In this document: positions 1-64,000 of the stretch, in pieces
Layout of the letters: every line of letters begins with the position of its first letter
Numbering within the stretch: position 1 is the first letter of the stretch
From: Nymphaea colorata
Taxonomy: Eukaryota; Streptophyta; Magnoliopsida; Nymphaeales; Nymphaeaceae
Assembly (NCBI RefSeq): GCF_008831285.2
Contig: NC_045139.1
Span: 8,030,204-8,094,203, forward strand
DNA: 64,000 nucleotides
Direction of reading: 5' to 3'
The notes under the pieces: generated by a model
What the model saw: only the letters and a program-made list of their open reading frames with translations
Told to the model about the DNA's origin: nothing
Databases searched by the model: none
Translations under genes and position numbers: made by a program

Positions 1-1250
1 ATATATGGGTAGTTTGGATTTATAAGGGTTCATCAAATCCAATTCAATGTAATCAGATTTTATGGGCAAAATCTTCAAATGGTGGACCGACTTTCAGCCA
101 ACTTATAGTCAGGATGAAAGTGGATCTGGATGCTTCAGAAACTGGGAGGTTGATCAAAGACTGTTTGGTCATGTACATTGTAGCCTCAATCTCGAACGGA
201 AAGGGAAGGAAGGAATGAAATATGATGGGCCACAATCAGCAGAAAAGCTTTAATACTTCTAGTGTTGATGGTAATTCAGGTAGTTCATTAATTGATGGCC
301 TAAGAGAATCCAATTTTGTTACTGAAAATTGATAATTATATCAAGGAGTGTTGATGGTATATATCTTCCTGTCCAAAGACCAAGTCGGCTGATTGCATGA
401 CTGATTAGGAACATGAGAAGGGTAGCTTCACTAAGATTTAACAAGCCGGGTTTGTTAATTTTCGATCGAGTTCCACGGCCTGGTTTCAGATAAGGATCCT
501 TGATTCCGGTTCTACTTCTCCACCATCTAAATTTGGATATAATCTATATAAATATATGTGAAGTCCAGCTACTTAAAAGTTTTGGATCTAGATTAAAATC
601 TACATTAGAGATGTTAATGGAATGGATTCAAATCAGTTTTAGGTTCAATTGTTTCAAATAAACCGTGACAAAACCTTTTCAAACTAAGTAGCCATATTGG
701 ATTTGGATTTGGATTTAAGAAGTGATATCTGATCGGTTTCAGATTCTATTTTAAATAAATACTTGATCGAATGTATACAAAGTCGTTTTTAATGAATATT
801 CTATATTCGATGTCCATATATTTTGAAAGTCACTTCTTAAAACACTTCAAATTCAATTATAATCTAAAAGCTATATTCAGATATCATTTCAAAAGTCAAA
901 CTCATATATTTTTGGTTCGTATTTGAGTCTAAGTATGAGAACACCCTATCTATTGAATATGGTCAAGGGTCATAGGATTCAAATATCATTTTGACATCCC
1001 TACCTTATATTTTATTACACATACATATTTTTTAATGCAAAATCAGATAAATTGCTAATTCAAGTCATAAAGTTTAGACCCAAATTCACTTGTACTGGAT
1101 GCAGAAAGGAGAGGCAAAAGCGGACAGCCGTGGCGTTGGCTCTACTCAATTCGATTAAGATTTTAACTTGGATCCAGTCTTGGTTATGGAAAAATTGCAT
1201 GTAAATCCATGGCAAACAATCAACATTCACTGTTTTCACTTTTTTTTTGG

Positions 1251-1253
<3 letters not shown>

Positions 1254-1304
<51 letters not shown>
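1254..1304. repeat. (TA)n microsatellite
   Basis: An almost uninterrupted TA dinucleotide tract of about 50 bp with one TG interruption. It creates false poly-Ile-Tyr open frames on both strands. Confidence 0.95.
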
Positions 1305-2229
1305 GTGCTTTAGTGGGTTGCAAACTTCACGTGGAAAAAATTAAAGCATGCAGGAAATGCATTGGTTTCCGAACTGAAATCATACAATATAAGAGTTTAA
1401 GAACCAATTATGCTTTTCCATTGTTAAGTTAATCTTTTACCGGACCAACCACTTAACAACTTAACTTTGCGGAAAGCTGGAGGACAAGTTTGCTTTGGAC
1501 ATGAAAACTTTTCAAATGCTGTTTCTTCCGTCCCCTCCTTGTTTTTTAGGGGATCCCAAGAGAACCACCCCATTGGCCAAACCCATCTATCTAAAGCTCG
1601 AGGAAGTACACCCAGCTGGCTCGATCTCGTGACATCTAGCAAGTTTTTTGGCATTCATGAACCGCCTTACCAGATGAGCGGAGACCCCCCTGGTCTCTTT
1701 TCTACATCTAGGCTTAGCTGGGGAAGATATGATGGGGTCCTCAGGGTCTGTTATGAGATACTTATACAACAACATTTTAGTTGGCCTGCTGCTCTCAAGG
1801 TGGTCGAGTTGGCTTGCACAAGAGGTTGATGCCTATGAGAAGCAAACCGGTTTGTAGGTCATTGCTCGGATCGGATATGATTAATCAGCAAAAATGTGAT
1901 GATTATTATCGCACTAGAATTGACCATGTAGGTTTTTAGTGCGATGGATTGCAGAGAAGAGAAACATGGTTATGGCAAAAAGCGAAGTTTTTAATCCTTT
2001 TAACTTGACTTCTATTCCTTTAGCACACTATTTTGGTTTTAATATTAGAAAGATACCAGAGGCATTGCATAAATCGTGGCATTCTATAAATATTTTCTTG
2101 TCGTTTTTATGCATAAATACAACTATTCTACATGCACTTGCCATGAAGGATTTTTAATCTCTTCCAATTTTCCCAAAATCGGGAAGAGACCAACTATTGA
2201 AGGCCGAATCGATATGAAACAGATGTGCC

Positions 2230-2233
<4 letters not shown>

Positions 2234-2304
<71 letters not shown>
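2234..2304. repeat. (TA)n microsatellite
   Basis: Uninterrupted TA tract of about 70 bp in intergenic DNA. Confidence 0.95.
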
Positions 2305-2306
<2 letters not shown>

Positions 2307-2927
2307 CTGCGGACTAAAACTGTAAAGCTGAGTAGAAATGTAAAAAATCCACCAACATGCACAATACACCATTCCAATAGAAGGGACAAAAATGAAGAAA
2401 GTTGACGAAGGAAGTAGTGAACAAGTGCATGAGAAACCTGCTGAAGATTTGTTTTAGAAATAATAAGGAGGCACAGATTGTGCTGAATGACCCAAGATGA
2501 TAAGAAGATGTCATACTGGATATATGTTGAGTTTTCAGTTGTCATTAAGAACTCAAAACGTATGAGAGCCACTTCCAATGCCGTATGGGCCTAAATTAAG
2601 GGCAAGGGTGTTAGTTTTAGAGTTTTAAGGCATTATGAGTGCGAGTAAGTCTCAGTGCACCAGTGTAGTTTTCTTGTTCGCATACTACAACTTGACTATT
2701 TAGTAGTTGTTTCAATAAACAACTTGCATTTTAAAATCTTCTTATTTAAGAAATACTGGCATTATATGCATATAAGCAAATGAACACTAAGGACCTTTTT
2801 TTTCATAAGCTAGAAATAACTCTCAATTTTCAAATCCTTTTTACATTCTTATGGTTATCCAATGCTTGACTAATGGAGAGGTTAGGACACTCTATGGAAA
2901 TTGCATTTCAGAAATCAATATTTCAGG

Positions 2928-3044
<117 letters not shown>

Positions 3045-3863
3045 TGCAAGCTAGATTTGATAATCGGCTTCATGCAATTTACCTCAATCTTAAATATATT
3101 TATCTCATAAGTGGATTGTTGGCGATCTTCTAAAATAAATTTTTAACATTCTTTTTCATTTAGAAAGCATGTTTTTGTTGCTATTTATAAAATTAAGCCG
3201 TTACTTGCAGTTTTCAAATTTTTAGGCAGTTTTATGTAAATGTACTAACAATTGAGAGATTTTTTCTTTTTCCTTCCCTCCACTTGGCTACATATGCTGG
3301 TTTCAGAAAATGTCTTCATCAATAAGCCTTCCTTCGTTCGTTTAGAATTTCATGGTAATTTAGAGGGTTTTTCCCATTGCCAAGATGGCTTTTGTAAAAT
3401 TTGCTTTCACTCAATCCTTTTCGAGAAAATGGCAGACCTTGAACCAATCGATGGTATTGAATTCTACTCCAAATATACGTTTTTTCTTCAATTCTCACTT
3501 GTTATAATTCTAAAATATTGAAACTTCTTGGCATCGTTAATTGTCTGAATGTTAATGTTCATAGTGAAGCGCCAATAGCGCGTGTCTTGGGGTGGTGGGG
3601 GTCGATGTGGTACTCTTGTCTAGTCTACTCCTTCGTGAATTTTGTGTTGCTTTCATAGCTTGCAGAAAAAGAGCAGATTCATCGTTCAAATGCCCAATCC
3701 ACTAGGGCAATTAATTTGGAGGAGACACTTCGAAGTAGCTAGCTGGTGGATCTTTTCCTCATAGAGCACCTTCATACGCTTCAAATCTGGAAGAGAATAG
3801 ACATTGACCATAAGGAGCTTGTTATGAAGTGCGTGGCAAAGATAGCTTATGAGATGCCTGATG

Positions 3864-3971
3864 CTAAAGTTCCTTAAAAGAATAGGCTTGGTCAAGGATG
3901 CTCTCCTGCAATGGAATGAAAATTTTTTGGGCAATCTTGATGAAAAAATAGTCAAATTACAACATAAATAG
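3864..3971 (+). pseudogene. L1-type LINE ORF2 fragment (linker upstream of RT)
   Basis: One short frame reads KFLKRIG...ALLQWNENFLGNL, then DEKIVKLQ and a stop. This resembles the LK-LK...WN...FGN...I..L linker between endonuclease and reverse transcriptase in plant L1 ORF2 proteins. Only about 35 residues survive. A reverse-transcriptase fragment on the same strand lies at 5350-5580, with a ~1 kb repeat in between, so both may come from one interrupted LINE. Family recognition is by motif memory only. Confidence 0.5.
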
Positions 3972-4114
3972 GTTTGAACTTTAGTGAAATTTGTCTATGT
4001 TATATGATGTGCTCTAAAAAGAATCTCCAGATTTCAGGGTATCAGAATAAAATACACTGGAATTAAGGTTGAAAGCAACAAAATTGTCTGTTGACCCCAA
4101 TCCCGTTAAACCGG

Positions 4115-4172
<58 letters not shown>
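4115..4172. repeat. (CT)n-(TA)n compound microsatellite
   Basis: A CT tract of about 28 bp runs directly into a TA tract of about 30 bp. The same CT-then-TA junction recurs next to splice sites of the MATE genes further right. Confidence 0.95.
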
Positions 4173-4176
<4 letters not shown>

Positions 4177-4321
4177 CAGTTAGTTAGTTAGTTGGTTAGA
4201 TTCCTCCTCCCCACAAAAGCAGTAGCAAATAGAAGGTAAGCCACCAATGCACAGAGCTTGACACCAGCAGATTTAACCTGAGCCTAGTTCTGGATCTGAA
4301 TAGATCCATATAAGTCTAATT

Positions 4322-5113
4322 GAAGCCAGATCCAAAAATTTTTATGATATTAAAGTGGATACTGTAAAAAGGCGACAAGAAACACAATTAATGGAACAAA
4401 AACGTAAAAAATTGCATTCAAGTGAGGTCATGATTCTTATTGGATTTAAAATGATAATTGAGATGCAATCCAGGATTCCCTTGTATGTAAATCCAATTGC
4501 TTTGCATCACTCAGATTATTGCAACCAAGCAACGCGGATATCAGATACGTATATTTTGTGTATAATGTTTACGTGTACAAATATATGAAGATATTGCGTA
4601 GTTTTCTGAAAATGCAAAAAATGTGTTCGGATAATAATTAACAAAGATATAGATCTGTATTGTCGCAGGAAGGATGCGCATGCGACAAACTTTGATGTTT
4701 GGAAAGTTCCAATCCTTCAGGCTCGAACAACGGCTGTTCTGTAGTTGCATGAGTGAGGCATTTGAGTGCAAGGAGTATAAAATTCCCCTGAAAATCTCAC
4801 TTTATATATGAAAACTTCTCCGTGTAATTTTGACAGGAAGTCCTGGCGATAGTTACCAATGAATGTATGATATGAGAAGAGATGGTTGAAGTGGGAAAGC
4901 GATTTATTTTTTATTGATTTCGGGGAACGGAAATTTGGAAAAAAAAATGTTGGCTTTCGAGGCATAAGTAAAGGTGAACTTTATGTGTTCGCTTGCATGA
5001 TATAAAGAATTTTCTATTGTGAGAAGTTGTGACGTGTTTGGAGGATGACTACTTCAGATAGATAAAAAATTTTAGCTGGCAAAATCTTGGGCGGCTTCAC
5101 TCTCTCTCTCTCT

Positions 5114-5146
<33 letters not shown>

Positions 5147-5347
5147 TAGAAAGGATTTTCTGCATATTTAATTTAGATATTGGTCTACATAAAGTTGACA
5201 TGATCTAATTTTTTTTCAAGGCTAATCTCATATTAAAAGAATCACCTTTTACTGCATTAACATGGATGAAAAGGGAATTTGCCATGTTCCGGGTCTATCT
5301 TTGTACTATAATTAGAAAGACATTCACTTTTTTATTTGTTAATAAAG
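4322..5347 (+). repeat. ~1 kb direct repeat, copy 1
   Basis: This segment begins with GAAGCCAGATCCAAAAA and ends in ...TTTGTTAATAAAG. It recurs in the same orientation and order at 8630-9898. The copies share blocks such as GTGTTCGGATAATAATTA, the GGAAGGATGCGCATGCGAC block and AAGTTGACATGATCTA-like sequence, and differ by point changes and microsatellite insertions. No coding potential was seen. A TATA-like site and an AATAAAG near the right end would fit an LTR, but no clear TG...CA ends or target duplication were found. Confidence 0.75.
5099..5146. repeat. (TC)n-(CA)n-(TA)n compound microsatellite
   Basis: TC, CA and TA dinucleotide tracts follow one another inside copy 1 of the ~1 kb direct repeat. 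Confidence 0.9.
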
Positions 5348-5349
5348 AC

Positions 5350-5580
5350 AGTGTTGTGGGTGCAGATGGATTTCTAAACTAATTTTACTAGACCAAATTG
5401 GAGAAGACTTCAAAGTTGTAGTGGATGATTTCTATACATAAGGCCAGCCGGTGGGTAATGTTAATATTACTATGATCTTCCTTGTTCCAAAAAAGGAGAA
5501 TGCTAGAAAAGTGGAATACTACATACCCATTTCTCTTGTAATACGATTTACAAAATCATTGTTAAGCTTGAGGTCCCAAG
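5350..5580 (+). pseudogene. LINE reverse-transcriptase fragment
   Basis: Conceptual translation with stops gives GADGFLN-stop-FY, then NITMIFLVPKKENARKVEYY and IPISLV. These match the L1 RT blocks PDGF...FY and N.T.I.LIPK...A....DYRPISL in correct order. Several in-frame stops make it dead. It starts right after the ~1 kb repeat ends and may continue the LINE piece at 3864-3971. Confidence 0.6.
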
Positions 5581-6402
5581 ACGAAAAAAGTCACTTCTTA
5601 CTGACGGTAAAGAAACGTGGGTAAACATAGAAAAACCATCGGTTATAGTTTTACTAACAAAAGTGAACGTTCACTATTAACGTCGCTGATATTTTCTGAT
5701 AACATCCTCGTCAGTAAAACGTAGAGATTGGGTGGCTGGAAAGTGACACTTCTTTCTCATCCCTGTAGGGTAGGGTTTGTCTGATTAAACATATGTCGAT
5801 GACTCCGCCTTATTACTGGATGATGGCACTGTTTAGGATTCCGAGGACTGTGTGTAAAAAAAAAATGAAAAATCCTGCATGCATTTCCCATGGAATGTAG
5901 CTGAGAATGTCATGCATTATGCTAAGTGAAGCAAAATTTGTCCGACTCTTGAAGAATGGCGTGTAGGCACTCATTAAAAGAGCGGAGGAGATTGATGGAG
6001 CTCTACTAAATAGCCAGTCGATGATATCATGGCAATTATCATTGCCATGAAGTGATCGAAACATGTGTTCCTATGCATAAAATCGTGAGGACACGAACCA
6101 CAACTTAGATGGAAACAATATTTATCCTTCTCGAGCAATCTGAATGATTATATATCAAACATTCGGCTCTCCTAATCAAAAGAAAACAAATTTAATTTAT
6201 TCAAGACATCAAATGCAAAGGACACAAGCATGTCTCCTAACCTACCAGCACTAAATGAAGAACAACACTAGACCATCCTAAAGGTAGCTGCAACATCATT
6301 TCAAAATAAACTAGCAATACTTTGCTTCCTGAAGGATTGAAATAAGCCAAAAACGAACAACTAAGAAGCCCGGTTGCACAAGATTACAAACATGGGGACT
6401 AT
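5581..6402. other. Intergenic; 3' flank of the RING gene
   Basis: No gene recognised. The part nearest 6402 is probably the 3' untranslated region of the minus-strand RING gene. No clear poly(A) signal was pinned down. Confidence 0.4.
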
Positions 6403-7056
6403 CTATCTTGGAAAGTTAATCCGGCCGCCAACCATGGCCGACAAATCGGCTCGGCAGGTTGGGCAGGTCTTCGTGCTTCGTTGATTCAACCATCGCATGA
6501 TGCAATCACGATCGTAGGCATGATGACATGTGGTGACGATGATATCTGCGGGCGAGTCGAACTCATCAGCGCATATACTGCATTCATCATCGCGAATGCG
6601 CTCGAGGAGCCGGTTAAAGCCATGCTCACCGGTGGGTCCTGGCTGGTTGGAACCCTTCGTCACCACGCAATCTATGTGGAGTTCCAGTAAATAGGTCCAA
6701 AAGAAAAGGTTGTTGGAGGAGGACGGCAGCACCTTGTTTCTAATCTCCGTAGCGACGTTAACCTTCGCCCTCGTTGCTACCTGGCTATCCATGCGCAGGT
6801 CGTTATGGAGGACATTGTAGACCACTTGCTGTAGACGATCCATGTCCACAACTTGTGCGTAACGGATGCTGATGATTTTCTGCTCATAGCAGCATTGGGT
6901 CTTGGTGACCCCGCTGCCCTCACGAGCCCTCAGTGTGTCCTTCAGAAGGAAGCCTATCTTAAACAGAGCCCCGTCTGGTGGGTCTTCTACATAAGGGCGC
7001 CCTTCGGGCGGCCGCGCACTCTGGATGGTGCAAGTTGCATTGCAAGAGATATCCAT
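6403..7056 (-). CDS. RING-type (RING-D variant) E3 ubiquitin ligase-like protein
   Basis: Intronless frame of 217 residues starting MDISCNATC. The C-terminal part (about residues 162-207) is a RING finger: C-S-I-C, 14 residues, C-H-H, A-Y-D-R-D-C, 11 residues, C-P-T-C. Metal ligands 1-4 and 6-8 are Cys/His as usual, but ligand 5, normally His or Cys, is Asp (HAYDRDC where HxxHxxC is expected). That pattern defines the RING-D type described in Arabidopsis. The W in IMRW, typical of E2-binding RINGs, is present. The N-terminal 150 residues have no recognised domain, signal peptide or membrane segment. Such single-exon plant RING proteins are usually ubiquitin ligases; the substrate is unknown. 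A TATA-like box lies about 75 bp upstream. It stands alone with no functional neighbour. Confidence 0.8.
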   Translation of the reverse strand: MDISCNATCTIQSARPPEGRPYVEDPPDGALFKIGFLLKDTLRAREGSGVTKTQCCYEQKIISIRYAQVVDMDRLQQVVYNVLHNDLRMDSQVATRAKVNVATEIRNKVLPSSSNNLFFWTYLLELHIDCVVTKGSNQPGPTGEHGFNRLLERIRDDECSICADEFDSPADIIVTTCHHAYDRDCIMRWLNQRSTKTCPTCRADLSAMVGGRINFPR

Positions 7057-7131
7057 CTCTTATGTAGAAGAAGAAGACTGTGGGTTTGTTTTATCTCGTG
7101 TGGAGTGAGGTGACTGGTTTTCTTAAGTCCA

Positions 7132-7140
7132 TATTATATA
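7132..7140 (-). promoter_or_regulatory. Putative TATA box of the RING gene
   Basis: On the minus strand this reads TATATAATA, about 75-84 bp before the ATG at 7056. The spacing suits a short 5' leader. AT-rich surroundings make chance occurrence possible. Confidence 0.4.
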
Positions 7141-7239
7141 GTTTTGGGCCAATATGAATACTAAGTAAGTAAAGATATCTTTGACATTTTTGGTGAGCTT
7201 GCATTAAGTTTTGATACTTCAATTTAGATGGAAAGATGA

Positions 7240-7320
7240 AAATATATATAGGTAGTTTGGATTCATAAGGGTTCATCAAATCCAAATCCAGGTAATCAGA
7301 TTATGTGGGCAAAATCTGAA
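7240..7320 (+). repeat. Direct repeat of the window's first 80 bases
   Basis: GGTAGTTTGGATT.ATAAGG and GTTCATCAAATCC, then TAATCAGATT and GGGCAAAATCT, occur here and at 1-80 in the same orientation. The partner is cut by the window edge, so the real repeat length is unknown. Confidence 0.8.
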
Positions 7321-8629
7321 TCTGATTGCAGTTGTTCAAACACAGTGCCCAGTTTTGCATGGGAGCTGGATTCCAGGTTGCCTTTCATTAGAAAAGTTGT
7401 ATAACACAAACGGGATACAAAAGAAAGGCCAAGGATTGTCGATAGAATCTGTTCGTCCACTTACATAAATCCAATTCAACTAGACCCGTTTTGGCAATGT
7501 TGAGTTAAGTGAGTCAAGCTTGATACTGTATAATTGAGTCAAGCTCGATACAGGTGGTGCAAGTGACTTTTATAGATATGGGGCTCTTGTCCGGCTTTAG
7601 ATTTCCAAAAAATTTTAATATAGATTAATTTCTTTTCTTTTCGAGAAATCATTTGAAAGATTTGATAAGACGTTCCGAAATAAATTTTTTCTAAACTGGC
7701 CTCGCATCCAAAAAAGGCCGTGCATCGTCCTTATTAAATGTGAATACATACGCATATATGATGAGAAGCCTTGGGTTTCGTAATTCCTAAGCAAGAAAAG
7801 AAAAATTGTGAAAAATATGGTCATCAAAAATAGTGGGTTAAAGAGAAGTTGTTGCAAAAATCCTTTAATAGACCTCACAATAATATATAATAATAATACT
7901 AATAATTATTTTTAAATGTTTTTCTTACCTTAGATGAAAATGAAAATAAGTTGCCAGGTCAACCTCGAACAATGACCTGACACCCCTGAACCGACAGCGT
8001 GGCCACGACCTTCGTGCCACTCTTTTACGTCTCCTTCTAGCTACTCGGCTTGTTCCTATTAAACTAAACCCGGCCAGGGTTCAGGAAGGACCGCCACCGA
8101 CTGCCGGGTGCGCCGCCCTGGCCTGATCCAGCTAGATTCGGCCCGTTAAAACTTTAAAAATATTTGTATTATTTTTAAAATTTAATAATATGTAGTTTAT
8201 TAGTAAAAATATATTTTGTATTAAAAAATATATTTTATAATTTAAAATTATTATTTTTATTAATAAATCAGGCTGGGCCGAGTCGAACCCGAGCCTGGTT
8301 TCAGGTATCGGGCTGAGCCTGAGCATATATCACAATAGTATGGGTATGGGGTACGGGTACTGGTACGGCGTTTTTGTAAATCTTGGAACGGGTATGGTGA
8401 CTATTATATATAATTAATTCAAAAAAATTGAAGAAACTGATGAATCCATAGATAATCTTCTCACAAGTCATGACAAAATGTTCATTTTCATTTTGATAAA
8501 TAGCTTCAAACGATGAAAATGCCAACAAAAAGAGGCTGCTAATGAATAAATTATCAAGGTTTCATCTTGTTAATGGGGCTCCTTATGTTAACAAATTATG
8601 CAAGTAAAAAAAAAAAAAGGATCATGTTG
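7321..8629. other. Intergenic, no gene recognised
   Basis: AT-rich DNA with one GC-rich/AT-rich dispersed repeat at about 8055-8325. Short open frames show no family resemblance. Confidence 0.5.
8055..8325. repeat. GGCC-flanked AT-rich dispersed repeat, copy 1
   Basis: A GC-rich block (CCGGCC, GGCCCGTTAA) precedes about 120 bp of almost pure A/T containing AAAATATATTTT, then a second GC-rich block (GGCTGGGCCGAG...GAGCCTG). Similar arrangements lie at 18540-18690 and 36770-37105. No terminal inverted repeats or coding capacity were established. Confidence 0.55.
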
Positions 8630-9520
8630 AAGCCAGATCCAAAAACTTTTATGATATTAAAATTTAAAGTGGATACTGTAAAAAAGCAACAGTAAACACA
8701 ATTAAAGGAAAAAAAAACGTAAAAAATTGCATTCAAGTGAGGTCATGATTCGGATTGGATCTAAAAAAGATAATTGAGATGCAGTCCAGGATTCCCCTGT
8801 ATGTAAATCCAATTGCTTTGCATCACTCAAAATATATAGATGATGATCTTGATATTTTGTGTATAATGTTTAAGTGTACCAACATATAAAAATATTGAAT
8901 ATTTTTATGAAAATGCAAAAAATGTGTTCGGATAATAATTAAAAAAGATATAGATCTGTATTGTGACAGGAAGGATGCGCATGCGACACATTTTGATGCT
9001 TGGAAAGCTCCAATCCTTCAGGCTCGAACAATGGCTTTTCTGTAGTTGCATGAATCAGGCTTTTGAATGCAAGGAGTATAAAATTCCCCTGAACGTCTCA
9101 CTTTATATATCAAATCTGCAGCATTTCTCCGCGTAATTTTCTCCTTAACACAACAAGTATTGGCGATAGTTACTATGATGTGAGAAGAGATGGTTGAAGT
9201 GGGAAAGTGATTTATTTTTTATTGATTTCGGGGAACGGAAACTTGGAAAAAGAAAAGCTGGCTTTCTGGGCATAAGTAAAGGTGAACTTTATGTGTTTGC
9301 TTGCATGATATAAAGAATTTTTCAATGTGAGAAGTTGTGACGCGTTTGGAGGCCAGCTATTCAAGATAGCAAAATCTTATCAATTCTCTTACTGGGTGGC
9401 TTCGCTTATATATATATATCATGATATAAAGAATTTTTCAATGTGAGAAGTTGTGACGCGTTTGGAGGATAGCTACTCAAGATAGCAAAATCTTATCAAT
9501 TCTCTTACTGGGTGGCTTCG

Positions 9521-9579
<59 letters not shown>

Positions 9580-9628
9580 TGATATAAAGAATTTTTCACT
9601 TCTCACATTCTCTTACTGGGTGGCTTCG

Positions 9629-9696
<68 letters not shown>

Positions 9697-9898
9697 TTTT
9701 AGGAATAATTTCCTGCATATTTAATTTAGATGTTGCTTTAGCTAAAGTTGACATGATGTAAGTTTTTTTAAGGCTTATCTCATATTAAAAGCATCACCTT
9801 TTACGGCATTACCACGGATGAAAAGGGAGTTGGCCATGTTCCGGGCCTATCTTTGCCCTATAAATAGAAAGACATTCACTTTTTTGTTTGTTAATAAA
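8630..9898 (+). repeat. ~1 kb direct repeat, copy 2
   Basis: This is the second copy of the 4322-5347 segment, lengthened by a local triplication and two (TA)n tracts between 9305 and 9691. Near its right end a well-formed TATAAATAG (9859-9867) is followed by AATAAAG about 30 bp on. In copy 1 the TATA site is degraded. A solo-LTR origin is possible but unproven. Confidence 0.75.
9305..9691 (+). repeat. Local tandem repeat broken by (TA)n tracts
   Basis: A ~100-bp unit running from ATGATATAAAGAATTTTTCA to CTTACTGGGTGGCTTCGCTT appears at about 9306-9406, again at 9419-9524, and in shortened form at 9578-9631. Each ends in a TA tract (short, 9524-9577, 9631-9691). The units probably multiplied together with the microsatellite. 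Confidence 0.85.
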
Positions 9899-10639
9899 GG
9901 CAACAGGTTTCATAGAAAACTTTCAAATGTATGAGGGCCTGAAGTAAACTTTTCTGGGCCTCGAACATATCAGCAGATAATTTTTCCAATGCTATTTTTG
10001 ATTCTCTTAAATGCTTACTATTTTCTATCTGGTCAATTTCTAGTGTAAATGCGGCTGAAAGGGTAACAATGTCGTCCAGTGAAAGAGAGTAATATTGGAA
10101 AAAAGAATTGGAATTAACGTTTGCGCTTGTCAAGTTAACATAAGTTCACTTTAAGTTGGATCTTTATTTTACAGTTTTTTAGTAAGAAGGAGTATTTCAT
10201 CCAACTGCTCAACTAAGAGCCAAAGCCCCCACCATTCTTCCTAAGTGCCAGATCTGCTTTTGGTGCATGAACACTTCCCCTATCCTTCAACCTGCATATT
10301 CGTCGCTCGATAAGAAGTTGATACCACGAAAGCCCGAAATAGAGAACACACCACTATTTTTCTTTATTCGTATTGGAATTTGAATCTAAATATATGAATT
10401 TCTTAAAAAGTGTTGTCTGATTCAAATCCAATCTATTGATATCTCTAGTTGTAATTAAAGATTAAAAATAATGAATTTTTTATATTGGACTATTGTGAAG
10501 TTTTGATACTGGATTAGACCTAGAATCGGGCAGGGTTGGGTAGCCGATACCAGCCTTATCGGGCTTGGGCCCCAAAAAACCTGCGTAGGTCGGCTCTACA
10601 GAAGCCCAATTTGGCCTGATAACTTGTACACATGCTTTT
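9899..10639. other. Intergenic, no gene recognised
   Basis: The 80-residue minus frame at 9891-10133 has no recognisable domain and overlaps repeat DNA. A short GC-rich piece at about 10510-10620 resembles the GGCC-type dispersed repeats. Confidence 0.4.
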
Positions 10640-11312
10640 TGTGGATTCCATCTGCCAACCAGAATTCAGTTATTTAAATCTTGACCATTAATTAGATGTT
10701 GCATGCTTTTTGCTTATAACAATACATTCTTCCGTTTTTATTCTGTTAAATATCTGTGCTTCGTTAAAGAATCCGACAAATAACATCGGGTAAATTCGAC
10801 AAGGTTTTATGACCACGGCAAAGCCCCAAATTTCGGTGAGGAAGCACGAACTGATGTGTAAATTTTTAGTTGAAAATAAGCACTAACATGTAAACGTATA
10901 TCCTTTTTTGGAGTTTATGGAAAGTGGAGATGTACCCCTCTTCTCTTTTTTATGGTAGTAGGATGAATATGGCTCAATCTCACACTTCTGGGTTAGTCCC
11001 AAATCTAGCTAGTAGATATTATTAAATATATATCAGATAGATATTTGATAATTGCTAAAGCGTGTTGACATGATTTCACTGCATTCGATAAACTTGATTT
11101 CTCTGCTTTCACGATGTTTTTTCCGTCTGGTCAGACGTATTCTGATCTATATATATCTTGTAATATTTCCATATCTAACTTAACTTGATTAGGCATCTGA
11201 ATCTCAGCATTTTACTCATGCATTAGGATGATCTTTGTGGCTACCATGCATGATTCTAGCAACTTTTTCAAGGAAAAACAAAGTTTGGGTATCCAACACA
11301 TATGGTACTTTG

Positions 11313-11390
11313 TACCACCGCTAGCATAATTAGATAATTAGATCCATATATATATGTGGATCTAATTATCTAATTATGCTAGTGGTGGTA
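11313..11390. repeat. 34-bp arm hairpin 3' of the MATE gene
   Basis: The stretch 11313-11346 is repeated as reverse complement at 11357-11390 with one mismatch, around a 10-nt TA loop. The mirror position in the right arm (about 33150-33180) has only one arm, so this copy arose after the large duplication or was lost on the right. Confidence 0.9.
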
Positions 11391-11556
11391 TATATATATA
11401 TATATCAAATGTATAATTTCATTTGGTTGGCGAGAACATGCATGAATAAATGAGGGCCAAAAGAAGAATACATTTATGAGCATAGTCTTCTCTTATTTCA
11501 CTAGAAAATGGAAAAGGGAATAGGAAGAGCGCCACAATCACATTAGTGATGATGGC

Positions 11557-16342
<4,786 letters not shown>

Positions 16343-16689
16343 GGCGGAAAATTAAGGAGAAACACGAACTTTTAATTTCGATACGTTATCGGCTCGTCTT
16401 ATGACCCTGCAACTAATGGCCTGAATGCCTGATAAGCTCTGAAGAAGACACATAAGGCCCTTCATCTCTCATGTCAAAGACGACGAAGAAGAAAAGGTCT
16501 TCTCTCGTTGTCGTGAGAAAGTGATTGCATCGTAGTCGGTGCCACACTACCACTGCTTTAGAAAGGTATGTGGCTCTGGACCAGTCTTGTTGGATGGGAG
16601 CCGTGTGCCGCGCAACATGGCCAATTAGAATATTATGCAGTGACGTGTACGGTAGTTTGTATACATTCCAAAAAACAAAACTGAGAGTT

Positions 16690-17075
16690 CAAGAATGTCT
16701 ATGAAAAAACGAGAGAGAAAGTTTTGTATGTTGTTTCATGTATATTACAAAACCTATTACTAATATGTATATGTTTTCTTTCAATAACAAATAAATATGA
16801 AATAACAAATAAATATAAAATAGTGTTTATGAGATAATTAGCTAAACAACGGACGGACGAATGTATGAGATAACATGTATAAGATAATGTTTATGAGATA
16901 ACAAAAAATTTTGTAAGATAATAAAATAACATACATATATATGAGATAACGAGAAACATAAGTATAAGATAATGTTTATGAGATAATAAGATAATGAATG
17001 AGTGTATTAGATAACGTTAAACATAAGTATGAGATAATAAAATATTTATGAGACAATGAGATAATACTAAAGTTT
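16690..17075. repeat. Degenerate ATGAGATAA-type tandem repeat
   Basis: Variants of TATGAGATAAT and TATAAGATAATGTTTATGAGATAA recur many times with irregular spacing. The block lies in the left arm only; the right arm lacks it. Confidence 0.75.
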
Positions 17076-18145
17076 TTTTACTGCTTAAATAAGAGGTATA
17101 TTGGTCATAAAGATTTACCTTTATAGAATCTCAAATTTTCATTTTGCAGTATTTAATATTTATCCATACAAAAAATTTCGTTTTCTATTAATCATGAGCT
17201 TTTTTTGTATGGTGCACCATAAGATATTATATGCACAAGGGCAGCGTATATAATCAGCTTCACCCGTAGGTAGGCAATTTCTGTTTTGAATTCTTAAAAC
17301 ATCAATGTTTTCTATAGAGACAGCACTTTGAGGTACCAAAGATGAGGAGTTGGATGAGGCCTTATACTGTAGGATGGAGCTTTATACTGTAGGATGATGA
17401 GAGGTTGGGACCCAACTTCAACGTTCAACTGAGCATTAGGTCACCCCTACTCACTCTTGAAAAGATTTAAGAACAACAGAAGCACATAGAAAATAGAAAG
17501 TGTCTTATATTCTATTTATATTGAAACATAAAAAGGCATGCAATAGGTGTTTAACTCACTTAGATGACAAGCATGGAATTTGTAAAGTACGAAACCGTAT
17601 GATATTGTGCATTTTAAGTTCTTATATAGCTGTTCAAAAAATGTTAAGTCAAAACTTAGCATGTAAAATGCATGGAGTATAAATTCTTGCTTAACTTTGT
17701 CCTATGAGTTTGAGACGAGTTTATGAAATCTTAAAATTTTTCTGACTATGAAAATGGCCATCAGGTATTAGCAAATGTAGTCGAATTTGGTTTCCGAATC
17801 AAATTGAAAAGCCAAGTAACATAGTTTATTGGCAAATAAAATCAAAATCAATCGAATCAAAATCAGAATCCTTTTTTGAATAGGAATGGTTCTAAGTTAT
17901 TTTAAATTTTAAAAATAAATCAAAAGGAAATAACATTGAACAAAAAAAAAACTTAAAAGTAATATAAATTCATGAACAGTTGAAAAAGAAATAAAACGCG
18001 ACCCCAAGGACGGGGGGATTCCCTGTCCTTTCCTTTTATTTCCAACCAACTGAGATTAAGCAACGGGTTTTTGGAAAAAGCTACCGTCACAGTTTTTTTT
18101 TTTTTTATATGGGAAAATTAATTGTGCTTCTTTTTTTTAATTTAA
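17076..18145. other. Intergenic insertion in left arm, no gene recognised
   Basis: AT-rich DNA without recognised protein or repeat family. The corresponding place in the right arm (about 27310-27410) is far shorter, so this was inserted on the left or deleted on the right. Confidence 0.45.
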
Positions 18146-18539
18146 ACCGGAAAAAGTACCACTCCAGTAAAACAGTAAACCGTCACCAAAATTTTCTTCA
18201 AGAGCGTTGCAATGTACAAGCAAAATCGGGCGATTCAGGTTGAATCACCGATTCTGATTTAATTCAGGCGATTCTTTAAAAAATCATCCGACTTTGGAAG
18301 AGCCCTGAATCGCGAAAAGGAGCCGGTTCAATTCCAATTGGCCGATTCGGAAAGATTCCATCTGATTTTAATAATTAGCATATAAGTGAGGAAGCTCGTG
18401 CGTCTATGCTGGTAACACGACACGTGGACCCGACAAGTAAATGAGAAATTGGCTTGCTCTTGTGTCCAATCAACTATGCCCTATTGTTGCCTTTTGGTGT
18501 CCTTTAAACTAGTAATTTCTAGCTGGATCTGTATTATGT

Positions 18540-18690
18540 GAAATTTTTCGCGTTTATTTTATTAATAATATACATTTTATTATAAAAATATATATTTTAT
18601 ATTTCAAAATATTTTTTTAGTTTAATCGGGTTCAGCCTCGGCTCGGATTTCAAGCATGAGCGGGTATGGGGCCGGACCTACTAATCATAT
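18540..18690. repeat. GGCC-flanked AT-rich dispersed repeat, copy 2
   Basis: An A/T-only core with AAAATATATATTTTATATTT is followed by TCGGGTTCAGCCTCGGCTCGG, resembling the right half of the element at 8055-8325. The left GC block is missing or diverged. Confidence 0.45.
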
Positions 18691-18789
18691 ATATTTAGAT
18701 TCCCTATTGCGTCCACATGCACTAAAAATAAAAGGAAAGCTGGCTTTTGTGGGAATATGTAATTGTTTGGCATTTTAATTTCCTTTTTT

Positions 18790-20940
18790 CTTTTTTCCTT
18801 TTTTTTTTTTTACTCAACAGTACCTATGTTCGCAAGGCTGTGTTAGTAAATAAAATTGAGCAGAAAATGTCTGACCATATATAATGCCACTTTTTGTTTT
18901 ATTTCTCAAACTTAAAGATCTGAAACTTAATTTGAGTTCGACAGACACAGTCCGACCTTTCTCGATCGGACTTGGAGAACCAATTTTCATCCGACTAAGC
19001 AACACGATCTCTGCATTATAAAAGGTCCGAAACCCCAATCCATCTAAACCACGTTCACCTTCCCGGTTTTAGTGAAAATGACAAAGCTTCGCTGTTCTCG
19101 AATTACTTCCGAATTAAAGTATTTCTAAATCTTGGACCAGTGCATCCGCTGAAGCGAATTCAACTAACGGTCAAAACGAACACGAGAACAGAAGCCGGCA
19201 GCCGGCATCTACTGGCTCGGACCTGACCGGACTTTTCTTCATCGGTTCTGATGTCCTCCATTAATATACGCTCGTTTCTAAGACAGGCGTGCCACCATTC
19301 TTCTTTGGTGCCAACAAGTCATTGAGTTGGGAAAGTATGAAGACTGCATGCAACTCAATGGAACATTAGTATAATCAATAACAACATCCAACTAACGATC
19401 AAAATTTGAATGCATGAATTGTGGTTCGCAACCCGAGTTCGCAACGAGCTCACTTAACTCATCGCAGTTTGCCGTCAATTTCAGGTCAGCTACCTCACAC
19501 GACTATTTTTTCTTATTATATAACTCTTGAACGAAAATGAAGCATCTCGGTGACAAAGCTCGAACTGGTATTTTCTCCGAGTTCCGGCGGTGGAATTCTG
19601 AACGAAGAAGACCCTTTTCAGCTGCAGCAAGAGATCAGCTTGGTGGAGAGGCAGTAGAGTATTCGGCTAAAAAGGAAGTCAAAACAATATAGGGAAGTAA
19701 AATTTTGGCAGAGGGAGTCTCTAAGTTTATATAGATCTAAATAAATTTGCGTTGCCGAAGGGACCTTCATGTACCCGCCTCTTCCGGCGAGCTTTCCCAA
19801 GGTCCCCACGAAAACAAGACTGCTTTCCGGCGACCTTGCTCCAATTTTCCCAGTGATCGAGAAACCTGGTTATCGGCCTTCAACCAATCCCTGCAGCCGT
19901 AGTCCATCGTCTAGGTGCCACATTCATATTCCAGAACGAGTTAATGAATTCCACATTGCTGCATTTAGTAGAACGCGCAACTCTAGAAACCTGCAGCACT
20001 AATTGCAACAAGCAAGTCATCTTGTAAAAAGGAGCATCACTCACCAAAATACCTTACTTATAAGAGCAGGGAGTAGAAAATTAAAGGCCGGCACAGGGCC
20101 GGGTACCCAAACTTCTTAATCATATCCCAAGTTGCTATATATATATTAATAATAATGATAAGGGTAATGATAATAATACTAATAATGTCCACATATCCAA
20201 TGATGATTTGTCTTGTGCTCAAGTATTTCGTTCTTTTGCTTCATAGTTGAGGAAATAGTTTTACAATACTAACTAAATTATATAATTAAGATATATATAT
20301 ATATATATATATATATAAACACATTTTTAATTGCAAGAACAATTACACTATTTTGTCTGTCATGTCTACCTGCAAAAGATTACCAAGTGAATGCTGAAAT
20401 AAATATAAAGGAAAGACCTTAACAGAAAATTCAACAGTGTAGTTGTGTGTAAGTGTACCTTATTTCTGCATTTGAGCCAAGGGCTATCATTATTGTCCAA
20501 CCCAAGATATTCATTCTGCACATGCGACGAGAAGAAACAAGTAAGCTGAAAGCAACAATTATCTAAAGGAGTTCAAAGGAAAATGACAGTGGGTGGGTCT
20601 TCAAGGGTGCGTCAAACTAAGAAAGAAGTTTTCAGGAAAAACTTTTCAACACCATTACACACACACACTGGAAAGTTGAAATGGACACCAGAGGTCTGAT
20701 TCCATTTTTCCTTGAAAGGAAGTTCTTTCCATCCTCACATTTCCAAAAAATCAAACTCTACCTAAGAGATAAAGCATGTGACCATAAATGTTCTGTCATG
20801 AGACTATCTTTTGTGTCTTCGTCTCTGCATCCACTGATAATAAACAAATTGAAGGTTTTCATTTATTTGAGGCGTGTGTGTGTATGCATGTGTGTGTGTC
20901 TGTATGAGAGAGAGAGAGAGATAGATTTGGTAACTATTTG
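18790..20940 (-). pseudogene. Decayed MATE gene relic
   Basis: Only one exon survives: 20515-20459, a 57-bp homologue of exon 4 encoding MNILGWTIMIALGSNAE with intact AG and GT borders. Around it are intron sequences matching the intact gene: 20640-20870 resembles intron 3, 20110-20458 intron 4, 19290-19750 intron 5, and 18880-18960 part of intron 6. Exons 5 and 6 are gone; at exon 5's place is about 280 bp of unrelated DNA (19760-20040). Upstream, homology stops near 20940 where another duplicated segment begins. Its position mirrors the broken copy at 23831-26523, so both may descend from the second gene of a former MATE pair. Intron matches were judged by eye. Confidence 0.75.
20290..20317. 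repeat. (TA)n microsatellite
   Basis: TA tract of about 28 bp inside the former intron 4 of the MATE relic. Confidence 0.9.
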
Positions 20941-20989
20941 AAACAATGTTTTTTTAGTCATTCCACTTTTTTCGATATTTTCTTTTTTG

Positions 20990-22400
20990 TCCTTACACAA
21001 ATATTGGCTAAATTTGTAAAAGTATAGTGAGGAATAGCCACTCTTTTTGTCCTCAAGAAAGTGCTCTTAAATACCGGTAACAACTTTATTGGCCTGTTCA
21101 AATAAAGATCTATTACGCATATATACTTTCCAAATTGTACACGTATCTCAACTCATAATTATATGTTAGACTATATATATATATATATAGAAACAATTAT
21201 ATGAACTTTGGATAACTCGCCACCCCTCTGGCTCTCTCCTATATAACTATCTTACGGGAACATTTGGTAATAAGAAACCACATCTCATCAATCTATCTCA
21301 AAAATTGAGAAAGCTAGGTAAATAATTCATTCAATGCTGTAAAGTTTGTGTATGTGTGTCTTACTTCATAAGAAGAAGCAATATGACCAAACTTGTTTTC
21401 CTTTGGGTTTTGAAAGAAGAGCTTCTCAAATTCAACAACTTCGATCTGACAGAAGTGACATAGTTGACATGAAATTAATGGCAAACTGGTAGAGAGCGGG
21501 ATGAGTTAAGTGGGTCCTAATTTGATCGTTACATGATTTTACTGCTCATTTAATTAATGTTCCATTGTTTTATATGTGTCTCTGATTGCTTAACAATATT
21601 CAGATGAATATGACTCAATCTCACAATTTCTAGTTCGTCTGGGCCAAATTTTAGGTAATAGATATGATAAATTTAGATGGATATATTTCACAGTTGCTCA
21701 AGCATGCTTTTGCGTGATTTCATTGCATTTCAAACCATGATTACCATAAGAAAGCCCACTTGAATAAGCATTCATCTAACCAATTATTGTCGGCCCAAGT
21801 TGGTGGAGCTATCAATCAGAGCAGAGAAAAAACCTACACTGCCAAAAATTACGAAGTTTTCTGTTGAGGTGACTGACTTTCTAGCCCAAGTGAACCATCT
21901 TCGATTTGATAGAAGAACTTTAATGTGCCTTCGACTTGCGGATCAAAGTTCTGACGCCGCGCAGAAGGTGTGATGAAAAGAATTTGGTTTGTACAAAATT
22001 TCATGCACCAGTATGGTTAATGAACAAAATGTTCTCGTTTTAATGAAAAAAGAAATTTTATGTAAAGATAAAGCTAAAGACCAAAAAAAAGTAAAAATAC
22101 TCAAAAGACATTTTTTTTCAACAATTTTCAATAATAACTTTTTTTTTTTTTCTTTTGGCGTATGCACCGAGCAGTGAACCCAACTCAAACTCATGGTCAA
22201 ATCCATATCCGAGGCACATTGGATCAAAAGGCGACTTGTTCAGTTGACTTTGAGTTAAGACCGAAGTCTGGATCTCGTTTTGTTATTTTTGTTTTGTTTG
22301 GATTACAGGTCTGATGTTCATTGTAAAGATCCATGTATTTAGATCTGTATTCATATAACTGGATCCAGGTTGTTCTAAATATGTGTAACGGAATTCAGAC
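20990..22400. repeat. Duplicated segment, inverted copy at 37560-39930
   Basis: Matches in reverse complement: 20998-21090 with about 39850-39930 (ATTTGTAAAAGTATAGTGAG and AGCCACTC), 21310-21400 with about 39540-39620 (AAGAAGCAATATGACC), 21600-21700 with about 38040-38165 (TGACTCAATCTCA), and 22300-22400 with about 37610-37720 (GTAAAGATCCATGTATTTAG). The piece at 21600-21700 also resembles the 3' flank of the intact MATE gene at 10960-11060, so the segment is probably old MATE flanking DNA. No gene recognised. Confidence 0.75.
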
Positions 22401-23032
22401 CCATAAACAAAATCTTTCTCGATTTAGAGGGTCCGCCTGCGTTTCATTCTATGACGAAGTTCCGAAACTCAGCACTACCGGAGATTAGGCCTCCACCCTT
22501 TTTATTGATCAAAAATTGCTATACAAACATACACAGGAGCAAGAATTTATAGATACCTGTGTCTAGCAACAATATCAGAGGAGCGATTATCTTGTACAAA
22601 ACTGATTCTATGACGTATGGTCGTGAGAAGACCCAAGCTGGGCCAGTTGCATGCACTGCCTTCAACCTGTTTAAGGATCCAACTTAGCTACATCTATCAC
22701 TGGAGGCAAGAACAAAATTCATGTCATGGCTGAGACCAGAGTTCTGCAAAAAATTAGTTAAAATAATGGAGGCATCCTTATAGTAGGCCCTGCCACAAAA
22801 CCGAGATGCAAACCTTACATTTTCATTGCCTTCCTTCCTGATGACATAAAACGATGACATTACTGTTGCCTTTCTTAGCAAAAAGAAGTAGACCAAACAC
22901 TCCGATCTAGGCTGGATACCTCTCCCTAAACGCCAATGTCTGTCCGCGTTTTCAGTTTTTTACCACGACCCATCACATTGTCTTCTTGCAGGAGCAGCAT
23001 TGGTTTTTCGTCACTTGTGCTTTTACCTCATA
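22401..23032. other. Intergenic, no gene recognised
   Basis: This lies close to the axis of the inverted duplication. A 70-residue minus frame (22684-22896) has no recognised domain. Confidence 0.4.
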
Positions 23033-23039
23033 CCTTTAA

Positions 23040-23416
23040 GTTTGTCACAAAAAACGGGGACGAGTATTAAACGGTGAGGAAAAAAACAGGTAAAATACGG
23101 CAAAGTTTTATATATCGAAAATAAAACGGGAAAAGTTCGGCAAATTTTTAAAAAAAATTAAACATTTAATACATCTTAAAAATTATAAAAAATTATAAAA
23201 AATAATAATTAATAAAAAACGACAAAAAACGGGAAAATAATGGCAAAAAACGGGAAAATAACGTATAATATGGGTATTAAACGTGTATTATACGCGTTTT
23301 TTGTTTTTTGACGTTTTTTTTTAAAACGAGAATAGTACGGGTATTATACGGCAAAACAGTTTTTGGCGTTAAGTACGCGTTTTTTTTAAAAAAACGACGT
23401 TTTTTGTGACAATGGG
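23040..23416. mobile_element. MITE-like element with TTGTCACAAAAAACG inverted ends
   Basis: The left end has TTGTCACAAAAAACG (from about 23042) and the right end its reverse complement (to about 23412). The 377-bp segment sits between two copies of CCTTTAA (23033-23039 and 23417-23423), a candidate 7-bp target duplication. The inside has repeats of AAAACGGGAAAA and TACGGCAAA and no coding potential. Superfamily is uncertain, since 7 bp is unusual for hAT (8) or Mutator (9-10). Confidence 0.7.
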
Positions 23417-23830
23417 CCTTTAACTCTATAATGTTTGCATCTGAAGGACTTTTCTTTATTCGTAGCTTCTTAGACTCGCCCTCCATTTGATTTTCTATTG
23501 TCTTTCCCTCCACTTGCCATTTTTTTAGAGTTGTGTTTAAAGGTTGTGGCTTATGTCTACTTGATAGCACATTTGAAATGAGCGCAACAATAAAGAAACA
23601 CCTTCTACTCGCAATATCCCTCTCCCTCCTGCCGACTTCCTTCCAAAACCCACGTTGTCTAGTTGGCCATCCGATTAGGATTAAGATCTGATTATCCTAA
23701 TCCATTTACATCACATCAGGTCCTCTGCTGTTTGTTGTTCAAGTGGTGAAGCGTGGTGAAGCGATTGGTCGCAGGCGGGTACTCCGGCGGACTGGTACGT
23801 GTTCGAATTCGCCCTTTCCCTTCTCTGCTC

Positions 23831-26523
23831 ATGGAAGGAGAGGACCAACGGCCCTTGCTGAATATGGTAGCCATGGAAACGGGAGCACTGGAACCGTGGA
23901 GTTTGGAGGGGACATTGAGCCTATCAATAGCGCAGGGAGATTTTTCGTGCAATTTGGTGCTGAATCAAAGAAACTGTGGTATCTTGGAGGGCCTGCCATC
24001 TTCACAAACCTTTGTCGGTACTCCCTGGGAGCAGTCACTCAAGCCTTTGCTGGGCATCTGGGGACTCTCGAGCTCGCCGCCGTTTCCATGGAGAACTCCG
24101 TTATTGCAGGGTTCTCGTTCGGTGTTACGGTACCATCGATTTCTTTCTCCTTATCCCCAGAACGGATCAAGAATCTGACTTTTCTTCGTTTCATATGAGG
24201 GAGCCTCCCACCATTTTCTACAAAGCTTTTCCAATCAAATATTACGTAAATTGAACTGCCTTCGTTCCCTTCTGATTCATTCTTTCTTTGGGCTGATACG
24301 ACTTTAACTACGATTCTTTTACTATTTACATGCTAAAATTGCCAAGCACTATTCTGACCTCAATGATCATTTTTCGAATCTGCATTTTTTGGCTTGTAGC
24401 TAGGAATGGGAAGTGCACTAGAAACAATATGTGGACAAGCTTATGGAGCAGGGAAGCTTGACATGCTTGGGATTTACTTGCAGAGATCATGGGTCATCCT
24501 GAACTCCACGGCCCTTGTCCTTTGTATATTCTACATCTTTGCTACTCCCTTTCTGAAACTAATTGGGCAGGCCTCGGAGATATCAGAGTCGGCAGGAACG
24601 TTTGCAATATGGATGATCCCGCAGCTCTTTGCTTATTCCATGAACTATCCTATCGCCAAATTCTTGCAGGCACAGAGCAAGATCATGCCAATGGCCGCAA
24701 TAGCATTTGTTGCTCTGGTCCTCCACACTTTCTTCAGTTGATTGCTCATCATAAAGCTGGGTTGGGGACTTGTTGGTGCTGCTGTGGTGCTCGATTCCTC
24801 TTGGTGGTTCATTGTTATTGCTCAATTGGTGTACATTTTCACCGGCACTTGCGGCGAGCTTGGACCGGGTTCTCATGGAAAGCCTTCACTCATCTTTGGG
24901 AATTTTTCAAGCTTTCATTGGCATCTTCCGTCATGCTTTGGTATTTGATACGATGCTTTAATTTGTTTTTTAATCTTACTAATCATACCCTGCAATTGTT
25001 CTTGCGTTCTCACTGCAGTTTTATTATCATCATGACGGTGGCGGTAATGAATTGAGCTTTCAGCTTAGAGCGTTGGTATTACATGGTGTTGATTCTATTT
25101 GCTGGATATTTGAGCAACCCCGAAGTTTCAGTAGATGCACTATCCATTTGGTACGTAAATAAGCCTGACCTCTCTTCTTCTTCTTCTTCTTCTTCTCTCT
25201 CTCTCTCTCTCCCCCTCACTCTTTCCAACACCCAAAAAAGAAAATCTTCACTGAAAAACTGAAGATGTAGGGACTAGGGAAGCAAGGGCAGAAGAGAGGC
25301 TAACTCATTGAACATTTGTTATCTCATTTTTTACTTGTTTGTAAAGATTTACGTTCATATTGATGTAATTTTTTTGGTCTACTTCTTTATCGCTTCCAGC
25401 TTACTAGTTTCTTCCCTTCTGCAGCATGAATATCTTAGGCTGGACTGTCATGGTGGCCTTTGGCTCAAATGCGGCAATAAGGTATGATTTGGGAACCAAC
25501 AAACCCACATGATCTACTTGCAACCAAAAAGTTACACTTATTAGAGTCCATTTAATAAATGAAAGATTTTGTAAATTGTATTGTGAATCTTCCCCAAAAG
25601 TTGGGGTAAATTCATGTAACACTTTTTTAAGGTATTTCATAGATTTACTTTAATCTTTAAACCATATTCATAAAACATAAAACATGTACATGCTATTCTA
25701 CCTGCCGAATATTGTACTCTTAGGTTTTCATTGAGGTTTTTCTTTATCTTTATCTTTATTTTAGTGCTGACATGACCGGGTTTCGTCGGAAGATGCTGTA
25801 GACAAAATAAAAACATTTGCAATATAAGATTCATCCGACAACCTTTGTTTATACTCTGGCGGGCTCACGAGTTTAGTGAAGTCAGCTGTTTCCGAGCCTA
25901 ATTAAATATCACCAGTGGTGCATTTCCATAAATGGGACTTGAGGACTGAAGTACCTAAATTATTGGTTTAAATAAACTTTGTTAAGGCAAAGTCGGATTA
26001 GCTTAATGGAAAAAAACATCCCAGATCCTCAGCCATGCTTCTGTTAATAATAAATATGTTTTTGGCCGGGAATGAAAACAATATGCCAACAAACATAGGA
26101 AACGATATCAAAACGATCAACTCAAAGGTGTATATAGGTTGGACCAGGATTATGTGAAAAAACATGTCTTTGATTCCCCTGAACCTTATGCCTCTATGTT
26201 TTAAGGTAATGGTTCACGGTACTTAAATTGAACGATACACCACTGCAAAAGTACATGAAGAAGATGTGATTTATGTGATTGACTTTCCCTTTTTATTAAT
26301 ACAGAAGTTCAGTATCCAAAATTAATTGAAGAATGTTAATATGAGTAGTTTTTGGTGGCATTAATGCAGTGTGAGGGTGTCAAATGAATTGGGAGCGGGA
26401 AATCCAAGGAGAGCAAAATTTGCAGTGGTGGCTGTGGTGATCTTCACCTTCATCATCGGCCTTGCCATCGCTGCCATTCTGCTCATACTGAGGGATTACT
26501 ATCCGAAGTTGTTCACAAGCAGC
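23831..26523 (+). pseudogene. Broken, 3'-truncated MATE gene
   Basis: Exon homologues on the plus strand: 23831-24129, 24400-24940, 25064-25150, 25425-25481 and 26370-26523. Exon 1 keeps the start MEGEDQRPLLN but has a net 19-bp deletion, so the conserved part (FGGDIEPIN...KLWYLGGPAIF) is in another frame. Exon 2 has TGA at 24739-24741 where relatives have Trp (FFSWLL), and a 1-bp deletion near 24853 in the CGRAW region. Exons 3 and 4 are well kept. Exon 5 breaks off after the LFTSS segment at about 26523 and exons 6-8 are absent. The damage rules out a normal carrier. The remaining domains are those of the DTX27/28/29-type gene, and it mirrors the relic at 18790-20940. Confidence 0.92.
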
Positions 26524-27099
26524 TATTGGATGGGTTCGAACTTCTTGGCTTAATGCATCCTTTGAAGTAAATTGAACTGACGGTCAGCAAACGTACATGA
26601 GAACTCCAGCCGGTAGCGCCGGATGCACCGCTCTCTTGTTCACCTCTGAATCGAACATGTGTGGCTCTCCGCTGTCAAGGCATGCTACAGTACAGTATTA
26701 TACATAGAGACATTTTATAAATGTCCAATGAATCTGTCTCAGTGATTAGTGTCTCAATGATTAGGGCAAGAGTGTCATCTTGAGAAATCTCACCTCACAC
26801 ATGCAATTCCAATACATTGCATTGGACTATATATCATTGTTTGGTAGTAGAGACATTTTATAAATGTCTAATGAATGTGGACATCAAAAGGCAACCTTGG
26901 TCCAATGGGGCATAGTTGATCATATGACTGGACACAAGACCAAGCCGATTTCTCATTTACTTGCCGGGTCCAATTCCATGTGTGGTTCTACCAGCATAGA
27001 CGTACGAGCCTCCTTGAAGGCGGAGGCACATGGTGGTCGTTGTGGGCAATTGCTCACTCAGTCCCACACCAATTACTTACTAATTATTAAAATCAGATG
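26524..27099. other. Intergenic after the MATE truncation point
   Basis: The part at about 26530-26650 resembles 19130-19250 in the same orientation (GCATCC..TGAAG, CGGTCA, GAGAAC, AGCCGG). AGAGACATTTTATAAATGTC occurs at about 26707 and again at about 26852. No gene seen. Confidence 0.45.
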
Positions 27100-27580
27100 G
27101 AATCTTTCTGAATCGGCCAATTCGAATAGAACAGGCTCCTTTTCGATTGGACGATTCAGGGCTCTTCCAAAATCGGAAGCTTTTTTAAAGAATCGCCGGA
27201 ATTAAATAAGAATCGGTGTTTCAACCTGAATCGCCCGAATTGGCGTGTACATTGCAACGCTCTTGGAGAAAACTTTGGTGACAGTTTACTGTTTTACTGG
27301 AGAGGCACTTTATCTGGCTTCGTACTTATTTATTGTCTCGCGCAGATGAGTATACAATATTTGATCTTTAAAGTAAATATACATGTTTTATTTCCATTTT
27401 TTTGGAAAACATGCTGAGCTTTATTTTTGGAATGTATACCAACTATCATGTACGTCACTGCATGCTTTTCTAATTGACCATGTGCGCCCACAGTAACTTG
27501 GCTGGCGGTCCAGAGCGACCTACCTTTTTAAAGCAGTGGTAGTGTGGCACCGACTACACGACGTTCCTGGTGAAGAACTA

Positions 27581-28698
27581 AGGGGCCGTTTGATGGCCTG
27601 GAAATATATTTCAGAAAATATATTTTTGGAAATATAGTATAGGAAATGGAAAAATGGAATGAGAAAAATCTTTCCGATTCCAATTTTAATGTGTGTGTGA
27701 TGACTCAGAAATATATTTTCAATTCTATATTTCTGAGTTTGATGATACAGAAATATATTTCCACATTCTTAGTCTGACCTGCCTTCACAAGTTTCCAACT
27801 AAAAGACTTTGTAAACAGAAAAATCTGAGGAATGGCAGATTATGGTTCAATATTAGAGGAGATTGAGATCTGCAGCCCAAGAGAAGAACAGTTTGTGAAT
27901 GAAAGCTGAAGCATGTTTTCTGCATTAAGTATACAAAACATGTGAAAATGGAGATATGACATTGATATCTAGGAAGTGAAGCACAAAGCACAACAATATG
28001 CATCAAATAAAGCAACAAAATGTAATATGCAAAGAAATTTCTTGGCTGAACAAGAGAAAGCTGAACAGAATGCAGAAGAGAAAAAATGTCTAAATACTAG
28101 AATCCAAAGACAATTGTGATAAACGGGAAGAACAAACTTCTGCAAATAAACCACATAGAAAGGAGGACGATAGTAACCTTACTTGCCCGATTGATCGTTT
28201 GGGTGGGAGTAATGATGCAAGGAACATGCTCTAATTCAGCTTCAATTCCTTTAGCCAGAGATATAATTATAGGAGAACTAAGCCTTTCCTTCCAATTTTT
28301 GCTAATCTCTTTAAATACCACCCTAGTCTCAGTCGACGGCAAACCATTTATCACAATATCTGCGTCCCATATGGCTTCCTGCAAATTGGTGACAAGTTTC
28401 AATGGGCATAACGGCGTATCAATCATGTTCAAGCAGAAACCATCTTTCAAAATTTCGTCTACACAGGGTCCGCTGCTCGCCAAGCCTGCCTTGGACATAC
28501 TTCAGATAAGCGCAGCGTCTGATCAGTCTTCTAAGTACATCTTACCTTGAATTAATCACTTCAAACAAATGCTCTGCCGTTGCTAGGTCGACATACCTAC
28601 CTGCTCTTCTCCAGATCCTAATCTGAATTTTGTCGCGAAAATGGCCGTAGGTATCTTGCAGAAGCACAAGAAAGACGCTGCCCCAAGCACCAGGACAA
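27581..28698. mobile_element. Insertion carrying a captured gene fragment
   Basis: Left and right arms align upstream of the MATE start except that the right arm has about 1.1 kb extra between CACCGACTAC... (about 27560) and ACAACTAGAGAACACC (from about 28699). The left part, from GGGGCCGTTTGATGGCCTGG, has several AAATATATTTC motifs in both orientations. The right part is a glycerol-3-phosphate dehydrogenase gene piece with intron sequence. Terminal inverted repeats or a target duplication were not established, so the class (Pack-MULE, hAT, Helitron) is open. Confidence 0.6.
28183..28698 (-). pseudogene. Fragment of cytosolic NAD-dependent glycerol-3-phosphate dehydrogenase gene
   Basis: The minus-strand translation begins in the dinucleotide-binding loop ([20 protein letters not shown]), then [92 protein letters not shown] and [11 protein letters not shown]. 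This follows plant GPDHC proteins closely (recognised from memory). It is dead: TAA at 28542-28544 where Glu is expected, and a frameshift near 28460. At 28183 the frame meets a good donor (CAA|GTAAGG), and intron-like DNA continues to about 27850, so the source was genomic DNA, not an mRNA. The first glycines of the NAD site and the catalytic C-terminal half are absent. It lies about 160 bp upstream of the inactivated MATE copy, on the opposite strand. Confidence 0.9.
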
Positions 28699-31600
28699 CT
28701 AGAGAACACCTTTTCCCCTTCTTCGTCGTTGTCATCAGAGATGAAGGGCCTTATATTTCTTCTTCAGAGATGATCAGGCCATTAGTTGCAGGGTCATAAG
28801 ACGAACCGTTAACCTATCGAAATTAAAAGTTTGTGTTTCTCCTTAATTTTCCGCTCATGGAAGCAGAGAACCAACTGCCGTTGCTGAACGACAATCTCAG
28901 CAATGCCGACGGTGGGCATGGAAACAGAAGAAGTGGAACCGTGGAGTTTGGAGGGGACATTGAGCCCATCAATAGCGCAAGGGGGTTTGTCTTCCAATTT
29001 GGAGCCGAATCAAAGAAACTGTGGTATCTTGCTGGGCCTGCTATCTTCACAAGCCTCTGTCGGTACTCCCTGGGAGCAGTCACTCAAACCTTTGCTGGGC
29101 ATCTCGGGACGCTCGAACTCGCCGCCGTTTCCATGGAGAATTCCGTTATTGCAGGGTTCTCGTTCGGTGTTATGGTACTGAATCTACTGATTTCTTTTCA
29201 ATTTCCTTCTTCCCCACCATGGTTACTTACAGGGGTAATTTTCAGCAATCAATTTCACATCCAGAATTGGTCCATAGTCGTTTCTTTGCGACTGAGTTCC
29301 AGATGGGTGAAATACCGTACTTCAAGACCCAATAGAACATGACAAAAGATGCGTTCTAGAATATGAGATTTTAGGATGCAAGAAGGGAGCTCTTTAAGCT
29401 GCATATGTCGAGGATGGTCTGTTAGGCATTGAGCAAACACAATTTATTCATTACATGCTATCAACATCTTTTGACGGGCCTCTGATCATTATCAGTTAGC
29501 ATTTTCAATTAGATGTACTGCCATCTTCCTTTCTGACTTACGCTTTCTTTGAGTTGAGATGATTTGACTGCAATTCTCTTATTACATATGTGCACCAAAA
29601 TTTTCAAGGATCTGTTCTGAACTCAATGATCAATTCTCTGACCTTTTGCATCTTATGCTTCGTAGCTAGGAATGGGAAGTGCATTAGAAACTCTATGCGG
29701 ACACGCCTACGGGGCTGGGCAGCTTGACATGCTTGAGATTTACATGCAGAGATCATGGGTCATCCTAACTCCACGGCCCTTGTGACTTGTCCTTTGTATA
29801 TTATACATCTTTGCTACTCCCGTTTTGAAACTAATTGGGCAGGCCTCGGAGATTGCAGAGTCAGCAGGAACGTTTGCAATATGGATGATCCCGCAGCTCT
29901 TTGCTTATTCCATGAACTATCCCACAGCCAAGTTCCTGCGGCTCAGAGCAAGATCATGGTGATGGCTTTAATAGCACTTGTTGCGCTGGTCCTCCACACT
30001 TTCTTCAGTTGGTTGCTCATCATAAAGCTGGGTTGGGGACTGGTTGGTGCTGCTGTCGTGCTCGATTCCTCTTGGTGGTTCATTGTTATTGCTCAATTGG
30101 TGTACATTTTCACCGGCACTTGTGGCCGAGCTTGGACCGGGTTCTCATGGAAGGGCTTCACTCATCTTTGGGACTTTTTCAAGCTTTCATTGGCATCTGC
30201 CATCATGCTCTGGTATTTGATACAATAATCTACCTTTTACATCTTTTTAGTGACACCAGCCAATTATTCTTGCCCTCATAGTTTTACTATTATGATGGTG
30301 GTGGTGGTTGCGGCGGTGGGTTGGGTTTCCAGCCTAGAGTGTTGGTATTACATGGTGTTGATTCTATTTGGTGGATACTTGAGCAACCCTGAGGTTTCAG
30401 TAGATGCACTATCCATTTGGTAACTGACTCCCTCTCTCTCTCTCTCTCTCTCTCCGCCCCCAGTAAATGAAAACCTTCAATTTGCTTATTGTTGGTGGAT
30501 GTAGAGAAGTAGACAGCAAAAGATAGCCTCATGAACAAACATTTCTGATCACATGTTTTACCTTTTAAATTGCTGCTTTCACCTTACTTGTTCTTCACTT
30601 CGCATGTGCAGCATGAACATCTGCATGAACATCTTAGGTTGGACAATAATGGTAGCCTTTGGCTCAACTGCAGCAATAAGGTACGACAATGGTCAAACCT
30701 GACATGATTCTAGTACTACACAGATTTTTCTGTGGAGGTTTTTTCTCTATTTTATTTCAACATTGCCTTGATAATATTTTGCAGTTAGACATGATAGACA
30801 AAATAATTTATTCGTAATTGCAATTAAAAATGTATTCATGTATTGCAATATTGTTACCTGGACTATGTGTGACGCAGAACAAAATACTTGACCACAAGCC
30901 AACTCGTCGTTGGGTTTGTGGAGATTATTATTATTTTTGTTATTGTCATTATTATTCTTATTATTATGGCAAGTTAATCACGAACTTTCTTTACTTGATA
31001 AGTCGTGGAAGACGATAAGATTGTTTAAATATTGCTGCAAGCCACTGTCACGAACCAAGCTGCCTCTTTTGGTTCGTATGATGACAAAAAACATATTTAT
31101 AACATATTAAGTATCAGCATGGCTTGTTATAATATGAGCATGGCTTGTTCTCTGTGAAAACTAGTCACAACTCACAACTGAAAATAAGAAAATCGAAAAA
31201 CTTTTAGTTCGTATCATGACAAAAAACATATTTATAACATATTAAGTACATATGAAATATAACATATCATGCATATGTATGTATACGTGTAGAATAGTTC
31301 AAACTTTGAAAAAAAACTTGAGCAAGTTTTGTTGCATTAATGCAGTGTGAGGGTGTCAAATGAATTGGGAGCAGGAAACCCAAGGAGGGCAAAATTTGCA
31401 GTGGTGGTCGTGGTGATCTCCACCTTCATCATCGGCCTTGCCATCTCTGCCGTTCTGCTCATACTGAGGGATTACTACCCCAAGGTATTTACCAGCAGCC
31501 AGGAAGTGCAAGCGCTGGTCAATCAGCTCACCCCTCTCCTTGCTCTCACCATAGTCATTGACAATGTCCAGCCCGTTCTCTCAGGTAATTTTCACACTGC

Positions 31601-31705
31601 TCCCTTGTTTTCACAAAGAATGATTACCACGTAAATTTTTTATGCATTCTTGAGTCCCATAAACAAGCGATTTGGTATGTAGCACTACCGTTTATTCCAC
31701 ACAGA

Positions 31706-31708
<3 letters not shown>

Positions 31709-31746
<38 letters not shown>
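31709..31746. repeat. (TA)n microsatellite in intron 5 homologue
   Basis: TA tract of about 38 bp in the inactivated MATE copy, counterpart of the tract at 12709-12760 or 13057-13099. Confidence 0.9.
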
Positions 31747-31748
<2 letters not shown>

Positions 31749-31926
31749 AAACTACTCGAAGAAATGCAAATGGCATGGATGATTGAGAGTTTAAGTTGTT
31801 GGCTTGCAGGTGTTGCAATCGGAGCAGGATGGCAAGCAATTGTAGCTTATGTGAACGTGGGATGCTACTACCTTTTCGGCCTTCCATTGGGTTTAGTCTT
31901 GGGATACAAATTGAACTTGGGAGTCA

Positions 31927-32065
<139 letters not shown>

Positions 32066-33061
32066 AAGAATTTTGTCTACCATAACCATTTTGCACGTTC
32101 AGACTGCATTTTGAACGGTTTTCCACATTACACTGTGTCTGTTGAAATTAAGTTTCAGATCTCTAAGTATGAGAAAGCAACCAAAAAAAAAATGACGGCA
32201 TATATAGTCAAACATTTTCTGCTTCATTTTATTTCCTACTTTCATCTTTGAGAGAACACGGTTCTTGAGGATATATTCCGTTGATTAGAGAAAAGGAATT
32301 GAAATGACATTCACTCTGATAAATACCTAACTTTGCGCCAGTTTCAAGTATGCTACAAAATTAACCAGAATCAAATATCGAAAACTGAAACTTTATGATT
32401 AATTATTGGAGCTAGCAGATTCTTGATAGTCACAGGTAAAAATAGGAAACCGCATGGTAGCGATTATAGATGTGTGCCGAATTCGAAGAACGAATTTATA
32501 TTCCATTCTTAAACAACAAACCAACAAAATCAAACGCTGGGAGCAGTAAGAAGGAAATGGAGCAGCTCAAAGCGTATAATATACAATCTAAAATCTCAAT
32601 GAAATTGAAAGAAAGCATGCATGGCATCTGATATATCCACTCATCTTTTCCACTTTTTTGGCCATCCTGAATCTTGGGAGGAACCGATCATTTTCCTCTG
32701 TCCAATTGATTGTTTCGTTTGTGGTCTTGCACCGTCAAATTTGTATATTCTTGCAGGGAATTTGGAGCGGCATGACGATCGGAGTCGGCCTGCAATCGCT
32801 GATACTGTTGTCCATGACCTATAGAACCAACTGGAACAAAGAGGTAATATTAATTACTGCCAATCTTAATTGGAAACCGTTAGTTGCAACTAAAGAATAT
32901 AACAATTCCATTGTTGGGTTTATATTTGCAGGCTTCTCCTGCGTCCGAGAGGATCAGAGTGTGGGGAGGACCAAGAACTCAGATAATGCTCCTGAAAAAT
33001 AGGCCATCATCACTAATGTGATTGTGGTGGTCTTCCTATTCCCCTTTCCATTGTCTAGTGA

Positions 33062-33067
33062 AATAAA
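33062..33067 (+). promoter_or_regulatory. Putative poly(A) signal of the inactivated MATE copy
   Basis: AATAAA lies 60 bp after the former stop codon. In the mirror gene the same place reads AATAAG. Confidence 0.4.
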
Positions 33068-34941
33068 ACTGCTCATAAATGTGTTGGCCTTCATTTATTT
33101 ATGCATGTTCTCGCCAACCAAATGGAAATTATACAATATATATATATATAATTATCTAATTATGCTAGTGGTGGTACAAATTACCATATGTGTAGGATAC
33201 CCAAACTTTGTTTTTCCTTGAAATAGTTGGTAGAATCATGCATGGTAGCCACAAAGATCATCCTAATGCATGACTGCATGAGTAAAATGCTCAGATTAAG
33301 ATGCCTAATCCAGTTAAGTTAGATATGGAAATGTATATCAGAATACGTCTGACCAGACGAAAAAAAAATCGTGAAAGCAGAGAAATCAAGTTTATCGAAT
33401 CCAGTGAAATCATGTCAACATGCTTTAGCAATTATCAAATATCCATCTAATATATATTTAATAATATCTACTAGCTAGATTTGGGACTAACCCAGAAGTG
33501 TGAGATTGAGCCATATTCATCCTAATACCCATAAAAAAGAGAAGAGGGGTACATCTCCACTTTCCATAAACTCCATATAAGGATATATGTTTACATGTTG
33601 GTGCTCATTTTCAACTAAAAATTTACACATCGGTTTGGTGCTTCCTCACCGAAATTTCGGATTTTGCCGTGGCCATAAAATCTTGTCAAATTTTCCCGAT
33701 AAAATATCTTGTGTACCCGATGTTATTTGTCAGATTCTTTAGCGAACACAGATGTTTAACAGAATAAAGACGGAAGAATGTGGTACTATAAGCAAAAGCA
33801 TGCAACATCTAATTAACGGTCAAAATTTAAATGACTGAATTCTGGTTGGCAGATGGAATCCTCAAATCCCTAACTCATTCCGGTAAGGTAGTTACGCGGA
33901 CAATTTCACATGTCAGCAGTAGTAGAGCCAGAATTTTTTTTAGCTGAGGGACACTTGTTAGAAGTCCACGTCTGGTATCGCATTCTATATAGTTTTTGAA
34001 TCATCACGATGTGATAATGAGCCGTCCAAACAAGCTCTGAAAGGTTCTCAGACAATGAGAATAATAGTATTATCCAAATACGTGCCCCAAAAATTGTGGA
34101 CAACCTCAAAAGGGGCTTTTGACAAAAGGAACATTAACAATGTGTTCCAATGAATCTATTAGGCAGATTTGTGGACACTATATTCTAGTGTTTTATGAAT
34201 ATGTCATAATCTTTCTTTAAGACTGATTCATAAAACACTTGTAAGTATTTCTGCTAGCAAACACCCTCTAAGCACAAAGGTATATTAGCTTATGAGTATT
34301 ATGCCATTAGGAGCGCAACAGGCTCGCTGCAGGAGTTCACTGTTATGTAAAAACCAGACTTCGCCATTCAGTTGTTTCAATCAACACCACGCCCTTGTTA
34401 GCACATAAAAAACTACCAGAAGCATATAGATATAAGAAACGAATCACTCTAAAGTCTAACCCCCCTTTGTTCATGAGCTAACTAATTTTTTACCTAACAA
34501 AATGAAAGATTCACGAATCCTACGATAAAGAGGATGAATGTGAAATGAAATTAAAAGAAAAAGGAATTACTGAATAATGGGGAGAAGAAAAGAGAAAAAG
34601 AAGCAAAAAAAGGCTGAGAAAACCCCGAGAGATATGATAACTGCTCTGAAACATGATAACTATTTCGAGTGTTTAATCATAATGAAACCCCAGGAGATAC
34701 ACCTTGAGTTTTGAACTCTTCATTTGACTTTCCAAACTCATATCGATCGGCCAGGTGGTTCGATCAGGCTCTTGTTAGTACACATGTATGTCAGTATGTT
34801 CATATATATGTATGTCGGGATGCATATGAGTGCATTTATGCGTACTAAATATAAGAGTGCAGAGAGTTTAAGCTTTTCCGGAGTGCAGTTGCTATAGAGT
34901 TAATCTATTTGCATGGTAAAATAAGGCAGCATGCACAAAAT
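33068..34941. other. Intergenic 3' flank and unrecognised DNA
   Basis: The part to about 33870 is the mirrored 3' flank of the MATE gene. From there to 34941 no gene or known repeat was identified. Confidence 0.5.
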
Positions 34942-34943
34942 AC

Positions 34944-36529
34944 CTGAGAGCACGAGCTGGACACTGTCAATGACTATGGTGAGAGCAAGGAGAGGGGTGA
35001 GCTGATTGACCAGTGCTTGCACCTCCTGGCTGCTGGTGAAACCTTCGGGTAGTAATCCCTCGGCATGAGCAGAACGGCGGCGATTGTCGTGGTTGTATTC
35101 TCTTTAATTATTGCTATATAATCTAGTATCAAAACTTCGCAATAGTTCACTCTCAGATATACCTTTAACCATATCCACCATATCTACTTTTTAAGATATT
35201 CACATATTTAGATTGAAATTCAAATTCGATTATGAATAAAGAAAAACATATTGAAATCTGAATCCGAATTCGAAATCCAACTTCACAATCTGAATATGTT
35301 CCCAATCTAATTTTACGTTGGCATCAAAATCCACACATGAATTATTTTGAAGTGAATCTGGTTGATTTAAAAAAAAAAAACATTGGATATATGATATTTT
35401 ATTCAAAATTAAATCCAATTTGAATCTGAATCTGATCAAATATTTATATATTCTAATCTGACCTGATGTCATTTCCTAGATCTAAATTGATCCAATTTCT
35501 GAACCATATATTAAATTTTTTCTGTATCCTAATTTTTTGAAATGATTAGCTGGATATTTGATCTAAACAGAATATATTAACATCCCTAATTAAAAACTTT
35601 TTTGTAGGGCAGTCTCACTCAGTTCGTGACATTGGCAGCTGGCAAATAATTTTACTCATCCATAGCCTACCGTCGGGCTTTAGTCAACCGTACCCATGGC
35701 CCGCCTCGGCTGGTGTAATCTGGTAAGAAGTCTACGTCAAAAGAACCTAACTTGTCACAATTGTAACCATAATAATAGTAATAATAACGTCTGCGCACAA
35801 ACCCGAGTATGATTTGTCTTCTGCACAATTATATAATTGAGGAAATAATTTTTGAGACGCAAAGGACTTGTCATGTCAACGCTTTTTATATTGTACGTAC
35901 AAATATTTTATTTTGTCTGTAGCATCTTTTGACAAAAAACAACAAAACAGCAATTCACTAATATGGTTTAAAGATTGAGATAAATTCATGTAACAACTTT
36001 TATCAAATGAGCTCTAATAAGTGTAACTTTGTTTGTACGAATCTATTGTAAGTAGATTCATAGGTTGTCTAATCATACCTTATTGCTTGAGTGACTGCTT
36101 TGAAGAGTACCACCTAGGATTGTGAATTCACATAGCATGTTCATGTTCAGCAAGATACCACAGTTTCTTTGATTCGGCTCCAAATTGAAAGAAAAAATAA
36201 CTTTTATGAAGATGCATAAAACATTTATAAACTGTTTCGTTTATCAAATGAGCCCTAATACGTGTAACTTTGGTTGCACGTAGATTCGTTGGTTGTCTAA
36301 CCATACCTTATTGCTTGAGTGACTGCTTTTAAGGAGTACGGACCTAGGATTGTGAAGATAGCATGCCCGGCAAGATACCAGAGTTTCTTTGATTCGTCTC
36401 CAAATTGGAAGAAAAACCTCTCTGTACTATTCTATTGATAGGCTCAATGTCCCCTTCAAACTCCACCATTCCACTTCTACTTCTGTTTCCATGGCTACCA
36501 TCATCGCGATGATAGTTCCCTCCTTCCAT
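34944..36529 (-). pseudogene. Rearranged MATE gene relic
   Basis: Exon 1 homologue at about 36529-36350 starts MEGGNYHRDDGSHGNRS, continues MVEFEGDIEPINR, then shifts frame. A second partial piece at about 36180-36070 joins an exon 4 end (ACCTTATTGC on the plus strand) straight to exon 1 sequence (GAGTGACTGCTTTGAAGAGTA), so it is chimeric; a similar junction recurs at about 36300-36345. Exon 5 homologue at 35088-34944 covers the TSSQEVQALVNQLTPLL to QLVLSG part with a 1-bp deletion near 35040. Exons 2, 3, 6, 7 and 8 were not found. About 500 bp of AT-rich dispersed repeat (35105-35600) lies between. It points toward the plus-strand copy at 28857-33002. Confidence 0.85.
35105..35600. repeat. 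AT-rich dispersed repeat (GGATTTGGATT-type)
   Basis: Many TTCAAATTCGATT, GAATCTGAATCTGATC and similar words, plus ATCTGATCAAATATTTATATAT. Similar texture and words occur at 530-990 and 37105-37375. Ends near AACATCCCTAATT. No protein seen. Confidence 0.5.
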
Positions 36530-36757
36530 GAGCAGAGAAAGAAAACGCCGCCTTTCAACACGTTATCAGTCCGCGGGAGGGCCGGCCTCCGACTAATGGC
36601 TTCACCACTTGACAAATATAACATGTCAACAGATTGGATTAGAATCCAATATACACCCTCAAACATATCTGGTTTTTGGTTATTCACCTTCACATGAAAG
36701 AAGAAAAGTTATATCGGAATCTAAAATCCAATTTTATAACCCAAATTTGCTTTAAAG

Positions 36758-36822
36758 CCAATTTTAACTAAGTCTGGGCGTCGGGCCAGGCCGGGCCGAC
36801 GCCCAGACTTAGTTAAAATTGG
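36758..36822. repeat. Perfect 25-bp hairpin with GC-rich loop
   Basis: The arm 36758-36782 (starts CCAATTTTAACTAAG) is repeated exactly as reverse complement at 36798-36822. The 15-nt loop GGGCCAGGCCGGGCC is itself partly palindromic. It sits at the left end of the GGCC-type dispersed repeat. Confidence 0.95.
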
Positions 36823-37105
36823 GCCGCCACTGGGTCGAGCCGGGCCGCTGCCCAATTGGGCCCTGGCCTGGGCCGGGAAAAACCTGGCTCGGGCCAGGCC
36901 CGGGCCCGATAGGCCGGCCCGTTAAGCCTGCTTAGATTAAAAAATTAATTTTTTTAATTTTTTTGTTTTAATAATATATATTTATTATTATTAAATGTAT
37001 TTTATATTTAAAAATATTTTATAATTACAAATTATTTTTTTATTTTAAATGGGCCGGGCCGGGCCCGAGCCAGGCTCACTGGCCCGATGCCCATCCTTAA
37101 TTTTA
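36770..37105. repeat. GGCC-flanked AT-rich dispersed repeat, copy 3
   Basis: The longest copy: a left block of GGGCCGGGCC and CCCGGGCCCG words, an A/T core at about 36930-37045, and a right block GGGCCGGGCCGGGCCCGAG. Compare 8055-8325 and 18540-18690. Non-coding. Confidence 0.65.
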
Positions 37106-37375
37106 ACATTCATATCTAAATCCGAATCCAATTTTTTGTTTGAATCTAACGAGCATTGAATGTAGAATAGTTATTTAAAGCTACACTAATCTAGATCCAA
37201 ATTTGATCGGGTATTTATGTATATTTGAATTTGGATCCGATCAGATATCATTTCTTGAATCTCAATTGATCAAATTTCTTCATTGAATATTTTTTTTTTT
37301 CTATATTCTATTTTTTCTAAACTATTATAGCAGATACTCAATACAAATTGAATATATTGACATCCATACAAGAGG
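37105..37375. repeat. AT-rich dispersed repeat (GGATTTGGATT-type)
   Basis: Contains TTTGAATTTGGATCCGATCA, then GATATCATTTCTTG, similar to the reverse complement of words at 690-760, and ends in GACATCC. Related in texture to 35105-35600. Confidence 0.45.
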
Positions 37376-37559
37376 ACCTGATGTTAGTGGATTAAGATAA
37401 TTAGATCCTAATCCAGTAAACTGTTTAAAACTATTAATCCAGTAAGATACTAAATTAACTCTGAGGAAGACATATAACCAAAACTCAACTAAAATAAACA
37501 AGCAAGATCAAAGAAATGCAACTTCGATACTCATTTTATCATCAACTCGCTCACACAAT

Positions 37560-39930
37560 GAACCCCAGCTGCTAGGGCCCTAGAGAAAAGATTTGGCTAT
37601 GGGTCCGGATCTCATTACACATATTCAGAACTACCTGGGTCTAGTTATATGAATATGAATCTAAATACATGGATCTTTACATTCAACATCAGATCTGGAT
37701 CCAAACAAGAGAAAAATAACAAAACAAGATCCAGACTTGGGTGTTAACTCTAAGTCAACTGATCAAGTCGCCTTTGGATCCAATATGCGTCGGATGTGGA
37801 TCAGGACCTCGATCCGCCACTGGAAGCCACACTTAAAGTTGTCTATCAATATCAAATCGAAGATGATAAAGTCAGCTTGATGTAGATATTAAGCAGGTAC
37901 GTGACCCACCCAACTCCATAAAAACTTCTTAATTTTAGGCAGGGTAGTTGTGTATGTGCTCCGATTAACTAGCTAGTCAAAATGATTCTATAGACGAAGG
38001 CTTATTCAAGTGGGCTTTCTCATGGTCATCAAGGTTCGAAATGCAATGAAATCATGTAAAACATCCTTCAGCAACTGTGAAACATATATATCCATCTAAA
38101 TTTATCATATATATTACCTGAAATTTGGTCTAACTAGAAATTTTGAGATTGAGTCGTATTCATTCAACGGTAAAGTCAAAAGGTTTTAGCTGAAGGATAC
38201 TAATCTATCTTATTATTGCAATCGATTGGGTGCATGTAGAGCTATAAGGCACTGACCTGGGTTTGGTGTGGGCACCCCGTATAACTATGCCTAAGCATAA
38301 GTCCAACACATGATAATAAAACTTTTACAAAGGTTTATGCAGGTTGGGTTGGGCAGTTGCCCACACCAGCCCATGGTAGCTCCACTACTACTATATTCAT
38401 CATAATATTGTTCACCAATGGTAAAGAGACATATAAGAGAAATGACGCTTTAATTTTCAACTCTATACAAGTATATATTTTTAGAGAGTGAGTGAATGAT
38501 GGCTCTAGTTATCCAAATTGCCATCCATCTAACTATGGTTGTTCATTTGAAGCAGACCGATGGTTGAGAAACAAAGAATGTGAAAAAAAGTGTGAACTAA
38601 TGCTACTATCATTTTTTTCTCTGCATTTTTCTCCTAATTATCCATTGGATCAGATGGTTAGGTGACTTTAAAATCCAAAATCACCATTCAATTTTTTCTT
38701 AATTTCAACAGCAAGTGATGATTCTAGTTATCCACAGTCGTTGGCCATTTAACTTGGGTGGTTGAGAGAAAAAGAAGGTAAGAAAAAAGTGTGAACGGAT
38801 TATTAGATGACAAAAAAATGTCAATCACTTTTTTCTTGTTGTTTTCCTTTTAATTGTTGGTCATGATGAATCAGGGGCATTTCATTAGATGACTGTGTGA
38901 TTCTGGAAAGTCAAAGTCACCATTCAATTTTCTTAATTTCAGATATTAATGCTCATTTTCAAAAAATTAAAAGAAGGTAAGAAAAAAGTGTGAACGGATT
39001 ATTAGATGACAAAAAAATGTCAATCACTTTTTTCTTGTTGTTTTCCTTTTAATTGTTGGTCATGATGAATCAGGGGCATTTCATTAGATGACTGTGTGAT
39101 TCTGGAAAGTCAAAGTCACCATTCAATTTTCTTAATTTCAGATATTAATGCTCATTTTCAAAAAATTATATATTATTGTTTGGCTCACCAAAATTTCTGG
39201 CTTCAACCTGGTTAGAGATTATAACTATTGCTTAATTAACTTCTCAACAAAATACGTGAATCCAATGGTACACTGGATTGGAGAACCAGCATTTTTAATG
39301 TTCTTTGGTGCCACGAGTCAGTGAGTTGAGAAGGTAATTAAGAAGAACGCAAGACAACGGAACATTAAAATGAGCAATAAAATCACGTAACGGTCAAATT
39401 AGAACCCACAAACCCCTTAACTCATCCCTGTGTCTTTCACTTTGCCTTTAAATTCACGTCAAATGTCCCTTCTGTCAAATTGAAGATGTTGAATTTGAGA
39501 AGACCGTCTTTCAAGACCCAAAGAAAAGCAAGTTTGCAAGTTCGGTCATATTGCTTGTTCGGAAGAAGTAAGACGCACATATACACAACCTTTACAACAT
39601 TGAATAAATTGTTTAATTATTTGTCTCAATCTTTGTGATAGATTCATAGAACGTTGTGTTCCACAAAATGCAGTATTTTTGTTACCAAATGTTTCCAGTA
39701 AAATAGTGCTGTAGGAGAAGGGTGGTGAGTTATCCAAAGTTGCAAAATCATATAAGTGTTCGTATATATAGTCCAACATATCATTATGAGCTGAGGTAGG
39801 TGCACAATTTGGAAACTGTGCTTAAAAGATATTGATTGGAAAAGCTCAATAAAGTTTCTAGCAGTAGAGGACCAAAAGAGTGGCTATGCCTCACTATATT
39901 TTTACAAATTTAGCCAACATTGTGGGAGCT
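37560..39930. repeat. Duplicated segment, inverted copy of 20990-22400
   Basis: Reverse-complement matches run in reversed order to the 20990-22400 segment (see that entry). This copy is longer because of extra DNA at about 38170-39530, including the 199-bp tandem duplication. The part at 39300-39460 repeats the TTCTTTGGTGCCA...GTAACGGTCAAA block also found at 13200 and 19300. No gene. Confidence 0.75.
38772..39169 (+). repeat. 199-bp tandem duplication
   Basis: 38772-38970 is followed by an apparently identical copy at 38971-39169 (both begin AAGAAGGTAAGAAAAAAGTG and end ...TTTTCAAAAAATTA). A diverged third unit appears at about 38575-38770. The lack of differences points to a recent event. 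Confidence 0.95.
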
Positions 39931-40544
39931 CCAAAGGTAGATAGATGTTTTGGGACCCCAATGTTAGGAACGATGCTTTGTCACTCTCTCTTGTACACTC
40001 CAAGAGAAGAATTAAAACGAAGCATAAGAAAAAAAAAAAAGAGCTACTATAAATGAACTCTTGATAGATATCAATCTTATTAATCTACCCAACATCCAGA
40101 GCTACTATAAATTCATCGTGTCTAACCACCCTTGCTGCCAGCACTTCCATCTACACACTCCATCTAGAACCCTAGACATATATAGCAATAATTAGAGTTG
40201 GCAATTCCAAACTGTTAACCAGGTTCCTTTCATATTCAAAATAGAAGATGCAAGAGAGATCCCCGTCTTTTCAAGGCTTACCTCTATTAAGCTACTAACA
40301 TAGCAAACCAGGAAGCTCTAGGGATCGAATTAGCCAACCAAATGAATTTCAACGAGTTCATCTTAACTCCATTAATTCTTCTTATACACCAATTATGTCT
40401 TCTTAACTGTGAGAGTCCATTATCATTCCCTAAAGACTGTATTGTGTGCTAAAATATGGACATATTTAGATTTATAAATATCAAATTTGAAATGCCTCCA
40501 CCGATCCCCAAATAAGTTGGTCTTTATTGCTACCTAAAAAGAAG
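39931..40544. other. Intergenic, possible decayed LINE tail
   Basis: No gene recognised. It follows the LINE reverse-transcriptase relic on the minus strand and may hold its decayed downstream part, but no motif could be fixed. Confidence 0.35.
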
Positions 40545-41056
40545 AAAAAAAAAACATGATTTTATTAATTGACTTCAGTCCAGCCAACAACGAGAACTCC
40601 TGCACAACCGATTTAACATTAGAAAGCAACAGAAGGTCTGCAGTTGCAACTACTATATTGTCATCAGCAAAAAGAGCTCCAGGGGAAACTAGCTCATGGC
40701 TAAGCCTCCTAGCCAGCAACTCCGTGGCAAAGATGAATAGAAAAGGTGAAGTAAGGTCACCTTAACCGATCCCACGCCCACTTTTAGAGAATCCACCGTC
40801 ACGTCCATTAAGGGGGACTGAGAAAGAAGGAGAGGAAATATATTTCATTATACGATGGACCCACCATTCCAGAAAACTGAAAATACCTCAAAGCATATTC
40901 AATGAAACTCCATTCAATTTTATCACAGACCTTCTTCAGATCTGAGTTCATCAACAAAAACCCATCTGTATTGCCCTTCAAGCTGGTGGCAAGCTCATAC
41001 ACATATAAGATCTGTCTCTGAATAACTCTTTTAGGGACAAAGCCTTTCTGTTCCAT
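40545..41056 (-). pseudogene. L1-type LINE reverse-transcriptase relic
   Basis: In order on the minus strand: EQKGFVPKRVIQRQILYVYE (cf. Q.AF..GR.I.DNI..A.E), DLKKVCDKIEWSFIEYALR (cf. D..KAYD...W), then in another frame GRGIG-stop-GDLTSPFLFIF (cf. G.RQGDPLSP.LF), and LFADDNIVVA carrying the FADD catalytic motif, followed by FSLLAGLKSI (cf. F...SGL..N). A stop, frameshifts and missing ends make it inactive. Strand is opposite to the LINE pieces at 3864-5580. Confidence 0.8.
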
Positions 41057-42285
41057 GGCAACAATAATCCTACCAATGATGGGTATGGATGTACATGAGC
41101 GTATAAGGGAGAGGAGGTCATCTAGGAATGCTGGGTTGCCGAGTTCCTTTTGAAGTTCTGCTTCAACCAGCCACTGATTTTTTTGGGTGTAGTTTGTCCG
41201 ACTGCTTCCCCATCAGCTTGGTGTTCCCAACTGGAGAATGCAAGGCAAGGTAAGAGGAGATATGGAGATGGGATTGGTGTGTGGTGGTTGATTAAGTTTT
41301 CTTTAGAGATTGCAACCCTGCTTAGGAGACCCATTGCTCTGCTTCCTGGAAAACATCCTTGTTCACTCTTTCAAGAGTATGGGGCTCTAGTTTGCCTTCA
41401 TTTTAGTTCTTTTTCCTCGTCTCTGAGGACTCCTGCCTGCTCTTTGTAAGCTTTGTTTAAGGGTGTCCGTTGGTGATTGTTATTCATTGCCTTATTTATT
41501 CTTTCTCATTCAATAAAGGGAGGGGACTCCACAACCCCGACTCATTTATAGTGAAAACTCCGCTTTGATTCGGCCAAAACTCGTTTGACTCTGTAATCTG
41601 GTGATAAACTTTGCATTGTGCAATCAACAAGGGGTTTGTTACTAGCTGCTTAATTACTTAAACTTTAACATGAATCTACTAATTTATTGGAATATAAAAT
41701 TTTGAATTACAACTCATTTGTTAAATTTTCAGAAAAGCTAAAGCTGATAATGCTAACTTCATCTATGGTTATCGGTTTATTTCGTGAGCCTCAATATTTC
41801 AGCAAATCAAGAAAATTGTTACAGGTTCTCGTCCATTCTGTACAATTGGAGTTCACGTTTGTGAGAAGGCTGCATCTTCATTTTGATTCCCGTGGATGCT
41901 AGGTCCCTGGTGGGCTGTGGCATGATGTTGACAAAGCACCTGTGCCACGCTCAGGCCTCGATGCAGTACCGAAAAGGCATGGAGAAGAGAATCGGGTTTT
42001 TGGCTCTATTTTCTGGGTCATGGGTCGTAATCCTCTAGCTCATTTAAAACTTGCATCTTCAAACTGTAAGCAGTCGTTTTGCCCTTCACCCATTTTACTG
42101 TTCAGTATGCCACGGAGACTTAGACCATCATAGATACTCTGACAGGATTGCTATTTCATTTAGTGGATATGAATATCAGGACACTTCTTTCAAACAAACT
42201 GTAGAATCTTTACATGCAATAAAAGAATAATCAGGCCTACAATTATGATACATTTGACAGAATTAAGAAGAAATGATAGAAATTT
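41057..42285. other. Intergenic; 3' flank of the TNO1-like gene
   Basis: No gene recognised. The part next to 42285 should include the 3' untranslated region of the minus-strand TNO1-like gene. The short frames at 41150-41449 and 41942-42133 have no recognisable domain. Confidence 0.4.
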
Positions 42286-45200
42286 TCAGAATATGGTAGC
42301 TAATACCCATACATGCACGAGAATCCAGTAAGTTATGAGGCTTATCCTGGCTCCAGGTCGCCTCATCAAAATGCGCCCACCAGAAACCCTGCAAAACATA
42401 TCAGAGATAAAGCAATAGTGAGAGAGAATTATCTAAAAGCAAAAAACTAACACATGCAGCTTCAGGTTCGCGTTTGAATATGTCACTTATTTGGCAAGGA
42501 GAAACTTTGTTTCGGGCATTCACAGCTCACTTATGGAGCAAAAAACTCCTCATAAACAGTAATACCCTAAGAAACATTACAAGGAACACCAAAGTTCAAC
42601 CCAAGACTTACCAGATACCATCAATGCGGTCAGCTACCAACTTGGCTTGCTTTGGAATAAGACCAGTTGTGTTGAGAGATTTAAAAACATGACCTGCACA
42701 ACAGTAATTCATATTTAAAGAACTACCACCAACTACCAAGATTTGCCAAGGAAGGAAGAGGCAAAGCACTATCGACACAAAAGGAACTCAAACCTTTATC
42801 ATCATCTTCAAGGTGGTTTACTAGACGATCTGATTCTGTATCAATATTCAAAGCAAGATGTTCACTTGATCCCTTATACATTGTTCTCACATGTGCAGCA
42901 GGAGAGGTGCTAGGAATTGAACTCTTGATCTGTGGCCCCTGCAGGAAGAAAGTTTTCCATGAGACTGTCTAAACAAGCACCTAAAACAGTATATACTTGA
43001 CAAACGTGGAGACAGTTACTTCATAACAGCTAAATAATATAAAACATGTAACCATTAATGCAATCAAGTAAAAAAGAACTCACAGCATCAAAGATCTAAC
43101 AGATAACTTTTAGGTCAAACAAGAATGTGCATAGTTGTTTGGTCTATACAAATCAATCATCCAGCTCGACTAAGAACTCAAATTAGAACAAAGATGCTAA
43201 AGCCAAGCACAAAATAATATATAAACTAATAATGACTCTTATTACATGCATGTCAAAACAACTAAGGTTTTTGTCACTCATATCTAATAGTGGCTTCAAC
43301 ACATCTGCAGAGTGTCTTTAGTGTGTCCAATGAGATTATGTTGTGTCAATACAAAATACACATAGTAAATAAGTGTCAATGTTAGTCAATGGTAACTGCA
43401 TGGCGAAAGGTAGTCATTAAATAACTGCCAAGAAAGGTCAGACACAGAAAATGATCAAATTTCTATAGATTGTGATTCCAGACATTTTCATCAGCATAAA
43501 ATGGGTCTGTGAATCTTCCCTCCACAAGGTTTTTCTTTTCAAAATGTGATCTTCATTATCCCAAAAAATGTCAGATGCCTTAAAAAGTTTAAATCCAAAA
43601 AAAAGATACGAAAATAAGAAAAGTTCTAATTAAAACATAAAAAACCTGTTCCAACAGCTTGAAAAAATAAAGCAACGAAACAATTATATGTATAAGAGTA
43701 AAATAGGATTCTTTTTCCATCTAATATGTTATATGGCGTTATCTAGCTATGATGATACTTATACTAGAACCAACCTTTTTGCGAACATTTGTTCCTTCAA
43801 CATTTAATGGTTTCTTCATTAGAATAAAATATTTTTTGAAGCTTTTGTTTATATATGCAGCTACGATATAAAATATGCACGTACCGTACAATAGTATAAC
43901 CATGGACTCAATATGAATACCAAGACAAAGTGAAATTATTTTTGAATAATAGTTCTAAATCAGTATACTAAAGGTACCAGAATAAAAAAGTAAGTTGAAA
44001 TTGAAAATGACTAGAAATTTTGAAAAGAAAGGATGTAAAAAAAAGCAAAAATGTGATCAAGACGATAAAAGGAAATAGATGATGTTGGGATAAAAAATAC
44101 TTTTCTAAAAAAAGGTAAAAAAAAATACTTTACTCGATTTTCCTTTTTTCTTTTTTTTTTAGGCTCATCATGGATTAAACTTAACTTAAAATAAATTATT
44201 TATCATAATTTTTATCATTATCAAAACATTAATTTTATCATCTTATCTAGCTATTTTTCATGTTTTATTGTTAGTTTCTCATTTATTTTATTCTTACCTA
44301 ATTTTTAATATCCTTTTTAAAAAAAATTGCTTAAGTTTTTCCCAATATTTTCCTGGGGAAAACAATTGCCCAAAAGTACTCAAGAAAAGCCTTGTCATTA
44401 ATTTTTGAAATAATGGAGGGTATGTTACCTGTTTTCATTCTTCGTTGAAAGGGTAGCTACCTGTTCGAGCTGGCAGAATCAAAAAACCGTGACCATGACA
44501 ACAGCTGAGATGTAGATTTCCATTGGAAAGAAATTGACAAAGAAGTAGAGTAAGGGTAGGGATATAAATGAGTCGGTCAGAACCAACTACTGACCTGAAA
44601 TCACACCAGTTTAGTCTGATCTGGTAAGGCAAAATGGATTCCAATTATAAACGGACCTGGACTTGGTATATAGTTTAGGTATTCAAAATATGAATCCGAG
44701 TCAGGAATGTGATAAGGATCCAAGCCGATTGCAGATAAAAGTTAGATAAAGTAGATTCAGAAGAAACAGGTAAGATACTTTTTTTTCTCCATACAAGAGA
44801 AGCATAAACTGGCATGCAGTTGGAGAACTTGGTAAAGTAGATTAGGAAAAAAAACAGAAGAATTGAACACAACACTTAATGTTTGCAAATAATTCAGAGA
44901 TCAACTTTATGGTATTTGGCATCAATTCCATGAGGCACAAACCAAAAGATTTTACATTTTACTGCTCAATTATTTGGAAAGACTGACAAACAAAATCGTT
45001 CCACCCTTCCTACAGGGTAATAACATCAATAAACTGAAACTGAAGAAACTGGAGAAATTGGTGAAGCAGATAAAAAAAACAAATGAGATTTACCTTGACT
45101 TCAATTTCAGATATCTCTGAACCATTTGCTGATGTTGATGCTTCAAACCCACTTCTCTCTTGGATAACATATGCTGGAGCCTCATGAGGCAAACGTGAAG

Positions 45201-48200
45201 CCTCAAGCAATTTATTCTTTGCTGAAAGATCATCTATTTTCATTTCTAAGCTCTGCAGTTTAGCATCCATCTCCTGGCTTGTTATCTTTGAGTTGTCATT
45301 ATCTACTATTAATGTTCTTATCATGCCTTCCAAAATCTGCAACAATGACTTTGCGCCTGCTTGCTTCTTATCAAGCAATATGTCATTTCCCCCCAACTTT
45401 TGAATTATTTTCTCCATACCTGACATTAAGTCTGTTAAGTCACTTGTCTTCCTTGCCATATCCTCATTATTGGAGATGAGTTGCTCATATTCCTGCTTCA
45501 GGTGTGCAAGGTCATGATTCTGAGCTGCCAGGACTGCCTTGAGCTCCTTCTCTTCATTGATGCAAGTACTGACCATTTTCTGTAGTTTCGGAAAATAATC
45601 AAGTAGGTAGAAGATCTTATCCATGGGACTTTGAGACATTGAGCTTTCTAATGTCTTTGGGTAATCGATGTCAAGCTGCTGAACTTTCTCACAGAGAGCT
45701 GCTATTTGAGCTTCAGATTGCATATAAGCTGCATGTGAAAATGAAAAAGGCTGTTAATAAAACAAGAGTGAAATGCCAAAAAATTCATGATAAGTAAATA
45801 TTTACAATAACTAAGTTAATCACCTTGATCTTTAACAGAAGTTTGGTACAAAGATGAGAGTTCCACTTCTTTTTCCCTTAGTGAATTCTCTATCTTCTGA
45901 TAATCCGCCACCTTATTGGCCGATTTCTGACAGGAGATTTGCAATTTCTCTAGATCATCCTCCATTTGACAAATTTTTGCTTGACTTGTGTTTCTCTCCT
46001 GTAATGCACCATCCAGGGCATGTTGAACCTCCATTAATTTATTTTGCAGCTCTTTGTTATCATCCTCTAACATGGAAATTTTTGTTTCACTTAGGTTTTT
46101 TTCTTGCAGTGCACCATCCAGCGCCTGTCCAACCTCTCTTGATTTATCCTGAAGTGCTTCTAGAACTTCCTCCAATTTGGAAATTTCATTTCGACTTAAA
46201 TTTCTCTCTTGCAATGCACTTTCCAGAGCTTGTTCAACGTCTAAAATTTTATTTTGCATCCCCTCTGTTTCCTTGCATCTTCTCTCATCAACATCCTGAA
46301 GATGCTGGAATTTATGTCTAACATCTCTCACAGACAACAGCAAACTCTCAGCTACTTTGACACAATCATCAGAAGATAGACATTCTCTTTGATTTGGTTC
46401 TTCATCGTTGTTAGGTTTTGCCAACAGGGAGAACATGCCACCATCTGGACTTGTTAACTGGACCGTAGACTTAATATCTAGTACATCATGCTCTTCTATA
46501 TTTCTGAGCTCATGTGATGCTTCAGTGCATGCGGAAAGTAAAATATCAATATTTTTCTGCAAGACTGACACAGTGCTTTGAGTTTCTTTCTTATAGGCCT
46601 CAAGATCATTTGTCTTTACTCTCAGGTACTCCTTAGAATCTAACAAGCTCACCACTTTATCTTTTATTTTCTCTAGCAGCTGTATCAGATAGCCAATTTG
46701 TTGATCTAAAGATGTTGAGAAACTGTCAAATTTATCACTGAGAAGTTTCACATCAAATTGCGAAGACTCAAAACTGATTTCATCCATGACATTGGACTCC
46801 CCCATTCCCATCTCATGTACTGAAGTCTTGTCATTTAAATGGTGATCGCAGTTTATGCCTGAAGCAATCTGCTTAATTGAAGAATTCTGAGCAATTTAGA
46901 AGAATTAGTTGAGTGAAAGGTCTTGTTAGCAAAACTTAGTCAATAACGGAAAGTAATTCATCTATCTATAAAAAGAATAAAAACCAGATCCATGTGACTC
47001 TTTAAATGTGGACAAAAGGAGTGAATAAAAAAGAAAGCAGATAAGACAGTAATAGCCCTACAATCTAGATCAATATGAATGACATCAAAGCCTGTTCCAC
47101 TGCATTAAATTTGTGCTGATTTGCCAAAAACTACGAAGAGCCATGTATATGGTAAACACATTGTGTTTAGCCATATCACCTGCAGGTTTCATCAGCTTAA
47201 ACAGACCTTACAGGTTCTGTGACCCTTTTTTCTTTTCTTTTGTTAAATCAGGAAACATGCCCTAATAATCATGAAAGAAAAATCTTACATTTTACATGAA
47301 ATTCTGGTGCACTCTTGGCATGCAGTTTCATTATTTCTTAAAGGTAGGAAACATGCTCTATATTCTTGAAAGACACACTGGAAATTGTATATGTATAATG
47401 TAATTCTGTTGCACTATGGGCCTTTGGTCTTTCCTTTCATTTTGCAGTTTCATTATTTCTTAAAGGTAGGAAACATGCTCTATATTCTTGAAAGACACAC
47501 TGGAAATTGTATATGTATAATGTAATTCTGTTGCACTATGGGCCTTTGGTCTTTCCTTTCATTTTTGAAGAAACATACATAATATACTAGATCAGAGATC
47601 CTAAAGCAATAAGAAGAATAAAAATGAACAATAAATGTTTCAACATGTGCCTTATATTCAGTATCAATTGGAAATAAAATATAGCAAGTACTCCTGAAAG
47701 TCGTAGCAACAGAAAGAACTTATGATGAAGCAAAGATTGTGGAGTCCACATGTTTAAAAAATTACCTCTTCACCACTTTCAAAACTTCGTAGTGTCACGT
47801 CTTTTTCATCCAATAACTCTGCATCCTTCATCTGGCTGATGTGACTCACTATTTCTTGAAGCAAGCAATCCATTGCCCTCAACCCATCAAAAATTTCTGA
47901 AGACCTTTTTGTTAAAAGTTGTATCACCCTTTTCGAGTTGATCTTAATGTCCTCAAGATACTTGAGTGTATCATCTATTTCCAAGGTCTGTTTCTCTAAT
48001 CTAGATTGGGTTTCAGCTAACTGTTCCATACAGGCGGACAACTTGGTCTGCAGGTCACCAACTATTTTTTCATTTGCTAATTCAGCTTTTTCCTTTTCCT
48101 CATGAAGTGAAGAAAGATTTGTCTCTGCCTTTGACAATGCATCTTCCAGAGACTCGATAGCTGCATGAGCATCCACTAGCTTGAGAGCCTGCAATTTAAC

Positions 48201-51200
48201 TTCCTCCCTTGCCCTCTGCAGCTCTTCAGTTGCACTCTCCTTTTGGATATGCGACTCATGAAAGCACTGCACTATGAATTTTACCCTGTCCAGAGGATTA
48301 TCAGACGAAAAATCAGCAGGAAGAGAGATGCTTTCTAGAGAGTCCATAACCCTTTGGAGTTTATGATTGCTCTCAACTAAAAAGCCTTCAACTTGAACTT
48401 TCTGATTTTTTATTTCAACAAGGTCCGACTCAAGATCTGGGATGCGTGTTAAGTCACCTGATAGATTACTTATCTGAACTTTATATTCATGGATTGCAGA
48501 TTCAAGAAGCTGCACCTCCGATTTGAGCTTCTCAATTTCTGCATTCTTTCCATCAATCGACAGCTTCCAGTTTTCCTTTTCTTGAACCAGCCCCTTGCCT
48601 TTTTTGACAGCCATAGATAGTTTTTCCCTCAGCAGTGATGACTTTTCCTCAGACTTATTTAGTTCTTTCTGCAGCATGTCTCTCTCGTTCTTTATAGCTG
48701 CCATTTCTTCTGCCAGCTGCTTCAATTCTTCCGAGAGATTGCCCATCTGAAGCATATTTTTGGAAGATACCTCCTCCATCATCTTCTTGCATCCTTCAAG
48801 GTCTTGAACTTTACTTTCAAACAACTTGATATCTTTCTGCAACAAATCTTTCTCATTTCCCAGAGTCGCTACCTCTTGTGCCAGTTTTTCAGCTTCACCT
48901 TTTAGATTGGTAATTTCTGACAAATGTTGCTCTTCCTTTCCACGGGACTCATCCAACATCCTTTTGTATCCATTCAAATCTTCCTCCTTAGTGCTTAACG
49001 AGCTTTGCAATCTCTGCAACTCATCATTCACAGAGGAAGAACTGTGCATTCTCTCTTTAATCTTATCAAAGCATCTTTCAAGAAGTATAACTGAATCTGA
49101 CAACTGCTCAGAGAGCTGTTCATGAGTCACCACCTCACCAGCAACCTCGAGTAATCTTCTGACCATTTCATCTTTCTCAGACATCAAAACACCAGCCTTT
49201 TCACTAATTTCTTTGTTCGTATGTACAAGGCTATCAAGTTCCTGCTGAACCAGATCCTTCACGTTCTTTTCTGCCAAAAGACTTGCATAGAGGTCTTCAA
49301 CCTCCTTTTGAACTTCAAGCAACTCAGATTTGTATCTCTCCACAGCTGAATGGTTTTCATCCATCCTTTTTTGGAATTGCTGAATCTCCTCTCTAGCCTC
49401 CAACAGTGATCTCCCAAGCCAGTCAACCTGAGATACGAGTTCCACGGATGATGCAGATTGGGGCATGTCAAAGTCCACCAATGCACTCTTCAATTTCTCA
49501 AAAATGCTATCCTTTTCCGACAAGAGATCCTCCAAAACACCTTTCTGGTTGGCAAGCCATTGTACCTTAGCCGTGATGTCCTCAGATTGAACCTCCTCAG
49601 CTATACCAACTTGAGACAAGATTTGTTCACTCTTCTGAAGAAAAGAAGCCTTTATTGACAAGGATTCCTGAAGGGATTTCACTAAATACTGACTTTCAGC
49701 CAGCTCTTTTTCCATCATAGCAGCATTCTCCTTATGTGCTGTTTCTGCCCTCTCTAGTGCATCAGATTTCTCTCGTATCTCAGACAAGCACTTTTCCAGT
49801 TCAGTTGACTTTTCCATTAATGTCTGCTTCAGCGAATCGCGCTGTTGAACCAATGATTTACCTTTGGACACTGCCATGCTGAGCTTTTCTTTTAGAGACT
49901 GCACCTTCTTCTCCGACTGCTCAAGGTCAGACTGAGCCTTGGCTCTTTCCACGCTCAAGGCTTCTAGGTCTTCTTTAGTTTTGTCCAACTGCTCAAGCAC
50001 CTTCTTCTTTTCTTCTTCAAGCGCAGCTCTGTCAGCAACTGCTTCATTGAGCTCAGATTCTTTTGTTCTGAACCTGAGGAGTTGTTTATGTGCCAGGTTG
50101 ACAATCAAAGTTGTGTCTTGCTCATGCGGCATCGTGATTTCCGGATCAATTTCAATCAAACACATTCCAAGATCCTCAACAACGTAAAGGAGCTGTTCAT
50201 GTTTCTGAATAAGAGTCATGGCATCTCTCTGAAGAAGAGCCACCTTCTCTGCAACAGAAATAAAAGGCGAAAATTCACTACCAGTTATTTTGGCGAGAGG
50301 AGATAACAACCCATTCGAGAGTTCATCAAGATACGGTTCCCAGTCGACGCGAGCATCGGCCACAGCTCTTGCAGAAGCTTCTTGCTCAGCCAAGTCCTGC
50401 TGTATGGTACCCATATATAACATTGCAACGTCGCGCGCCATCGATTCTTTCATTACTTGTTCTCTGAGCTCTTCGCACTTCTTCTCGAGATGAATAAGCT
50501 GGCACTTGGATTCCTCCACTTCGCTTTGCTTACTGTACAATTCATTCAGTTTCGTACTGAGATCTTCGACTTCATGGTCTTTAGCAAACAGAACAGCATG
50601 AAGCTCCCGTATCGTGCTCTCTGATTGCAATCTTTCGCTCAAAGCATGCTCAGCATGGTCGATAATCTTCGAGCAGTCTTCAAATGTCTGGTTCACTTGC
50701 ATATCGGAAATGAAGGCCGGCGGTGGTCCGCCTCCTTCTTCTGCGTCACGAAGCCGATTCACCAGTTCATTATCGTCCTCATGGAGAGCAAGATGCTGCT
50801 TGCTCAGCATTTCCAGCTGATTATGGAGCTTTGCAAGTTCTTTCAGGAACCTTTCCCTTTCTTCCTGAACAGAAAAATCCAGCTCTGACTATCGCCCGTA
50901 TCATGCGGAAAAGGATAGAGCGAAAAATTCAAGAAATGATACAAAGGATAACTCACCTGCCATGATTGACCAGACAAGCTCAATGAGGTCTTATATTCTA
51001 CGAGCTCCTGCTTCATCTGCTCCCTCGCCGCGATCGCCTGCTCGAGTTCGTTTTGCGTTTTATTCAATTGATCCCTCATCTCCTGCATCTGCTGCTCCAT
51101 CTCCATCGCCAACAATCCATCCTTAGTTCCACCATCACAATTACCACTCTGATCCACACGATCATTCAATTGGACCACAGAATGATCTACGACCTCAGTC

Positions 51201-51790
51201 GTCTCCTCAAAATGATAGTTCCTTCCTTCGGCCGGTACCAATTGATCCGGTGCATCCACGAAGGCTTCTTCTTTGGCGGCATCGTCCGTCGGTCCTTCAT
51301 CCATCCTCACACTCGAAGGAGGAGAACGAGTAGCACGATCTGGGGCGTCGACGAACGCTTCTTCTTTGCTAGCGTCATCCGCCGGGCACTCATCTGCGCC
51401 TCCATCCAATGTAACAGAACGACCGACATCATCCACATGGGAATGTTGTTCTTCAAGAGGCGCCGGCGGGATGGGGTGCTCTTCGCGGCCATCGATTTCT
51501 TCTCCCGTGCCTCCATGCCCAACGCCCAAATTACCTCCGATGCCTGAAGTGCCAGAAGCAGATCCATTCCTAAAGCCACCTTCATTTCCACCACCAACAG
51601 CACCACCATCACTAGAAGAAGCAGCAGATTGAATCGAATCAATTGCTTCCGCAACGGCTTCATCCGAATTGCTGCCGCAATGGGCATCTAGCCCTTCGTT
51701 CGAATCTCGACGATCCTTGGTTCCACCAAACTGCTCCTCCGAAACCGAGGTCTCATCGTTATGCGGCGCAGCGTCTCCTTGGTCAGACAT
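42286..51790 (-). CDS. TNO1: TNO1-like trans-Golgi network coiled-coil protein
   Basis: Seven exons: 51790-50957, 50864-47766, 46886-45824, 45728-45094, 42938-42794, 42693-42612 and 42388-42286. Phases join into 1986 residues. Residues 1-200 are acidic, Ser/Gly-rich and probably disordered, with two copies of KEEAFVDAPD. From about 210 to 1850 it is almost continuous coiled coil, with two KLSMAV.KGK.LVQ segments and, in exon 3, three tandem 35-residue repeats (five heptads; AL(D/E).ALQE(R/K)N). The end has HVRTMYKGSSEHLALNIDTE, DDDKGHVFKSLNTTGLIP, ADRIDGIWVSGGRILM and a last hydrophobic helix (ISLITYWILVHVWVLATIF), a C-terminal anchor. Arabidopsis TNO1, recognised from memory by these blocks, tethers at the trans-Golgi network with the SYP41 syntaxin and aids vacuolar sorting and salt tolerance. 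Intron 4 is 2.1 kb. The start is the first ATG of the acidic frame. No transcript evidence. Confidence 0.92.
44150..44400 (+). repeat. AT-rich dispersed repeat in TNO1 intron 4
   Basis: Shares the order TTTTTCATGTTTTATTGTTAG, TTTCTCATTTATTTTATTCTT, TAATTTTTAA and TTTTTAAAAAAAATTG with 52400-52560 and, inverted, with 54370-54520. Probably a MITE-like or LTR-derived family. Confidence 0.5.
47322..47565. repeat. 122-bp tandem duplication in TNO1 intron 2
   Basis: 47322-47443 and 47444-47565 look identical (each starts GCAGTTTCATTATTTCTTAA). A diverged third unit lies at about 47225-47321. Purely intronic. Confidence 0.93.
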
Positions 51791-53959
51791 CTTCGCGGAA
51801 AGCTCCTCCTCTTCCTTGTATTACAGTGCCTGGCCTTCCATGCCCAAGGACAGAGAGCGCCGCCCAATTGATTTGAAGAGAAGGCCAGAAAGTTCAGTAG
51901 CAGATGAAACGATGGGGGTTATACTTGTCCCGCCTCATTCAATTCCATCAACCAGGAAAGTGAACGGCAGTTATGTTCACAAATTTGGCCAAGAGCAACA
52001 CGCCAAGAAAAGAAGCGAAGGAAGACCAAGATCCAGATCTGGGAGATGGATGGGGCGGCGAGAGGCTTGTTCAGTTCAGCAACCGCCGCCGGCGAGCGAG
52101 CGAGTCCTGGAATTCCGACGTCAACGCTGGACCCTCTCAGGTACTGGAAAGCCTGATCGCACCCACCCGCCAGATATCAAAAACCTGCCCGCGATCTCCG
52201 TCTGCGTTGGTTTTGATTAGGAGGTTGGATTCAAGGGATCGAGCTCGATGGTTACTGCACATCTCTTTTACCATAATTTGGTCAAGTCTAGAAACCTGAC
52301 CCAAATTGTTCCGACCTGATCCCCCAAATTGTTCCGACCTGATCCAGCCAAAAAATTTTAGCTGAGCGGCACCCAGTCAAAAAAAAATATGACATAATAT
52401 AACAAAATAATCAAATAGTTTCTTTTTATTTTTATTTTTTATTTATTACAAATCTATTTATCTTTTAATATTTGTATTATTAATTTCTCACTTATTTTAT
52501 TTTTTTCTTCATTTTTAATTTTTAAAAAATTACCGTATGTTTTTTTTTTTAATTTGTCTTGTTATACTTGAGAAAAACCTCGTTATTTAAAACTCCGAGG
52601 CGTTATTTGCGACTATGATACAAACACCTGAAACCAAAGTTCCCAAGATAAAACGAGATTTGTCCTCTAAAAACCCCGTCTTGGTGTGTCATCCAAACGC
52701 AAGTTACATTTTTTGAAAACAAAGGTCGGGGCCTAACCCCACCAAGCTTTTAGTGCGACAGAGAACACTTTACCCTTAATGGACCCCAACCCGACCCCAA
52801 TCAATTGAGAGCAGGAGCGTAGCCAAATTTTTCTAGGTAAAAGATGCTAGGTATGAAATATTAATATTTTAAATCACCGATATGTAAATAAAAAAATTTG
52901 GCTTGAAACATTAATATAAAAATAAGAACTTTTATTTATTGGTTTTGTGTAGGCAATTGCTCACACTTAACCTACACCTGCCTTTGCCCCAACTGATAAC
53001 CAAGGAATTTGAACCTTGTTCTTACATGACCCAATTAAATTCTTTTGGGAACTCACAAATATTTTCATGAACAATGAAGAACATTTTCATGTGTCCTTAT
53101 GCATCAAGGTTTAGTCAAATCTCCTCTGATTTTACTTAAATGGTGTTCAAATACAAATATAGAAAATTACAAAACCATAACTAAATTTTTAATTTCAATC
53201 AGATTAGGATGCTCCTGTAGGAAAAGTATACAAGCGAATGAACGATGGAAGAGAACAGTTTCATCATTTACTCAAATATTATATTTTTCGAGCTACCACC
53301 TATCGCCAACTTCCGTTTCCGGAGTGGAAAATTTTATTTAATAATCAATCTAGTTAATATTCTTTAAAAAGTTATGAGCTATTGTAATTGTATGTACGTT
53401 TCATCATTTACTGAAATATTTTATATTTTTCGAGCTACCACTCTTATTTGTAATTGTTCTTTGCATGTTTTCTTTCGTTTATCATTCTCAAGTCATGAAA
53501 ACAAAATCAAATTATATTTTAGACTCTGCTGGAGGGTTTGCCTCCTTCTTTTTATTAAAGAAAAGAATATTGAATATGCGCCCTAGCCAATTTGATTTAT
53601 TCTTTCAATTTTTTTACTACACCGATGTGTCCTCTCTCACAAGTCGATAGTTACTGTTGAACATTCAAACATTGAAAATAAACCATTTTCGAGATCCCGA
53701 AGCTTTCACAATTTCAATTCAAAAATTTTGCGACTTCTTTTTATTCTAAAATAACATGAGAGCTCAACTCACTGCATGGTTCTAGTTTTGAAAGGAAAAT
53801 AATAATTGCCCTTCTATTTCGGCCAAAAGAAAATCACAAATAATTTATTTTCTCCAACACCATTGATCGGATCGGGCATGCTTTCTGCACAGGGCCGCGG
53901 GTGAGAACACTTTAATCATCAAAAATTAAATGAAAATAAAAATTCTGAAAGAATGAAGC
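51791..53959. other. Intergenic between TNO1-like gene and MATE gene
   Basis: 51791-52230 is relatively GC-rich and is the 5' flank of the TNO1-like gene; no TATA box was identified. Plus-strand frames there are not recognised and probably chance. 52380-52700 is a copy of the AT-rich dispersed repeat. The rest is unrecognised. Confidence 0.5.
52380..52700 (+). repeat. AT-rich dispersed repeat
   Basis: Runs from AAAATAATCAAATAG through TTAATTTCTCACTTATTTTA, GAGAAAAACCTCG, AAAACTCCGAGGCG and GTTATTTGCGACTATGATA to GTGTCATCCAAACGC. An inverted copy lies at about 54240-54545. Confidence 0.65.
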
Positions 53960-56812
53960 CTAGCTCCTATTTTCTTCGTCGACACGCTTAACTACGTCCC
54001 CTCCCCACATCCTTATTCTATCTTCTGCAATTGAGGCCTGCACAAGGGAAGGCAACGAAACAATTACAATATTAAAGCAGAAACATGACTTTGAATCAGA
54101 AATCTAGTTCAAAGAAGCATATTGGTCGTTTCGCTAATGAAATGGTAACATATTGTTCCATGAACTTGCCCCAAAAATTAGAATAGATTCATGAAACATT
54201 AGTTGTAGTATTTTATAATCCTACGTGGAATGAAACGTTATCGTTCCATTAGCCGAATAATCCCTATGAAATCATTTGGTAATGAAAACAATAACATAAT
54301 AACTATAGTCACAAATAACATCTCAGAGTTTTAAACATTGAGATTTTTCTCGGGTATACTCCATACCCCCACGAGCTTAAAAAAATAAACAAAAAAAAAT
54401 ATGGCTAAATTTTAAATTTAAAAAAAAATAAAAATAGAAAAAAATAATAAGTGAAAAACTAATAACACAAACGTCAAAAGATAATTAAATTTGCAACAAA
54501 TAAAAAATACAAAATGAAAAAAAAACTGTTTGACATTAAAAAATTTAAAAAAAAAAGTGAAAAATAAACATGTTAAAAACACTTTTTTTGTTTTTAACGT
54601 TTTTTTCAAAAACGTGTTTTTTTTAGTTTTAAAATGTAATTTAATTTATCATATTTTTTTCCCGATTTTTGTGGATAACATGTTGTTGCATGCATCTGTC
54701 GAAGATGCATAATAGTATCTTCTTGATACGGCGGGAAGGCGCTAAAAATAGATAGAAGTTCAGAACAAAACTAAACTTACCTCTTTGTTCCAATTAGTTC
54801 TGTAAGTCATCCAGAATAGCATGAACGTCTGCAGCACCGTCCCCCCAAGCATTCCGTACCATATCCCCTGAACATAAACGAAATTTAATTTGTTAGGGAA
54901 TCAAAAAGTATATATGTGAGTATCAGATATATATGCCCTCAAACAATCTAATACTTAGGGGCTTACAATTCATGCTGTTTTATCTAGACCTCTTAATACT
55001 GTAGATCCATTCAAGCTTTCAAATCAACTTTATATATGTTTCTTGACCAAAGAAAAAACACAAAAGATTTCTTGAGCAATTTGAGCGGTTGATTTTTTAG
55101 ATCATTATAAGAAAAAGAAAAGGATTTAAAAGCTCGTCTCCACTGAACCCTACCCATCACATCTTCGTAATGGGACTTCCCAAGACAAAGAACCTACAAC
55201 ATTCCAAATAAAAATTGCACATACAAATACAAAAGATTGTATAAAGACTACATTGGAAATATTGTGTCTTGGATCAATTAAGTTCTTCAAAGATTTCCTA
55301 TGGACACATTAATATATATATATAGGGCAGAGACAATTACCACGACACCCATGTTTAGGACGTATCCGAGGATCAAGCCTAGTGGAATGCCAAAAATATA
55401 ATAGCATCCCACATTAACGTAAGCCACCGCAGCTTGCCAACCCGCTCCAATTGCCACACCTGTTGAAGCAACGAAAGCAAAATAATTTAATATCCTGATG
55501 TGTGTGTATATATATATATATAAAGAAATTGTGTTTCAATGACCAACATGAGGCAACAAAATAATTTAATCTTCTATGATATATATACATATACATATAT
55601 ATATAAATATATATAATTGAACCATGACTTTAATTTTTCAGAGTTACTCGACCATCTAATAATTTGTACCATTCAATAAAATGACGGATAATTGAAAAAT
55701 AAGGTAAAAAATGATAAACATTTTTGTCATCTAATATTAATTTAAATTTTTATTTTTTGTGAAAAGTATTGATTAGGTATATGTTGCATTCACAACCATA
55801 TGAGAAAATTGAGTGGCGACTAATTATTTAGCTATCTAATCAAAGCAGTCTTATTTAAGATAATGGATGGCTCAAAACAAATAAGAAATATAAGTATTTT
55901 TGTCATTTAGTATTAATTTACACCTTTTTTTTTTCTTTCTTGTCTTCAACATTCACTGTTTTATATATAGTGTCAGCGTTTTGATGCAAAAACCAAGAGT
56001 GGAAGGGCGTAGCTAACCCGAAAGGACGGGCTGGACGTTGTTGATGACGATGGAGATGGCGAGGAGAGGTGTGAGCTCCTTGACGAGCCGCTCGACCTGC
56101 GGGCTGCTGGTGAACGCCTTGGGGAAGTCGCTTCTCGTTATCATGAGCACCAGGGAAAGGAGGAGGCCGATGAGGAAGGAGGTGATGACGACGACGACGA
56201 CGGAGAACTTGGCCTTCCTCGGGTGGCCGGCGCCCAGCTCGTTCGACACCCTCACGCTGCACATCCCACCAACCACCCGCCTCTAGCAGTCAGTTCTCAA
56301 GATATTCAACAAACTAAAGATCCAGACTTCTGCAACTTCACTTTTAAAAATGTACTTAGGTTAAGTGGGCGATATTGTTCACATTTTCAAAGGTCAGAAG
56401 AACCTTGGACAGAGACTTTGCCCCCGCAATAATTGTATAAATGCTAACTACTAGACAGCCTGTTTTCCGCAGAAAGTTGTCCAGAAATGATCAGTTTGGA
56501 ACTTTTTGCAACCAAACAAAAAATTGTGACTACTGGACATCCCGTTTTCCGGAAAAAAATGTCCAAAAATGAGCAGGTAATAAAGTCCTCTGAAAGAAAG
56601 ACACTGCCGGTTATCGAAATTTTTCCCACCTTTGTAAAGTTCCTCCAGCAAATTTTTTTAAATATAATTTCCTACCAATGGCGCATTTTTTTCAATGTTT
56701 TGGCAGTTCTCTTATAATAAAGATCCTGAAAAATTTTCAAACCAAAACACCAATATTTTCTACTGCAATTCATGGCTCCAAATATATAATATATGCTTTA
56801 TCATCACTGCAT

Positions 56813-56897
<85 letters not shown>

Positions 56898-59800
56898 CCT
56901 GGTGGCTGCGTTGGACCCGATGGCAACCATGACTGCCCAACCTAAGATGTTCACGCTGCACGAATCATTAATAAGATAAAAGGTTACAACAAATACAGAG
57001 AGATAAAGAAGTTTATATATTTAAGCACAAGTTTCAGGATGTGAAGGGGCGGAAGCAACCCAAATTGTTCCTTCTACATGCAAATGTTTGATCACAAGCC
57101 ATATTATGAGCACACTACCCGAACGTCTCGGGCAACAAGTTGAACGTTAAATTTAGTTTGCCAAGAACACTAACGTACTGATGAGTGATGGAGAGTAAAA
57201 TTATCAACTTCACGTACCGGATCTGAGTTCAATCCATGCTCCGTCGGCGTTTGCCCCTAAATGGAGAGCTGGCATGGGCTCGGTCAAAGCAGATCTGCCT
57301 GAAAGCTGGTCAACTTTGCGAGCAAGCCCACCCGCCGTCTAGAGAACCATCAAATGTTCCGTCAAGCATTGACCATACAAACAAGATCTATTCGAGTTCG
57401 GACTCAAATTATACCAAATCCAAAACAGCAATCCAATTCTCTTCACCAAAACCAAATAATCAGATCAGATCTCAGATATAGAATCCAAAATCCGACCGCA
57501 GATACTTGGTCGGTAGGGTTGAACAATGGGTCCAGCTACTCGAGCTTGACTCGTTAAAGCTCGGCTAGTGAACGAGTTCGAGCCGAGTCATTTGCTTAAC
57601 GAGTCGAGCTCGAGTTCATAAGTCGACTCGTTCAAACAATTTAGTTGAGTTACTGAACATGTAACTGCCGAGTCGAGCTCGAGCCTTAATCAAGTTTGTC
57701 GAGCCTTAGTCAAGTCGATATATTAAAACTAGTTTACAATGCAAGTTTGTCGAGCTAATCGAGTCAAGCTCGAGCTCAACATGTAACAAAGAATATCAAT
57801 CCTATTCAAACGAATTTGTCGAGCCTTAATTGAGTAGATCTCGAGCTACTTTCGTTGAGCTATTCTCGAGCTCGAGCTGCTTCCGTTGAGCTATTCTCAA
57901 GCTCGAGCAGGTTTCATTAGTAGAACAAAGCTCGAGCCGAGGTTTCATTGATAGAACAAAGCTCGAGTTGATTGAACTCGAGCTCGGTGTTCACTTTATT
58001 GGTGGGTGTATGTGAACGGGCTGGAACAAAAAGGCAAACAAGCAGAACACGTCAGATTATAGGGGCCACCAGATATTCATTCGCACTCATTCATGAGGGA
58101 GACGACAAAATACCAAGTTGGAAGATTCTTCTGCTTAGCTTCGCCTTACAATTTTTCTATTGTCATGGCCATTTAATTTAACCGCACTTAGGTTGAGAGA
58201 CTTTGTCGCGACTAAGACGCAACCAGACTGCACTCAGGTTAAGAGACCTTATTGCGAAGCCATACGCAGCCAGACTTGTTATAGACCAACCTCTGTAACT
58301 TATAATTTCTTAACAAATGTTCAAGAACTTATAGAGAAGGAGGTTTGAAACACTTACCAAATAGAAAGAGCGTCGACAGAAATCTCCGGGTTTGTCAAGT
58401 AACCAGCGAAGAGAATCAACACCATGAAGTACCATATCTCCAAACTACAAGATAACAAAAAGAAATTAGAAACGAAGCTCAGTTACGGCCATGAGAAATA
58501 TTAACTAGTATGGTCCACTGACAATGAAACTTATACATTAGTCAATTCTTGGAGTAGACCCGACGGACGTCCAGTTCGGTCCACTTGTCTTGTCTTAATT
58601 ATTAGTTTAAATAAAACAAAGGGCCCATGTGCTCAGATCTTGCCTCTGTTCATAACTTTTAGCTGCCGGAGTCAGGTCAGCCAAAAGGAACTTAACATAT
58701 AAAATATTTCTCATGAAAATGAAATATTATACATCAAATATATGTTTTTAAGTTACCCATATAATATAGTTTAATTGAACTCACCATAACATGACAGCAG
58801 AGGCCAAAGAGAGTCTGACAAAACCCCACAGATTCTGAAACGCCATCCATGAGAAGCCGTTCCAAGCTCGGCCGCAGGTGCCGCTGAAGATGTAGACCAA
58901 CTGAGCGATGACGATGAACCACCACGAGGAATTGAGAACCACCGCAGCGCCGACCATGCCCCACCGGAGCTTTATCATCAGCAGCCAGCTGAAGAAGGTG
59001 TGGAGGACCAAAGCGATGACCGAGACGACGGCCATCGCCATCATCTTGCTCTGAGCTTGCAGGAACTTGGCGATGGGGAAGTTCATGGAGTAGGCGAAGA
59101 GCTGCGGAATCATCCAGAGGGCGAAGGTGCCCGCTGCCTCGGCTATGTGATTCGCCTGCCCGATGAGCTTCAGGAATGGGGTGGCGAAGATGTAGAAGAG
59201 GCAGAGAAGAAGGGCGGTGGTGTTGAGGATGACCCATGACCTCTGCATGTACACTCCGAGCATGTCCAGCTGCCCTGCTCCATATGCCTGCCCACACAGC
59301 GTCTCTAAGGCGCTTCCCATGCCTAGCTGCATATGCCCATCAGATCTCATGTTCAGAAACAACTAAAAGACTGCCACAATGATCAGTGGCACCATAAATT
59401 TTTCATTTAATTTGTAAATATTTGACTAAATTAAAGTTTGATTTTTCTTCCGACCAACATACCAACTATATAAGCAAAAAAAGAAACAGCAAGCAACCAG
59501 ATCTCCAATTAGTTTCCAAAGATACAGTCCCATTTTAGATTCTGATACATACATATATGAGAGAGAGAGAGAGAGAGAGAGTCCCATTTTGGATGCTCTT
59601 CTCTTTCTACATATCAACCTGATCAACTTTAACATGCCAGAGACAGAGAGGGAGAGAGTTCGGAAATCCTACAGACTTGCAAAACAAATTATATCTGCGC
59701 ATTTTGCAAGCCCTTTTTGTGTTTCCTCTTTATTATAGTCAAGCCGAAAAATGTCATGTCATTAAATACGACAGCCATTTAGGACGAAGTTTCCATCTCC

Positions 59801-60685
59801 CTCTAGCTGTCCCTGCGTCTGGTTGCGCCTTGTCTAATAATTAAATTTGATCTTTTCATCTTTCCCAGAAAAAACTGAAGAAGAATGAAAATCTGTCCCA
59901 CTACGTAGATAAGGTTAAGCATCAACAGTTTCTCAAGTTTCCCCTACACATTTACGTATCCCCAGAGCTTTGCTGATCAGAAACTTAAAAACACACACAT
60001 ACATAGATAGAGTTCTACCCACTTGGGGTTCCATTCACCATGTTCAGTTCCGATTAGAATGGTAAATACGATTAGGGACAAGAGATTATGAAATGAATTT
60101 AATAAGAAAATACATGAAAAGGGTGGCCATGGTAAGTAGAAACTTTAGAGGGTTAACCGTAATCAAGTTATAAACTTAAACTCAGAAATCTAATAGGCGA
60201 GAGTTATCGTGTTCCAATTTTTAACATGTTCAACTGCTTCGACAAATGAATAATCCTACCTATTCGAATGATTATCTTTCGGTCTTTTCCTTTTCGCTGA
60301 ACTCGTCTTTTAATCCTAAAAAATCTCATTTCCAACATAGATATAGATATAGATCATACAACAAGAGAGAGAAGGAAAGGAATTTTACCATGACCCCGAA
60401 GGAGAAACCGGCGATGACGGAGTTCTCAATGGAAATAGCGGCGAGTTCGAGGGTGCCCACGTGTCCGGCAAAGGCCTGAGTGATGGCGCCGAGGGAGTAC
60501 TGGCAGACGGAGGTGAAGATGGCTGGGCCGGCGAGGAACCAGAGCCTCTTGGACTCCCACCGGAACTCCTCCGCGAACCGCCTCATCCCATCGACGGGCT
60601 CGATGTCCCCTCCTTTGAACTCCTCCCTCTCCTTGCTGTTTCCTTCTCCCAGCAGCTGCTGCTTCAGGCCGTCGGAGTTCTCCAT
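53960..60685 (-). CDS. DTX29-like: MATE/DTX efflux carrier (DTX27/28/29-type), intact
   Basis: Eight exons: 60685-60389, 59326-58785, 58444-58358, 56955-56899, 56256-56018, 55459-55341, 54867-54781 and 54037-53960, all GT-AG, giving 501 residues. Exons 2-7 have exactly the sizes of the 11557-16342 gene. Signatures: [96 protein letters not shown] and [10 protein letters not shown] at the end. Twelve membrane helices are expected; such proteins export organic compounds against H+ or Na+ flow. Substrate and membrane are unknown. Exons 1, 2 and 5 are clearly more GC-rich than those of the other MATE copies, and protein differences are spread throughout, so this is an older paralogue. Intron 1 is about 1.06 kb, intron 3 about 1.4 kb. 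Introns begin normally, but intron 4 runs into a (CT)n-(TA)n tract. Confidence 0.93.
54117..54262. mobile_element. Small MITE-like inverted repeat in intron 7
   Basis: About 40 bp at the left (ATTGGTCGTTTCGCTAATGA...) matches the reverse complement of the right end (...ATCGTTCCATTAGCCGAATA) with several mismatches. Total about 145 bp, non-coding, in intron 7 of the MATE gene. Confidence 0.55.
54240..54545 (-). repeat. AT-rich dispersed repeat, inverted copy
   Basis: The reverse complement follows 52400-52640: GAGAAAAATCTC, AAAACTCTGAG, TGTTATTTGTGACTATA and the preceding A/T-only part. Lies in intron 7 of the MATE gene, about 1.6 kb from the opposite copy. Confidence 0.65.
56818..56896. repeat. 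(TA)n-(GA)n compound microsatellite at intron 4 donor
   Basis: About 58 bp of TA then about 20 bp of GA, ending 2 bp from the 5' splice site of intron 4 (donor at 56897-56898). On the gene's strand: GTTCTCTCTC..., then (TA)n. Confidence 0.95.
57530..57990. repeat. Degenerate GAGCTCGAG-type repeat in intron 3
   Basis: Words such as GAGCTCGAG, GAGTCGAGCTCGAG, CGAGCCTTAATCAAGT and CGTTGAGCTATTCTC recur irregularly over about 450 bp in intron 3 of the MATE gene. Many restriction-like palindromes, no fixed unit, no coding signal. Confidence 0.75.
59556..59582. repeat. (GA)n microsatellite in intron 1
   Basis: GA tract of about 25 bp in intron 1 of the MATE gene. Confidence 0.9.
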
Positions 60686-61134
60686 CTTTCCTTTCTACAG
60701 AGCTAAAGACACCAGCGGAAGCAGAGAGAGCGAGAGAGAAACAGAGGCGCACGGCAGACTTTTATGTTGGTCGACAGGGACGGAAGAGGGCAACGTCGTA
60801 ATTATCTTGGATGGCGGAACTTCTTCTAGATCCGGCGGCTGACGTTCTCCGGTGGCAGATGAAGGTGCAATGGCGGCCGTTCGATTCCGGATGAACGGTC
60901 AGTAAAGGCCACGGCTTTCTTGCACCAGTCTGCCTTGTCGTGTTGCTGAAAAAGACGGGGGTTTTAGTTTTTAGCTTAAAGTGAGCATCGAACTCTTGAC
61001 CTCCTCAAACGTGGATCTCACCAGTCCATGTGGCTTTCGAACGGCGCCATGCCGTGACGGAGCCTGCCATTCTTCTCAAACCACTCGGCCCGTTGGTCGG
61101 GACCAAGCAAAACATTTTTTTACGAATCATTAAT

Positions 61135-61220
61135 TTTATAATTAATAAATTTTCAATTATCATTAGTTATATAATTAATAAATTTTAAATTTATCATTAT
61201 TTATATAATTAATATTTTTT
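61135..61220. repeat. Short AT-rich tandem repeat
   Basis: About 35-bp units of TATAATTAATAAATTTT...ATTATCATTA repeat two to three times with small changes. Confidence 0.8.
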
Positions 61221-62261
61221 TAATTGATGTTGACGTAGTGATCTGAGTCTCGTATGACGGTTCCATGTAACTAAACACAGGTTTAACGAGATTCAACATG
61301 TAAATTCAAAGTGTGTACAAACAAGTTCCAAAAACATGTATGTCTCACGACGCTCTCGTCATTGGTTGATTGGAGCTCTGTTTTTAACTTAATCGGTCGC
61401 CAATTGGCAAAAAATATTATATTTTTAGGCAAAGTGAAAATATTATTTTAAAAAATAAAAAATAAAAACTTAAAAATTAAAAGTGAAGACTTTAAAAAAT
61501 ATTTAAAATCAATCGGCCAATATTCAATTCAAACTCAGCCATTTATGCATGAGTCGGGACTATTCCATCAAACATGTCAGACCATGTGGCTTTTGCTCAT
61601 CATTTAAGTAGCAACTCTTCGGATTCCCCATCGGTTCTGGTTCTTTATGAATTCCATTTTCTATATCATTCCTTTGTTTCTCTTGTTAACTTCGTTGTTT
61701 GCTGCTATGGTCATAACTTCCTTGACGATCTTGGAGGTTGAAGATGAGTAAGAAAAATAGGATAACTAGAGAATTTCGATTTGAACAACGGAAGCTGAGT
61801 TGTCTATTGGCCTTTCTTTTCATATGAACGCAAGAAAATTAATTAAGGCTTGTTGACCATATGTCATGTCTGATGTTTGTCGTATGTAACTACTTAGCTA
61901 AACATTCAAAATTTGTAACCAAAAAAATAGTTGCAACATGAGCATTAGCAAGTAACAACCATTTATGATGCAACAATTGTTTGAGGTTCCTTCAACAGCT
62001 TATGATATTTTCATCAAAAGATTTTTGTTCTTTAACCATGCATCTAGCAACATTTCTATATATGTATATATATAGAAAAGCTTGCTAGCAGCCGAACGGC
62101 TAAATATTTAAAAGTTGTAGCTAAATGCAACATAAATTGTGGCCTAAAAACACTGCAAACTGTCGCTATCCATAAATTGGTGCTAGTGTTTCCATTGTGT
62201 GGTGTTCTTAGTGATGGCTTACTCTCACAGCTGACTAATTTCAATTCTATACATTTAAATT

Positions 62262-62264
<3 letters not shown>

Positions 62265-62317
<53 letters not shown>
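62265..62317. repeat. (TA)n microsatellite
   Basis: Uninterrupted TA tract of about 52 bp, followed by CACACA and GAGAGA-like sequence. Confidence 0.95.
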
Positions 62318-62323
<6 letters not shown>

Positions 62324-62512
62324 AAGAGAGAAAGAGATAAGGGAGGTGGGAGGGACAATAACTGATTCACTTAGCCTTTATAATCTCACACTCAACATTC
62401 TTCAATACCATCAAAATAGCACCCTTCAATGTTTGAACTCAGGACGCGGTTATAACATGCTATCCGACCCAACCAGTTACACTATCCATCACTTGGTATA
62501 GAGACTTGGTAT

Positions 62513-62536
62513 AGAGAGAGAGAGAGAGAGAGAGAA
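62513..62536. repeat. (GA)n microsatellite
   Basis: GA tract of about 24 bp just after a short duplication of GACTTGGTATAGA. Confidence 0.9.
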
Positions 62537-64000
62537 ATTGGTATATGCTTAACCATTTGCATAAAAGACAAAAGCCAGACCCCTTAAATTTATGTTGAAA
62601 ATATTTCAAACAAAACTTGAACATCTTATTGTATTCATACGTATCAAGTTAGTATAACCATGTTCTACTAAAACTTGTTAAATTTGAAGGCACAATAGTA
62701 CATTAAAAAAAAACAGAAAGACACAGATACTTCACCTTCTAACAATTGTAAGCAAAAGTGAGATACTTTAATACATTAATTATTTTTTGGTAAAATATTT
62801 ATTTATTTTTCTTGCATTAATCATCTCGTATTTTTTTCCCTTCTTCCTAATGCAGACAAGCTAACCCTAGTGTCATTTAATACGCACTAGAACTGATTAA
62901 AAAATTTAAAAATAAAATAGAACGAAAAGGAGACCCCATAACTTTGTACAAAAGAGTCCTTTCTGATCCAAGCCACTCTAGTGGCATAAATTCCTCCCAT
63001 TTGAAGAAAATTCGTGTCGCTTTCGTCTGGTGCAAGGTGATTACAATAAATTTTAATATAAGCCAAAATATTATTTTTCTAAATTTTTATATAAGATAAA
63101 TAATGTTTTTAATTTACATATAAATTTTTAAAAACTAAGGGATGACCCATGGGGGCCCATATAGCTCCGCCCCTAGATACAACACCGTCTGACTCTGCCC
63201 CTAGATACAACACATGTTTGAAAGAGTTGAGTCAATCATTGACAGGTTTTCCTTTTCATTTTACAGTATTTTTTATTTTAATTTGTCAAAGGTAGTTCTG
63301 TTTTTTTTTTTTGGCAAAAAAAAAAAGTAACCTTGTAGTTTTTTCATTTTGTCCTTATTGACTGTACTCCAATGGACCATTAGATTGAGTTTTGCATTTA
63401 CGTGAAAACATGCACCAGGACCACCCAATGCCTTTTACCACATGCACCAGGGACCATACATGCCCCATCTGTTAGTGCCATGGGTACTAACGGTCTAACA
63501 AACAAAAGATTTCAATCAATCATCATTTAAAAATTAAATGTTGAATATGACATTGATTAATCAGTAACGTATGAAAAACAAATAAAATACAAAAAAATGT
63601 TTTTTTTTTCTAAGAAGCACTTCAAAAAGGAAGAGACCTGGTTAACCCAACCACAAATTGCATAGCATTTTTCTTCTTTCTATATTTACTTAGGAGAAAT
63701 TTCATTCGGTAAAAAACAGCCAAAAGTTATGCTACATCCTTGAACTCAACTCAGGTGTATAGCTGTATAGCACTTTGATTTAATTTAGAGTTGAAATTAT
63801 ACGCATTTCCCTCTCACTACCTGTCTTACTGGTAAAAGACAATCTCCTAAATTAACTTAAACCAATATCTAGTCAAGAAATATTTCTCTGTATATCCAAA
63901 ATTTTACTCGGAAAAGGCTATCGCTCTTTTAAGAAGCTGTGATGCTAAGACTGTAAAACATCTACCATGATTTTTGGTTTTTCAGACAATCAGGACATCG

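Follow-up and report, generated by a model that had tools for sequence, protein, structure and literature searches.

How a piece of a gene for glycerol-3-phosphate dehydrogenase (GPDH) came to lie just upstream of one MATE transporter copy, and to be absent from the inverted twin of that copy, is the question raised by this locus. The 64-kb window, i.e. the whole stretch of DNA analysed, looks like plant nuclear DNA with several MATE transporter copies, and the family PF01554 was recovered in 3/3 exon-2 frames submitted to Pfam (those of copies L, M and Z, the frame of R not being among them). By self-comparison, copies L (~10.6-18.5 kb, with its gene in minus orientation) and R (~26.9-33.9 kb, plus strand) constitute the left and right arms of an inverted duplication, the identity of which ranges from 76 to 96% by block once short simple-repeat matches are excluded. 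Two further copies are present, M at 23.8-26.5 kb and the more divergent Z around 55-61 kb.

Local alignments of the two arms delimit the difference. L 16674-16532 aligns with R 27424-27557 at 77%, and L 16515-15724 with R 28691-29472 at 86%, leaving on the right a block of 1,133 nt (27558-28690) opposite 16 unmatched nt on the left (16516-16531, minus strand), which represent the sequence of the empty site. A blastn search of the window with 27558-28705, admitting E values up to 1, found no left-arm match. The initial annotation had placed a GPDH fragment in one arm only, with edges at 27581-28698 and an end some 160 bp upstream of the MATE copy; the arm alignments and blastn bear out the one-sidedness, the edges agree to within about 25 nt with those given here, and the distance from the insert edge to the right-arm MATE ATG (28857) was measured as 166 nt. 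The arms do differ by ~1.1 kb on the right, as it stated, but this is not their sole mismatch: L 16675-18143 (1,469 nt) stands opposite 103 nt in R (27321-27423), and R 27015-27079 (65 nt) opposite just 10 nt in L. The left-only stretch 16675-18143 is a second one-sided insertion or loss, partly rich in repeated TATGAGATAAT-like units. Over 27000-29500, an Rfam search returned 0 matches.

Further along the arms, 31297-31642 and 13638-13984, which enclose a MATE exon, are identical in 334 of 347 columns (96%), and the stretch adjoining this pair in only 306 of 419. Such a juxtaposition suggests gene conversion between the inverted MATE copies, and exon constraint may contribute to the 96% identity. 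Self-comparison also brought out two exact head-to-tail repeats in the window, one at 38770-39168 (200 nt matching at 100% with an offset of 199 nt) and the other at 47321-47565 (123 nt at 100%, offset 122 nt). A palindrome is present at 11321-11382, the two 24-nt arms of which (11321-11344 and 11359-11382) are exact inverted copies and possibly part of another fold-back element.

Regarding the content of the block, the minus strand from 28691 to 28183 translates as GAWGS through TQTINRA of an NAD-dependent GPDH, just as had been read initially, with one further base that opens the following codon. Residues 34-92 of the 134-aa stop-to-stop frame match PF01210 (NAD_Gly3P_dh_N) with an E value of 2.3e-6, the score of 28.1 bits exceeding the family cutoff of 23.1, whereas the other two Pfam families listed for this frame fall under their cutoffs; the two GAWGS-side frames submitted, out of three, gave no GPDH match by themselves in the Pfam search. 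The fragment is disabled by an in-frame stop, TAA at 28544-28542, and by one net frameshift near 28463. Against a provisional version of the corresponding segment of Arabidopsis GPDHC1 (cytosolic), 135 of 177 aligned columns are identical, and in the same comparison the likeness ceases upstream of GAW. The fragment would derive from a plant cytosolic-type GPDH, as judged partly from that provisional reference.

No second GPDH-like stretch was found in the window, tblastn of two pieces returning themselves and three matches at E values of 0.17, 3.9 and 5.7; in particular, neither blastn nor tblastn detected homologous GPDH sequence in the left arm, the presence of which would have told against the initial reading. 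Beyond the window, the clean 92-aa GPDH piece had no confirmed relative in prokaryote genomes (97 pattern matches) or in viral contigs (22 pattern matches) and no match in plasmids, a PDB search of the 134-aa frame at E up to 1 yielded 4 matches with no GPDH among them, and no occurrence of the peptide words was found in the papers searched.

The GPDH coding sequence closes on the minus strand as A|GTAAGG, a predicted phase 1 splice donor (28177..28182, from the sequence and reading frame only) with its GT at 28182-28181, so placed that a codon would be split after its first base. Downstream of it, 27772..28182 is intron-like, being T-rich on the GPDH sense strand: in 200-nt windows from 27800 to 28199, the AT skew of the plus strand runs from 0.25 to 0.39 (maximum 0.385), and it is near 0 below ~27800. 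Plant introns are usually T-rich on the sense strand, and the DNA that follows the donor would be an intron of the parental GPDH gene. No next GPDH exon was recognised in the block when the stop-to-stop ORF list was compared by eye to the provisional reference. In maize and Arabidopsis, a conserved group of GPDH genes has been described as having five exons (PMC6039019), and there are 3-4 introns for some soybean GPDH members and 7-10 for others (PMC12400704), the excerpted text of both sources giving no intron position. Because the predicted donor and T-rich intron-like DNA appear to have been retained, copying at the DNA level rather than via RNA is favoured, in line with the initial preference for this route over a retrocopy.

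The far end of the block, beyond the intron-like DNA, contains a MITE-like fold-back stretch of 187 nt (27582..27768). Its left end reads TAA|GGGGCCGTTTGATGGCC, followed by a perfect inner inverted repeat (14/14) between 27599-27612 and 27750-27763, and at its right end 5 nt replace the outer 17 and adjoin TTA (27769-27771), hence flanking trinucleotides that differ, TAA on the left vs. TTA on the right. Folding of 27579-27772 gave a z of -7.1 against 100 base shuffles, vs. -0.5 and -0.1 for two control stretches; in a sampling of the window (60 shuffles), z was -6.4 and 5 of 160 stretches scored lower, which by eye comprise three with TA runs, one palindrome and one GC-rich stretch. The absolute fold energy is unremarkable, 11 of the 160 sampled windows lying lower. 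Local alignment of the two ends scored 20.5, equalled by 2 of 1,000 shuffles, and begins inside the GGGG end, the bases just inside of which pair with 27750-27763.

The GGGGCCGTTTGATGG end had been proposed at the outset as one to trace through the genome. It does not bound the whole insert, as it terminates a separate fold-back inside the block and is unmatched at the opposite edge. Taken as an end of the whole insert, GGGGCCGTTTGATGGCC was rejected too: it has 1 match in the window at up to 3 mismatches, and no opposite-strand partner over 27600-28799, where the best candidate agrees at 12 of 20 nt. Since its stretch folds back internally, the GGGGCCGTTTGATGG end most likely belongs to a short element lying within the intron-like part and not to the insert as a whole. 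With the TAA next to this end, the stretch presumably resembles PIF/Harbinger (Tourist-like) MITEs. The target duplications of PIF/Harbinger elements are given as TTA/TAA in the excerpted text of PMC8903248; the stretch at hand shares with such MITEs the fold-back and the TAA beside the GGGGCCGTTTGATGG end but departs from them by an incomplete other terminus and by its TAA vs. TTA flanks. Between it and the left edge of the block remain 24 nt (27558-27581) with no counterpart in the left arm.

The edges themselves were searched for repeats by comparing 27540-27590 with 28680-28715 at eight sizes, k = 3 and 5 to 11, against 300 base-shuffled pairs. Direct matches gave no sign of a target duplication, the best ones for k = 5 to 11 being equalled in 150 to 295 of the 300 shuffles, e.g. 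the exact 5-mer GCACC in 178 of them. In inverted orientation, an exact 8-bp match, TCCTGGTG, is present at both edges (27565-27572 and 28688-28695); it was equalled in 1 of 300 shuffles, the best 7-mer in 13 and the best 9-mer in 17, with 8 sizes tried, and when stretches of the window were paired at random, 622 of 20,000 pairs contained an inverted 8-mer match. Its right copy overlaps GPDH codons and largely reads as such. Besides, the hexamer CACGAC, spotted post hoc, is shared by the left flank and the left arm at the point from which the arms align again (505 in 20,000 by chance for any such match) and could be the remnant of a decayed target duplication. As the blocks flanking the site diverge by 14 and 23%, a worn target duplication could be missed. 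The initial annotation had advised looking for one against the left arm; between the edges no direct match exceeded chance, and about 16 nt of the left arm instead have no equivalent in R.

Concerning the order of events, GPDH homology stops and arm homology starts at about the same base, ~28691. This coincidence favours insertion on the right over loss from the left arm, and foreign DNA would therefore have been placed into older promoter sequence. Were the block older than the duplication and later lost from the left arm, one breakpoint of the deletion would need to coincide nearly to the base with the boundary of the foreign DNA, and two events would be required vs. one for insertion. What speaks for such a loss is that the window contains no outgroup copy of the promoter by which to polarise the change, the two promoter pieces having no above-chance match in it apart from the opposite arm. 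A left-arm loss is accordingly disfavoured on account of the shared junction at ~28691 and appears highly improbable, and insertion at the DNA level after the duplication is very probable.

The course of events that we propose begins with the inverted MATE duplication, the block arriving afterwards. From a plant GPDH gene of cytosolic type, ~1.1 kb made up of part of a coding exon and the beginning of the downstream intron would have entered the promoter of the right-arm MATE copy by DNA-level copying, presumably in a single uninterrupted stretch from a single parental gene; the intron would have carried, or later acquired, the MITE-like insert of about 190 nt. As for the route, a double-strand break would most likely have been repaired with unrelated DNA as filler, with a loss of ~16 nt of the target, and the piece would have decayed afterwards as a pseudogene. 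Granted a DNA-level insertion after the duplication, this repair route is reasonably probable; taken as a whole, from the post-duplication copying of a GPDH gene piece to its use as break-repair filler and its decay, the scenario is on balance slightly the more credible one.

Filler DNA at repaired breaks is documented in the excerpted texts of PMC4423477 and PMC3706897, and a gene-containing fragment serving as filler in that of PMC3445842, the last two sources dealing with plants. Between two barley cultivars, 38 indels (12.7%) with non-homologous stretches were ascribed to SDSA repair (PMC3706897, in excerpt). The block resembles such filler in combining a foreign gene piece and intron-like DNA with a small target loss and without clear terminal repeats or target duplication, but differs in that, here, copying from an ectopic template is something we infer. 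Other mechanisms, too, can leave a non-homologous insert that replaces few target bases and has no clear transposon ends, and the inverted 8-bp match leaves some doubt. The same barley comparison, as excerpted, left 91 indels (30.4%) with no ascribable mechanism (PMC3706897), so that missing signatures single out no route.

It follows from the edge-repeat results that repair filler ranks first and that a decayed Pack-TYPE element is its main rival. According to the latter explanation, the block would be a non-autonomous transposon (MULE, hAT, PIF/Harbinger or CACTA) or a Helitron with captured GPDH sequence, the ends or target duplication of which have decayed. Pack-TYPE elements do hold gene fragments between terminal repeats, and together with target duplications these repeats are their marks in the excerpted text of PMC8903248; the 8-bp inverted match TCCTGGTG at the edges could be seen in this light, as could TAA|GGGGCCGTTTGATGGCC, a MITE-like terminus no more than 25 nt from the left edge. 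Like Pack-MULE, Pack-hAT, Pack-CACTA and Pack-PIF, the block brings a fragment of an ordinary gene to a new site; unlike them, its edges share just that 8-bp match of uncertain weight and display no target duplication above chance, direct edge matches of 5 to 11 nt never exceeding it. Moreover, the GGGG end is unpartnered on the other strand, its inner bases pairing with 27750-27763, and nothing fitting Helitron ends was seen by eye under the general rules for such ends. The carrier of Pack-MULE, hAT or Helitron style put forward initially is not supported, and such an origin is possible yet rather unlikely. The block could also be a composite of two or more unrelated pieces (the 24 nt, the MITE part and the GPDH part), which template switching would have linked during a single repair. 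In its favour, the base composition shifts at ~27800, from an AT skew near 0 to 0.25 to 0.39, and 27558-27581 is of no known source; an intron-nested MITE, however, would yield the same shift, and a composite origin is improbable.

In the right-arm MATE copy, R, the predicted exon 1 (28857..29174, plus strand) is open and the predicted exon 2 (29666..30212, plus strand) carries frameshifts of -1, +7 and -1 relative to the other copies. Copy M has a one-base deletion (-1) in exon 2 and an in-frame stop at 24739-24741 (within 24400-24960) and, judging from these lesions, looks like a pseudogene; in L, both of the exons examined, 1 and 2, are open. Exon 2 is thus broken in R and M alike, and M shows no such insert upstream, the block giving no blastn match in the window to the DNA upstream of M. 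Over 271 gap-free codons, the silent/replacement changes unique to one copy number 7/9 in R, 19/9 in L and 19/22 in M. Because R has few unique changes, its breakage may be recent; the codon data do not fix the order of this breakage relative to the insertion. An effect of the insert on the right-arm MATE promoter, as contemplated initially, is a guess.

The block looks like ordinary gene-fragment copying at the DNA level, an event of a well-known kind in plant genomes and one case of the scattering of exon pieces, for which the left arm conveniently shows what the site looks like when empty. Its importance would rise only if the insert alters MATE expression or belongs to a family of mobile copies. 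One far-fetched reading, to which we attach next to no credence, is that the right-arm promoter is transcribed through the block, generating antisense RNA against the exon of the parental GPDH gene and so silencing this enzyme of glycerolipid metabolism; if true, an insertion into a promoter would couple a transporter locus to the silencing of a glycerolipid enzyme.
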